From assembly GCA_017455685.1 (NCBI GenBank), contig JAFSZH010000044.1:1-41039 (forward strand): a DNA stretch of 41,039 bases. The letters are read 5' to 3'. Below the pieces are notes generated by a model. It had not been told where the DNA came from. It was given only the letters and a program-made list of their open reading frames with translations, and made no database searches. This document shows, piece after piece, positions 1-41,039 of the stretch. Numbering within the stretch: position 1 is the first letter of the stretch; each line of letters opens with the position of its first letter. The DNA comes from Oscillospiraceae bacterium (GTDB lineage: Bacteria; Bacillota; Clostridia; Oscillospirales; Oscillospiraceae). The position numbers and the translations under genes are program-made.

Positions 1-130
1 CGGCCGGCGCCGCCGCAGCGGTGCTCTCCGCCGTGGGCGCGGCGGCGCTGCCGGTGCCGCCGGAGCTGCCGCAGCCCGCCATGGAAAGCGTCATGGCAAG
101 GATCAGAAGGATGGTCAGTACTCTTTTCAT
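1..130 (-). CDS. N-terminal part of a secreted lipoprotein (partial)
   Basis: The gene reads off the left edge; only 43 codons are visible. The ATG at 130 follows a GGAAAGGA ribosome binding site. The protein starts with Lys-Arg, a hydrophobic stretch and the lipobox SMAGC, with the lipidated Cys at residue 20, followed by a Gly/Ser/Ala/Thr-rich linker. This is a typical Firmicute lipoprotein signal, of the kind common on ABC transporter solute-binding proteins, so the mature protein should be anchored on the outer face of the membrane. It lies 96 bp downstream of the riboswitch-controlled surface protein gene on the same strand. A role in the same uptake system is likely but is inference; the functional domain is outside the window. 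Confidence 0.75.
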   Translation of the reverse strand, partial: MKRVLTILLILAMTLSMAGCGSSGGTGSAAAPTAESTAAAAPA

Positions 131-166
131 GGTTATTTTCCTTTCCGGAAAGGAGGTATTTTACAG

Positions 167-203
167 CACAAATAGAACGGAGGGTCCCCCCGTTCTATTT
201 GTG
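167..203. terminator. Perfect 14-bp inverted repeat between two minus-strand genes
   Basis: The arms 167-180 and 190-203 are perfectly complementary around a 9-nt loop that can pair further (GGG with CCC). The hairpin lies just after the stop of the large surface protein gene and before the lipoprotein gene. The T-rich side is on the plus strand (204-221), and the minus-strand side has no clear U-run. It may therefore be a leaky terminator or an mRNA-stabilising hairpin within the operon rather than a full stop. Confidence 0.55.
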
Positions 204-226
204 TTCTTTTGGCTTTTTGTTTGCCG

Positions 227-3200
227 TCACGCGGCCTTGTTTTCCAGCTCGGCGGCGCGTTTGGCGTAGATCTCGTTGACTTCCTTTTCGCAGTTGAAGA
301 GGATGCCGTAGAGCTTGATCCACTCCAGGGCGGCCTGCTCGGTCTCCTCATCCGCGGAGCGGTCCACGAAGCCGGGGATGCCGAAGCCCTTCAGGCCCCC
401 AAAGACCTTGGCCATCTCGGCGGCCTTTTCGTCGGAGAGGTCTTCGATGTGAATGGCGTCCTCCGCATCGGGATCCGCGCCGGTGACGCGCGCGTCGGCA
501 AACTGTCCGGGCAGGATGACGATACCGCACTTCTGACGGATCAGCTGCGCCATTTCCAGCTCCTCGGGGGCTTTCATGGTGATCATGCCCTCGACGCCGG
601 AATCGAAGCAGGTCATGGTGATCTTCTCCATCAGCTCGGGCAGTTCAAGCTCTCTGAGCATGGTGAAGAGCTCTTCGGTACCCACGCAACCGTTTTCCAC
701 AGGCTGCTGCACCACCTGGATGTCCTCGTCCAGCGGCGCCGGGACTTCCTTGCCCTCGGGCACGACCAGATAGCGAGCCACGTTGATCACGTTGATCACC
801 ACGTAGCCGTCCTCGTAGCGGTAGATCTCAAAGGCCTTGCTCTCGTCGTTCTCATCCGTGGAGAGATAGGTAAGGCCGGGGATCTTCTGCTCGGGCTTGG
901 TGGTGTTGTCCGTCTCCGCCAGGGCGCCGGGAATGTATGCATAGATGGAATAGGCGATCTCATGAGGCGTGCTCATGGCCGTGGTGCAGCCGCGAATCGT
1001 GTTGGGCGTATTCAGCCGGATGGGGATGGTGGCGGTGGACTTGCCTCCGCCCTGGGCGGTGTAATAGGTTCCGCCGCTGGCCTTGATGTAAGTGTAATTG
1101 TTGCTGGTAAAGCTGACCACCGCGTAGGATCTGCCGTTCTGAACGATGATCTTTTCAAGAACGATCGAAGTCCTGCCGCTGCCGCCGGACCAGTTGAAGG
1201 TCTCGGGCGTATACTCGCCGTCGGGCAGGACGGTGGAGTTGTCCACCCAGGCAGTGCTGCCCTGGTTGTCCGCCTCGGCAGGCGGAGGATCTTCGCCGGG
1301 ATCCTCGCCCGGGTCCTCCCCGCCGTTGCCGTTTTCCACCGGCGTCAGGGAAGCGCTGTTGAAGGTCAGGGTACGGTCATACCACTGGTCTTTGCTGACG
1401 GAGTGGGCCGCCACGTCCAGCGGCGTATCCAGCGCCGCCACGGGAATGGTGAAGGTGTATTTTCCCTCCTCGTCCGGGACGTAGGGGATGGCGTCCTCGT
1501 CGTTGGCGTCCTCCTTCTTGCCCATGAACAGCTTGTCATAGCCGGTGCCGCTCAGGGTGATCACCGCGGTGTAATTGCCGTTTTCCGCCGTCAGCACCGC
1601 CTTGACCACCTTGAACATGTTGGAGCTGGAGGTGACGTCCACGGTGTAGTCGCCGTCGGCGATCTCTTCCTGGATCGGGGTTGCCGTATCGCTGTTGAAG
1701 GTCAGGGTACGGTCGTACCACTGGTCTTTGCTGACGGAGTGGGCCGCCACGTCGATGGGCGTATCCAGCGCCGCCACGGGAATGGTGAAGGTGTATTTGC
1801 CCTCCTCGTCCGCCACGTAGGGGATGGCGTCCTCGTCGTTGGCGTCCGCCGCCTTGCCCATGAACAGCTTGTCGTAGCCGGTGCCGCTCAGGGTGATCAC
1901 CGCGGTGTAGCTGCCGTTTTCCGCCGTCAGCACTGCCTTGACTACCTTGAACATAGTGGAGCTGGAGGTCACGTCGATGGAATAGTCGCCGTCATCCAGC
2001 GGCTCGTCCGCCGTGGGTTTTTCCACCAGGGCGGCCACCGCGTCCGTGATGGCCTGCGCCATGGCGTCCACCTCGTCCTGCCTGTCGGCAGTCAGGCCGC
2101 GGACCACGGCGTCTCTGGCGTCGATAACCGCCTGGGCGGTCTCGTCCGTATAAAGGGTCAGATCCTCCGGGATGGCCGCCAGAGCCGCGTCCACCGCCGA
2201 ATAGTCCGCCAGATTCGACTCAGGCACGCTGACCGTCAGAGAGTATTCCGTGAACCGTCCGCCCATGGCCGTGCTGTATGCCCGCACCGCCATAGCGTTG
2301 CCCAGGGAAACGGGGATGTTCGTGAACACCACGCCGCTTTCCGCCGCCGTCGCGGGATAGAATGTGGCGTTGGCGTCCAGCGTCGTGGTCTTGTCGCTGC
2401 TGAAAGCGATATCCGCGTACGCTTTCCCGTCGGTCACGGTCACCAAAGCGCAGCTGATGGTCAGCTTGCTGGAGGAATAGAGCTCCGTGGGATCGGGCGT
2501 ATACGTGCCGTCGTCCAGAGTCGTGCTGTTATCCACTGCGCTGCTCTGCGGCGTTCCGCCGGAATTGGGCACGCTGACGGTCAGGGAATACCCCGTGATC
2601 TTCCCGCCCATGGCGGTGCTGTACGCCCACACAGCCATGGCGCTTTCCAGCGAAACGGGAATGTTCTCAAACACCACGCCGCCTTCGACTGCGGTGGCGG
2701 GATAGAACGTTCCGTTGGCGTCCAGCATGGTCGTTTTATCGCTGCTGAAGGCGATATCCGCGTAGGCCTTGCCGTCCGTCACAGTCACCGAGGCGCAGCT
2801 GATGGTCAGTCTGCTGGAGGAATAGAGCTCCGTGGGGTCGGGAGTATATGTGCCGTCGGCGAGCATGGTGCAGTTGTTCACCGGGCTGCTCTGGGGAACG
2901 CTCCCCTCATCGGCCACGCTGATTGTCAGTGTATATTCGTTGAATCTTCCGCCCATGGCCGTGGTATAGGCCCGCACATCCATGGGGCTGCCAAGGGAAA
3001 CGGGAATGTCCGTAAAGACCACGCCGCTCTCCGCCGCCGTCGCGTCATAGAATGCTGCGTTGGCGTCCAGGGTGGTATAGTTGGCGCTGGAGAAGGCGAT
3101 ATCCGCATAGGCCCTGCCGCCCGTCACGGTCACCGAAGCGCAGCTGATGGTCAGCTTGCTGGAAGTGTACAGAGTCGTGGGGTCGGGCGTATACGTGCCG

Positions 3201-4960
3201 TCGGAGAGCATGGTGAGATTGTTCACCGCGCTGCTCTGGGGCTGCTCCGCCGGATCCTCCACGCATACGGTCAGGGTGTATTCCGTGATCTTTCCACCCA
3301 TGGCAGAGCTGTACGCCCACACCGTCATGGCAGTATTAAGAGAGACGGGGATGCTCGCGAACACCGCGCCGCTTTCCGTAACAGTGGCGGAATAGAACGT
3401 GCCGTTGGCGTCCAGCATGGTCGTTTTATTGCTGCTGAAGGCGATATCCGCGTAGGCCTTGCCGCCCGTCACAGTCACCGAAGCGCAGCTGATAGTCAGC
3501 TTGCTGGAGGAATAGAGCTCCGTGGGATCGGGCGTATACGCGCCGTCGTCCATCGTAGTGCTGTTGTCCACCGCGCTGCTCTGGGGCTGGCTGCCCGTTC
3601 CGGACACGCTGATCGTCAAGGTGTATTCGTTGAATCTTCCGCCCATGGCCGTGGTATAGGCCCGCACGTTCATGGCTCTGTTCAGAGAAACGGGGATATT
3701 TGCAAAGACCACGCCGCTCTCCGCCGCCGTCGCGTCATAGAATGCGGCGTTGGCGTCCAGGGTGGTAAAGTTGGCGCTGGAAAAAGCGATATCCGCATAG
3801 GCCCTGCCGCCCGTCACGGTCACCGAAGCGCAGCTGATGGTCAGCTTGCTGGAGGTATACAGAGCCGTGGGGTCGGGCGTATACGTGCCGTCGGAGAGCA
3901 TGGTGAGATTGTTCACCGCGCTGCTCTGGGGCTGCTCGTTTTCCGGGGCGCTTTTCTGTCCCTCTTCGTTCCCGTTCCGCTCGGGCTCGGTGTTCAGCAG
4001 CACGGGAGCATTATTCTCCTTCAGCGTGATGGGCTGGTCGAGCAGCTGCTTCACGGAAACCTGAGAAACGTTGACAGCGGTCACGCCAAGAGTGGCGGAG
4101 ATCTCCTCTTTCTTTTCCGGTTCCTGCTTTTCCTCTTCCTCTTTCTTCTCCTCTTCTTCGGAGAAGATCAGGGTGAAGGTGTATTTCACTCCCTCGTCCT
4201 CGGCGTCGCCGGTGAATACGATGACCGGGTTTTCTCCGCCGAGAACCACAGGCACTTTTTCAAACACCGCGCCGTCGTCCTGCCGGGCCTTGAACAGCCT
4301 GCCCGCCGCGTCCAGGAGGGCCGCGCCCTCTCTGGCGCTGCGGATCGCGGCGAAGGCTTTCCCGTCGGATACGATGATCTCCGGCACGGAAAGATCCTGC
4401 TTCTCACCGGAAACGGTCACGGTATAATCCGTGCCGGCGGCGTAGACGCCGTCTTCCAGCTCGCAGGCGTTGTCAACGGAATTTGTAACGCTCTTCCGTT
4501 CCTCCTCGGACTCTTCTTCCTCGGGCTCTTCTTCCTCGGACTCTTCTTCCTCGGGCTCTTCTTCCTCGGACTCTTCTTCCTCGGGCTCTTCCTCCTCGGA
4601 TTCCTCTTCCTCGGATTCTTCTTCCCCGGATTCTTCTTCCTCGGATTCCTCCTCGGATTCTTCCTCCTCGGATTCTTCTTCCTCGGATTCTTCTTCCTCG
4701 GATTTCTCCTCCTCGGATTCTTCCTCCTCGGATTCTTCTTCCTCGGATTCCTCTTCCTCGGATTCCTCTTCCTCGGGCTCTCCCTCCTCGGATTCCTCTT
4801 CCTCGGCGTCTTCTTCCTCGTTGTCCTCGTTCAGGATCTCTTCCTTTTCGAGATCAGGGTCGCCGCTTCCCTTTGCGGGCGAAGCCGCCAGCGCCGCCGT
4901 GTTCAGCAGAGACGCCAGGACCATGATCAGAGCAAGGATACGGATGAGTTTCTTCTTCAC
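227..4960 (-). CDS. Secreted modular NEAT/Ig-like repeat protein with C-terminal solute-binding-protein lobe, cobalamin-riboswitch controlled
   Basis: 1577 residues. The GTG at 4960 is chosen because AAAGGAGG lies just upstream and a signal peptide starts there (KKK, hydrophobic core, ALA cleavage near residue 25). Order, approximate: Glu/Ser-rich low-complexity 44-155; a degenerate module 165-280; five tandem modules of about 115 residues (344-915), each with a DGTYTPDP start; a FIVAR-like helical segment 917-985; two near-identical modules with KDQWYDRTLTF ends (988-1202); another DGEYTPETF module 1236-1344; then about 1353-1577 resembling the N-lobe and connecting helix of clostridial Fe/B12-type ABC solute-binding proteins (YLVVPEGKEVP, EWIKLYG). 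No LPXTG, SLH or C-terminal membrane anchor is visible. The upstream cobalamin riboswitch implies repression by B12, so capture of corrinoid at the cell surface is the best guess. Heme or iron binding is the alternative, since the modules look NEAT-like. Confidence 0.85.
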   Translation of the reverse strand: MKKKLIRILALIMVLASLLNTAALAASPAKGSGDPDLEKEEILNEDNEEEDAEEEESEEGEPEEEESEEEESEEEESEEEESEEEKSEEEESEEEESEEEESEEESEEEESGEEESEEEESEEEEPEEEESEEEEPEEEESEEEEPEEEESEEERKSVTNSVDNACELEDGVYAAGTDYTVTVSGEKQDLSVPEIIVSDGKAFAAIRSAREGAALLDAAGRLFKARQDDGAVFEKVPVVLGGENPVIVFTGDAEDEGVKYTFTLIFSEEEEKKEEEEKQEPEKKEEISATLGVTAVNVSQVSVKQLLDQPITLKENNAPVLLNTEPERNGNEEGQKSAPENEQPQSSAVNNLTMLSDGTYTPDPTALYTSSKLTISCASVTVTGGRAYADIAFSSANFTTLDANAAFYDATAAESGVVFANIPVSLNRAMNVRAYTTAMGGRFNEYTLTISVSGTGSQPQSSAVDNSTTMDDGAYTPDPTELYSSSKLTISCASVTVTGGKAYADIAFSSNKTTMLDANGTFYSATVTESGAVFASIPVSLNTAMTVWAYSSAMGGKITEYTLTVCVEDPAEQPQSSAVNNLTMLSDGTYTPDPTTLYTSSKLTISCASVTVTGGRAYADIAFSSANYTTLDANAAFYDATAAESGVVFTDIPVSLGSPMDVRAYTTAMGGRFNEYTLTISVADEGSVPQSSPVNNCTMLADGTYTPDPTELYSSSRLTISCASVTVTDGKAYADIAFSSDKTTMLDANGTFYPATAVEGGVVFENIPVSLESAMAVWAYSTAMGGKITGYSLTVSVPNSGGTPQSSAVDNSTTLDDGTYTPDPTELYSSSKLTISCALVTVTDGKAYADIAFSSDKTTTLDANATFYPATAAESGVVFTNIPVSLGNAMAVRAYSTAMGGRFTEYSLTVSVPESNLADYSAVDAALAAIPEDLTLYTDETAQAVIDARDAVVRGLTADRQDEVDAMAQAITDAVAALVEKPTADEPLDDGDYSIDVTSSSTMFKVVKAVLTAENGSYTAVITLSGTGYDKLFMGKAADANDEDAIPYVADEEGKYTFTIPVAALDTPIDVAAHSVSKDQWYDRTLTFNSDTATPIQEEIADGDYTVDVTSSSNMFKVVKAVLTAENGNYTAVITLSGTGYDKLFMGKKEDANDEDAIPYVPDEEGKYTFTIPVAALDTPLDVAAHSVSKDQWYDRTLTFNSASLTPVENGNGGEDPGEDPGEDPPPAEADNQGSTAWVDNSTVLPDGEYTPETFNWSGGSGRTSIVLEKIIVQNGRSYAVVSFTSNNYTYIKASGGTYYTAQGGGKSTATIPIRLNTPNTIRGCTTAMSTPHEIAYSIYAYIPGALAETDNTTKPEQKIPGLTYLSTDENDESKAFEIYRYEDGYVVINVINVARYLVVPEGKEVPAPLDEDIQVVQQPVENGCVGTEELFTMLRELELPELMEKITMTCFDSGVEGMITMKAPEELEMAQLIRQKCGIVILPGQFADARVTGADPDAEDAIHIEDLSDEKAAEMAKVFGGLKGFGIPGFVDRSADEETEQAALEWIKLYGILFNCEKEVNEIYAKRAAELENKAA
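1355..1998 (-). repeat. Two near-identical tandem domain-coding repeats (offset 336 bp)
   Basis: The segments starting at 1356 and 1692 on the plus strand are nearly identical over roughly 300 bp. They encode two modules that each run from a DGDY start to a WYDRTLTFNS end. The near-identity at DNA level indicates a recent duplication within the surface protein gene. Confidence 0.85.
2215..3931 (-). repeat. Five tandem domain-coding repeats, period about 345 bp
   Basis: The segment coding PQSSAVNN or PQSSAVDN recurs near 3930, 3585, 3240, 2895 and 2548, giving a period of about 115 codons. Units 1 and 3 resemble each other most (TSSKLTISC, YTTAMGG), as do units 2, 4 and 5, so the array probably grew by duplication of pairs. 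Confidence 0.85.
4499..4830 (-). repeat. Low-complexity tandem repeat coding Glu/Ser-rich linker
   Basis: Reiterated 15-nt units (TCTTCTTCCTCGGAC and variants) encode EEESE/EEEPE runs over about 110 residues. Such an array is prone to slippage. It probably forms a long extended, highly acidic stalk near the N-terminus of the secreted protein. Confidence 0.85.
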
Positions 4961-5025
4961 AGTGGTTCCTCCTTTTCGCCCCGGCGGGGAACCCGGCCCC
5001 GACGGCGGCGATGCTTTACAGAAAT

Positions 5026-5056
5026 AAAAAAAGATCTGTTTTCCGAAGAAAACAGA
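5026..5056 (-). terminator. Intrinsic terminator, expression platform of the cobalamin riboswitch
   Basis: On the minus strand a 9-bp perfect stem (5048-5056 with 5035-5043) with a TTCG loop is followed by seven U (A-run 5026-5032). It lies about 50 nt after the aptamer and about 65 nt before the GTG start. This placement suggests the riboswitch acts by premature transcription termination when cobalamin is bound. Confidence 0.85.
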
Positions 5057-5104
5057 CCTGCAGAAGGCTCGTCCTGCTCTGCTTTCCTCGGAAGCGGGCA
5101 TAGA

Positions 5105-5276
5105 ACGCTTTCAGCAGGTTTCCTGGCTTGCGGATCAGCAAACGATGCGGACCTTCTCATGTCGTCGACACAATGGCATATCCCGCCCGTTCTCCCCGCT
5201 TACAGTGACCGGATCGCTCAGGATCTTCCCCTGATTCCCTTTTCCCGTGTCCCTTCGGGCACGGCACTGAAAGCGT
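5105..5276 (-). promoter_or_regulatory. Cobalamin (B12) riboswitch aptamer
   Basis: Read on the minus strand, the region has the conserved B12-aptamer blocks in the right order: AAAAGGGAATCAGG, then CACTGTAAGCGG, then TGCCATTGTG with GAGAAGG, then CCGCAAGCCAGG with AAACCTGC. The P1 stem is a perfect 10-bp pairing of ACGCTTTCAG (5276 to 5267) with CTGAAAGCGT (5114 to 5105). A promoter precedes it and an intrinsic terminator follows it. It controls the surface protein gene 227-4960 and probably the downstream lipoprotein gene, which marks the locus as B12-responsive. Confidence 0.94.
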
Positions 5277-5313
5277 CGGTTCCCCCGGGCCATGCCCGGA
5301 AAAAACCGATGAT

Positions 5314-5342
5314 ATTTTACTCTTCCGCTCCCGAAAAAGCAA
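5314..5342 (-). promoter_or_regulatory. Sigma-A-type promoter of the riboswitch transcript
   Basis: On the minus strand TTGCTT (5342-5337) and TAAAAT (5319-5314) are separated by 17 bp. Transcription would begin about 30 nt before the P1 stem of the aptamer. Confidence 0.7.
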
Positions 5343-5426
5343 TATCTTTTCCGGCGCGGGGGACTTTCTTTGCGCAGGTTGTGGGAACGATTGATACGCT
5401 TTGTCGGACTGACGCGGCGTCCGTGG

Positions 5427-5467
5427 AAAAAAGACGCCGGGCTTTTCCTTTTTTTGGAAAAGCCCGG
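5427..5467 (-). terminator. Intrinsic terminator after the DUF6951 gene
   Basis: A perfect 12-bp stem (5437-5448 with 5456-5467) encloses a 7-nt loop. On the minus strand it is followed by GGCGTC and six U (A-run 5427-5432). It separates the DUF6951 transcript from the riboswitch promoter. Confidence 0.8.
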
Positions 5468-5496
5468 TTGACAAATCAATTGTGCGAAATTATAAT
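5468..5496 (+). promoter_or_regulatory. Perfect-consensus sigma-A promoter, antisense to the DUF6951 gene
   Basis: TTGACA (5468-5473), 17-bp spacer, TATAAT (5491-5496) on the plus strand: an exact consensus. The next plus-strand gene is pyrG at 5991, so the transcript would have a leader of about 490 nt running antisense through the whole DUF6951 gene. No plus-strand terminator is obvious in between. Confidence 0.65.
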
Positions 5497-5589
5497 CAAA
5501 ACGTTTTTTCAGGGGTTGTGCGGCGTTTGCCGACGCGGTGGGGTGGCTGCGTTGGTGGGCGTCGCTCTCTTTATGCCCGGAAGGGCGGC

Positions 5590-5910
5590 TTATTCCTCGA
5601 ATTCGATGGAAGCGGGCCGCTTGAGTGCCAGGCGGCACTCGGCCTCGATGCATTTGAGGATGCCGCTGATGGAGGGACAGGAGCCGTGGGCCGGAAAATG
5701 CTCCCGGGCATACTCATAAAAAGGTCCTGCGCCGGGCTGCTGCATGCAGATCTCGTAGCCGTTGAATTCCTCCCCCAGGGCTTTGGCCATTCCGCTGACG
5801 TTGGGGCAGGCCGAGTCGATCTTCACGGTGACCATGCGTCTTTTTCCCGCCGTGGCCTCCACGCGGGTCACGAGCCCGCAGGCTCCCGGCGTGATCTTCA
5901 CTTTTGTCAT
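5590..5910 (-). CDS. DUF6951-type small conserved protein
   Basis: 106 residues. The ATG at 5910 is preceded by AAAGGGGG; the longer upstream reading is ignored because it lacks a ribosome binding site and overlaps the promoter. The sequence begins TKVKITPGACG and has spaced cysteines (ACG, ACPN, ICMQ, GSCPS, KCIE, ECR), consistent with a clostridial family of about 100 residues that I recall as DUF6951. The function is unknown; metal or Fe-S binding by the cysteines is possible but unproven. It has its own promoter and terminator, so it is a single-gene unit between the riboswitch locus and pyrG, and it is divergent from pyrG. Confidence 0.75.
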   Translation of the reverse strand: MTKVKITPGACGLVTRVEATAGKRRMVTVKIDSACPNVSGMAKALGEEFNGYEICMQQPGAGPFYEYAREHFPAHGSCPSISGILKCIEAECRLALKRPASIEFEE

Positions 5911-5947
5911 TTCTTTTCCCCCTTTCTGTATTGTTTGGTCTGAAACC

Positions 5948-5976
5948 ATCATAAATGCTGCAAACGGATTTCGCAA
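5948..5976 (-). promoter_or_regulatory. Candidate promoter of the DUF6951 gene
   Basis: On the minus strand TTGCGA (5976-5971) and TATGAT (5953-5948) are 17 bp apart. The -35 overlaps the pyrG ribosome binding site (AAGGAG at 5975), so the two divergent genes share this short region. Confidence 0.5.
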
Positions 5977-5990
5977 GGAGGAATGACGAT

Positions 5991-7586
5991 ATGAGTAAAT
6001 TCATTTTTGTGACCGGGGGCGTGGTGTCCGGGCTGGGCAAGGGCATCACCGCCGCGTCTCTGGGCCGGCTGCTGAAGGCCCGGGGCCTGCGGGTGGCCGC
6101 CCAGAAGCTGGACCCCTACATCAACGTGGACCCGGGCACCATGAGCCCCTACCAGCACGGGGAGGTCTACGTCACCGAGGACGGCGCCGAGACCGACCTG
6201 GATCTGGGCCACTATGAGCGCTTCATCGACGAGGATCTGAACAAATACTCCAACCTGACCACCGGCAAGGTCTACGCCCGGGTGTTGGAAAAGGAACGCC
6301 GGGGGGAATACCTGGGCAGCACGGTGCAGATCATCCCCCACGTGACCGACGAGATCAAGCATTTCATCTACCGCGTCGGCAAGAAGACCGGCGCGGACGT
6401 GGTGATCACCGAGGTGGGCGGCACCACCGGCGACATCGAGAGCCAGCCCTTTCTGGAGGCCATCCGGCAGGTAGGCCTGGAGCAGGGGCGACAGAACGTC
6501 CTTTACGTTCACGTGACGCTGCTTCCCTATCTGAAGGCCTCCGGCGAACACAAGTCCAAGCCCACCCAGCACTCGGTGAAGGAGCTGCAGGGCATGGGCA
6601 TCTCCCCGGATATCATCGTGCTGCGGTGCGACGAGCCCATCGAGGACGAATCCATCTTCCGGAAGATCGCCCTGTTCTGCAACGTGGAGAGCGACTGCGT
6701 CATCGAGAATGTGACCCTGCCCGTGCTGTACGAGGCCCCGCTGATGCTGGAAAAGGCCCATCTGGGGGATATCGTCTGCCGGAAGCTGGGTATCGACGCC
6801 CCGGCCCCGGACCTGCGGGACTGGGAAGAAATGGTGGCGAGCGTCAAGCGCCGGGGCAAACACGTCACCGTGGCGCTGGTGGGGAAATACGTCCAGCTCC
6901 ACGACGCGTACCTCTCCGTTTCGGAGGCGCTGCGCCACGCGGGCTACGCTGTGGGCGCGAAGGTGGAACTCCGCTGGGTGGATTCGGAGACCGTCACCGA
7001 CGAAAACGCCGCCGAGATTCTCTCCGGAGCGGACGCCATCGTGATCCCCGGGGGCTTCGGCAGCCGGGGCATCGAGGGCATGATCTCCGCCGCCCGCTAC
7101 GCCCGGGAAAACCGCGTGCCCTATCTGGGGCTGTGCCTGGGCATGCAGATCGCCGTCATCGAGAACGCCCGCCACGCCGCCGGGCTGGCAGGGGCCAACT
7201 CCCGGGAATTCGACGAAAACTCCCCTCACAAGGTCATCGACTTCATGCCCGGACAGAGCGATGAGATCGACAAGGGCGGCACGCTGCGTCTGGGGGCCTA
7301 TCCCTGCCGGGTGCAGCCGGGCTCCCTGCTGGAGAAGTGCTACAGCGCGGCGGAGATCTCCGAGCGGCATCGGCACCGCTACGAATTCAACAACGATTAC
7401 CGGGAGCGCCTCGCCGACGCGGGGCTGATCCAGAGCGGTCTCTCCCCGGACGGACGGCTGGTGGAGGTGGTGGAGCGCGCCGACCATCCCTTCTACATCG
7501 GCGTGCAGTATCACCCCGAGTTCAAGAGCCGTCCCAACCGGCCCCATCCCCTGTTCCTGGGGCTGCTCCGGGCCGTGGAGAAGTAA
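5991..7586 (+). CDS. pyrG: CTP synthase (glutamine-hydrolysing)
   Basis: 531 residues, the normal length. It makes CTP from UTP, ATP and glutamine in the cytoplasm. The N-terminal synthetase domain has the P-loop [10 protein letters not shown] (9-18, Lys17) and the [15 protein letters not shown] segment near 64-78. The C-terminal class I glutaminase has the nucleophile Cys382 (LGLCLGMQ) and the His508/Glu510 pair (YHPEF). The ATG at 5991 follows AAGGAG; an in-frame ATG at 5955 is rejected as lacking a site. Unusually for a housekeeping gene, the best upstream promoter lies about 490 bp away, beyond the divergent DUF6951 gene. Confidence 0.97.
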
Positions 7587-7609
7587 GGCGCCGTTCCCCG
7601 CGTTTTTTC

Positions 7610-7639
7610 TTGACGGGGCGCAGCCCCGTGGGGTAAAAT
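7610..7639 (+). promoter_or_regulatory. Promoter of the glmM operon
   Basis: TTGACG (7610-7615), 18-bp spacer, TAAAAT (7634-7639), 46 bp before the glmM start. The spacer contains a small GC-rich inverted repeat (GGGGC-GCA-GCCCC). There is no clear terminator after pyrG. Confidence 0.65.
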
Positions 7640-7685
7640 ACTTTCTCGGATAATTCTTTTCCAACTCTGACAGGAGGCAACGTTT

Positions 7686-9053
7686 ATGGGTAAATACTTC
7701 GGAACAGACGGATTCCGCGGCAAAGCCGGCGTCGATCTGACCGCCGAGCACGCCTTTAAGATCGGCCGTTTTCTGGGATGGTATTACGGGCAGCGTCACA
7801 CCGACGACGTGGCCCGCATCGTCATCGGCAAGGATACGCGCCGCTCTTCTTATATGTACGAGAGCGCGCTGGCGGCGGGCATCACCTCCACCGGCGCAGA
7901 CGCCTATCTGCTGCACGTGACCACCACCCCCTGCGTCAGCTTCATCACCCGTACGGAGAACTTCGACTGCGGCGCCATGATCTCCGCCAGCCACAACCCC
8001 TACTACGACAACGGCATCAAGCTGATGAACCATATCGGCGAGAAGATGGACGACGGCCTGCAGGACGAGCTGGAGGCTTATCTGGACGGAGACCCCGATT
8101 CCATCCCCTGGGCCACGGAGGACAGGATCGGCCGCACCATTGATTTTTACTCCGGCCGGAACCGGTATATCGGCTATCTGACCAGCCTGGCCACCCGCTC
8201 CTTCAGCGATCACAAGGTGGCCCTGGACTGCGCCAACGGAAGCTCCTGGATGATCGGCCGGGCGGTGTTCGACGCCCTGGGCGCCAAGACCTACGTGATG
8301 AACAATGAGCCCGACGGCGTGAACATCAACACGAAGTGCGGCTCCACCCACATCGAGGGCCTGCAGCAGTACGTGCGGGAGCACCAGGTGGACGTGGGCT
8401 TCGCCTTCGACGGCGACGCGGACCGGTGTCTGGCCGTGGACGAGCGGGGCAACGTGGTCAACGGCGACCACATCATGTATATCTGCGCCAAGCACCTCAA
8501 GGCCCTGGGCCAGCTGCCCTCCAACACCGTGGTGACCACCGTGATGAGCAACTTCGGCCTCTATAAGGCGCTGGATCGGATCGGCATCGGCTACGAGAAG
8601 ACTGCCGTGGGCGACCGCTACGTTTACGAGAACATGAAGGAAAACGACCATCTCATCGGCGGCGAGCAGTCCGGTCACGTGATCTTCCGGAAATACGCCC
8701 ACACCGGCGACGGTCTGATCACCGCCATCATGCTCATGGGCGTGATGATCGACACCCAGCTGCCCCTGTCCGTGCTGGCCAGCGAGGTGACCATGTATCC
8801 CCAGGTGCTGAAAAACGTGAAGGTGGACGACAAGGACGGCACGCTGGCCGATCCGGAGGTCCGGGCCGCCGTGGAGAAATGCACCGAAGAGTTGGGCTCC
8901 AACGGCCGGGTGCTGCTGCGCAAGAGCGGCACCGAGCCGGTGCTGCGGGTCATGGCCGAGGCCGGCACGCTGACCGACTGCGAGAAGAACGTGGACGCCA
9001 TCATCGCGGCTATAGACCGCTCCGGACATCTGATCGAGGTGAAGAAATCATGA
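7686..9053 (+). CDS. glmM: Phosphoglucosamine mutase
   Basis: 455 residues. It interconverts glucosamine-6-phosphate and glucosamine-1-phosphate on the way to UDP-GlcNAc. It starts GKYFGTDGFRG; the phospho-accepting serine is Ser102 in SASHNP; the Mg loop is DGDADR (242-247); the C-terminal phosphate-binding loop is RKSGTEP (412-418). The start at 7686 follows AGGAGG. The stop overlaps the start of the next gene by 4 bp (ATGA), so the two are translationally coupled. The family resemblance to phosphomannomutases leaves some substrate doubt, but the amino-sugar neighbours support GlmM. Confidence 0.93.
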   Translation: MGKYFGTDGFRGKAGVDLTAEHAFKIGRFLGWYYGQRHTDDVARIVIGKDTRRSSYMYESALAAGITSTGADAYLLHVTTTPCVSFITRTENFDCGAMISASHNPYYDNGIKLMNHIGEKMDDGLQDELEAYLDGDPDSIPWATEDRIGRTIDFYSGRNRYIGYLTSLATRSFSDHKVALDCANGSSWMIGRAVFDALGAKTYVMNNEPDGVNINTKCGSTHIEGLQQYVREHQVDVGFAFDGDADRCLAVDERGNVVNGDHIMYICAKHLKALGQLPSNTVVTTVMSNFGLYKALDRIGIGYEKTAVGDRYVYENMKENDHLIGGEQSGHVIFRKYAHTGDGLITAIMLMGVMIDTQLPLSVLASEVTMYPQVLKNVKVDDKDGTLADPEVRAAVEKCTEELGSNGRVLLRKSGTEPVLRVMAEAGTLTDCEKNVDAIIAAIDRSGHLIEVKKS

Positions 9054-9736
9054 AACTGACCATAAGCGATCTTTACGATCTTGACCACACTCTCGCCGGA
9101 GATTACCTGCGGCAGTTCACCTATCCCTGGGAAGCCCTGGCGGGCATCGGCGAGCTTGTCAAAGCGCTGGGCGCCGCTCTCCCGGTGGCGGAATACACCG
9201 AGATCACGGAAAACGTCTGGGTCGCCCGGGACGCCACGGTCTATGCCACCGCCACCATCCTGGCCCCTGCCATCATCGGCCACAACACTGAGGTCCGGCC
9301 CGGCGCTTTCATCCGCGGCAACGTTCTGGTGGGCGAAAACTGCGTGGTGGGCAACTCCACGGAGCTGAAAAACGTGATCCTCTTCGACAACGTACAGGTG
9401 CCCCACTACAACTACGTGGGCGACTCCATCCTGGGGTACAGGGCCCATATGGGCGCGGGCTCCATCACCAGCAACGTGAAGAGCGACAAGGCCCTTGTGG
9501 TCATCCACAACGAGGGGGAGAACATCCCCACCGGCCGGAAAAAGGTGGGCGCCATGCTGGGCGACCGGGTGGAAGTAGGCTGCAACAGCGTGCTCAACCC
9601 CGGCACCGTCGTCGGCAGGGATTCCAACGTGTATCCCGTGTCCTGCGTCCGGGGCGTGATCCCGGAAAAGTGCATCTGCAAGACCGGCGGCCGGATCGTG
9701 AGAAAGAACGAAGAAGAATATTATAAACGGGGGTAA
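9050..9736 (+). CDS. GlmU-acetyltransferase-like left-handed beta-helix protein
   Basis: 228 residues. After about 50 helical residues it has repeated hexapeptides (ILAPAIIG, GAFIRGNVLVGEN) and then a block close to the acetyltransferase half of GlmU (VGNSTELKN, HYNYVGDSILG, GAGSITSN). The expected role is N-acetylation of glucosamine-1-phosphate from acetyl-CoA, or a related acyl transfer. There is no uridylyltransferase domain, so a separate enzyme must make UDP-GlcNAc. The start is the ATG overlapping the glmM stop, preceded by GAGGTG. It sits between glmM and nagB (6-bp gap), consistent with amino-sugar metabolism. Databases often call such proteins UDP-GlcNAc pyrophosphorylase, which the missing N-terminal domain does not support. 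Confidence 0.82.
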   Translation: MKLTISDLYDLDHTLAGDYLRQFTYPWEALAGIGELVKALGAALPVAEYTEITENVWVARDATVYATATILAPAIIGHNTEVRPGAFIRGNVLVGENCVVGNSTELKNVILFDNVQVPHYNYVGDSILGYRAHMGAGSITSNVKSDKALVVIHNEGENIPTGRKKVGAMLGDRVEVGCNSVLNPGTVVGRDSNVYPVSCVRGVIPEKCICKTGGRIVRKNEEEYYKRG

Positions 9737-9742
9737 CCATCC

Positions 9743-10474
9743 ATGCGTGTCATCATCGCCAAAAACTATGACGAAATATGCTCCAAAGCCGCCGACGTGA
9801 TCGAGGCCGTGGTTCGCGCCGAGCCCGGCTGCACCCTGGGTCTCGCCACCGGCTCCAGCCCCGTGGGCATGTATAAGGAGCTGAGCCGCCGCTGCCATGA
9901 GGAAGGACTGGACTTTTCCGCCGTCCACAGCGTCAACCTGGATGAGTACGTGGGTCTGGAGCCCACTCACGACCAGAGCTACCGCTACTTCATGAACGAC
10001 AACCTCTTCGACCACATCAACATCGACAAGGCCAACACCTACGTGGCCAAAGGCACCGGCGACGCCGAGGCCAACCTGAAGGAGTTCAACGAGATGCTGG
10101 ACCGGACCGATATCGCCGTGCAGGTGCTGGGCGTGGGTCCCGACGGACATCTGGGCTTCAACGAGCCCGGCGACACTCTCTGTGACGGCGCTCACCTGGA
10201 AACCCTGGACGAGAGCACCATCGACGCCAATGCCCGCTTCTTTGCCTCCCGGGACGACGTGCCCCGCTACGCCGTCACCATGGGCATGGGCAACATCATG
10301 CGCGCCCGCAAGCTGCTGCTGATCATCTCCGGCAGCAAAAAGGACGCCGCCTCCGCCCTGCTCAAGTCCGACAGGATCGATCCTCATTGCCCGGTCACCT
10401 TCCTGCGGCTCCACCGGGACGCCGTGGTGTTCCTGGAGCAGAGCCTGGCCGATGAGATCGGCTACAAGGGCTGA
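9743..10474 (+). CDS. nagB: Glucosamine-6-phosphate deaminase
   Basis: 243 residues. It converts glucosamine-6-phosphate to fructose-6-phosphate and ammonia. LGLATGSSP binds phosphate; Asp67/Glu68 (NLDEYVG) and His136 with Glu141 (DGHLGFNEP) match the catalytic residues of the family. It lacks the C-terminal extension of the E. coli allosteric enzyme, as in other Firmicutes. It directly opposes glmS, which lies just downstream behind a terminator and its own promoter, so the two directions can be controlled separately. Confidence 0.94.
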   Translation: MRVIIAKNYDEICSKAADVIEAVVRAEPGCTLGLATGSSPVGMYKELSRRCHEEGLDFSAVHSVNLDEYVGLEPTHDQSYRYFMNDNLFDHINIDKANTYVAKGTGDAEANLKEFNEMLDRTDIAVQVLGVGPDGHLGFNEPGDTLCDGAHLETLDESTIDANARFFASRDDVPRYAVTMGMGNIMRARKLLLIISGSKKDAASALLKSDRIDPHCPVTFLRLHRDAVVFLEQSLADEIGYKG

Positions 10475-10486
10475 ACAGCCTCATCG

Positions 10487-10520
10487 CCCCTGCGGCAAAA
10501 AAGCCGCAGGGGTTTTTCTT
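10487..10520 (+). terminator. Intrinsic terminator after nagB
   Basis: A perfect 10-bp stem (10487-10496 with 10503-10512), A6 loop, then TTTTTCTT. It ends the glmM-nagB transcript. Confidence 0.9.
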
Positions 10521-10547
10521 GTAAAAACGCGGATCATACGATATAAT
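10519..10547 (+). promoter_or_regulatory. Promoter of glmS
   Basis: TTGTAA (10519-10524), 17-bp spacer, TATAAT (10542-10547). The leader to the glmS ATG is only about 46 nt, too short to hold a glmS ribozyme. Confidence 0.75.
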
Positions 10548-10599
10548 GATTAAGTTTTTTGGATAAACCCGTTTTCCCGGCCAAAGGAGTTGACATAAT

Positions 10600-12429
10600 A
10601 TGTGCGGCATCGTCGGCTACACCGGCGGGCAGGAGGCCTCTCCCCTGCTGCTGGACGGACTGAAAAAACTGGAATACCGGGGCTACGACTCCGCGGGCAT
10701 CGCCGTGCAGAACGACGGCGTCCTGCGCATGATCAAGGCCTCCGGCCAGATCGCCAATCTGGTGGAAAAGACGGACGGCGGCGCGGCTCTCCCCGGCTTT
10801 ACCGGCATCGGTCACACCCGCTGGGCCACCCACGGGGCGCCTACCGATACCAACGCCCACCCCCACATGTCCAACGACGGCAAGTTCGCCATCGTCCACA
10901 ACGGCATCATCGAGAACTACGCCGCTCTCCGGCAGGAGCTGACGGACAGGGGCTTCGTCTTCCGGAGCGAGACGGACACGGAGGTCATCGTCCACCTGCT
11001 GGACATGTATTACCGCGGAGATCTGAAGGCCGCCGTGATGCACACCGCCGCCCGGCTGGAGGGCTCCTACGCTCTGGGGGTGCTCTGCGCCGACCAGCCC
11101 GGCAAGCTCTGCGCCATCAAGATGGCTTCCCCGCTGATCCTGGGCGTGGGCGTGGGAGAAAACTTTTTCGCCTCCGACGTGACCGCCCTGGTGAGCCACA
11201 CCAAGAACGTGATCTACCTGGAGGACGGGGAGTTTGCCGAGCTGACGCCGGAGAACATCACTGTTTATGACTGCACCGGCAAGCCTGTATCCCACAGCGT
11301 TTCCCGGGTGGTGTGGGATGTGGAGGCCGCGGAAAAGGGCGGCTACGACCACTTCATGCTCAAGGAGATCATGGAGCAGCCCCGGGCCCTGAAGGCTACC
11401 ATCGAGCCCCGGATCCGAAACGGCCGGATCGTGCTGGATGATTTTGACGACGCCTTCCGGGTATGCTTCGCGGACGTGCGGCGCATCGTGATCACCGCCT
11501 GCGGCAGCGCCTATCACGCCGGGATGGTGGGCCGGTATCTGATCGAATCCCTGTGCCGGGTCAATGTGGAGGTGGACGTAGCCAGCGAGCTGCGCTACCG
11601 GGATCCCATCATCGACGATCAGACACTGCTGATCGCCGTATCCCAGTCCGGAGAGACGGCGGACACCATCGCGGCCATCAAGGAGGGCAAAAACCGGGGC
11701 GCCAAGGTGCTGTCCATCGTCAACGTGGTGGGCAGCACCATCGCCAAGCTCTCCGATTACGTGATCTACACCTGGGCCGGGCCCGAGATCGCCGTGGCCA
11801 CCACCAAGGGCTACACCACCCAGCTGGCCGTGCTGGACCTGCTTTCCGTGTGGATGGCCCGGGAGCGGGGTCTGCTCACCGGCGAGCGGTATGACGAGCT
11901 GGTCAAGGGCATTCTGGCTCTGCCGGAGCGGACCCAGCGGAGCATCGACTTGAACCCCCAGACCGGGTATCTGGCCGAGCGCTATCGGGACAACACCTCG
12001 CTGTTTTTCATCGGACGGAACATGGACTACGCCGTGGGGCTGGAGGCCTCGCTGAAGCTCAAGGAGATCAGCTATCTCCACTCCGAGGCCTACGCCGCCG
12101 GGGAGCTGAAGCACGGCACCATCGCCCTGATCGAGCCGGGGCGGCTGGTGGTGGCGCTGGCCTGCCTGGATTCCCTGTTCGACAAGACCATGTCCAACAT
12201 CAAGGAGGTCAAGGCCCGGGGCGCCAAGGTGATGGCGGTGGCCCGGGAAGGAAGCCGCCGGATCTTCACCGAGGCGGACGACGCCCTGTTCGTGCCCGCC
12301 ACCGATCCCCTGCTGACCGCCATCCCCGAGATCGTGCCGCTGCAGCTTTTCGCCTACTACGTGGCTAAGGCCAATGGCTGCGAGATCGACAAACCCCGAA
12401 ATCTGGCCAAATCCGTCACCGTGGAATAA
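10600..12429 (+). CDS. glmS: Glutamine--fructose-6-phosphate aminotransferase (isomerising)
   Basis: 609 residues. It makes glucosamine-6-phosphate from fructose-6-phosphate and glutamine, the first step to UDP-GlcNAc. The nucleophile Cys2 follows the initiator Met (MCGIVGY). The N-terminal class II glutaminase shows HTRWATHG and HNGIIENY; two SIS sugar-isomerase domains follow (CGSAYHAG, SQSGETADT) and the C-terminus ends with the usual KPRNLAKSVTVE. The start follows CCAAAGGAG. murT begins 28 bp after the stop, so glmS probably heads a glmS-murT-gatD-nadE transcript. No glmS ribozyme is present. Confidence 0.97.
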   Translation: MCGIVGYTGGQEASPLLLDGLKKLEYRGYDSAGIAVQNDGVLRMIKASGQIANLVEKTDGGAALPGFTGIGHTRWATHGAPTDTNAHPHMSNDGKFAIVHNGIIENYAALRQELTDRGFVFRSETDTEVIVHLLDMYYRGDLKAAVMHTAARLEGSYALGVLCADQPGKLCAIKMASPLILGVGVGENFFASDVTALVSHTKNVIYLEDGEFAELTPENITVYDCTGKPVSHSVSRVVWDVEAAEKGGYDHFMLKEIMEQPRALKATIEPRIRNGRIVLDDFDDAFRVCFADVRRIVITACGSAYHAGMVGRYLIESLCRVNVEVDVASELRYRDPIIDDQTLLIAVSQSGETADTIAAIKEGKNRGAKVLSIVNVVGSTIAKLSDYVIYTWAGPEIAVATTKGYTTQLAVLDLLSVWMARERGLLTGERYDELVKGILALPERTQRSIDLNPQTGYLAERYRDNTSLFFIGRNMDYAVGLEASLKLKEISYLHSEAYAAGELKHGTIALIEPGRLVVALACLDSLFDKTMSNIKEVKARGAKVMAVAREGSRRIFTEADDALFVPATDPLLTAIPEIVPLQLFAYYVAKANGCEIDKPRNLAKSVTVE

Positions 12430-12457
12430 CGGAAAGACGGGGAAGGATCCTGTCTAT

Positions 12458-13822
12458 ATGAAAACGATTCGAGTATTCATCGCCTGTCTCGCCTGCCGTT
12501 TGAGCCGGTTTCTGATCCGGCTGGCGGGCCGGGGCGGCACCGCCATGCCGGGCAAGGTGGCTCTGCGGCTGTACCCCGGGCTTCTTGCGGAGCTGGGAAA
12601 GAACGTGCAGACGGTGATTGTCACGGGCACCAACGGCAAGACCACCACCTCCGGCATGCTGCGGCATATGCTGGATGCCGCCGGCGCGGAGTACTTCTCC
12701 AACCGGTCCGGCGCCAACCTGGTCAGCGGCATCACGGCGGAGTTCGCCGCCAACGCCGACCTGCTGGGCCGCCCCCGGGCGAAGCTGGCCGTGATCGAGT
12801 GCGACGAGGGCCACTTCCCCGCCGCGGTGAAGGCCCTGCAGCCGAAGGTGATCCTGGTAACAAACCTGTTCCGGGACCAGCTGGACCGCTACGGCGAGGT
12901 GACCCACACCAGGGACTGCCTGGCCCGGGGCATTGCCGAGGCGAAGAACGCCGTACTGTGTCTGAACGCCGACTGCTCCCTCACCGCCTCTCTGGGCATG
13001 GAGGTCCCTAATCCGGTGATCTACTACGGGGTGGACGGGGTCTCCTCCGACCATGAGGCCAACGTGTCCGACGCGCCACACTGCCTGCGCTGCGGAGAGC
13101 GCTACGCCTACGCGCGCCGCACCTACGCCCATCTGGGAGACTGGTACTGCCCCCGCTGCGGCCTGCGCCGGCCGACGCCCGCTCTCGCCGCCAAAACCGT
13201 GGAGGCGTCCTCCTCCGGCAGCCGGGTGCTCCTGGCCCGGGGCGAGAAAGAGACCGGGCTGACCGTGGCCCTGCCCGCGCTGTACAACGTGTACAACGCC
13301 CTGGCCGCCCTGGCCGCGGCGGACGGTATGGGCTGGGACTTCGACAGCTGCGCCGTCTCTCTGGCGGGCTTCAACGCCGCCTTCGGGCGCATGGAGACCA
13401 TGAAGGTTGGCGGCACCGACACCCGCGTCGTGCTGGTGAAAAACCCCGCCGGGTGCGACCGGGCGCTGGAATACCTTGCCTCCCTCACCGAGGACGTGAT
13501 GCCGGTGTTCTGCCTCAACGACAACGTGAACGACGGCACCGATATCTCCTGGGTATGGGACGCGGATTACGAGAGTCTGTTCGCCCAGAAGAGCTACGAG
13601 CGGATCGGGGTCTTCGGCACCCGGGCGGAGGATATGCGCCTGCGGCTGAAATACGCCGGGGCCGACGACGGCGCCGTCGAGTCCTACCCCACGCTGGACG
13701 CTCTTGCGGAGGCGGTGAAGTCCGCCGGAAAGCCGGTGGTGGTGCTGCCCAACTACACCGCCATGCTGGCCGTGCGGGACAAGCTCTCCACCATCGCGGG
13801 GAAAGGCAGGTTTTGGGAATGA
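12458..13822 (+). CDS. murT: Lipid II isoglutaminyl synthase, MurT subunit
   Basis: 454 residues. With GatD it amidates the alpha-carboxyl of D-glutamate in lipid II at the inner face of the membrane. It is Mur-ligase-like with the ATP loop TGTNGKTTT (56-64), an inserted zinc ribbon (Cys209, Cys212, Cys231, Cys234), and the C-terminal DUF1727-type domain that binds GatD. The start at 12458 follows GGAAGG; the upstream in-frame ATG at 12374 lies inside glmS and is rejected. Normally murT and gatD abut or overlap. Here a structured repeat of about 165 nt separates them. Confidence 0.95.
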   Translation: MKTIRVFIACLACRLSRFLIRLAGRGGTAMPGKVALRLYPGLLAELGKNVQTVIVTGTNGKTTTSGMLRHMLDAAGAEYFSNRSGANLVSGITAEFAANADLLGRPRAKLAVIECDEGHFPAAVKALQPKVILVTNLFRDQLDRYGEVTHTRDCLARGIAEAKNAVLCLNADCSLTASLGMEVPNPVIYYGVDGVSSDHEANVSDAPHCLRCGERYAYARRTYAHLGDWYCPRCGLRRPTPALAAKTVEASSSGSRVLLARGEKETGLTVALPALYNVYNALAALAAADGMGWDFDSCAVSLAGFNAAFGRMETMKVGGTDTRVVLVKNPAGCDRALEYLASLTEDVMPVFCLNDNVNDGTDISWVWDADYESLFAQKSYERIGVFGTRAEDMRLRLKYAGADDGAVESYPTLDALAEAVKSAGKPVVVLPNYTAMLAVRDKLSTIAGKGRFWE

Positions 13823-13829
13823 CTCCCTC

Positions 13830-13996
13830 CCATGAGACCCGCTGCGCTGGGCTCTCATGGGACACCCCACAGCCCGCTGCGCGCACTCCCTTTGGTCGCA
13901 CACTGGCGGGCTGAGAAGTGTTTTTCCCGAGGTACACGCCCCCGGGAAAAACGAATTGTATTATATTTGCGCCAACAGGCGCAAACTCTGCGAGGC
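13830..13996 (+). repeat. Structured dispersed repeat, copy A (between murT and gatD)
   Basis: Four successive hairpins. HP1: CCATGAGA (13830-13837) with TCTCATGG (13853-13860). HP2: CAGCCCGC (13870-13877) with GCGGGCTG (13906-13913). HP3: TTTTTCCCG (13921-13929) with CGGGAAAAA (13943-13951), loop containing GTACACGCC. HP4: TTGCGCC (13967-13973) with GGCGCAA (13978-13984). It ends with the conserved ACTCTGCGAGGC, five bases before the gatD ATG. The stems differ in sequence from copies B and C but stay paired, which argues for a conserved RNA or DNA fold. No protein is encoded. Confidence 0.8.
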
Positions 13997-14001
13997 ATTT
14001 T

Positions 14002-14736
14002 ATGGATTTGAAGATCTGTCATCTGTACCCGGACGTGCTGAATCTGTACGGAGACCGGGGAAATATCCTGTGCATGCGCCGCCGGCTGGAATGGCGGGGC
14101 GTCGGCTGCGAGATCACCGAGCTGCCCCTGGGGGCGGCGGACCCGCTGACGGACTACGACCTGTTTTTCATCGGCGGCGGGCAGGACTTTGAACAGACCG
14201 TGCTGCTGGCCGACCTGAACGCCGGCCGGAGCGACAACATCCGCGCCGCGGCGGAGGACGGAAAGACGTTTCTGTGCATCTGCGGCGGGTATCAGCTGCT
14301 GGGCACCGGCTATCGCACCGCCGACGGGCAGATGTGCGAGTACATCGGCGTCCTGGATCTGTACACCGAGGGTTCGGCGGACCGGCTCATCGGCAACTAC
14401 GCCTTCCGTCTGGGCGAGGAGAGCGGCGGCGGCATCGTGGTGGGCTTTGAAAACCACGGCGGCCGGACCCATCTGGGCAGCGGTCTCACCCCGTTGGGCA
14501 CGGTGCTCAAGGGCTACGGCAACAACGGCTCCGACGGCACCGAGGGCGTGCGGTACAAAAACGTCTTCGGCACCTACAGCCACGGCCCCGCCCTGCCCAA
14601 GAACCCCCACTTCTGCGATCACATCCTGACAACGGCCCTGGAACGGAAATACGGCCGCGCGGAGCTGGCGCCGCTGAATGACAACGCTGAAAAAACAGCC
14701 CACCGGTATATGTGCCAGCGGCTGCATCTGAACTGA
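14002..14736 (+). CDS. gatD: Lipid II isoglutaminyl synthase, GatD glutaminase subunit
   Basis: 244 residues. It supplies ammonia from glutamine to MurT. It is a CobB/CobQ-like class I glutaminase: starts DLKICHLYPDVLNLYGDRGN, nucleophile Cys94 (CICGGYQLLG), His194 (YSHGP). The start at 14002 is chosen because it matches the family N-terminus. The only upstream purine-rich sequence is GCGAGG, which belongs to the end of repeat copy A, so the repeat may supply or mask the ribosome binding site. nadE follows after 18 bp. Confidence 0.94.
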   Translation: MDLKICHLYPDVLNLYGDRGNILCMRRRLEWRGVGCEITELPLGAADPLTDYDLFFIGGGQDFEQTVLLADLNAGRSDNIRAAAEDGKTFLCICGGYQLLGTGYRTADGQMCEYIGVLDLYTEGSADRLIGNYAFRLGEESGGGIVVGFENHGGRTHLGSGLTPLGTVLKGYGNNGSDGTEGVRYKNVFGTYSHGPALPKNPHFCDHILTTALERKYGRAELAPLNDNAEKTAHRYMCQRLHLN

Positions 14737-14754
14737 CGACAAGGAGGTACTTGC

Positions 14755-15486
14755 ATGAGAGACTACGCGCTGGAAACGGAAAAAAGAGTCGCCTTCATCC
14801 GGGAGCGGCTGGCGGCGAGCGGCTGCAAGGGCATCGTCTTCGGCAACAGCGGCGGCAAGGATTCCGCGCTGGTAGGAATATTATGTAAACTCGCCTGCGA
14901 AAACACGCTGGGCGTGCTTATGCCCTGCGCCACAAAAGTCAACTACGGCAGCGACACCGACGACGCGCTTCTGCTGGCCGGGCAGTTCGGCATCGAGAGC
15001 CGGACCGTGGACCTCACCGCCGCCAGAGAGGCGGAGATCGCCGCGCTGGAGGCCTCCGGCACCGTGATGAACGCCTCCGCCGTCAGCAACATCGCCCCCC
15101 GGCTGCGGATGATGACGCTGTACGCCATCGCCGCGGCGGAGGGTCGGCTGGTGGCCGGAACGGGCAACAAGTGCGAGATCTTCATGGGATACTTCACCAA
15201 GTGGGGCGACGGTGCGGCAGACTTCAATCCCATCGCCGATCTGACCGTGACGGAGGTGTTCGCTTTTCTGGACTACCTGAACGGGCCGGAGAGCATCCGC
15301 AAAAAAGCTCCCTCCGCCGGGCTTTACGAGGGGCAGACCGACGAGAAGGAGATGGGCGTCACTTACGCCGCCATCGAGCGGTACATGACCGGAGAGGAAG
15401 TCTCCCCGGAGGAAGCCGCCGTCATCGAGCGCTTCCACCGCGTCAGTGAGCACAAGCGGGTGGGAAGGTACGACTATATAGAGTAA
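14755..15486 (+). CDS. nadE: NAD(+) synthase, ammonia-dependent
   Basis: 243 residues. It converts nicotinate adenine dinucleotide, ATP and ammonia to NAD. The N-type ATP pyrophosphatase loop is NSGGKDS (31-37). The GTGNKCEIFMGYFTKWGDGAAD segment, written here in two parts as GTGNKCEIFMGY and FTKWGDGAAD, is the substrate region, and KKAPSAGLYEGQTDEKEMG is close to the family C-terminal signature. It lacks a glutaminase domain. The start follows AAGGAGGT. It is last in the glmS-murT-gatD-nadE order and is followed by repeat copy B. Confidence 0.94.
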   Translation: MRDYALETEKRVAFIRERLAASGCKGIVFGNSGGKDSALVGILCKLACENTLGVLMPCATKVNYGSDTDDALLLAGQFGIESRTVDLTAAREAEIAALEASGTVMNASAVSNIAPRLRMMTLYAIAAAEGRLVAGTGNKCEIFMGYFTKWGDGAADFNPIADLTVTEVFAFLDYLNGPESIRKKAPSAGLYEGQTDEKEMGVTYAAIERYMTGEEVSPEEAAVIERFHRVSEHKRVGRYDYIE

Positions 15487-15491
15487 ACTCT

Positions 15492-15650
15492 TCAAATGAG
15501 ACCCGCTTCGCTGGGCTCTCTTTTAAGAAGGCTGCGGCCCGCTGCATGCATTACGCACGCTTGCGGTCCGAGGAGTTTTTTCGCCGACGTACACGCCCGG
15601 CGAAAATGATTCCATCCTATTCGCTGTTGCGGTGGCGAACTCTGCGAGAC
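15492..15650 (+). repeat. Structured dispersed repeat, copy B (after nadE)
   Basis: Same order of hairpins as copy A. HP1 is weaker (AGACCC with GGGCTCT, 15499-15519). HP2: CGGCCCGC (15535-15542) with GCGGTCCG (15563-15570), one mismatch. HP3: TTTTCGCCG (15578-15586) with CGGCGAAAA (15598-15606), loop ACGTACACGCC. HP4: TTCGC (15620-15624) with GCGAA (15635-15639), then ACTCTGCGAGA. It begins 6 bp after the nadE stop, in the same orientation. Confidence 0.78.
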
Positions 15651-15659
15651 TTTTTCTAA

Positions 15660-15676
15660 AGTCTGAAAAGGACGCC
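15660..15676 (+). repeat. Left 17-bp direct repeat of the accessory island
   Basis: AGTCTGAAAAGGACGCC, identical to 22354-22370. The following GGGA would pair perfectly with the right arm of the terminator at 22360-22400, so this looks like a half terminator left at an insertion boundary. Confidence 0.65.
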
Positions 15677-15694
15677 GGGACAACCGGCCGTATA

Positions 15695-15742
15695 ATGAAC
15701 ACAGGATTAACACATCTTTGCTTATGTTGATCCTGTGTTCAT
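15695..15742. repeat. 13-bp perfect inverted repeat
   Basis: ATGAACACAGGAT (15695-15707) pairs with ATCCTGTGTTCAT (15730-15742). The 22-nt interior can pair partly (AACA with TGTT). It lies just inside the left island boundary. It could be a terminator for nadE/repeat B readthrough, although the following T-run is poor. Confidence 0.6.
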
Positions 15743-15929
15743 TTGTATTCGCAAGAATTCTGTATCAAGCGGCAAGATGGAAATCGTTAACTTAAATCAA
15801 CGGATCTGGTATATCGCCTTTTTCCTTCAGTCTATTGGATATTTCCAGCTCCAAATGCGGCAACAGTGAGAGCTTAGCGCGCTGCTTTCTCATAAGGAAT
15901 AATCAATATTCTTTTTGAGATGCTCAAAT
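15743..15929. other. Intergenic stretch without recognised feature
   Basis: AT-rich sequence between the inverted repeat and the 3' end of the LysR gene. A 30-codon plus-strand ATG frame at 15777 has no ribosome binding site and is not called. Nothing else is recognisable. Confidence 0.4.
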
Positions 15930-16895
15930 CTAATCATATATGTCCTCCCCTTTGATGAACAGTTCTGCCCCTGCCGGTGTCTCTTTCTCCGAGGAATTAG
16001 CTCTGTTTTGCTCCCTCAGGCTCTTACTGTAATGATTCAGGATCCAGTTTACAAAAGGCATGACGGCTTCATAGTTATCCTTGTAATACAGTATATAATT
16101 ACTCTCCTTCAACTCATCGCTATCCAGATAAATGACTTTTCGACCCTTAATCATTTTATGATACTCATAGGTAAAGGAGGTGGCAAAGCCGAGATATCGG
16201 TCCGTTTTGGCCAACATATCCCGCATTACGAGGTTGTCATTTTCCACCCGGCAATCGATCTTGATTCCTCTCTTTTCCTTTTCCTCCCGAAACATTCGGA
16301 TCAAGGGAATCCCTTCGGCTTCGGGGACAAGGAAGGTCTCCCCTTCCAGTTCTTCGATGGTTACCCTGCTCTTCTCCGCTAGCGGGTGATTCTCCGGTGC
16401 CGTCACAAACAGGCGGTTTTCATACAATGGCACGCACAGGACCCATTGATAATCATAATAAACGGGAGAAATGATGATATCCCCCTGTCTCTTAAGAATT
16501 GCCTGCTCCAATTGGGGTCGGGTCATGATGATTCTTTCTATATCGGTACCAATTACTTCCAGGTCCATCTTGGGAAGGATCCACCGAAAAAAATCAAGGG
16601 ATGTGGCGATCACTCTGATCTTTTTCTTCCCTTTGCAGGAGACGGCTATGACCTCTTTTCGGAGGCTTTCCATCTCGCCTACCAGGTCATAAACTGGCAT
16701 CAGGATCCTTTTCCCGTACTCATTTAGTTGTATATGGTTCTTTTTTCGGACCAGGAGAGGGCAGGTCAACCCCTCCTCAAGCTTGGCAATCTGCCTGCTG
16801 ACGGTGACTTCGCTGAGCCCAAGTTCCCGAGCGGCTACCGTGATGCTTCCGCTCTCGGCAACGGCAAGAAAGCAATTTAATTCGTTCAGTTCCAT
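15930..16895 (-). CDS. LysR-family transcriptional regulator (second of a tandem pair)
   Basis: 321 residues. The N-terminal winged helix-turn-helix spans about 1-60 (NELNCFLAVAESGSITVAARELGLSEVTVSRQ, quoted here as NELNCFLAVAESGSITVAA with LGLSEVTVSRQIAKLE). The rest is a periplasmic-binding-protein-like effector domain (about 90-300) with the usual ENHPLAEKSRVTIEEL turn. The start follows AGGACGCAGGA and overlaps the stop of the upstream LysR gene by 10 bp, so the two are co-translated. The effector is unknown; the permeases and methyltransferase of the island are the likely targets. Codon use is less GC-rich than outside the island. Confidence 0.9.
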   Translation of the reverse strand: MELNELNCFLAVAESGSITVAARELGLSEVTVSRQIAKLEEGLTCPLLVRKKNHIQLNEYGKRILMPVYDLVGEMESLRKEVIAVSCKGKKKIRVIATSLDFFRWILPKMDLEVIGTDIERIIMTRPQLEQAILKRQGDIIISPVYYDYQWVLCVPLYENRLFVTAPENHPLAEKSRVTIEELEGETFLVPEAEGIPLIRMFREEKEKRGIKIDCRVENDNLVMRDMLAKTDRYLGFATSFTYEYHKMIKGRKVIYLDSDELKESNYILYYKDNYEAVMPFVNWILNHYSKSLREQNRANSSEKETPAGAELFIKGEDIYD

Positions 16896-17734
16896 TCCTG
16901 CGTCCTTTTCAGTAGATACTCTATCTGTTCCCTGTACTTTTTCCTGAAAATAAGGAAATATTCCACCTGTAATCCCCAGTCTACTATGGGGATCTGTTTC
17001 CTACCTTTTCTGTCCATCAGGTCCATATCCAGGGAGGAAACGGCAACCGGTCCGGGAAAAGTCTCTGCTGCTTTCAAATATACATACTGTTCCCTGTGCA
17101 GCACCGGCCGCAGTAAAAGGCCATCTTTTTCTACTATATTTCCCAGCAATGTGCTGATCTTCCCGAAGTCCGTCATAAGGACCTTGTCGCAGCCAGCCAA
17201 ATCATTTACTGTGATCTTTCTTTTCCTTGCGAGCGGGTTTCCCTCCGGAACGGACAGGAAAAGGGTCTCTGTACAAAAATTAATCGTTGAAAACTGCTCG
17301 TTCTCTGTTTTTTTGTCGGCCAGCATTATCGCCACAGCATCATCCGGCAAATCCCAGGGCGAGATGTCTTTCCGAACACATGTCTCCTGAAGGTGGATCT
17401 CTTCCCCGTCAAATATTGACATCAGCTTAAGTAGAGCAAGAGGTGAGGTGCTGTAAAGCCGCAGGGAATTGGCTGCCTTTGCTGTGTCGATCAGGTAATG
17501 AATTCCTCTGACCTTGGTCTCGATTCGTTCCGCGTATCTCTTTGTAACCTCTCCCGCCGGTGTAAGGCAAATGGTTTTTCTGTCTCGCTCAAACAGCTCT
17601 GTGCCCAGTTCCTCCTCCATCTGCCGGATCATCTGGCTCAGGGCAGGCTGTGAAATGAAGAGTTCCTCCGCAGCAGCGGAAAAGCTGCCGCTGCGTACGA
17701 TCTGCAAAAAACGGGAAAGTTGAACTAGCTTCAC
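16886..17734 (-). CDS. LysR-family transcriptional regulator (first of a tandem pair)
   Basis: 282 residues. The N-terminal helix-turn-helix reads LSRFLQIVRSGSFSAAAEE then LFISQPALSQMIRQMEEELG, a textbook LysR start. A shortened effector-binding domain follows. The GTG at 17734 is preferred because AAGGAGG (17750-17744) lies 9 nt before it; the GTG at 17743 abuts the same site with no spacing. It is preceded by a near-perfect promoter and followed by a second, only distantly similar LysR gene in overlap. A tandem pair of LysR regulators in one transcript is unusual and may act as a hetero-pair; that is inference. Confidence 0.9.
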   Translation of the reverse strand: MKLVQLSRFLQIVRSGSFSAAAEELFISQPALSQMIRQMEEELGTELFERDRKTICLTPAGEVTKRYAERIETKVRGIHYLIDTAKAANSLRLYSTSPLALLKLMSIFDGEEIHLQETCVRKDISPWDLPDDAVAIMLADKKTENEQFSTINFCTETLFLSVPEGNPLARKRKITVNDLAGCDKVLMTDFGKISTLLGNIVEKDGLLLRPVLHREQYVYLKAAETFPGPVAVSSLDMDLMDRKGRKQIPIVDWGLQVEYFLIFRKKYREQIEYLLKRTQEWN

Positions 17735-17772
17735 CTGCCGCACCCTCCTTGCCCTTTTGATACTATATCGCC

Positions 17773-17801
17773 ATTATATTTACTGCTCTGCTCTTTGTCA
17801 A
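17773..17801 (-). promoter_or_regulatory. Consensus promoter of the tandem LysR genes
   Basis: On the minus strand TTGACA (17801-17796), 17-bp spacer, TATAAT (17778-17773), about 40 bp before the GTG start. Confidence 0.85.
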
Positions 17802-17828
17802 ACAAGCAAACGACCCCCGAAAACAGAT

Positions 17829-17895
17829 GATATGCTCCCTCTACGAGAGACAGTGAAAGAACAAAACACTGTCAATCATAAGGAGAGCATATCAA
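17829..17895. repeat. Two-tier inverted repeat between permease and LysR genes
   Basis: Outer arms TGATATGCTC (17829-17838) and GAGCATATCA (17886-17895) are perfect. Inner arms GACAGTG (17850-17856) and CACTGTC (17868-17874) are also perfect. It lies after the permease stop and before the LysR promoter. On the minus strand it is followed by TCTGTTTTC, so it may terminate the permease transcript. A regulator site or mobile-element remnant is the alternative. Confidence 0.6.
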
Positions 17896-17933
17896 AATGC
17901 CATGGCTTATTTAGGGTGTGTTTCTTTTTTATC

Positions 17934-19229
17934 CTATTGCATTAGGTTGAAAATTCCTGTGCAACCTATAAGGACCTGCAGTAGCATCATACAGATGCTG
18001 ACCAGCAGAAGCTGCTTGAACAGTTTTTCTCTGTCCGTATTCTCGGTTGCGGACACCATGGCCATAGCCCCTCCGTAGGAAAAGGGACTGCAGGAAGGTG
18101 TCTGCGTACCCACATAGGCGGCAGTGTAGGCACCTAGGAAAGGAACGCCGACATACTGTGCCGACACGCTGAATACGATCGGTGCTAATGCGTAGATCAC
18201 CGTGATTCCATTGGAGACCATCGTCATTAGTCCGGCCACTGCCAGGAGAATTGGGATGATCCAGAAGGGTGAAATGGAAGCCGTGATCCATTCTGTCAGC
18301 ATCCCAATGATATGAAAATCATTCATCAACCCCACCAGCATAGAGGTGCCGGCGATCATCAGAATGACCGACCAGGGGACATCCTCCCGAATGACAGTGT
18401 CCGCTTTTTCGATTTCCATAAACGCAAGAGCGACACTGCCCGCCAAAAAAATGATTTGCGTGTCTATCTTCGCGGTGATCCAGGCGGTCACTGGATTTGG
18501 CGCAAGCATTTCCGTTACTGACGGGATAACTACCAGGGAAAGAACAGCCAAAACAACATAAAGGATCCGTTTTTGTTTCCCTGTCAAAGGCTCCGACTTA
18601 CGGAAGTCCAGCGTTCTGTTTTTTGGTTTATAGCCACGTGCCGCCAGATACACCACGATAAAACCGATAGTACTGATCAGAAGGTTTGCCTCAAGAATAT
18701 ATATTAGCCCCTTCTCCACAGCTTGGCTGCTCACATATTGGGACAGGATTCCTTGATGGATCGGGCCACCCATGCTCCAGGGAAAATTGATTCCCGCCCC
18801 GGCTGTCAGCGCAAAAGCCACGATCACAGGGGCAAATCCAGCCTGCGCAGCGATCGCATATCCAATCGGTCCAACGATGGCGAAAGCAGCTGTACCGTTG
18901 CACAGTCCGTTCACCGTGATGGCGGAAAGATAGATAGCGAAAGGGACAAGCGCCGGCCGTTTACGAAAGGAATACATGATATTCATGCTGATATTGTTAA
19001 AAATCTGACCGCGCCGTACATAGCCGAAAAAGATTGTATAAATAATGAATATCACGATTGTCCGGGTAGGAAAGTAGCTGAGAATGTCCGCAAGAGTCAG
19101 CCCACAGCACCAATAGCCAAGAACGAATGCGAAAAACATGGCCATGATGCCAAAGTTAACTTTTTTTGACAACAGAATGGATAATACAATGGATAGTATT
19201 ATATACATCAAACCAAGCCAGGTGGACAT
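17934..19229 (-). CDS. IT-superfamily (SLC13/MatC-like) anion permease
   Basis: 431 residues, strongly hydrophobic with about 11-12 predicted membrane spans. It has a duplicated organisation with re-entrant-like segments NGLCNGTAAFAIVGPIG and, in the second half, MTMVSNGITVIYALAPI; GTQTPSCSPFSYGGAMAM lies near the C-terminus. This pattern is that of ion-transporter superfamily carriers for dicarboxylates and related organic anions. The start follows AGGGGGAAG. It lies 40 bp downstream of the MFS gene on the same strand and is probably co-transcribed. The substrate cannot be read from the sequence. Confidence 0.75.
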   Translation of the reverse strand: MSTWLGLMYIILSIVLSILLSKKVNFGIMAMFFAFVLGYWCCGLTLADILSYFPTRTIVIFIIYTIFFGYVRRGQIFNNISMNIMYSFRKRPALVPFAIYLSAITVNGLCNGTAAFAIVGPIGYAIAAQAGFAPVIVAFALTAGAGINFPWSMGGPIHQGILSQYVSSQAVEKGLIYILEANLLISTIGFIVVYLAARGYKPKNRTLDFRKSEPLTGKQKRILYVVLAVLSLVVIPSVTEMLAPNPVTAWITAKIDTQIIFLAGSVALAFMEIEKADTVIREDVPWSVILMIAGTSMLVGLMNDFHIIGMLTEWITASISPFWIIPILLAVAGLMTMVSNGITVIYALAPIVFSVSAQYVGVPFLGAYTAAYVGTQTPSCSPFSYGGAMAMVSATENTDREKLFKQLLLVSICMMLLQVLIGCTGIFNLMQ

Positions 19230-19269
19230 AGTTCTTCCCCCTATCTTGTGAAAATGTGAATGGATTATA

Positions 19270-20463
19270 TCACTTTTTCTCCGCGGGTGTCCACTTGACG
19301 AAGAACAGGCACAGTGTCAGCGCGATACAGGCGATAATACAAGCCAGGAAGCTGCTCTCAACCTCGCTGCCGAAATGGACCAGTGACCGGTATGCAGTGA
19401 TCCAGTAGCTGGACAGAAAGATCGCCGCCTGATTCGCAGCCAGCACCAGAGAGCTGGAGAGTGCCAGCGTTGAGGGTGTTGCAATCCTGCCGCAAATAAT
19501 ATGCACAGAGGAAAGGAACATAGAGAAGCCCATGCCGACCAGGAACATACCCAGTCCCACGGTGACCGTCTTGGGAACGAACAGGATGACCGCCACGCCA
19601 ATCGTCACAAGGGTAAAGCCCACGGAGAGAACCTTGTTTTTTAAAATATTGTTGATGGGCTGCAGCAGTGCGTTTGTCACCAGTGTACCGGCAGTGAAGC
19701 AGGAAAGCATGGTCCCTGCCAGGGCGGCCGTGCCTAGGCCTTTTTCCACAACAAAGGTCGAAATCCCCGAGTTCACAGGGTAAATCGCCAGCGTCGAGAT
19801 CAGCTGGGCTGCAATCAGAACAAATACCTTGGGATTGATATCCCTCAGCTTCCCTTTTTCTGCTTTGACTTCCATATCAGTTTCCTTCTCTGGCTCTTTT
19901 AGGAACGCAGTCAGCAGAACAATGATCACGATCAGGATCAGATAGATCAGGAAGGACACATTCCATCGGATATCCGCCAGTCTGCCGCAAAGAGGCTGCA
20001 TCACCATGTTAGCAAGGTTCAGCGACACGGCGCCTAGGCCGATGAACCATCCGCTCTTCTCCGTTCCGACACTGCGGATGATCAAAGCATTGCGGACGCC
20101 CAGGCAACCCGCGCCGGCGCCGAGAATACCCCGGAAAAACAGGATCGAAGAAATAGTTTTGCAGAAGTACGGCACAACGCCGCCAATCAGCATCAGGCAG
20201 TAGCCCACAATCATAATGGGCCTGTACCCAATCTTTCTCCCCGCAACAAATCCAATCAGCATCATAACGATCATGCTTACAATGGACGGAATCGTGGAAA
20301 TACCCCGGACCGTTGCCGTGGCTACCTCCGGAAATGCCTCGATGTAGGTCTGCAGCGCCGCGTTGGTCAGCGAGGTCGCTCCAGAAAACATCGGCACTAG
20401 GAACAGCGCCAACAGATTCGCAAAGGTCAGATTGCGAATCAGCTTTTTTTGCTCTTTAGCCAT
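19270..20463 (-). CDS. MFS transporter
   Basis: 397 residues with about 12 predicted membrane spans and a central charged loop (EPEKETDMEVKAEKGK, about residue 190-207). FVAGRKIGYRPIMIVGY near residue 70-85 matches the loop 2-3 motif of the major facilitator superfamily. The start follows GAGGAG at a long spacing (13 nt). It is divergent from the URO-D-type gene, with a 370-bp shared regulatory region. Substrate unknown; uptake of the methylated compound used by the neighbouring methyltransferase, or of a product, is plausible. Confidence 0.85.
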   Translation of the reverse strand: MAKEQKKLIRNLTFANLLALFLVPMFSGATSLTNAALQTYIEAFPEVATATVRGISTIPSIVSMIVMMLIGFVAGRKIGYRPIMIVGYCLMLIGGVVPYFCKTISSILFFRGILGAGAGCLGVRNALIIRSVGTEKSGWFIGLGAVSLNLANMVMQPLCGRLADIRWNVSFLIYLILIVIIVLLTAFLKEPEKETDMEVKAEKGKLRDINPKVFVLIAAQLISTLAIYPVNSGISTFVVEKGLGTAALAGTMLSCFTAGTLVTNALLQPINNILKNKVLSVGFTLVTIGVAVILFVPKTVTVGLGMFLVGMGFSMFLSSVHIICGRIATPSTLALSSSLVLAANQAAIFLSSYWITAYRSLVHFGSEVESSFLACIIACIALTLCLFFVKWTPAEKK

Positions 20464-20590
20464 CGCTTTCTTTTTCTCCTCTCATTTATTCTGTTTTTTC
20501 AGCCCCTTTGCCCGAGAGTTCAACCGACGTCGTCTGTTCCGGAAGTCTACCGGTGATGTCTTTCGGGTAAAAAAGCCGTTTTGCAGCTTT

Positions 20591-20619
20591 ATTGTAACGA
20601 AGTCAAAAGATAAAGTTAA
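20591..20619 (-). promoter_or_regulatory. Candidate promoter of the MFS/permease transcript
   Basis: On the minus strand TTAACT (20619-20614), 17-bp spacer, TACAAT (20596-20591). The -35 match is only moderate. Confidence 0.4.
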
Positions 20620-20722
20620 ATCAAAAACCATGCGTTGTTACATAAGTAAACCTTTATTTCCGGCAATAATCGCTGAAAGAAAGTAGAACAATTATGGGAT
20701 AATTCTCCCCCAGACCAAAGAA

Positions 20723-20735
20723 TTCCTTATAGGAA
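20723..20735. promoter_or_regulatory. Putative LysR binding site (T-N11-A palindrome)
   Basis: TTCCTTATAGGAA is a palindrome with the T-N11-A form of LysR operators. It is centred about 59 bp before the expected start of the plus-strand transcript, the usual place for a LysR recognition site. Confidence 0.6.
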
Positions 20736-20752
20736 CGCTTCCCATTTTCTAT

Positions 20753-20781
20753 TTTTCAGTGGTATTCCCACTCGTTATAAT
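20753..20781 (+). promoter_or_regulatory. Promoter of the URO-D-type methyltransferase gene
   Basis: TTTTCA (20753-20758), 17-bp spacer, TATAAT (20776-20781). The -35 is off-consensus, as expected for an activator-dependent promoter. Confidence 0.65.
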
Positions 20782-20832
20782 AAGGGTGAACAACGAAAAA
20801 CTCCGTAAGAAAGGAAGAAGGAGGTTCATGAG

Positions 20833-21978
20833 ATGAATGAGAAAGAAAAGCTGTTAAAGGAACGGCTGAAGCTGTTTGACGACGCCATGCGGATCGAGGA
20901 AACACGTCGAGTCCCCTGTGTCTCCAACGCCTTCACCTGGAAGATTTTTGACTCCGATCTACACATTTCCGTGCTTGAGGCCACCACCCAATGGGACACC
21001 GACATAATGGAGCGTATCGTCCGGGAGCACATTGAGCGTTACAATTTCGATGCATATCTTGACCTGGGTACCCGTGACAACTTCTCTTACAACCAGATCC
21101 TGGGCAGATCTGAACATTATATCGATGAGTCCGGCAACATAAGCGCAAAGGACGACCCAAAGCTCTTTCCGGAGGAATATGAGGCTGTAACGGAAAACGC
21201 AACCATGTTCCAGTGGTGTGTTGTCGCTCCCCGAGTCTACGGTTCCCTCACCTTTGGACAGATCGAAGATGCGGTCAAGGCACTGATCAACTACACCGCC
21301 TATTACGATCGGATGAACAACATTGTCCACAGGGAATATGGCGTTCCGGCACTAGCCCAGCGGCTACTGATGCATCCCACGGACAACCTGATCAGCTATT
21401 ACCGCGGCTTGAAGGGCTTTAGCTTGGACATGCGCCGAAACCCGGAAAAAATCGAGGCATATGTGGAGAAAAACTCGACAGGCTTTCTGGAAACTGCGAA
21501 ATATTATCTACAGATGCCCCGTGAGCAGGAGCTTTTCGGTATCTATACGGGCTTTCTTGGTCATAACATCATGAATGGTAAGCAATTTGCTCGCTTTTTC
21601 TATCCCGTTTGGAAAAAAGCGATGGATCTCTGTATCGAGAACGAAAAATCCATGATGATCTACGCAGAAGGCTCCACCGTGCGGATTCGTGAATTTCTCC
21701 AGGATATTCCCAAAGGCTATCTCTGCATATTCCCAGAGACAGATGACCTTTTTGACCTGCGCCGGGCATGTCCCAACGCCTGTATCGCAGGGGGAATGTC
21801 GGTGGATATGCTGGGGATTTCCACAAAGCAGGAATGCGTGGACGCCGCTAAAAACTTTGTAGACAATATGGGTCCCGGATATATCTTTTCACAAAACAAA
21901 ATGATGACCTACCGTCGGGACGGTACCCGAGAAAACATGCTGGCCGTCCAGGAAGTGGTCCTGCAAAACAGATATTAA
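20833..21978 (+). CDS. Uroporphyrinogen decarboxylase (URO-D) family protein, probable corrinoid-linked methyltransferase
   Basis: 381 residues. The C-terminal half has the URO-D barrel landmarks (FARFFYPVWKKAMDL, IFPETDDLFDLRR, GGMSVDMLG, GPGYIFSQNKMM). Heme biosynthesis is unlikely: no other heme genes are present, and the gene sits with transporters and LysR regulators. Most such accessory URO-D proteins in anaerobes are MtaA/MtbA or O-demethylase-type methyltransferases that move methyl groups to or from a corrinoid or tetrahydrofolate. No corrinoid protein gene is in the island. The start follows AAGGAGGTTC. Substrate unknown. Confidence 0.75.
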   Translation: MNEKEKLLKERLKLFDDAMRIEETRRVPCVSNAFTWKIFDSDLHISVLEATTQWDTDIMERIVREHIERYNFDAYLDLGTRDNFSYNQILGRSEHYIDESGNISAKDDPKLFPEEYEAVTENATMFQWCVVAPRVYGSLTFGQIEDAVKALINYTAYYDRMNNIVHREYGVPALAQRLLMHPTDNLISYYRGLKGFSLDMRRNPEKIEAYVEKNSTGFLETAKYYLQMPREQELFGIYTGFLGHNIMNGKQFARFFYPVWKKAMDLCIENEKSMMIYAEGSTVRIREFLQDIPKGYLCIFPETDDLFDLRRACPNACIAGGMSVDMLGISTKQECVDAAKNFVDNMGPGYIFSQNKMMTYRRDGTRENMLAVQEVVLQNRY

Positions 21979-21992
21979 GGAGGTATTCTGTC

Positions 21993-22121
21993 ATGAGCCG
22001 AGATGAAATAGTGGAATTCACACCGGAGGGCTTTAAAAAAGTCGCTGCCGCTCTTACCTTCCTGCCCGAGGACAAACGGGAGACCATGCTGGCCATGCTT
22101 TGCGGACAGTTTATCCGTTAA
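21993..22121 (+). CDS. 42-residue small protein downstream of the URO-D-type gene
   Basis: The ATG at 21993 is preceded by AAGGAGGTATTCTGTC, a strong and well-spaced ribosome binding site, only 14 bp after the URO-D stop. The frame encodes an amphipathic, mostly helical peptide (SRDEIVEFTPEGFKKVAAAL, then LPEDKRETMLAMLCGQFIR) and ends at a TAA just before a strong terminator. I do not recognise a family. Position and signals argue it is real and made together with the methyltransferase, perhaps as a partner subunit. Confidence 0.7.
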   Translation: MSRDEIVEFTPEGFKKVAAALTFLPEDKRETMLAMLCGQFIR

Positions 22122-22160
22122 AAAACATCCTCTCCGATTCCCGATCAGGATAAACGGAAG

Positions 22161-22209
22161 AACAGGAAACGGCTCCCTGCATTTCTATGCAAAAGAGCCG
22201 TTTCCTGTT
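22161..22209 (+). terminator. Intrinsic terminator after the URO-D/small-protein transcript
   Basis: A perfect 15-bp stem (22161-22175 with 22195-22209), 19-nt loop, then a T-run continuing to 22212. Confidence 0.9.
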
Positions 22210-22353
22210 TTTATCTCTCCCCCGGTTATAAAGCTGGTGAGATCCATTATCACCTCTCCGGCGATGTTCAGCCACGTCGCGGTGGGCATAAAGACACTGG
22301 CGCCGTGGATATCCCGCCGCTTTGTCTATAATCTTATTTCATAGTTCTTTGAC
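22210..22353. other. Right end of the island, possible gene remnant
   Basis: The sequence is more GC-rich than the rest of the island. A minus-strand frame without a start, open from about 22320 to 22188, reads like a piece of a longer protein (GASVFMPTATWLNIAGEV). I do not recognise it, and it may be chance. Confidence 0.3.
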
Positions 22354-22370
22354 AGTCTGAAAAGGACGCC
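22354..22370 (+). repeat. Right 17-bp direct repeat of the accessory island
   Basis: AGTCTGAAAAGGACGCC, identical to 15660-15676. Here it forms the outer left arm of the argF terminator. Confidence 0.65.
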
Positions 22371-22400
22371 AGGAGCGTTTTCGCTCCCGGCGTCCTTTTT
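22360..22400. terminator. Bidirectional terminator after argF
   Basis: AAAAGGACGCCAGGAGCG (22360-22377) pairs with 22382-22400 around TTTT, with one A/C mismatch. T-runs exist on both strands. It ends the minus-strand arginine operon. Confidence 0.88.
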
Positions 22401-22410
22401 GTTGTGAATC

Positions 22411-23427
22411 TTACCGCAGTGTGGCGTAGAGCACCGCCTTGATGGTGTGCATGCGGTTCTCCGCCTCGTCGAAGACCACGGAGCGTTCCGACTCAAAGAC
22501 TTCGTCGGTGACTTCCATTTCGGTGATGCCGTACTTTTCCGCGATTTTGGCCCCCGTCTCGGTCTTGGTGTCGTGGAAGGAGGGCAGGCAATGCATGAAG
22601 ATGGCCCCGGGGGCCGCGTTGGCCATGGCCGCGGCGTTGATCTGATAGGGCCGCAGCAGGGCGATGCGCTTCTCCCAGACCGCCTCCGGCTCGCCCATGG
22701 AGACCCAAACGTCCGTATAGAGCACGTCCGCGTCCCGGGTCCCGGCTTCCACGTCCTCGGTGAGGGTGACGCTGCCGCCGCTCTCCGCGGCGAAGGCCCG
22801 GGCCTTTTCCACGAGCTCCGGCGCCGGGAACAGCTCGGTGGGAGCGCAGGCGGTGAAGTGCAGGCCCATCTTGGCGCAGGCGACCATCAGGGAGTTGCCC
22901 ATGTTGTTCCGGGCGTCGCCCATGTAGGTGAAGCGAACGCCTTTCAGCCGCCCCAGCTTTTCCTCCACGGTCAGCAGGTCCGCCAGCATCTGGGTGGGAT
23001 GGAACTGATCGGTCAGGCCGTTCCACACGGGCACCCCGGCGTACCGGGCCAGCTCCTCCACCCGCTCCTGGCCGAAGCCCCGGTACTCGATGCCGTCGTA
23101 CATCCGGCCCAGCACCCGGGCGGTGTCGGCAATGCTCTCCTTCTTCCCCATCTGGGAGCTGCCGGGGTCCAGATAGGTCACTCCCATGCCCAGATCCATC
23201 CCCGCCACCTCGAAGGCGCAGCGGGTCCGGGTGGAGGTCTTTTCAAAGAGCAGCACGATATTCTTGCCGGTCAGATACCGGTGGGGCTCCCCGGCGCGCT
23301 TGAGCGCCTTGAAGCGGGCGGCCGCGTCCAGCAGGGCGTGGATCTCCTCCGGCGAGTAGTCCAGCAGGGTCAGAAAATGTCTGCCCCGCAGCGCCTCCGG
23401 CAGCGCGAATCCGTTATCGTTCATCAT
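22411..23427 (-). CDS. argF: Ornithine carbamoyltransferase
   Basis: 338 residues. In this context it probably runs as ArcB, splitting citrulline into ornithine and carbamoyl phosphate; the reverse, biosynthetic direction is also possible. The carbamoyl-phosphate loop is STRTR (65-69), with HPTQ (143-146), [11 protein letters not shown] near 169-179 and HCLPSFHD (279-286). Two adjacent ATGs exist at 23427 and 23424; the second is better spaced from GGAGGT. The start overlaps the stop of the upstream ornithine cyclodeaminase-like gene, so the three arginine genes are translationally coupled. No carbamate kinase gene is in the window. Confidence 0.93.
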
Positions 23428-24521
23428 ATGACCTCCAGTCCCCGGGCTACGGTCCGGATAAAGTCCTGCACGTTGGTGACCATGGTGGTGGCCGCCAGAC
23501 TACCCCGGTCCAGCAGCTTGTTCACCACGAATTCCGCCGCGTCCACCGCGTAGAGATACACCGGCCGCACCGTCCCGTCGGGCAGCACCCGGAAGGAGGG
23601 CGTCATGTTCCCCACGGCGATGGTGTGGAGCATGGTGGCCAGACAGATCACGGTGGTGGCCGGGCGGATCATGTCCCGCATGGCGCTCTGGGCAGCGTAG
23701 GCGTCGCCCACCACCTCCGGCAGCGGGCCGTCGTCCCGGACGGACCCGGCCAGAACGAAAGGCACCCCCTGCTCCACGCAGGCGGCCATGATGCCGTCGT
23801 GAAGGTCGTACTCCCGGAGGAAGGCGGGGATGGAGCCGCAGCGCCGTACCTTGTTGATCACGTCCAGATGGTTATAATGCCCGTTGGGCATCGAACGCTG
23901 AGTATAGATGTCCTGGCCCAGAGCGGTGTGGAGCAGCGCCCCCTCCAGGTCGTGGGTGGCCAGGGCGTTTCCGGCCAGCAGGCCGTGGCAGTAGCCGTTT
24001 CTGATCAGCGCGGCCATGCACTTCCGGGCTCCGGCGTCAAAGGCAAAGGCCGGGCCCATGACCCACAGCACCCGGCCGTGGTCCTTTTCATAGCGCAGCA
24101 GGTCGATCAGCGCATCGTAGTCTTTGGCATAGGAGGTCTCCCGGCTGCGGCCCAGCCGGAAGGCGAACTGGTCCTCCAGCGCGGCCGCGGCGGACTGAAA
24201 GCCCTCCGCGTGGACGTAAACGCCCTCCTCGCCCCGCTCGGTGCGGCCCAGGACCACCCGGTCGCCCTTCTTCAGATTGCGGTTCTCCACCACGTCCAGC
24301 CGTCCGTCCGGGCGCAGCACCACGCTGGAATCCATGCGGCTCTCCTCCGCCAGAGTCCAGACGCCGTCGATCTTGAAATATTCCGGGAACATGGAGGTGC
24401 TGTGGTAGCCCTCCGGGGCGATCCCATCGGCCTCCGCCGCGGCCAGCCGCACGTCGGGGGCAGCGGCAAGTCCGGGAAGAGAAAAGTCCGGGGCGGTATA
24501 CGGGGGCAGTACAAACGACAT
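23424..24521 (-). CDS. Ornithine cyclodeaminase-like protein (TIGR00300/LOR-SDH type)
   Basis: 365 residues. The C-terminal two thirds carry landmarks of the TIGR00300 family: [65 protein letters not shown] and [11 protein letters not shown]. The N-terminal part matches the LOR/SDH conserved domain. The archaeal member and the C-terminal half of cyanobacterial AgrE act as ornithine cyclodeaminases, giving proline and ammonia. Lying between arginine deiminase and ornithine carbamoyltransferase, it would drain ornithine to proline. I recall the family being named nickel-pincer-nucleotide dependent in some annotations, but cannot confirm it here. The start follows AGGAGGAAC. Confidence 0.82.
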
Positions 24522-24546
24522 GGCTGTTCCTCCTGTAAATATTATG

Positions 24547-25767
24547 TCAACTGATGCGCAGCAGCGGCATGGTCATGCACCGGGGTCCGCCCCGGCCCCG
24601 GGACAGCTCGGAGCTGGACATTTCGATGACCTCCAGACCGTTGTCGCGCAGGGCCTGATTGGTCACCTGGTTCCTGTCGTAGACGATGACCCGGCCCGGC
24701 GCCACGCACAGGGCGTTGGCCCCGTCGTTCCACTGCTCCCGCTCCGAGGCGATGGCGTCCCGGCCGCCGCAGCGGATCAGCGTCACTTTATCCAGTCCCA
24801 GCAGCTCCGAGAGCACCCGGTCCAGCGGCTCGGTCCGCTCCGTTACCCGGAGGCGGCCCCGCTCCCCCGGGGTGACGGAGAAGAGGCGCATGCTTTCCAG
24901 CGCGCCGGGATGGACGGTGAACTTGTCCCGGTCCACCTGGGTGAACACGGTGTCCAGATGCATATAGGCCCGGATCCGGGGGATCTCCATCGCCAGGATC
25001 TGCCGGACGGAGCAGCTCTCGTCGGCAAACAGGTTGGCCGCCAGCAGCTCCACGGCCTCCGGCGCCGTCCGCTGGGAGATGCCCAGGGCAAGGACCTTCT
25101 CGCTGAGGTTGAAAACGTCCCCGCCCTCCAGACTGAAGGGGCAGTTCCGGTCGAACCAGCGGCGGACCCTGCCGGCATAGTCCGGGTGATAGCGCATGAT
25201 ATAGTCGCCGTAAACGGTCTCCCGGCGGCGGGCCGGGGAGTACATGGCATGGACGCTGACCCCGTCGCCGATGCAGGCGAAGGGATCCCGGGTGAAGTAC
25301 AGGTTGGGCAGCGGGTCCAGGGTGTAGCTCCGGCTGCCGGAGAGCTGGGCCAGCGGGCTCTTCCTCGCCGGGTCCGGCAGCTCCCCCACGCCGACGCCGG
25401 TCATGGTCCGCACCACCAGCGCCAGATCGGAGCTCTCCGCGCACAGCAGCTCATAGAGCTCGGCGGCGTACCGCTGGGCGACGCCGCCGCCCTGGGCGAT
25501 AAAGTCCCGGACGAACTGCTCCCGGAGGCCGGGGACGGCCGTCAGCGTCTCCGCCATCAGCTCCTCCAGATAGACCACCTCCGCCCCCTCGGCCCGGAGC
25601 AGCCCGGCAAAGGTGTCGTGCTCCCGGCGGGCGGCGGTGAGATAGGGGATGTCGTCGAAGAGGAGCCGCTCCAGGTCTGTCGGAACGAGGTATTCCAGCT
25701 CCCGTCCCGGCCGGTGCAGCAGGACCCTGCGCAGGGGGCCCGTTTCGCTTTTGACGGAGATCGGCAT
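24547..25767 (-). CDS. arcA: Arginine deiminase
   Basis: 406 residues. It hydrolyses arginine to citrulline and ammonia in the cytoplasm. The catalytic set is complete: Asp161 (FTRDPF), Glu214 (SLEGGD), His270/Asp272 (YMHLDTVFT) and the nucleophile Cys397 (GRGGPRCMTMPL). The ATG at 25767 is chosen over the one at 25776, which abuts the GGGAGG site without spacing. It is first in a three-gene operon (25-bp gap to the next gene) with its own promoter. Together the genes convert arginine to citrulline, ornithine and proline. Confidence 0.95.
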   Translation of the reverse strand: MPISVKSETGPLRRVLLHRPGRELEYLVPTDLERLLFDDIPYLTAARREHDTFAGLLRAEGAEVVYLEELMAETLTAVPGLREQFVRDFIAQGGGVAQRYAAELYELLCAESSDLALVVRTMTGVGVGELPDPARKSPLAQLSGSRSYTLDPLPNLYFTRDPFACIGDGVSVHAMYSPARRRETVYGDYIMRYHPDYAGRVRRWFDRNCPFSLEGGDVFNLSEKVLALGISQRTAPEAVELLAANLFADESCSVRQILAMEIPRIRAYMHLDTVFTQVDRDKFTVHPGALESMRLFSVTPGERGRLRVTERTEPLDRVLSELLGLDKVTLIRCGGRDAIASEREQWNDGANALCVAPGRVIVYDRNQVTNQALRDNGLEVIEMSSSELSRGRGGPRCMTMPLLRIS

Positions 25768-25808
25768 AGACAGCATCCTCCCGTTTCGGTTTTATGGCTT
25801 ACAAAAGC

Positions 25809-25837
25809 ATCATACCACAGCTTTCCCCCGGTGAAAA
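25809..25837 (-). promoter_or_regulatory. Candidate promoter of the arginine operon
   Basis: On the minus strand TTTTCA (25837-25832), 17-bp spacer, TATGAT (25814-25809), about 42 bp before the arcA start. It lies immediately after the terminator of the upstream CPBP gene. Confidence 0.55.
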
Positions 25838-25874
25838 GAAAAAAACATCCTGCGCGGGTCTCCGCGCAGGATGT
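25838..25874 (-). terminator. Intrinsic terminator after the CPBP protease gene
   Basis: A perfect 13-bp stem (25862-25874 with 25845-25857), loop GAGA on the minus strand, followed by a U7 run. Confidence 0.9.
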
Positions 25875-25881
25875 TGCTGCG

Positions 25882-26784
25882 TTATTCTTCCGTATTCTCT
25901 TTCCGGCGGGCGAACCACACCAGCGCCCACGCCGCCAGAAGCAGCAGCGGCAGGCCGCCCAGGATGCCCGTGGGCGCAGGGCCCACGAAGGGGTCCCCGC
26001 CGTCTGTGGATACCAGTGAGCCCAGGGCCGCGATGCCGTTGACCGCCCCGTGGGCGATGGCTGCCGGGATCACGCTGCCGGTTTTGACCGTGAGCCAGGT
26101 GAGCAGCGTGCCCAACGCCACGCAGAAAACACACATGGCGGCGATGCCCGTCCAGGGGTAGCCGGGGTAACCCAGGCCGTAGTTATGCCCCATGATCGTC
26201 AGCGGGGCGTGCCACAGTCCCCAGATCACACCGCCCAGCAGCAGGGCCGGGACCGGCTTCATCTTCTTCAGGAGCCGGGGCATCATGTAGCCCCGCCAGC
26301 CCCATTCCTCTCCCAGGGAGGGGACCAGATTGATAATCCCGCCCAGCAGGAAGGCCTGGACCGCCTGAATGGCCAGGAGCATGCTCATGGGCACCGCCTG
26401 GGCCTCGTAGGGCATGCCGGCGGCCTCCATGGTCTGCCGGAAATAGGGGGCGCTCCAGTCCAGCTTCGCCGGGAACGCCAGATAGTACACCGCAGCGCCG
26501 GCCACCGTGAGCAGGCCCGGGCCGAAGTAGGCCAGAAGATACTTCCCCACGCTGCCCCGGAATCGGGGACGGAGCATCATATCCCGAAAGCCCTCCCGGG
26601 TGAGCAGCCGGGTCAGAAGCATGCCCAGCGCGGGAAAGAACATGCACCCCATCACCAGCAGCTGGATGATCTGATCGGACAGGTCTGCCGTCACTCTGGG
26701 CAGGATCACCCCGATCTCAAAGGCCCAGCTCAGGGAAAACGTGATCAGAATATAGACCCAGACTCTGTTATCCTTCTTTTCCAT
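25882..26784 (-). CDS. CPBP-family (CAAX protease/bacteriocin-processing type) membrane protein
   Basis: 300 residues with about 8 membrane spans. The Abi/CPBP motifs are present: EEWGWRG (motif 1, the EExxxR pattern), WGLWHAP (motif 2) and HGAVNG (motif 3). The family includes glutamic-type membrane endopeptidases and bacteriocin self-immunity proteins; the substrate is unknown. The start follows GGAGGTAAAAC. The upstream DUF1648 gene ends 3 bp before it, so the two form a tight pair. Confidence 0.88.
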   Translation of the reverse strand: MEKKDNRVWVYILITFSLSWAFEIGVILPRVTADLSDQIIQLLVMGCMFFPALGMLLTRLLTREGFRDMMLRPRFRGSVGKYLLAYFGPGLLTVAGAAVYYLAFPAKLDWSAPYFRQTMEAAGMPYEAQAVPMSMLLAIQAVQAFLLGGIINLVPSLGEEWGWRGYMMPRLLKKMKPVPALLLGGVIWGLWHAPLTIMGHNYGLGYPGYPWTGIAAMCVFCVALGTLLTWLTVKTGSVIPAAIAHGAVNGIAALGSLVSTDGGDPFVGPAPTGILGGLPLLLLAAWALVWFARRKENTEE

Positions 26785-26787
26785 GTT

Positions 26788-27312
26788 TTACCTCCAGAGA
26801 AACAGCCGCACCATGTAACGCAGCATGGGGACGGCTACCAGCACCAGCACCAGCCAGGGGGCGGCGGCCATGAGAGGGCTCGCCGAGCCGAAGGAGACCA
26901 GCAGCAGCTCGCCGGCAAACAGCAGCGACATGCTGATGCGCATGTCCGAGAGAAAATCCCGCATGAGTCGGTAGTTCTGCACGGTGTTGGAGCTGTTGAG
27001 CTTGCGCCCCAGGAAGCGGATGCGGAAGCCGCTGTTCCAGCTCCTGGGGAAATACCCGATGATCCACAGCGTGAGATTGACGACGGCATACACCGCGATC
27101 AGCGCGATCAGCGTCCCCTTGCTCCCCCAGCTGGTAACGTTGCCCTTGCCGTCCATCTGCATGGGGACCTGATCGGGGATCTGCTTCCAGCCCGCGGCCA
27201 GAAGGATCACCGACACCAGGAAGAATACCCAGGGAAGGATCCCCGAAATGACGTGGTACACCGTGGTGGGTCCGCAGTACTGCTCCACCTGTCTTCTGTC
27301 GGGAAAACGCAT
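26788..27312 (-). CDS. DUF1648/SdpI-like membrane protein
   Basis: 174 residues with about four membrane spans. WKQIPDQVPMQMDGKGNV then TSWGSKG is the DUF1648 signature found in SdpI-type immunity proteins and related membrane proteins. Here it is shorter than SdpI and has a cytoplasmic-looking loop (RIRFLGRKLNSSNTVQNYR). The start follows GGAGAGAGG. It is paired with the CPBP-family gene; an immunity or envelope stress role is inference only. Confidence 0.72.
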   Translation of the reverse strand: MRFPDRRQVEQYCGPTTVYHVISGILPWVFFLVSVILLAAGWKQIPDQVPMQMDGKGNVTSWGSKGTLIALIAVYAVVNLTLWIIGYFPRSWNSGFRIRFLGRKLNSSNTVQNYRLMRDFLSDMRISMSLLFAGELLLVSFGSASPLMAAAPWLVLVLVAVPMLRYMVRLFLWR

Positions 27313-27371
27313 GGGCCCTCTCTCCTCTCAGCTGTCACGCGGCCGCGGGTCCTGCGGCCGGAGAACGTCAT

Positions 27372-27695
27372 TTACTCTGCGAACTTGACCGCTGTGCCGT
27401 AAGCCATGACCTCCGCCGCTCCCTGCATAACGGCGGCGGAAGCATAGCGGACGTTGACCACCGCGTCAGCGCCGAGGGTCTCCGCCTCCTCCACCATTCT
27501 CTTGGTGGCAAGCGCCCGGGCCTCGTTCATCATCTCATTATACGCCTTCAGTTCGCCGCCGACAAGGGTCTTGAAGCCCTGCGTGATGTCTTTCCCGATG
27601 TTTTTCGACTGGATGGTGCTGCCCTTGACCAGGCCCAGCATCTCCAGCTTCTTGCCTGAAATGTAATCAGTATTTACCAAGATCATCTTCTTCAC
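27372..27695 (-). CDS. YbjQ/UPF0145 family protein
   Basis: 107 residues, single domain. ILVNTDYISGKKLEMLGLV at the N-terminus and the central AYNEMMNEARALATKRMV helix followed by GADAVVNVRY are typical of the YbjQ family, which forms a pentamer-like shell; function is not established. The GTG at 27695 sits 2 nt after AAGGAG, and the ATG at 27686 may be the real start. Either start overlaps the 3' end of the small membrane protein gene by 20-29 bp, so the genes are coupled. It is last in the SPFH operon. Confidence 0.82.
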   Translation of the reverse strand: MKKMILVNTDYISGKKLEMLGLVKGSTIQSKNIGKDITQGFKTLVGGELKAYNEMMNEARALATKRMVEEAETLGADAVVNVRYASAAVMQGAAEVMAYGTAVKFAE

Positions 27696-27891
27696 CGCTC
27701 CTTATTTCTTTGATTCTTTGGATACATACGCCTATCATGACAGCCGCCAGCACAGCCGGGAGGACCCCGAGCAGGATCCTCACCGCACCGGAGAGCAGCC
27801 GGATGACCAGTGTGAAAAACAGGATATAATACGCCGTGACCAGCACCGTCACCAGGATAGGTGCGATCATTTTCTTTCCGTGTCCGCTCAT
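27667..27891 (-). CDS. Small two-span membrane protein
   Basis: 74 residues: a short charged start (SGHGKK), two hydrophobic segments (about 9-31 and 34-53), and an acidic C-terminal tail (KEIRSGEEDDLGKY). The start follows GAGGCGGGG. I do not recognise a family. It lies between the ribbon-helix-helix gene and the YbjQ gene, overlapping the latter, and so belongs to the SPFH operon. Confidence 0.65.
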   Translation of the reverse strand: MSGHGKKMIAPILVTVLVTAYYILFFTLVIRLLSGAVRILLGVLPAVLAAVMIGVCIQRIKEIRSGEEDDLGKY

Positions 27892-27901
27892 GTTCCCCGC
27901 C

Positions 27902-28111
27902 TCACTCGATGTTCAGCTCCGGGGGCACGTCCAGCTCGGTGGAAACGTAGCGCCCGTTCTTTTTCCGCTGCCGGACGCACTCCGTGAGCAGGTATTCGAT
28001 CTGCCCGTTCACGGAGCGAAAATCGTCCTCGGCCCAGGCGGCGATGGCGTCATAGAGCCTGGGCGACAGGCGCAGCGGCACCTGCTTCTTGCCTTTTTCG
28101 ACGTCAGCCAT
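27902..28111 (-). CDS. Arc-type ribbon-helix-helix protein
   Basis: 69 residues. [20 protein letters not shown] gives the beta-strand and first helix of a ribbon-helix-helix fold, then [19 protein letters not shown] gives the second helix. The family binds DNA as a dimer of strands. The start lies 1 bp after the SPFH stop, so translation is coupled. A likely role is autoregulation of this operon through the palindrome at 29144-29162; that is inference. Confidence 0.78.
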
Positions 28112-28112
28112 G

Positions 28113-29117
28113 TCAGTACAGGGTGCCGGTGTTCACGATGGGCTGGGCGTCGTGGTTGCCGCAGAGCACCACCAGCAGGTTGGAGACCATGGCGGCCTTC
28201 CGCTCCTCGTCCAGCTGCACCATGCCGCCTTCGTTGAGCCGTTCCAGTGCCATTTCCACCATGCCCACGGCGCCGTCCACGATCATCTTGCGCGCGTCGA
28301 TGATGGCGCTGGCCTGCTGCCGCTGGAGCATCACCGCGGCGATCTCGGTGGCATAGGCCAGGTAGGTGATCCTCGCCTCGATGACCTGGATGCCGGCCTC
28401 CTCCACACGGGCCTGGATCTCCTGGCGGATCCGCTCGGCTACCAGCTCGCTGGAGCCCCGCAGGCTGCCGTCGTCGGCTACGCCGTCGCCGGTGGTGTCC
28501 ACGTTGGGCGCCACGTCGGAGGGATAGAGCCGCACGATGTTGCGCAGGGCGCTGTCGCACTGCAGGGACAGATACTCCTTGTAGTTGTCCACGTTGAACA
28601 CCGCCTTGGCGGTGTCGGTGACGCGCCACATGACCGCAATGCCGATCTCCACCGGGTTGCCCAGGCAGTCGTTGATCTTCTGCCGGGAGTTATTCAGGGT
28701 CATGATCTTCAGGGAGATCTTCTTGTCCATGACGGCCTCCGCCTGGACGGCCTGGCCCCCCGCGTTGAGAACGATGCCGTGCTTGCCACCGTCCACGTCG
28801 CCGCTCTGGTTGAGCTTGGTGCGGGCCGCAGGGTTCACCGCCGTGCAGAAGGGATTGACCCAGTAAAAGCCCTCGCCCTTCAGCGTGCCGACATACTTGC
28901 CGAACAGGGTCAGCACCAGGGCCTCCTGGGGCTTGAGCACCTTCAGTCCGCAGAGAGGGATCCACCCGAACGAAAGCACCAGGATGCTCACGATCATCAG
29001 CACCACGCTGTTCTGGATCCCCATGACCAGTCCGATCATAGCCAGCACATACAGCCCCAGGACTCCCAGCAGAGCTGTCATACCGTTCTTCCTGTCGGAA
29101 ATGATTTTTTCAGTCAT
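28113..29117 (-). CDS. SPFH/Band 7 domain membrane protein
   Basis: 334 residues. Two N-terminal membrane spans (about 14-55) precede the SPFH domain, recognisable by [23 protein letters not shown] (given in two parts: [29 protein letters not shown]), [19 protein letters not shown] and a helical tail. Family members oligomerise in membrane microdomains as scaffolds for proteases and transporters. An Asp/Gly-rich insert ([11 protein letters not shown], about 215-225) is unusual. The start follows AGGAGGCATATGAG. It heads the operon SPFH, ribbon-helix-helix, small membrane protein, YbjQ. Confidence 0.88.
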
Positions 29118-29143
29118 CTCATATGCCTCCTCGCATATTTATT

Positions 29144-29182
29144 TGATATCTAATTGATATCATATTATATTCTTTTTGTCAA
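29144..29182 (-). promoter_or_regulatory. Promoter and palindromic operator of the SPFH operon
   Basis: On the minus strand TTGACA (29182-29177) with TATCAA (29159-29154) at 17 bp. The -10 lies within the 19-bp palindrome TGATATCTAATTGATATCA (29144-29162), so a bound regulator would block the promoter. The same segment also reads as a direct repeat TTGATATC-TAA-TTGATATC-like unit. Confidence 0.6.
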
Positions 29183-29195
29183 GGTTTTCCACGTG

Positions 29196-29219
29196 AAAAA
29201 ACCGCCCAAAAGGGCGGTT
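29196..29219 (-). terminator. Intrinsic terminator after the Nudix gene
   Basis: AACCGCCC (29200-29207) pairs with GGGCGGTT (29212-29219); a U-run follows on the minus strand. Confidence 0.88.
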
Positions 29220-29229
29220 AGGAATTTGT

Positions 29230-29709
29230 CTATATTTCCAGTTCCCGGCCGTCCAGAGCGGCGGAGACCAGCTCGTCCCCCCGGTAGACCAGCTTCAGAG
29301 AGAAGAAGGGGGCGTCCTCCTCCAGCAGCTTCAGAAAGATCCTGTCCCCCTGCCAGAGGGTCAGGTCGTACAGGTCCTTTTTGCGGATCCAGGCCAGCTC
29401 CCCCTCGGCGCTGGGGATCTGCTCTCCCTCCCAGTCGTCGGAGGTGAAAAGGTGCATATACTCGCAGCCCCATTCGTCGGACACGAAGGTGACGACGCCC
29501 CGGAAGCGCCAGGAGCGGAGCGTCAGACCCGTTTCCTCCCGCACTTCCCGGAGCAGGCATTCCTCCGGGCTCTCCCCCGGCTCGAACTTGCCCCCCACGC
29601 CGATCCACTTGTCCTTGTTCTCGTCCACCGCCTTTTTGGTGCGGTGCATCATCAGATACTGATCTCCCCGCTCCAGATGGCAGAGCGTAGACAGCCGCGG
29701 CTCCATCAT
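29230..29709 (-). CDS. Nudix hydrolase (MutT/8-oxo-dGTP diphosphatase-like)
   Basis: 159 residues. The Nudix box runs from Gly40 to Leu62 with Glu46, Arg54-Glu55 and Glu58-Glu59 in place (REVREETGL end). The N-terminal STLCHLERGDQYLMMHRTKK and the later WIRKKDLYDLTLWQGD resemble the Firmicute 8-oxo-dGTP diphosphatase group, so sanitising oxidised nucleotides is the likely role, though substrate calls in this family are unreliable. The start overlaps the stop of the RluA-type gene by 4 bp. Confidence 0.87.
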   Translation of the reverse strand: MMEPRLSTLCHLERGDQYLMMHRTKKAVDENKDKWIGVGGKFEPGESPEECLLREVREETGLTLRSWRFRGVVTFVSDEWGCEYMHLFTSDDWEGEQIPSAEGELAWIRKKDLYDLTLWQGDRIFLKLLEEDAPFFSLKLVYRGDELVSAALDGRELEI

Positions 29710-30356
29710 TCTTTCTCCTCCCTGTCAAAGAGCGTCCACGGCTCCGCCGCCGGGGGCGCTTTCGCAAACTCCATCCGCTCCCCGGTGACCGGGTGGGGAA
29801 AGGCCAGCCGCCGGGACCAGAGGGCCAGCGGTCCGCTCTCGCCCGGGAGACCGTATTTCCCGTCCCCCCACAACGGCGTGCCCAGATGGGCGAACTGGCA
29901 GCGGATCTGGTGGGTCCGGCCGGTGATCAGCCGGATCTCCGTCAGGGCAAGGCCCTCCCGCTCCTGTAAAACGGTATAGGCCAGCGCCGATTCCTTCACG
30001 TCCTTCCCCGGCCCCGGGACCACAAAGGTCATCCTCCGCCGGGCATCGTGGAAAAGAAAGTCCCGGAGCTCGCCGGACTTCTCCGCCGGGACGCCCCGGA
30101 GCACGGCCCGGTACGTTTTTTCCACCCGGTCCTCCCGGATATACCGGCTCAGGTCCGCGGCTGCATGGCGGGTGCGGGCATAGACCATGACGCCCCCGGC
30201 GGCGGCGTCCAGCCGGTGGACGGTGCAGATCTTCGCCGCCGCGTCTCCCAGTTCGGCGCGGAGCTGCTCCGGCATGCCGCCCGGCTCGTCGGTGGACAGC
30301 ACCCCGGCGGGCTTGACGCAGACGACGATCTTGTTGTCCCGATACAGTATTTCCAT
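29706..30356 (-). CDS. RluA-family pseudouridine synthase
   Basis: 216 residues, a single catalytic domain without the S4 domain. VHRLDAAAGGV contains the catalytic Asp50 (usually HRLDRxTSG, so the loop is atypical), then KTYRAVLRG and the C-terminal LITGRTHQIRCQFAHLG. It modifies uridine in rRNA or tRNA; the target is not predictable. The ATG at 30356 follows AGAGGTG and fits the family start (EILYRDNKIVVCVKPAGVLS); longer frames upstream have no support. It is co-transcribed with the Nudix gene. Confidence 0.88.
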   Translation of the reverse strand: MEILYRDNKIVVCVKPAGVLSTDEPGGMPEQLRAELGDAAAKICTVHRLDAAAGGVMVYARTRHAAADLSRYIREDRVEKTYRAVLRGVPAEKSGELRDFLFHDARRRMTFVVPGPGKDVKESALAYTVLQEREGLALTEIRLITGRTHQIRCQFAHLGTPLWGDGKYGLPGESGPLALWSRRLAFPHPVTGERMEFAKAPPAAEPWTLFDREEKE

Positions 30357-30375
30357 GGCGCACCTCTTTTTTATG

Positions 30376-30405
30376 ATTGTACCACGGCGGCGGCATACAG
30401 TGCAA
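30376..30405 (-). promoter_or_regulatory. Promoter of the RluA/Nudix pair
   Basis: On the minus strand TTGCAC (30405-30400), 18-bp spacer, TACAAT (30381-30376), 20 bp before the ATG. Confidence 0.6.
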
Positions 30406-30505
30406 AACAAGTTTTCCGGATTTTTCCTCTGATCGTTTTCCTTTCCCGGGGCATACTGTCTGCGGCGGCGTCCGGCCGCATTTTGAAAACGACGGGGGAA
30501 AGACA

Positions 30506-30691
30506 ATGGCAAATCTGACGGCAAAAGAGCTGACCGCTCTGGAGGACCAGATCGGCTGCGAAGCCACGCTGGTGAAGAAGTACGAGGCCATGGCCTGTCT
30601 TTGCAGTGACGCGAAGCTGCAGCAGGATCTCAACGACTTCGCCGCCAAGCACCGGGCACATTACAACTCGCTTGTGTCCTTTCTGAACTGA
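30506..30691 (+). CDS. Small helical protein, spore-coat-like partner
   Basis: 61 residues: ANLTAKELTALEDQIGCEAT, then LVKKYEAMACLCSDAKLQQD and AAKHRAHYNSLVSFLN. It is a two-helix, ferritin-like half, similar to short proteins found beside CotF-type spore coat genes. The start at 30506 follows GGGGGAAAG. A sporulation-type -10 (CATACTGT at 30452-30459) lies about 47 bp before the ATG, which would fit expression in the mother cell or forespore, but the -35 is unclear. It is followed after 16 bp by the CotF-like gene. Confidence 0.7.
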   Translation: MANLTAKELTALEDQIGCEATLVKKYEAMACLCSDAKLQQDLNDFAAKHRAHYNSLVSFLN

Positions 30692-30707
30692 ACAGGAGGA
30701 AAAGACC

Positions 30708-30986
30708 ATGGTGGATCCGAACAAATGCACCCAGTTTCTGGGCGACAGGGAGATCATGCAGGACGGACTGATCTCCCAGAAGCACATTGCCGAGGGGTAC
30801 AACACCTACGCCGGGGAGTGCGTCAGCGAACCGCTGCGCACCGCGTTTCTGAACATCCTCAACGAGGAACACGCCATCCAGGCCGACATTTTCTGCGACA
30901 TGCAGTCCCGGGGCTGGTATCCGGTGGAGAGCGCACCTCAGCAGAAGGTCGCCGCCGCCCGGCAGAAATTTGCTCAGCAACCCTGA
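30708..30986 (+). CDS. CotF-family spore coat protein
   Basis: 92 residues. FLGDREIMQDGLISQKHIAE, NTYAGECVSEPLRTAFLNIL and NEEHAIQADIFCDMQSRGWY follow the spore coat CotF pattern, ending in the typical AARQKFAQQ tail. It probably belongs to the spore coat in a spore-forming Clostridia; some members persist in lineages that do not visibly sporulate. It is the second gene of a two-gene unit, ribosome binding site AGGAGG, and repeat copy C follows 4 bp after the stop. Confidence 0.85.
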   Translation: MVDPNKCTQFLGDREIMQDGLISQKHIAEGYNTYAGECVSEPLRTAFLNILNEEHAIQADIFCDMQSRGWYPVESAPQQKVAAARQKFAQQP

Positions 30987-30990
30987 CGGG

Positions 30991-31152
30991 TCAAATGAGA
31001 TCCACTTCGTTGGGATCTCATTTGAAAAAGCTGCGGAGCGCTGCATGCACTTCGCACACTGGCGCTCCGAAAAGTATTTTCGCCGACGTACACGCCGCCG
31101 GCGAAAATGATCAAAACTGTATTTGCGCCTGCGGGCGCAAACTCTGCGAGGC
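30991..31152 (+). repeat. Structured dispersed repeat, copy C (after the CotF-like gene)
   Basis: The best preserved copy. HP1: TCAAATGAGATCC (30991-31003) with GGATCTCATTTGA (31013-31025), 13 bp perfect. HP2: CGGAGCGC (31034-31041) with GCGCTCCG (31062-31069). HP3: TTTTCGCCG (31077-31085) with CGGCGAAAA (31099-31107), loop including ACGTACACGCC. HP4: TTGCGCC (31123-31129) with GGCGCAA (31134-31140), then ACTCTGCGAGGC. Same orientation as copies A and B. Confidence 0.82.
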
Positions 31153-31166
31153 TTGAGCGGCAGAGG

Positions 31167-31193
31167 AAGGGGCTGTTAACTGCAGCCCCTTTT
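31167..31193. terminator. Bidirectional terminator between the coat genes and pdp
   Basis: AAGGGGCTG pairs with CAGCCCCTT around TTAACTG, followed by TTT on the plus strand. It serves the plus-strand coat genes and possibly the minus-strand pdp. Confidence 0.75.
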
Positions 31194-31206
31194 CATATAT
31201 ATCCTT

Positions 31207-32517
31207 TCAGCAGACCACGCCGCGGATGAAGGGCGGACGGTCCACCGGCCCGTCGCCGAAGGTGTAGCAGCGCAGCAGCTCCTCCTCCGCCGCGGCGGCG
31301 GAGGCCTCGTCGGCGGCGTGGATCACCGCCAGCTCCTGTCCGGCCCGGACGGGATCGTTCACCTTGGCACGGAGCACCACGCCCACGCCCAGGTCGATCT
31401 CGTCCTCCTTGGACGCCCGGCCGCCGCCCAGGTGCATGGACACCAGCCCGATATCCCGGGCCTCCATGGCGGTGACGAAGCCGTCCCGGGGCGCTTTCAC
31501 GCTTCGCTGCACCGGCGCGGCCGGCAGCAGGGACGTATCGAACACCGCCGCGCTGTCCCCGCCCTGTGCGCTGACCATCTCGGCCAGCTTTTTCAGCGCG
31601 GCGCCGCTCTCAATGCTCTCCGTCAGCCGAGCGCGGGCCTCGATCTCGTCCGGGGCGAGGCCGCTGCGGACCAAAATCTGGCTGCCCAGCACCATGCAGA
31701 GCTCTTTGAGATCGGGCACGTTCTCCCCCCGGAGCACGGCGATGGCCTCCTTCACCTCCAGGGCGTTGCCCACGGCGAAGCCCAGGGGCTGGTCCATATC
31801 CGTCACCACGGCGGCCATGTTCCGGCCGGCGTTGCGGCCCACGCTGACCATCTCCCGGGCCAGGTCGAAGGCCTGCTCCTCCGTCTCCATGAAAGCGCCG
31901 GAGCCGGTCTTCACGTCCAGCACGATGGTCCGGGCCCCGGAGGCCAGCTTCTTGGACATGATGCTGCTGACGATCAAAGGGATGGCGTTCACCGTGGCGG
32001 TCACGTCCCGGAGAGCGTACATTTTTTTATCCGCCGGTGCCAGGTTGGCCGACTGCCCGGCGATGACGAAGCCCACCGTGTCCGCGATCTCCAGGAACCG
32101 CTCCCCGCTCATGGACACGCTGAAGCCCGGGAAGGATTCCAGCTTGTCGATGGTGCCGCCGGTGTGGCCCAGGCCCCGGCCGGACATCTTGGCCATCTTG
32201 CCGCCGCAGGCCGCCACCATGGGGCACAGCACCAGGGAGGTCTTGTCGCCCACGCCGCCGGTGGAGTGCTTGTCCGCCGTGTGGGGACCGAGGGCCGACA
32301 GGTCCACCATGTCCCCGGAGTGGGCCATGGCCATGGTGAGAGCCGTGGTCTCCGGCCCGGTCATGCCCCGGAACACGATGGCCATCAGCAGCGCCGACAT
32401 CTGGTAATCGGGGATGGAACCGTCGGTGAAGCCGGAGACGATATACCCGATCTCCTCCTCCGTCAGCTCGCCGCCCCGTTTTTTCTTTTCGATCAGATCC
32501 ACGATATGCACGTTCAT
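31207..32517 (-). CDS. pdp: Pyrimidine-nucleoside phosphorylase
   Basis: 436 residues. It splits uridine and thymidine with phosphate in nucleoside salvage. The phosphate loop KHSTGGVGDKTSLVL and the family signature MSGRGLGHTGGTIDKLES are both intact. A C-terminal PYNP domain is present (PRDGFVTAMEARDIG, HLGGGRASKEDEIDLGVGV). The ATG at 32517 is chosen because the family normally starts at this VDLIEKKKRGGELT segment; GAGGTG lies directly upstream. mltG ends 36 bp before it, an odd partnership that suggests co-transcription. Confidence 0.94.
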   Translation of the reverse strand: MNVHIVDLIEKKKRGGELTEEEIGYIVSGFTDGSIPDYQMSALLMAIVFRGMTGPETTALTMAMAHSGDMVDLSALGPHTADKHSTGGVGDKTSLVLCPMVAACGGKMAKMSGRGLGHTGGTIDKLESFPGFSVSMSGERFLEIADTVGFVIAGQSANLAPADKKMYALRDVTATVNAIPLIVSSIMSKKLASGARTIVLDVKTGSGAFMETEEQAFDLAREMVSVGRNAGRNMAAVVTDMDQPLGFAVGNALEVKEAIAVLRGENVPDLKELCMVLGSQILVRSGLAPDEIEARARLTESIESGAALKKLAEMVSAQGGDSAAVFDTSLLPAAPVQRSVKAPRDGFVTAMEARDIGLVSMHLGGGRASKEDEIDLGVGVVLRAKVNDPVRAGQELAVIHAADEASAAAAEEELLRCYTFGDGPVDRPPFIRGVVC

Positions 32518-32553
32518 CACCTCATGAATATAGATCAAAGCGTTTTTCCGGTT

Positions 32554-34113
32554 TCAGCCGCTGTAATTCTGGGTGGCGACGAAGGCGGCGAACTCGTCGT
32601 AGCGGGAGAAGAACCGCATGGAGTTGCTCTCCACATCCAGCGCGAAGAAATAATACTGGGTGTAGGCGGGGTTCAGCGCCGCGTTGATGGACTTCATGCC
32701 CGGGTTGCAGATGGGTCCGGGGGGCAGGCCGTAGTTGAGATAGGTGTTGTATGGGCTGTCCGTGGCCTGGATGATCTCCGTGGTCAGCTCCGTGATATCG
32801 GTATCCCGCAGGGCGTAGAACACCGTGGAGTCGAACTGCAGCTGCATGCCCAGGTTGAGACGGTTGTAGATGACCGAGGCGATCAGCGCCCGCTCGTTGT
32901 CGTTGGCCGCCTCCTTCTCGATCATGGAGGCTACCGTCATGATCTCCCGGAAGGTCATGTTCATGGCCTTGGTCCGCTGCCACATCTCGTCCGTCACGTG
33001 GTAGTGCATGTTGGACAGGAACTTGTTGATGGCGCTGGACGCCTGCATCCCCTGATAGAAATAGTAGGTGTCCGGGAACAGGTAGCCCTCCAGCCGGTAG
33101 GGATCTCCCGGCTCCACGCCCTCCAGGAAGGCGTAGGAAAACTCCGCCGAGGCCGCCGCCTCGTACAGGGCCTCCTTGGAGCAGACGCCGTATTCCTCCA
33201 GCCGGGCGAAGACCTGGTCCATGTTGAAGCCCTCGGGGAACATCACCGGTGTCTGGATCTGGGAATCCGCGCCGGCGCGCATTTTGGTCACCAGCGCCCG
33301 GTAGTCCAGGCTGGTGGACAGCGTGTAGGTGCCCGGGTCCAGCTTGGTGTCCGCATGGGAGAAGGAGGAGTACAGCCGGAACAGCCATTTATAGTTGATC
33401 AGGCCGTTGTCCTTGAGAATATTGGCCACCATATTGATATCCGCGGCCTTGACGGTTCTCGTGCCGGTGACGTTGCCGTCGTCGTCCTTCACGTCCACCA
33501 CCTGCTCGGAGAAGATCTCCTCCGGCAAAGTGACCTCGGCGGTGAGAGCCTCCTTGTTCAGCGCCAGCACGTCCGAGGCGGCCATCCACAGGAACACCGC
33601 CAGCACGATGCTCAGTGACAAAATAAAGGTGGCGTACATCAGCCCGCCCAGGCAGCCGATGCGGCCGTCCCGGCGGGTCCGGATGGGCCGGTAGTCCCGC
33701 TCCTGTTCCCAGGGGTCCAGCTCCGGCTGACGGTTGGCCCGCTCCCGGCGGTCCCGGCGCTTTTTCAGCCGCAGCTCCCGGGCGGTGCGCTTGCCCACCC
33801 GTTTTCTTTTCGTGCGGGATTTGGGAGAGGGCTTTTTCTTCCGCTCTTCCCCGGCCGTCGGGAGAGGCTTCGTCTCCTCCTCCGCCGGGGCGGGGAGCAC
33901 TGCGGTCTCCTGTCCCTCCGGCCCGGGGGCGGCGGACTCCTCCGGCAGGCTGTCCCCGTCCCAGAGCTCCGGTACGGGCTCCTCCCGGGCAGGCTCCGCC
34001 GGGACCGGCGAGCCGATGGCCTGGGGCCAGCGGTTTCCCGGCCCTACCCAGCGCACTACGCCGGTGGGCTCATCCCCCGGAAGGGGGCGGGTTTTTTCTT
34101 CATCCGATGACAT
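32554..34113 (-). CDS. mltG: Endolytic murein transglycosylase MltG
   Basis: 519 residues. It cleaves nascent glycan strands at the outer face of the membrane and limits their length. A long Pro/Glu/Arg-rich cytoplasmic N-terminus (1-150) precedes one membrane span (about 158-179), then a LysM-like region and the YceG domain with the catalytic segment SMIEKEA (Glu399/Glu401), VIYNRLNLGMQLQFDSTV and YLNYGLPPGPICNPG. The ATG at 34113 follows AAGGAG at 7 nt. The N-terminal extension is longer than in E. coli, as often seen in Clostridia. Confidence 0.93.
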   Translation of the reverse strand: MSSDEEKTRPLPGDEPTGVVRWVGPGNRWPQAIGSPVPAEPAREEPVPELWDGDSLPEESAAPGPEGQETAVLPAPAEEETKPLPTAGEERKKKPSPKSRTKRKRVGKRTARELRLKKRRDRRERANRQPELDPWEQERDYRPIRTRRDGRIGCLGGLMYATFILSLSIVLAVFLWMAASDVLALNKEALTAEVTLPEEIFSEQVVDVKDDDGNVTGTRTVKAADINMVANILKDNGLINYKWLFRLYSSFSHADTKLDPGTYTLSTSLDYRALVTKMRAGADSQIQTPVMFPEGFNMDQVFARLEEYGVCSKEALYEAAASAEFSYAFLEGVEPGDPYRLEGYLFPDTYYFYQGMQASSAINKFLSNMHYHVTDEMWQRTKAMNMTFREIMTVASMIEKEAANDNERALIASVIYNRLNLGMQLQFDSTVFYALRDTDITELTTEIIQATDSPYNTYLNYGLPPGPICNPGMKSINAALNPAYTQYYFFALDVESNSMRFFSRYDEFAAFVATQNYSG

Positions 34114-34264
34114 ACGCGTTCTCCTTGCGTTTGTAACGATAGCCCCCGCGGGGGCATAGTATGGCGCAGATGGAAGCCCCATCCTCACCCGCGATATTCT
34201 GACCGGCCGGGATGCCGTGCATGGCCGGGGCGAAAACAGCGCACGGGGAAAGGGTCAAGCAACT

Positions 34265-34408
34265 ATGTTCTGCGGCAACAACAATAACAGCCTTCTCTGG
34301 CTTATCATCATTCTGATCCTGCTGTTCGGCACCGAAAACGGCTTCGGATGCGGCTGCGGCTGCGGCTGCGCCAACCCCGGCAACAACTGCGGCTGCGGCT
34401 GCAACTGA
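34265..34408 (+). CDS. 47-residue Cys/Gly-rich micro membrane protein
   Basis: The ATG at 34265 follows GGGAAAGGG. The peptide starts FCGNNNNS, has one hydrophobic span (LLWLIIILILLFG, about 10-22) and ends in a Cys-Gly alternation (GCGCGCGCANPG, NNCGCGCN) with seven cysteines. Similar short proteins occur in Oscillospiraceae, often near sporulation or envelope genes, but the function is unknown to me. A metal-binding or disulphide-rich coat role is possible. It has its own terminator and is divergent from mltG. Confidence 0.72.
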   Translation: MFCGNNNNSLLWLIIILILLFGTENGFGCGCGCGCANPGNNCGCGCN

Positions 34409-34423
34409 CCGGAAAACCTCTCC

Positions 34424-34451
34424 AGCCCCCGTTCAGGGGGCTTTTCTTTTT
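34424..34451 (+). terminator. Intrinsic terminator after the Cys/Gly-rich gene
   Basis: AGCCCCC (34424-34430) pairs with GGGGGCT (34436-34442), followed by TTTCTTTTT. The stop codon of the opposing glycosyltransferase gene lies in the loop. Confidence 0.85.
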
Positions 34452-35158
34452 ACCTTCCGCTCCCGGAGGGCAAGGGTCAGTATCCCGGGCAGTTTGGACA
34501 TACGGCCGAGCCGCCGGGGCTCCTGTGCCAGCCGGTAGAGCCATTCCAGGCCCAGCTTCCGCCAGGACGCCGGCGCCCGGTCCACGTCCCCGGCGAACAC
34601 GTCCAGCAGGCCCCCCACCCCGATCATCACGGAGGGGAGCCGCCGGTTTTGCGCCATCCACAGCTCCTGCCGGGGCGCGCCCAGGCCCAGGAGCAGCAGC
34701 GGGGGAGGGTCAGTCTCCAGACGGCGCAGCAGGGCGGTTTCATCTTGAATATACCCGTTTTCCGTCCCGGCGATACGAAGCCCCGGACAGGCGGCCCGGA
34801 GGTTTTCCCCCGCCCGCTCCGCCACGCCGGGTTTGCCGCCGTAGAGGAACACGCCGCCGCCCGTTCGGGCCAGGCGCTGGAGCAGCAGCGGGGTCAGGTC
34901 CGCCCCGGTGACCCGCTCGGGCAGGGGCGTGCCCAGGATCCGGGCGGCCAGCAGGTCGCCCACGCCGTCCGCCAGCACCAGATCCGCGCCGTTGACGGCT
35001 TGGCGGTACGCCTCGTCCTTCCGGGTGCGGAGCACGATCTCCGGGTTGGCGGTGACGACGGTCCCGCCCTCCCCCCGGTCCAGCATGGCCCCGGCGGCCT
35101 CCGCGGCCTCGGACAGGGTCAGGGCGTCGAAGCGGACGCCCAGAATATCGGTTTTCAT
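34433..35158 (-). CDS. WecG/TagA/CpsF family glycosyltransferase
   Basis: 241 residues. Family landmarks: VTANPEIVLRTRKDE, GADLVLADGVG, YGGKPGVAERA, GLGAPRQELWM, GVGGLLDVFAGD and RAPASWRKLGLEWLYRL. Members transfer N-acetylmannosamine or related sugars onto lipid-linked GlcNAc for teichoic acid or polysaccharide linkage units at the inner membrane face. The start overlaps the sirtuin stop by 4 bp. No other teichoic acid genes lie in the window, so the polymer is unknown. Confidence 0.92.
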   Translation of the reverse strand: MKTDILGVRFDALTLSEAAEAAGAMLDRGEGGTVVTANPEIVLRTRKDEAYRQAVNGADLVLADGVGDLLAARILGTPLPERVTGADLTPLLLQRLARTGGGVFLYGGKPGVAERAGENLRAACPGLRIAGTENGYIQDETALLRRLETDPPPLLLLGLGAPRQELWMAQNRRLPSVMIGVGGLLDVFAGDVDRAPASWRKLGLEWLYRLAQEPRRLGRMSKLPGILTLALRERKVKRKAP

Positions 35159-35874
35159 ATCTGATCGAAGACCCGGCCGATCTTTTCCCGGATCACCAGG
35201 TCCGCGGCCTTGTCGTAGGGCGTGGCGCTCATGTTGATCAGCACCAGATGCTTGCCGTTGAAATAGCGGATCAGCCCCGCCGCCGGGTACACCGCCAGCG
35301 ACGTGCCGCCTATGATCAAGACGTCCGCGGCGCGGATATAGTTCACCGCGTCGGTGAGGTCCTGTTCGTTGAGTCCCTCCTCATACAGTACCACGTCCGG
35401 CCGGACAATGCCGCCGCACTCGCAATAGGGGATGCCCTCTCCATAGTTTACATAACTCTCCGGATAGGGGCGGCGGCAGCGGGCGCAGTAGCACCGGTGC
35501 ACCGAGCCGTGGAGTTCGATGACTCGTTTACTTCCGGCGGCCTGGTGGAGCCCGTCGATGTTCTGGGTGATCACCGCCCGAAGTTTCCCCTCCTGCTCCA
35601 GCTCCGCCAGACGCAGGTGGGCCCGGTTGGGCTTCACGTCCTCCCCGGGGATCAGCTTGTCCCGGTAGAAGCGGTAAAACTCCTCCGGGTCACGGAGAAA
35701 GAAGCTGTGGCTGATGATCTCCTCGGGCGGGTATTTGTACTGCTGGTTATACAGTCCGTCCACGCTGCGGAAATCCGGGATGCCCGACTCCGTGGACACC
35801 CCCGCGCCGCCGAAGAAAACGATGTTGTCGCTCTCCTCCACCCAGCGCTTGAGCAGGGCGATCTTCTCCTCCAT
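35155..35874 (-). CDS. NAD-dependent protein deacylase (sirtuin)
   Basis: 239 residues. GAGVSTESGIPDFRS (24-38) binds NAD, TQNIDGLH (103-110) and the catalytic His122 (LHGSVH) follow, and a zinc module is formed by Cys130, Cys133, Cys151 and Cys153. The second pair is CxC instead of CxxC, a small oddity. It removes acyl groups from protein lysines. The start follows GGGAGGGG. It shares a promoter with the TagA-type gene, which it overlaps. Confidence 0.94.
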   Translation of the reverse strand: MEEKIALLKRWVEESDNIVFFGGAGVSTESGIPDFRSVDGLYNQQYKYPPEEIISHSFFLRDPEEFYRFYRDKLIPGEDVKPNRAHLRLAELEQEGKLRAVITQNIDGLHQAAGSKRVIELHGSVHRCYCARCRRPYPESYVNYGEGIPYCECGGIVRPDVVLYEEGLNEQDLTDAVNYIRAADVLIIGGTSLAVYPAAGLIRYFNGKHLVLINMSATPYDKAADLVIREKIGRVFDQI

Positions 35875-35908
35875 GACGCTCCCCTCCCGGTACGGTTATA
35901 TTTAGGAT

Positions 35909-35937
35909 ATTATACCAAAGCCCCCGGGGGATAGCAA
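35909..35937 (-). promoter_or_regulatory. Promoter of the sirtuin/glycosyltransferase pair
   Basis: On the minus strand TTGCTA (35937-35932), 17-bp spacer, TATAAT (35914-35909). The spacer contains CCCCCGGGGG. Confidence 0.75.
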
Positions 35938-35961
35938 GGGAAAACGCGCCGTCCCCCGCGG

Positions 35962-35996
35962 AAAGAAAAAGACCCACCTCGAAAGGTGGGTCTTTT
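35962..35996 (-). terminator. Intrinsic terminator after rpsU
   Basis: A perfect 13-bp stem (35967-35979 with 35984-35996), loop of four, then a U-rich run on the minus strand. Confidence 0.9.
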
Positions 35997-36003
35997 ACGT
36001 TTC

Positions 36004-36183
36004 TCAGTAATAACGCTTGTTCTTGCGGGCAGCCTCGGATTTCTTGCGGCGCTTGACGCTGGGGCTCTGGTAATACTCCTTTTTCCGCAGGTCAGCCAGA
36101 ACGCCGGCTTTGGCGCAGGAGCGCTTGAAGCGCTTCAGGGCTGCATCCAGAGACTCGTTCTCCTTGACATGGATCTCAGACAT
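36004..36183 (-). CDS. rpsU: 30S ribosomal protein bS21
   Basis: 59 residues, the usual length. [20 protein letters not shown] then [20 protein letters not shown] and a basic tail [15 protein letters not shown]. It binds near the 3' end of 16S rRNA in the small subunit. The ATG at 36183 follows GGGAGGG. It has a consensus promoter and a terminator and stands alone. Confidence 0.97.
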
Positions 36184-36249
36184 TCTATATCCCTCCCTCC
36201 ACAGGCGCCGAAACGCTGGGAGACCAAACATTCGGCTTTTAGCAAAAGT

Positions 36250-36278
36250 ATTATATGCGCTCCGACGCGGCTTGTCAA
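36250..36278 (-). promoter_or_regulatory. Consensus promoter of rpsU
   Basis: On the minus strand TTGACA (36278-36273), 17-bp spacer, TATAAT (36255-36250), an exact match as expected for a ribosomal protein gene. Confidence 0.9.
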
Positions 36279-36315
36279 CCCCCGATTTTTTCCGCGAAAA
36301 TGCCCCCGAACGAGG

Positions 36316-37002
36316 TCATCTGCGCTCCGTCACGGTCCTTTTCCGGGCGCGTTCCGCCAGAAACAGCAGCAGCCGGGCCAGCGCCGCCGCGATCAGGATC
36401 ACGGCGGCGAAGAGACACAGCCCCGGCCCCACGCCCCAGGTGCCGAAGCCGTACCAGTCGTTTTTGCTGGGGAGTCCGGTGTAGTTGTTGGTAAAGAGGT
36501 TGAGTATGTACCCGGCGCCGTACACCGGTACGGGCAGGGCCGCGAAGAGACAGGCGCGCTTCGGCAGGGGCGTTTCGTAATCCGTCAGGCAGAAGGAGAT
36601 CACGCTCAGCAGCGGCAGCAGCAGATGGTAGAGGAAGTTTGCGCCCCTGAGCATCTTCCAATAGCCCAGCCGGGGCCCCAGGAACACCGCCACCACCAGG
36701 AACGTAAGCCCCACGGCGTCGGCGGCCATGAGCCGGAAGCGCTGCAGCAGCGGGGATATCCTCTCCCGCCGTCCCCGGAGAAGGTTGAGCATGTTCCCGG
36801 CGAAGAGCAGGGAAACAAAAGCGTTGAGCAGGTTGGAATCCACGGTGAAATACCGCAGGGACCGGAGCCCCACGGCGGAGAACATGCCGGAGCGGGCCGC
36901 GTCGCGGTTCATGATGCACCAGGCCGCGGCCGTCAGCGCCGCCGCGGTCAGATTGCAGATCACGGACGCGATCCGCCTTGTTTTTAATCTCTTTTCGGTC
37001 AT
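36316..37002 (-). CDS. Pr6Pr/FAR-17a-like multi-span membrane protein
   Basis: 228 residues with about six membrane spans. RYFTVDSNLLNAFVSLLFAG and NFLYHLLLPLLSVISFCL followed by PVPVYGAGYILNLFTNNYTG resemble the Pr6Pr family of uncharacterised six-span membrane proteins; some distant relatives in eukaryotes are lipid hydrolases. No function can be assigned. The ATG at 37002 follows GGAGGAG and overlaps the stop of the YolD-like gene by nothing more than its ribosome binding region (2-bp gap), so it is third in the polymerase operon. Confidence 0.65.
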   Translation of the reverse strand: MTEKRLKTRRIASVICNLTAAALTAAAWCIMNRDAARSGMFSAVGLRSLRYFTVDSNLLNAFVSLLFAGNMLNLLRGRRERISPLLQRFRLMAADAVGLTFLVVAVFLGPRLGYWKMLRGANFLYHLLLPLLSVISFCLTDYETPLPKRACLFAALPVPVYGAGYILNLFTNNYTGLPSKNDWYGFGTWGVGPGLCLFAAVILIAAALARLLLFLAERARKRTVTERR

Positions 37003-37004
37003 AT

Positions 37005-37217
37005 TCAATACTCCTCCGCCGGTTCCGTGTCCTCCCACAGGGCCGCCTCCTCCGCCCGGCGGGCGGTCTCGGTCACCACCGCCTCGAAGCCGGTGAGGGC
37101 GGCGAAGGGGGCGAACTGGGCCGCCCGGTCCAGCCGGGACATCCTCGGCCGGGTCTCGGACACGTGGTGGGGCAGGTCGATGATATCGTCGTAGCGGTGG
37201 GTGGTCTGTTCCTTCAT
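37005..37217 (-). CDS. YolD-like protein
   Basis: 70 residues. RYDDIIDLPHHVSETRPRMS then LDRAAQFAPFAALTGFEAVV is the YolD-like signature. The family nearly always sits next to a Y-family polymerase of the UvrX/UmuC type in Firmicutes, as here, and is thought to be its accessory factor. The start overlaps the polymerase stop by 4 bp. Confidence 0.88.
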   Translation of the reverse strand: MKEQTTHRYDDIIDLPHHVSETRPRMSRLDRAAQFAPFAALTGFEAVVTETARRAEEAALWEDTEPAEEY

Positions 37218-38764
37218 GCCTTGTGCCCTCCGATCTGCCGGTTCCGGTCCCTGGCGGTGGCGGCCTTCTCCAGATTCATGCCCTTGAGCAGGGCGTTTTT
37301 CCCGTAGCGCTTCTGAATGGACAAAATGGCCTTCTGCCGCCGCTTTTCCCGCTCCAGCTCGTCGAGCTCCTCGTCCCGCCGTCGGGACTGCTCGCCGTAG
37401 TCGGAGAAAAGGTCCATCTGCCCTGAGGAGGCGTCGGCGGCCTCCGCCTCCGGGAGCACGTTGTTGGCCACCACGTACATCCGCCGGACCAGCAGGTTTT
37501 CGTCCACGATCCGGTCGTAGAGCTCCATCACCGAGTGGGTGATGCGTTTGGTGGAGGAGGTGTAGCCCTCCAGATTCGCGCTGCCGTGGGCGTGCTTGGG
37601 GATCCGGCGGCCGTAAAAGTCGGTCTTGATCTCCCCCCGGTAGGCCCCGGCCCGTTCCGGGTCGGTGAGGTTTTCGATATCGTAGCCGATGGTGAGCACC
37701 ATCTGGTTGGTGACCAGCCCCTTGTCCACCAGGTCCAGCACCAGCAGGTCCGTCATCTCCCGGACGACCAGCTTGCCCTCCGCAAAGGTGTAGGGCCGCA
37801 TGAGCACCTGGCCGGAGCTGATGGAATTGCTCTCCGGCTTGTAGGCCTTGATGTCCGCCATGGTGCAGTTCTCCCAGCCCCAGGCGTGATCAATGAGCAG
37901 CTCCGCGTTGACCCCGAAGAGCCGGTAAAGCAGGGCTTCGCTGTGGAAGTCCCCCTCCTTCCCCAGGGAGCAGCGGGCCACGTCCCCCATGGTGTAGAGG
38001 CCGTTGTCGTTGAGTTTCCTGGCGATGCCCCGGCCCACCCGCCAGAAATCCGTCAGCGGAGTGTGGTCCCACAGCAGCCGCCGGTAGCTCATCTCGTCCA
38101 GCTCGGCGATGCGCACCCCGTCCGCGTCCGGCTGGGCGTGCTTGGCCACGATGTCCATGGCGATCTTGGCAAGATACAGATTGGTGCCGATGCCCGCGGT
38201 GGCGGTGATGCCGGTGGCGTAGAGCACCTGCCGGATCATGTGGATGGCCAGCTCCCGGGCTGTCATGCCGCAGGTCTTCAGATAGTCCGTCACGTCCATG
38301 AACACCTCGTCCACGGAGTAAACGTGGATATCCTCCGGCGCCACGAACTGCAGATAGATATTGTATATCCCGGAGCTGTACTGCATGTAATACTTCATCC
38401 GCGGCGGCGCCACGATGTAGTCCAGCTCCAGGGACGGATCGGCGGCCAGAGCCGCGGCGCTGGTGGAGGAGCCGGTGAACACGTGCCCCGGGGCGGCCCG
38501 GAGGCGGCGGGCGTTGATCTCCCTGACCTTCTCCACCACCTCGAACAGCCGGGGCCGGCCGGGAATGCCCAGGGCCTTCAGCGACGGGGACACGGCGAGA
38601 CAGATGGTCTTCTCCGTGCGGCTGGGGTCCGCCACCACCAGATTGGTGTCCAGGGCGTCGCAGCCCCGCTCGGCGCACTCCGCCGAGGCGTAAAAGGATT
38701 TCAGATCGATGGCGATATAGGTCCGCTCTCTGTTCTCATCCGTGGCCGCTCCCCCCTTTCGCAT
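37214..38764 (-). CDS. Y-family DNA polymerase (UmuC/UvrX-like)
   Basis: 516 residues. The catalytic metal ligands are Asp20 (IAIDLKSFYASAE) and Asp152/Glu153 (YSVDEVFMD). A helix-hairpin-helix region (FWRVGRGIARKLNDNGLYTM) and the little-finger domain follow, then a charged coiled tail (RRRDEELDELEREKRRQK). It performs error-prone lesion bypass. The ATG at 38764 has only a weak GAGAGA site. It is the first gene of an operon with YolD-like and membrane protein genes and has a strong promoter with a palindrome in its spacer. Confidence 0.9.
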   Translation of the reverse strand: MRKGGAATDENRERTYIAIDLKSFYASAECAERGCDALDTNLVVADPSRTEKTICLAVSPSLKALGIPGRPRLFEVVEKVREINARRLRAAPGHVFTGSSTSAAALAADPSLELDYIVAPPRMKYYMQYSSGIYNIYLQFVAPEDIHVYSVDEVFMDVTDYLKTCGMTARELAIHMIRQVLYATGITATAGIGTNLYLAKIAMDIVAKHAQPDADGVRIAELDEMSYRRLLWDHTPLTDFWRVGRGIARKLNDNGLYTMGDVARCSLGKEGDFHSEALLYRLFGVNAELLIDHAWGWENCTMADIKAYKPESNSISSGQVLMRPYTFAEGKLVVREMTDLLVLDLVDKGLVTNQMVLTIGYDIENLTDPERAGAYRGEIKTDFYGRRIPKHAHGSANLEGYTSSTKRITHSVMELYDRIVDENLLVRRMYVVANNVLPEAEAADASSGQMDLFSDYGEQSRRRDEELDELEREKRRQKAILSIQKRYGKNALLKGMNLEKAATARDRNRQIGGHKA

Positions 38765-38776
38765 TCTCTCAAGTCT

Positions 38777-38805
38777 ATTATATTAGCTTGTTAAGCGAAT
38801 TTCAA
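38777..38805 (-). promoter_or_regulatory. Promoter of the Y-polymerase operon with spacer palindrome
   Basis: On the minus strand TTGAAA (38805-38800), 17-bp spacer, TATAAT (38782-38777). GCTTGTTAAGC (38786-38796) is an inverted repeat between -35 and -10. It is not the classic CGAAC-N4-GTTCG LexA box but is placed where a repressor would act. Confidence 0.7.
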
Positions 38806-38837
38806 GTGTTTTTCCGGGAAAAACCGCCCGTTTCCTC

Positions 38838-38866
38838 TCGACAGCCCGGGAGATCGGCGGTATAAT
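38838..38866 (+). promoter_or_regulatory. Promoter of the NifX-like gene
   Basis: TCGACA (38838-38843), 17-bp spacer, TATAAT (38861-38866), 30 bp before the ATG. Confidence 0.7.
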
Positions 38867-38896
38867 GCCATCAAGAACAACTGCAAGGAGGACGCC

Positions 38897-39286
38897 ATGC
38901 GTATCGCCATTCCTGCCGAAGACGGCAAGATCTTCTCTCCCTTTACGGAGGCCAAAGCGTTCACGCTCTACAATCTGGACGGGAATACCGTGGTCTCCTC
39001 GGTGACTATCCCCTCCTTCGGCGGCAGCGAGGAGGACCTGGCCCGGCTGCTCCGCTCCGCCCGGGCGGACGTGGTCATCTGCGGCGGCGTCACCGCCGCG
39101 GCCCGACGGGCCCTGGGCGAGCTGGGCATCGCCGTGTACCCCGGCTTCGGGGGAAAGTGCGACGACGCGGCGGCGGCCTTCGCCTCCGGCGCTTTCAGCC
39201 ACGCCCACGACTGCGCCTCCTGCACGGAAAACTGCGGCGAGGGCGGCTGTCATCACGACCACGGCGCCGGCGGGTGCTACTATTAA
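38897..39286 (+). CDS. NifX/NifB-associated (dinitrogenase Fe-Mo cofactor type) protein
   Basis: 129 residues. The RNase H-like cofactor-binding domain (1-100) shows RIAIPAEDGKIFSPFTEAKA, ADVVICGGVTAAARRALGEL and GIAVYPGFGG. The C-terminal tail is rich in His and Cys (HAHDCASCTENC, GGCHHDHGAGGCYY), suggesting metal or Fe-S binding. Members without nif genes are common in anaerobes and are thought to bind or deliver Fe-S or Mo clusters; the role here is unknown. The start follows CAAGGAGG. It is a single-gene unit with promoter and terminator. Confidence 0.87.
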   Translation: MRIAIPAEDGKIFSPFTEAKAFTLYNLDGNTVVSSVTIPSFGGSEEDLARLLRSARADVVICGGVTAAARRALGELGIAVYPGFGGKCDDAAAAFASGAFSHAHDCASCTENCGEGGCHHDHGAGGCYY

Positions 39287-39318
39287 GTTGACATAATAAT
39301 AATTCGTTATCGAATATA

Positions 39319-39356
39319 AACTCCCTCCCAGTTGGTTCAGCGGGAGGGAGTTTTTC
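39319..39356. terminator. Bidirectional terminator between the NifX-like gene and azlD
   Basis: AACTCCCTCCC (39319-39329) pairs with GGGAGGGAGTT (39342-39352), followed by TTTC on the plus strand. The A-run 39318-39320 gives only a short U-run on the minus strand. Confidence 0.82.
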
Positions 39357-39657
39357 ATTTGATGATCATTTCCAATATAAACACCACCGCGCAGCAGGCC
39401 GCGGCCACGGTGATCAGGCTGCCGTTGAAGAAGGCCGCCGCCATGCCCACCGCCAGCGCCGCCACCCCCGCCAGAGGCGAGTCCGTGGCCTGGACGATGG
39501 CCGGGAAGGTCATCACCGCCAGGGTCACATAGGGCACGTAGTGGAGGAAAGAGCGGAGGAACCGGCTGCGGATGGGCTTGCGGATCAGCGTCAGGGGCAG
39601 CACCCGGACGGCGTAGATCACCGCGAAGGCAATGAGGATATAGGTCCAGTTACGCAT
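39355..39657 (-). CDS. azlD: AzlD-family branched-chain amino acid exporter subunit
   Basis: 100 residues with about four membrane spans. AVRVLPLTLIRKPIRSRFLR is the AzlD signature, and FLHYVPYVTLAVMTFPAIV follows. It is the small partner of AzlC, together exporting branched-chain amino acids (AzlCD/YgaZH type). The start overlaps the AzlC stop by 8 bp, as is usual for the pair. Confidence 0.9.
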   Translation of the reverse strand: MRNWTYILIAFAVIYAVRVLPLTLIRKPIRSRFLRSFLHYVPYVTLAVMTFPAIVQATDSPLAGVAALAVGMAAAFFNGSLITVAAACCAVVFILEMIIK

Positions 39658-40375
39658 CTTCCGCCTCCTTTACCGGGAACAGCAGCGCCGCGGCGCTGGA
39701 AAGGGTGACGGTGAGCAGGATGGTCCGCGTCCCGGCGGACAGCGTCGCCAGAGCGGGCAGGGCGCCGAAGAGCCAGTTAAAAAGGAACCCCGCCGCTACG
39801 CAGAGGGCGATGGCCCGGTCCTTTTTGGCCGGGGGGATGATGATGGCCAGGAACATGCCGTAGAGCGCCACGCTCAGCGCGCTGACCGCCCGGCCGGGGA
39901 GCAGGTTGCCCATCATGATGCCCAGGGCGGTGCCGATGGCCCAGCCCGGCACCGACACGGCCATGGCGCCGTAGTTGTACCGGGGGTCCAGCCAGCCCGG
40001 CCGGGCGATGGTGATGCCGAAGATCTCGTCCGTCACCGCCGCGCCCACCAGGAAGCGGTGGACGTTTTTCATTCCGGGGTCGATCTTCTGGCTGAGGGCG
40101 CAGCTCATGAGGAAATACCGGGCGTTGGTGATCAGCGTCACCAGCGCCACCTCCAGGAACGTGGCCCCCGCGCCCATCAGGGTGAAGAGGGCGTACTCCC
40201 CCGCCGAGGCCACGCACAGCACGCTGGCCCAAAAGCCCTGGAAGGGGGTCAGCCCGGCGTTCCGGGCGGCGATCCCCAGGGAAAAGGCCACGGCAAAATA
40301 GCCCAGGGCGATAGGGATCCCGTCCCGCAGCCCCTGGACAAAGGGAGAGAGGTTTTCTTTCCGTTCTTTCGGCAT
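39650..40375 (-). CDS. azlC: AzlC-family branched-chain amino acid exporter subunit
   Basis: 241 residues with several membrane spans. GLRDGIPIALGYFAVAFSLG, SAGEYALFTLMGAGATFLEV and TNARYFLMSCALSQKI match AzlC/YgaZ; TDEIFGIT follows. It forms the large subunit of the exporter with AzlD. The ATG at 40375 matches the family start although its upstream GGGAAC is a poor ribosome binding site. It is divergent from larB. Confidence 0.9.
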   Translation of the reverse strand: MPKERKENLSPFVQGLRDGIPIALGYFAVAFSLGIAARNAGLTPFQGFWASVLCVASAGEYALFTLMGAGATFLEVALVTLITNARYFLMSCALSQKIDPGMKNVHRFLVGAAVTDEIFGITIARPGWLDPRYNYGAMAVSVPGWAIGTALGIMMGNLLPGRAVSALSVALYGMFLAIIIPPAKKDRAIALCVAAGFLFNWLFGALPALATLSAGTRTILLTVTLSSAAALLFPVKEAEDA

Positions 40376-40464
40376 TGTTCCCGGTTTCTCTTTCCTGTAA
40401 GTGATTTTTAAGTAATACCATATTTCCCCTCTCTTCGCAAGGGGCGGGAACAACTTTCTCCAAG

Positions 40465-40493
40465 TTGACAGATTGAGCCAAATGGAATAAAAT
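40465..40493 (+). promoter_or_regulatory. Promoter of larB
   Basis: TTGACA (40465-40470), 17-bp spacer, TAAAAT (40488-40493). Transcription should start near 40500, which bears on the choice of the larB start. Confidence 0.8.
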
Positions 40494-40526
40494 TTGCCTA
40501 TGTCAACAATGCCGAAGGTGAGAGCT

Positions 40527-41039
40527 TTGAACGACGCGAAAAAGATATTGGAACAGGTCAGCGACGGGTCCCTCAGCGTGGACCAGGCGCTGCTGCGGCT
40601 CAAGCTGGCCCCCTTTGAGGACCTGGGCTTCGCCAAAATCGACCATCACCGCGCCCTGCGCCAGGGGACGGCCGAGGTGATCTACGGCGCGGGCAAGACC
40701 GCCGAGCAGATCGCCGGCATCCTGCGCGCCATGCGGCAGCACGGAGAAAATACCATCCTCGTCACCCGGCTGGACGCGGACAAGGCCGCCGCGCTCCGGG
40801 AGGAGTTTGCCCCGGACTACCACGCCGACGCCCGGCTGGCCATCGTGGGCAGCGTACCCGAGCCGGACGGACTGGGCAAGATCGTGGTGGCCACCGGCGG
40901 CACCAGCGACATCCCTGTGGCGGAGGAAGCGGCCAGGACGGCCGAGATCCTCGGCAACGAGGTCGTACGTCTGTATGACGTCGGCGTGGCGGGACTGCAC
41001 CGGACGCTTTCGCATCTGGACGACATCATGAGCGCCAGC
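40527..41039 (+). CDS. larB: Nickel-pincer cofactor biosynthesis protein LarB (partial, 3' end outside window)
   Basis: 171 codons visible. LarB carboxylates and hydrolyses nicotinate adenine dinucleotide in the first step to the nickel-pincer nucleotide. FAKIDHHRALRQGTAEVIYG, YGAGKTAEQIAGIL, VATGGTSDIPVAEEAA and RLYDVGVAGLHR are characteristic of the NCAIR mutase-like family. TTG at 40527 is preferred because AAGGTGAG lies at the right distance; an in-frame ATG at 40509 would leave only about 9 nt of leader and no ribosome binding site. The cofactor user may be a LarA-type racemase or another enzyme outside the window. Confidence 0.88.
   Translation, partial: MNDAKKILEQVSDGSLSVDQALLRLKLAPFEDLGFAKIDHHRALRQGTAEVIYGAGKTAEQIAGILRAMRQHGENTILVTRLDADKAAALREEFAPDYHADARLAIVGSVPEPDGLGKIVVATGGTSDIPVAEEAARTAEILGNEVVRLYDVGVAGLHRTLSHLDDIMSAS

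Follow-up and report, generated by a model that had tools for sequence, protein, structure and literature searches.

Near one end of a 41,039-nucleotide contig of an Oscillospiraceae bacterium (the window, i.e. the whole stretch of DNA analysed; the genome is 72% complete) a gene for a giant secreted protein lies behind a cobalamin riboswitch, which raises the question of what such a protein might capture outside the cell and whether it belongs to a larger system. Our analysis suggests, with good probability, that it serves as the secreted capture arm of an ABC system which imports B12-type tetrapyrroles and is repressed by B12. A covariance search with RF00174 recovered the B12 aptamer announced in the preliminary description: on the minus strand, as all features described here, a full-length match was found at 5096..5286 (read from 5286 to 5096) with 101.5 bits against a cut-off of 31.5 (E 1.9e-24), covering all 189 model positions (1-189), and the control by B12 proposed there is borne out by the same match. 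Between aptamer and start codon an intrinsic terminator at 5032..5059 (read from 5059 to 5032), with a stem of 12 pairs followed by a T run (-15.9 kcal/mol, z -2.2), agrees with the proposed expression platform. The promoter proposed upstream of the gene found no support, a consensus scan having returned none. The aptamer is one of four cobalamin riboswitches in this genome.

The gene (227..4960) runs from a GTG at 4960 to a stop at 227 and encodes, as described before, a secreted protein of 1577 residues. Its signal peptide (4880..4960) was recognized by eye from the translation and has no lipobox cysteine; no Cys occurs in the first 45 residues. No sortase signal of LPxTG or NPQTN type was found in the protein, whose C-terminal end is half of a solute-binding protein (SBP). 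The translation begins with a Glu-rich stalk (4496..4852), followed by a divergent module of what we call type 2 (module A, 4163..4492), which was detected by our profile A3 with an i-E of 7.8e-9 and is among the rows of profile A1 but absent from those of A3. Next come five tandem type-2 modules (2213..3931; B1 3587-3931, B2 3242-3586, B3 2897-3241, B4 2552-2896, B5 2213-2551), of which B1-B4 are 77-82% identical to B5. A FIVAR-like helical piece (2006..2212) is indicated by weak matches to the FIVAR region of StrH among solved structures (E 0.11-0.53). Two NEAT domains of type 1 (1340..2005; 1670-2005 and 1340-1669), a type-2 module with a conserved His-x3-Tyr (B6, 938..1249) and the N-terminal half of an SBP (230..883) complete the protein. 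The totals of seven related and two other modules given earlier are thus correct, but only six of the seven precede the FIVAR-like piece, and B6 follows the NEAT domains. The half-SBP is 31% identical to an SBP of 373 residues on contig C55 of the same genome (query residues 1-211, E 1.6e-19), and when used as a query it matched 20 of 150 family genomes; the frames hit, other than its own gene, are about 370-710 residues long. Sequence searches of the protein against solved structures gave weak matches only. Pfam matches to SBB_T7, DUF7695 and C6 were discarded, being under their own cut-offs, and all NCBIfam matches of the whole protein were likewise under cut-off, most of them across the Glu stalk.

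The proposed kinship with NEAT domains is upheld by PF05031, which matched the protein with 40.6 bits against a cut-off of 32.8 in two stretches (best 1003-1091); taken alone, each NEAT domain reached 20.3 in the genome search and stayed under this cut-off. None of the type-2 modules (A, B1-B6) exceeded it, and the NEAT name is placed on the two type-1 modules only. Among solved structures, the type-1 profile matched chains annotated as NEAT (4h8p/4h8q, E 0.006), and no credible relative turned up for type 2. The two types are homologous (hhalign E 3e-14, probability 98.2), and the type-2 modules form a NEAT-like family without a Pfam name. As PF05031 gave no match over cut-off in a genome search of 60 relatives, only weak NEAT matches (e.g. 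in G023), our own module profiles were used.

In NEAT domains, a Tyr-x3-Tyr in the last strand is the heme ligand pair. Among 105 type-1 domains the residue four before the late Tyr is Lys in 91, Arg in 9, Asn in 1 and His in 1 (the Tyr is missing in 3), and among 120 type-2 modules it is His in 105, Leu in 4, Tyr in 3, Arg in 3, Lys in 2, Thr in 2 and Val in 1. Tyr-x3-Tyr is therefore found in 0/105 type-1 and 3/120 type-2 domains, with a register uncertain by 1-2 residues, and His-x3-Tyr in 105/120 of type 2. MAFFT aligns the late Tyr of type 2 with that of type 1, hhalign sets it one residue earlier, onto a Trp, and aligning the final strand instead would, by our own reading, shift it by two; since these registers differ, the correspondence of His-x3-Tyr with the Tyr-x3-Tyr of NEATs is only suggestive. 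Five of the seven type-2 modules of the window, B1-B5, have Arg or Lys where the His would stand, and they may be spacers, because the His-x3-Tyr pair is missing from them.

Next in line the preliminary description had placed a lipoprotein gene, and its start is indeed present at 1..130 (ATG at 130, lipoprotein by eye), with the contig ending inside the gene at position 1. This is likely the SBP gene that resumes on contig C55, which starts within an Ala/Pro-rich linker followed by the SBP. On C55 the SBP (PF01497, 93 bits), a FecCD permease (PF01032, 261.4 bits) and an ABC ATPase (PF00005, 107.7 bits) lie side by side as in a BtuFCD-type importer, and further genes encode CbiD, an aminotransferase (CobD by eye), CobQ- and CbiA-like amidotransferases and CbiC. 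Transport genes had been expected to the left of the window, and they are placed there, together with these corrin-ring genes, by synteny: the adjacency of the window contig and C55 derives from gene order and matching gene pieces without sequence overlap. The order is unbroken in locus L035 of the genus, and in L032 it extends from the capture protein as far as the permease. Both loci, as well as L033, encode at the same gene position a protein with a B6 module and a half-SBP, and the tandem modules are absent in L033 (cut by a contig end) and L035. As judged from these sequences, B6 plus half-SBP is the conserved core of the capture protein across the three loci. Genes of the G+C-rich genus loci were called by codon scoring; gene checks by Pfam or NCBIfam cover C55, contig C33 and genome G303, and most other locus gene names were assigned by eye. 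In several relatives within the genus, hem genes, CbiL and a signal-less CbiK were recognized by eye, so an external ring need not be essential to the window organism.

Further B12-linked loci were found in the same genome. Behind a second riboswitch, on contig C33, lies an exported CbiK (224.7 bits against 26.2) with a lipobox, next to a lipoprotein of NEAT-like type that shares 39% identity with the NEAT of the window protein, and behind a third one a BtuF-like SBP, FecCD and ATPase (FecCD by Pfam, the others by eye). The visible stretch of the window operon has no CbiK, the gene being located behind the C33 riboswitch. Contig C69 carries a module gene without a B12 riboswitch. Within the genus, 10 of 11 module genes (the window gene excluded) are downstream of a same-strand B12 riboswitch, eight of them within 5 kb, based on a riboswitch list made with stricter filters by which weak matches were lost.

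The fairer test of this linkage is a class-wide scan of 391 evenly drawn Clostridia genomes with our own profile seeded from the window genus. The type-2 module type was found in 22 of them, and outside the window genome 20 of 23 module genes lie at most 5 kb behind a same-strand B12 riboswitch, where 0.107 would be expected; the same modules do recur behind B12 riboswitches in other genomes, as the preliminary description had suggested looking for. G265 has a module gene without a riboswitch nearby. A second set, the named loci, comprises the best 80 of 592 confirmed matches to a profile built on six modules that had themselves come from riboswitch-linked loci; the count of 69/80 with a riboswitch is therefore a biased rate. 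The order CbiK, type 1, type 2, SBP, FecCD, ATPase is present in 67 of these best 80. Among the 11 without a riboswitch, L104, L117, L141 and L156 start at or near a contig end; for L097, L106, L107, L113, L120, L149 and L157 a contig end is no explanation. CbiF or CbiH is encoded on the fetched stretch of L106, L113, L120 and L157, and for this reason these operons may be arranged otherwise. Records of Faecalibacterium, Gemmiger, Blautia and Butyrivibrio are among those with the system. The wider system is a B12-riboswitch-linked operon that recurs in many related Clostridia and not a lone oddity. The earlier statement that no Firmicute system of this shape is described is consistent with our searches of open-licence papers, but the unit is this widespread operon rather than the giant protein alone.

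An exported CbiK is encoded in 76 of the 80 named loci (best 80 of 592), with an export signal recognized by pattern in 75 of the 76 and by eye in the remaining one. Four His columns are invariant in all 78 matched CbiK segments. In G303, CbiC, CbiG and CbiK are all under NCBIfam cut-offs, CbiK with 261.1 against an equivalog cut-off of 400, while at 289.1 it is far above the Pfam cut-off. In 12 of 27 genomes the exported CbiK is the only strong CbiK match, and no separate CbiX was found in these twelve; the searches for CbiX and HemC covered 23 chosen system-bearing genomes. The fragmentary G390 and G551 gave no CbiK match. HemC is absent in 17 of these 23 chosen genomes, a count without a comparison set, and may often be missing across Clostridia; it is present in six, including both Blautia records. 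Eleven of the 12 single-CbiK genomes are without HemC, and corrin-ring (cbi) genes were seen for nine of these 11. Out of 15 fetched stretches 14 carry cbi genes (L236 has none), and in 12 of the cbi-bearing stretches our profiles found neither CbiL nor SUMT within the stretch; CbiL is present in L235 and L241, SUMT in L241. An all-frame repeat over the 15 stretches and L075-L174 added only CbiL and SUMT in L076 and CbiL in L151. CbiH is encoded on all 12 stretches without CbiL and SUMT and CbiF on 11 of them, the twelfth genome, G523, having CbiF in L079.

These observations suggest how the system could work. With cobamide sufficient, the riboswitch would end transcription; with cobamide short, the capture protein, lipoprotein SBP, FecCD permease, ATPase and corrin-ring enzymes would be made. 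The extracellular NEAT and NEAT-like modules would then bind a ring, which the half-SBP domain would relay to the SBP and the permease. Since other Clostridia encode these modules in exported proteins of smaller size, next to an exported CbiK, the wider system probably carries a cobalt tetrapyrrole. Exported CbiK and HemC loss fit a cobalt-tetrapyrrole precursor as well as or better than a corrinoid. A cobalt-loaded precursor (Co-sirohydrochlorin or Co-factor III) appears possible as cargo at somewhat less than an even chance, a finished corrinoid is conceivable though doubtful, and anything else would be unlikely. A further reading, which we put forward as speculative, is that many gut Clostridia start B12 synthesis outside the cell through exported CbiK and NEAT-like capture. 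These cells would be unable to make the ring, and their only cobaltochelatase, CbiK, would be exported to the cell surface, where cobalt would be inserted into scavenged sirohydrochlorin or its methylated form, factor III. Modules with His-x3-Tyr would pass the cobalt ring to the SBP-FecCD-ATPase importer, through which it would enter the corrin pathway at the CbiL or CbiH step. In this scheme the window protein would be a giant form of the capture arm, and the whole could be the uptake route of tetrapyrrole precursor salvagers.

The modules might instead be receptors for finished corrinoids, as proposed in the preliminary description, picking up cobamides or cobinamide present in gut fluid for delivery to an ordinary BtuFCD importer. 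The B12 riboswitch and the BtuFCD-like genes are in line with this, CobQ, CbiA and CobD could, we infer, also serve salvage, and B12-binding surface lipoproteins are described from Bacteroidetes in the accessible parts of PMC8941943 and PMC12751083. Such a receptor would, however, leave unexplained the exported sirohydrochlorin cobaltochelatase in 76 of the best 80 of 592 loci and the downstream corrin-ring genes in HemC-less genomes, and we regard it as a tenable but minority reading. The tandem modules could also be no more than a stalk or an adhesin that happens to travel with a B12-controlled operon, which would be compatible with capture by B6 and the NEATs. The 77-82% identity of B1-B4 with B5, the lack of the conserved His in B1-B5 and the Glu-rich stalk point in this direction; L032, L033 and L035, on the other hand, keep B6 and the half-SBP, in L033 and L035 without tandem modules, and this reading seems rather improbable.

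FecCD/Peripla_BP_2 importers as a rule take chelates and tetrapyrroles, and NEAT modules bind tetrapyrroles. Both speak against uptake of cobalt or a cobalt chelate by the ABC system with exported CbiK as cobalt-binding protein, which we consider very unlikely, even though CbiK does bind cobalt and cobalt supply genes are another group associated with B12 riboswitches (PMC7689651). Heme or iron scavenging, in which NEATs would bind heme, exported CbiK would remove the metal and B12 control would be secondary, is suggested by the NEAT kinship of the modules and by the Desulfovibrio CbiKP, which is called haem-binding in the title of a work cited in PMC11124144 and whose genes are reported to lie behind a cobalamin riboswitch. 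The riboswitch in 69 of the best 80 of 592 loci, the continuation of the operons into cbi genes and the near absence of Tyr-x3-Tyr, within the register uncertainty given above, argue against this, and on these grounds a heme or iron role was rejected as first choice and is held to be improbable.

Isd-type heme uptake of Gram-positive bacteria comprises NEAT receptors, an SBP and a FecCD-type permease. The system described here is alike in its extracellular NEAT-fold modules, which would deliver a tetrapyrrole to an importer of SBP, permease and ATPase, and unlike in its B12 riboswitch, the lack of LPxTG in the window protein, the exported CbiK of the wider system, the His-x3-Tyr pair that most type-2 modules have where NEATs have Tyr-x3-Tyr, and an operon that goes on into corrin-ring genes. 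With BtuFCD it shares the SBP, permease and ATPase families on C55, a like set being present on C33, but NEAT and NEAT-like modules are added here, the wider system has exported CbiK, and a corrinoid cargo is only putative here. CbiKP of Desulfovibrio is periplasmic. The Desulfovibrio/Oleidesulfovibrio protein is similar as an exported CbiK behind a cobalamin riboswitch, but in the Gram-positive Clostridia described here CbiK occurs as a lipoprotein or in secreted form, and the accessible part of PMC11124144 names neither NEAT modules nor an importer operon. The cobaltochelatase of a rumen bacterium was held responsible for sirohydrochlorin transport and loading, citing the Desulfovibrio work, in a paper whose accessible part lists BtuFCD and names no NEAT protein (PMC12654859). 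BtuH and other B12-binding surface proteins of Bacteroidetes likewise represent B12-linked surface capture in gut bacteria, but in another phylum and with other proteins, and NEAT modules or CbiK are not mentioned in the accessible parts of PMC8941943 and PMC12751083. Precursor salvagers, mostly host-associated Firmicutes with corrin-ring genes but without the early tetrapyrrole steps, are a metabolic class and not an uptake system, and the accessible part of PMC6461909 names no ring-precursor transporter. Relatives of the window organism may belong to this class, judging from the HemC and cbi counts given above (17/23 and 9/11), with HemC as the one early step searched.

Cobamides shape gut communities. 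The conserved B12-riboswitch-linked operon could supply a ring to bacteria that hold the corrin pathway without the early tetrapyrrole steps. If this is true, NEAT-type capture would extend from heme to B12 chemistry, a biosynthetic metal-insertion step would lie outside the cell, and a module family without a Pfam name would gain a testable role.

The protein encoded at 227-4960 (-) lies behind a full-length cobalamin aptamer at 5286-5096 (-) (RF00174, 101.5 bits), and the riboswitch claimed in the preliminary description is thereby confirmed. Of the promoter and terminator also claimed there, the terminator stem was found 3' of the aptamer at 5059-5032 (-), but the promoter scan gave no sigma-70 match over threshold. 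Translation starts from a GTG at 4960, about 70 bases past the stem. The gene product is indeed a secreted modular protein of 1577 residues, composed of a signal peptide, a Glu-rich stalk, a divergent module A, modules B1-B5 that are near-identical to one another, a piece with weak likeness to FIVAR, two NEATs, module B6 and, C-terminally, the first half of a solute-binding protein (SBP). The NEAT pair passed the Pfam cut-off, and the profile of this family (type 1) reached solved NEAT-annotated chains (E 0.006). Pfam has no name for modules A and B1-B6 (type 2). Comparison of profiles showed them to be homologous to type 1 (hhalign E 3e-14), and the type-2 HMM matched the two NEATs with E 1.7e-8 and 6.5e-8.

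The lipoprotein gene described as next in line was recognized by eye; it starts at 130 and is truncated by the contig end, since the window comprises all of contig C12 in a genome of 1.89 Mb and 72% completeness. Transport genes of the kind expected to its left were found on another contig of this genome, C55, which opens within the Ala/Pro-rich linker of an SBP gene followed by a FecCD permease, an ABC ATPase, CbiD, an aminotransferase (CobD by eye), CobQ-/CbiA-like amidotransferases and CbiC. We take C55 as the probable continuation left of position 1 because of synteny with two relatives (names by eye): L035 (genome G002) carries riboswitch, B6 plus half-SBP protein, SBP, FecCD, ATPase, CbiD, CobD and CobQ unbroken on one contig, and L032 (G006) encodes a protein of 1305 residues related to that of the window, then SBP and permease. 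Four B12 riboswitches were detected in the own genome. One lies upstream of the genes for an exported CbiK and for a NEAT-like lipoprotein that shares 39% identity with the window NEAT, an adjoining one upstream of a BtuF-like SBP, permease and ATPase, and another precedes a Dpp/Nik-like lipoprotein (by eye). The own-genome scan found no riboswitch match near the module protein gene on contig C69. Genes of Dpp/Nik-like ABC transporters, identified by eye and with cobalt or a chelate as possible cargo, lie directly 3' of a B12 riboswitch in L005 (own contig C68) and downstream of one in L036 (1-2941). Elsewhere in the window, a frame at 20833-21978 (+) resembles uroporphyrinogen-decarboxylase/MtaA-type corrinoid methyltransferases (by eye) and lies near two LysR-like regulators and two transporters, and a LarB-like frame (by eye; nickel-pincer cofactor synthesis) at 40578-41039 (+) extends past the contig end.

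The module type recurs behind B12 riboswitches in other genomes. Type-2 modules were present in six of nine genomes of the genus, where 10 of 11 module genes (window gene excluded) lie downstream of a same-strand riboswitch, eight within 5 kb. In the class, 22 of 391 genomes carried the module, the window genome included, and B12 riboswitches were detected in every one of the 21 others; of the 23 module genes in these 21, 20 were at most 5 kb behind a riboswitch, where 0.107 would be expected. The exceptions were G281:C86 (9.2 kb), G407:C2 (10.5 kb, sub-cut-off match) and a G265 gene for which the class scan found no riboswitch nearby. A search of named contigs confirmed at least 592 relatives. 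Among the best 80 of these, 69 had a same-strand upstream riboswitch (four of the other 11 start at or near a contig end, seven do not) and 67 the full order CbiK, type 1, type 2, SBP, FecCD, ATPase, with individual counts of 76 for CbiK, 77 for type 1, 74 each for SBP and FecCD, and 72 for the ATPase. Of these 76 CbiK proteins, 61 have a lipobox and 14 begin with a signal-like sequence, both indicating export; the remaining one (L166) is lipoprotein-like by eye. L166 and L149 are module loci in records labelled Atopobiaceae, a family of Actinomycetota, and the entire operon in L166 therefore points either to transfer across phyla or to an error in binning. In the open-licence literature, mostly judged at listing level, we found no description of a B12-riboswitch-linked NEAT/CbiK operon.

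A second B12-linked operon type in L034, L036, L037 and L076 (genus and G281; names by eye) holds hem genes with CobA/HemD (not L034), CbiL, the ATPase and permease of an ABC-2 type transporter, a signal-less CbiK, a membrane-anchored protein with both module types (only type 2 in L076) and then SirC. L041 encodes an exported 896-residue protein at 2974-5664 with three CbiK domains in tandem (three matches, one frame). Behind one riboswitch, L084 (G274) encodes three proteins in tandem: a secreted one of 625 residues that bears CbiK, one of type 1, and one of 804 residues that combines type 1 and type 2. This set is a further enlarged version of the putative capture arm. The type-1 module at 6226-7557 (-) of L036 is spread over two frames, by frameshift or assembly error.

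Heme-binding NEATs carry Tyr-x3-Tyr. At the corresponding place a late Tyr was invariant in 120 type-2 modules, preceded four residues earlier by His in 105 and Tyr in three; this His is a plausible candidate cobalt ligand, with the register between the two motifs uncertain in the alignments. Type 1 has Lys 91, Arg 9, Asn 1, His 1 and Tyr 0 there (n=105). Among the window modules B6 alone keeps the His, and B1-B5 have Arg or Lys. In CbiK, four His were invariant in 78 of 78 segments, and the two active-site His named for the Salmonella enzyme in PMC7689651 are probably among these columns.

Among 23 selected genomes with the system, HemC was found in six (the two Blautia records, G281, G290, G470, G488) and missing from 17, including records of Faecalibacterium, Gemmiger, Butyrivibrio and Lachnospiraceae GAM79, by a search that gave a match in 11 of 14 control genomes. 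Exactly one strong CbiK match, to an exported protein, was obtained in 12 of 27 genomes; CbiX matches there coincide with the CbiK gene, and 11 of the 12 are without HemC. For nine of these 11, corrin-ring genes were seen behind the importer. G303 encodes CbiD, CbiF, CbiH, CbiJ, CbiE, CbiT and CobB over NCBIfam cut-offs, and CbiC, CbiG and CbiK matched the right families with scores below them. CbiL and SUMT were both not found in 12 of 14 cbi stretches searched, all 12 of which had CbiH; G274 (L235) lacks HemC, yet has CbiL. Taken together, the gene content of these genomes suggests that the ring comes from outside and is loaded with cobalt outside the cell. This pattern resembles that of the tetrapyrrole precursor salvagers outlined in PMC6461909. 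It may not hold for the window organism, as hem genes, CbiL and a signal-less CbiK were recognized by eye in several relatives within its genus.

The preliminary description caught a real feature and assigned it to the correct field. The better unit appears to be a conserved operon for B12-type ring uptake, of which the window holds a giant variant. A finished corrinoid is a close second as cargo; for the class as a whole we lean towards a cobalt precursor.
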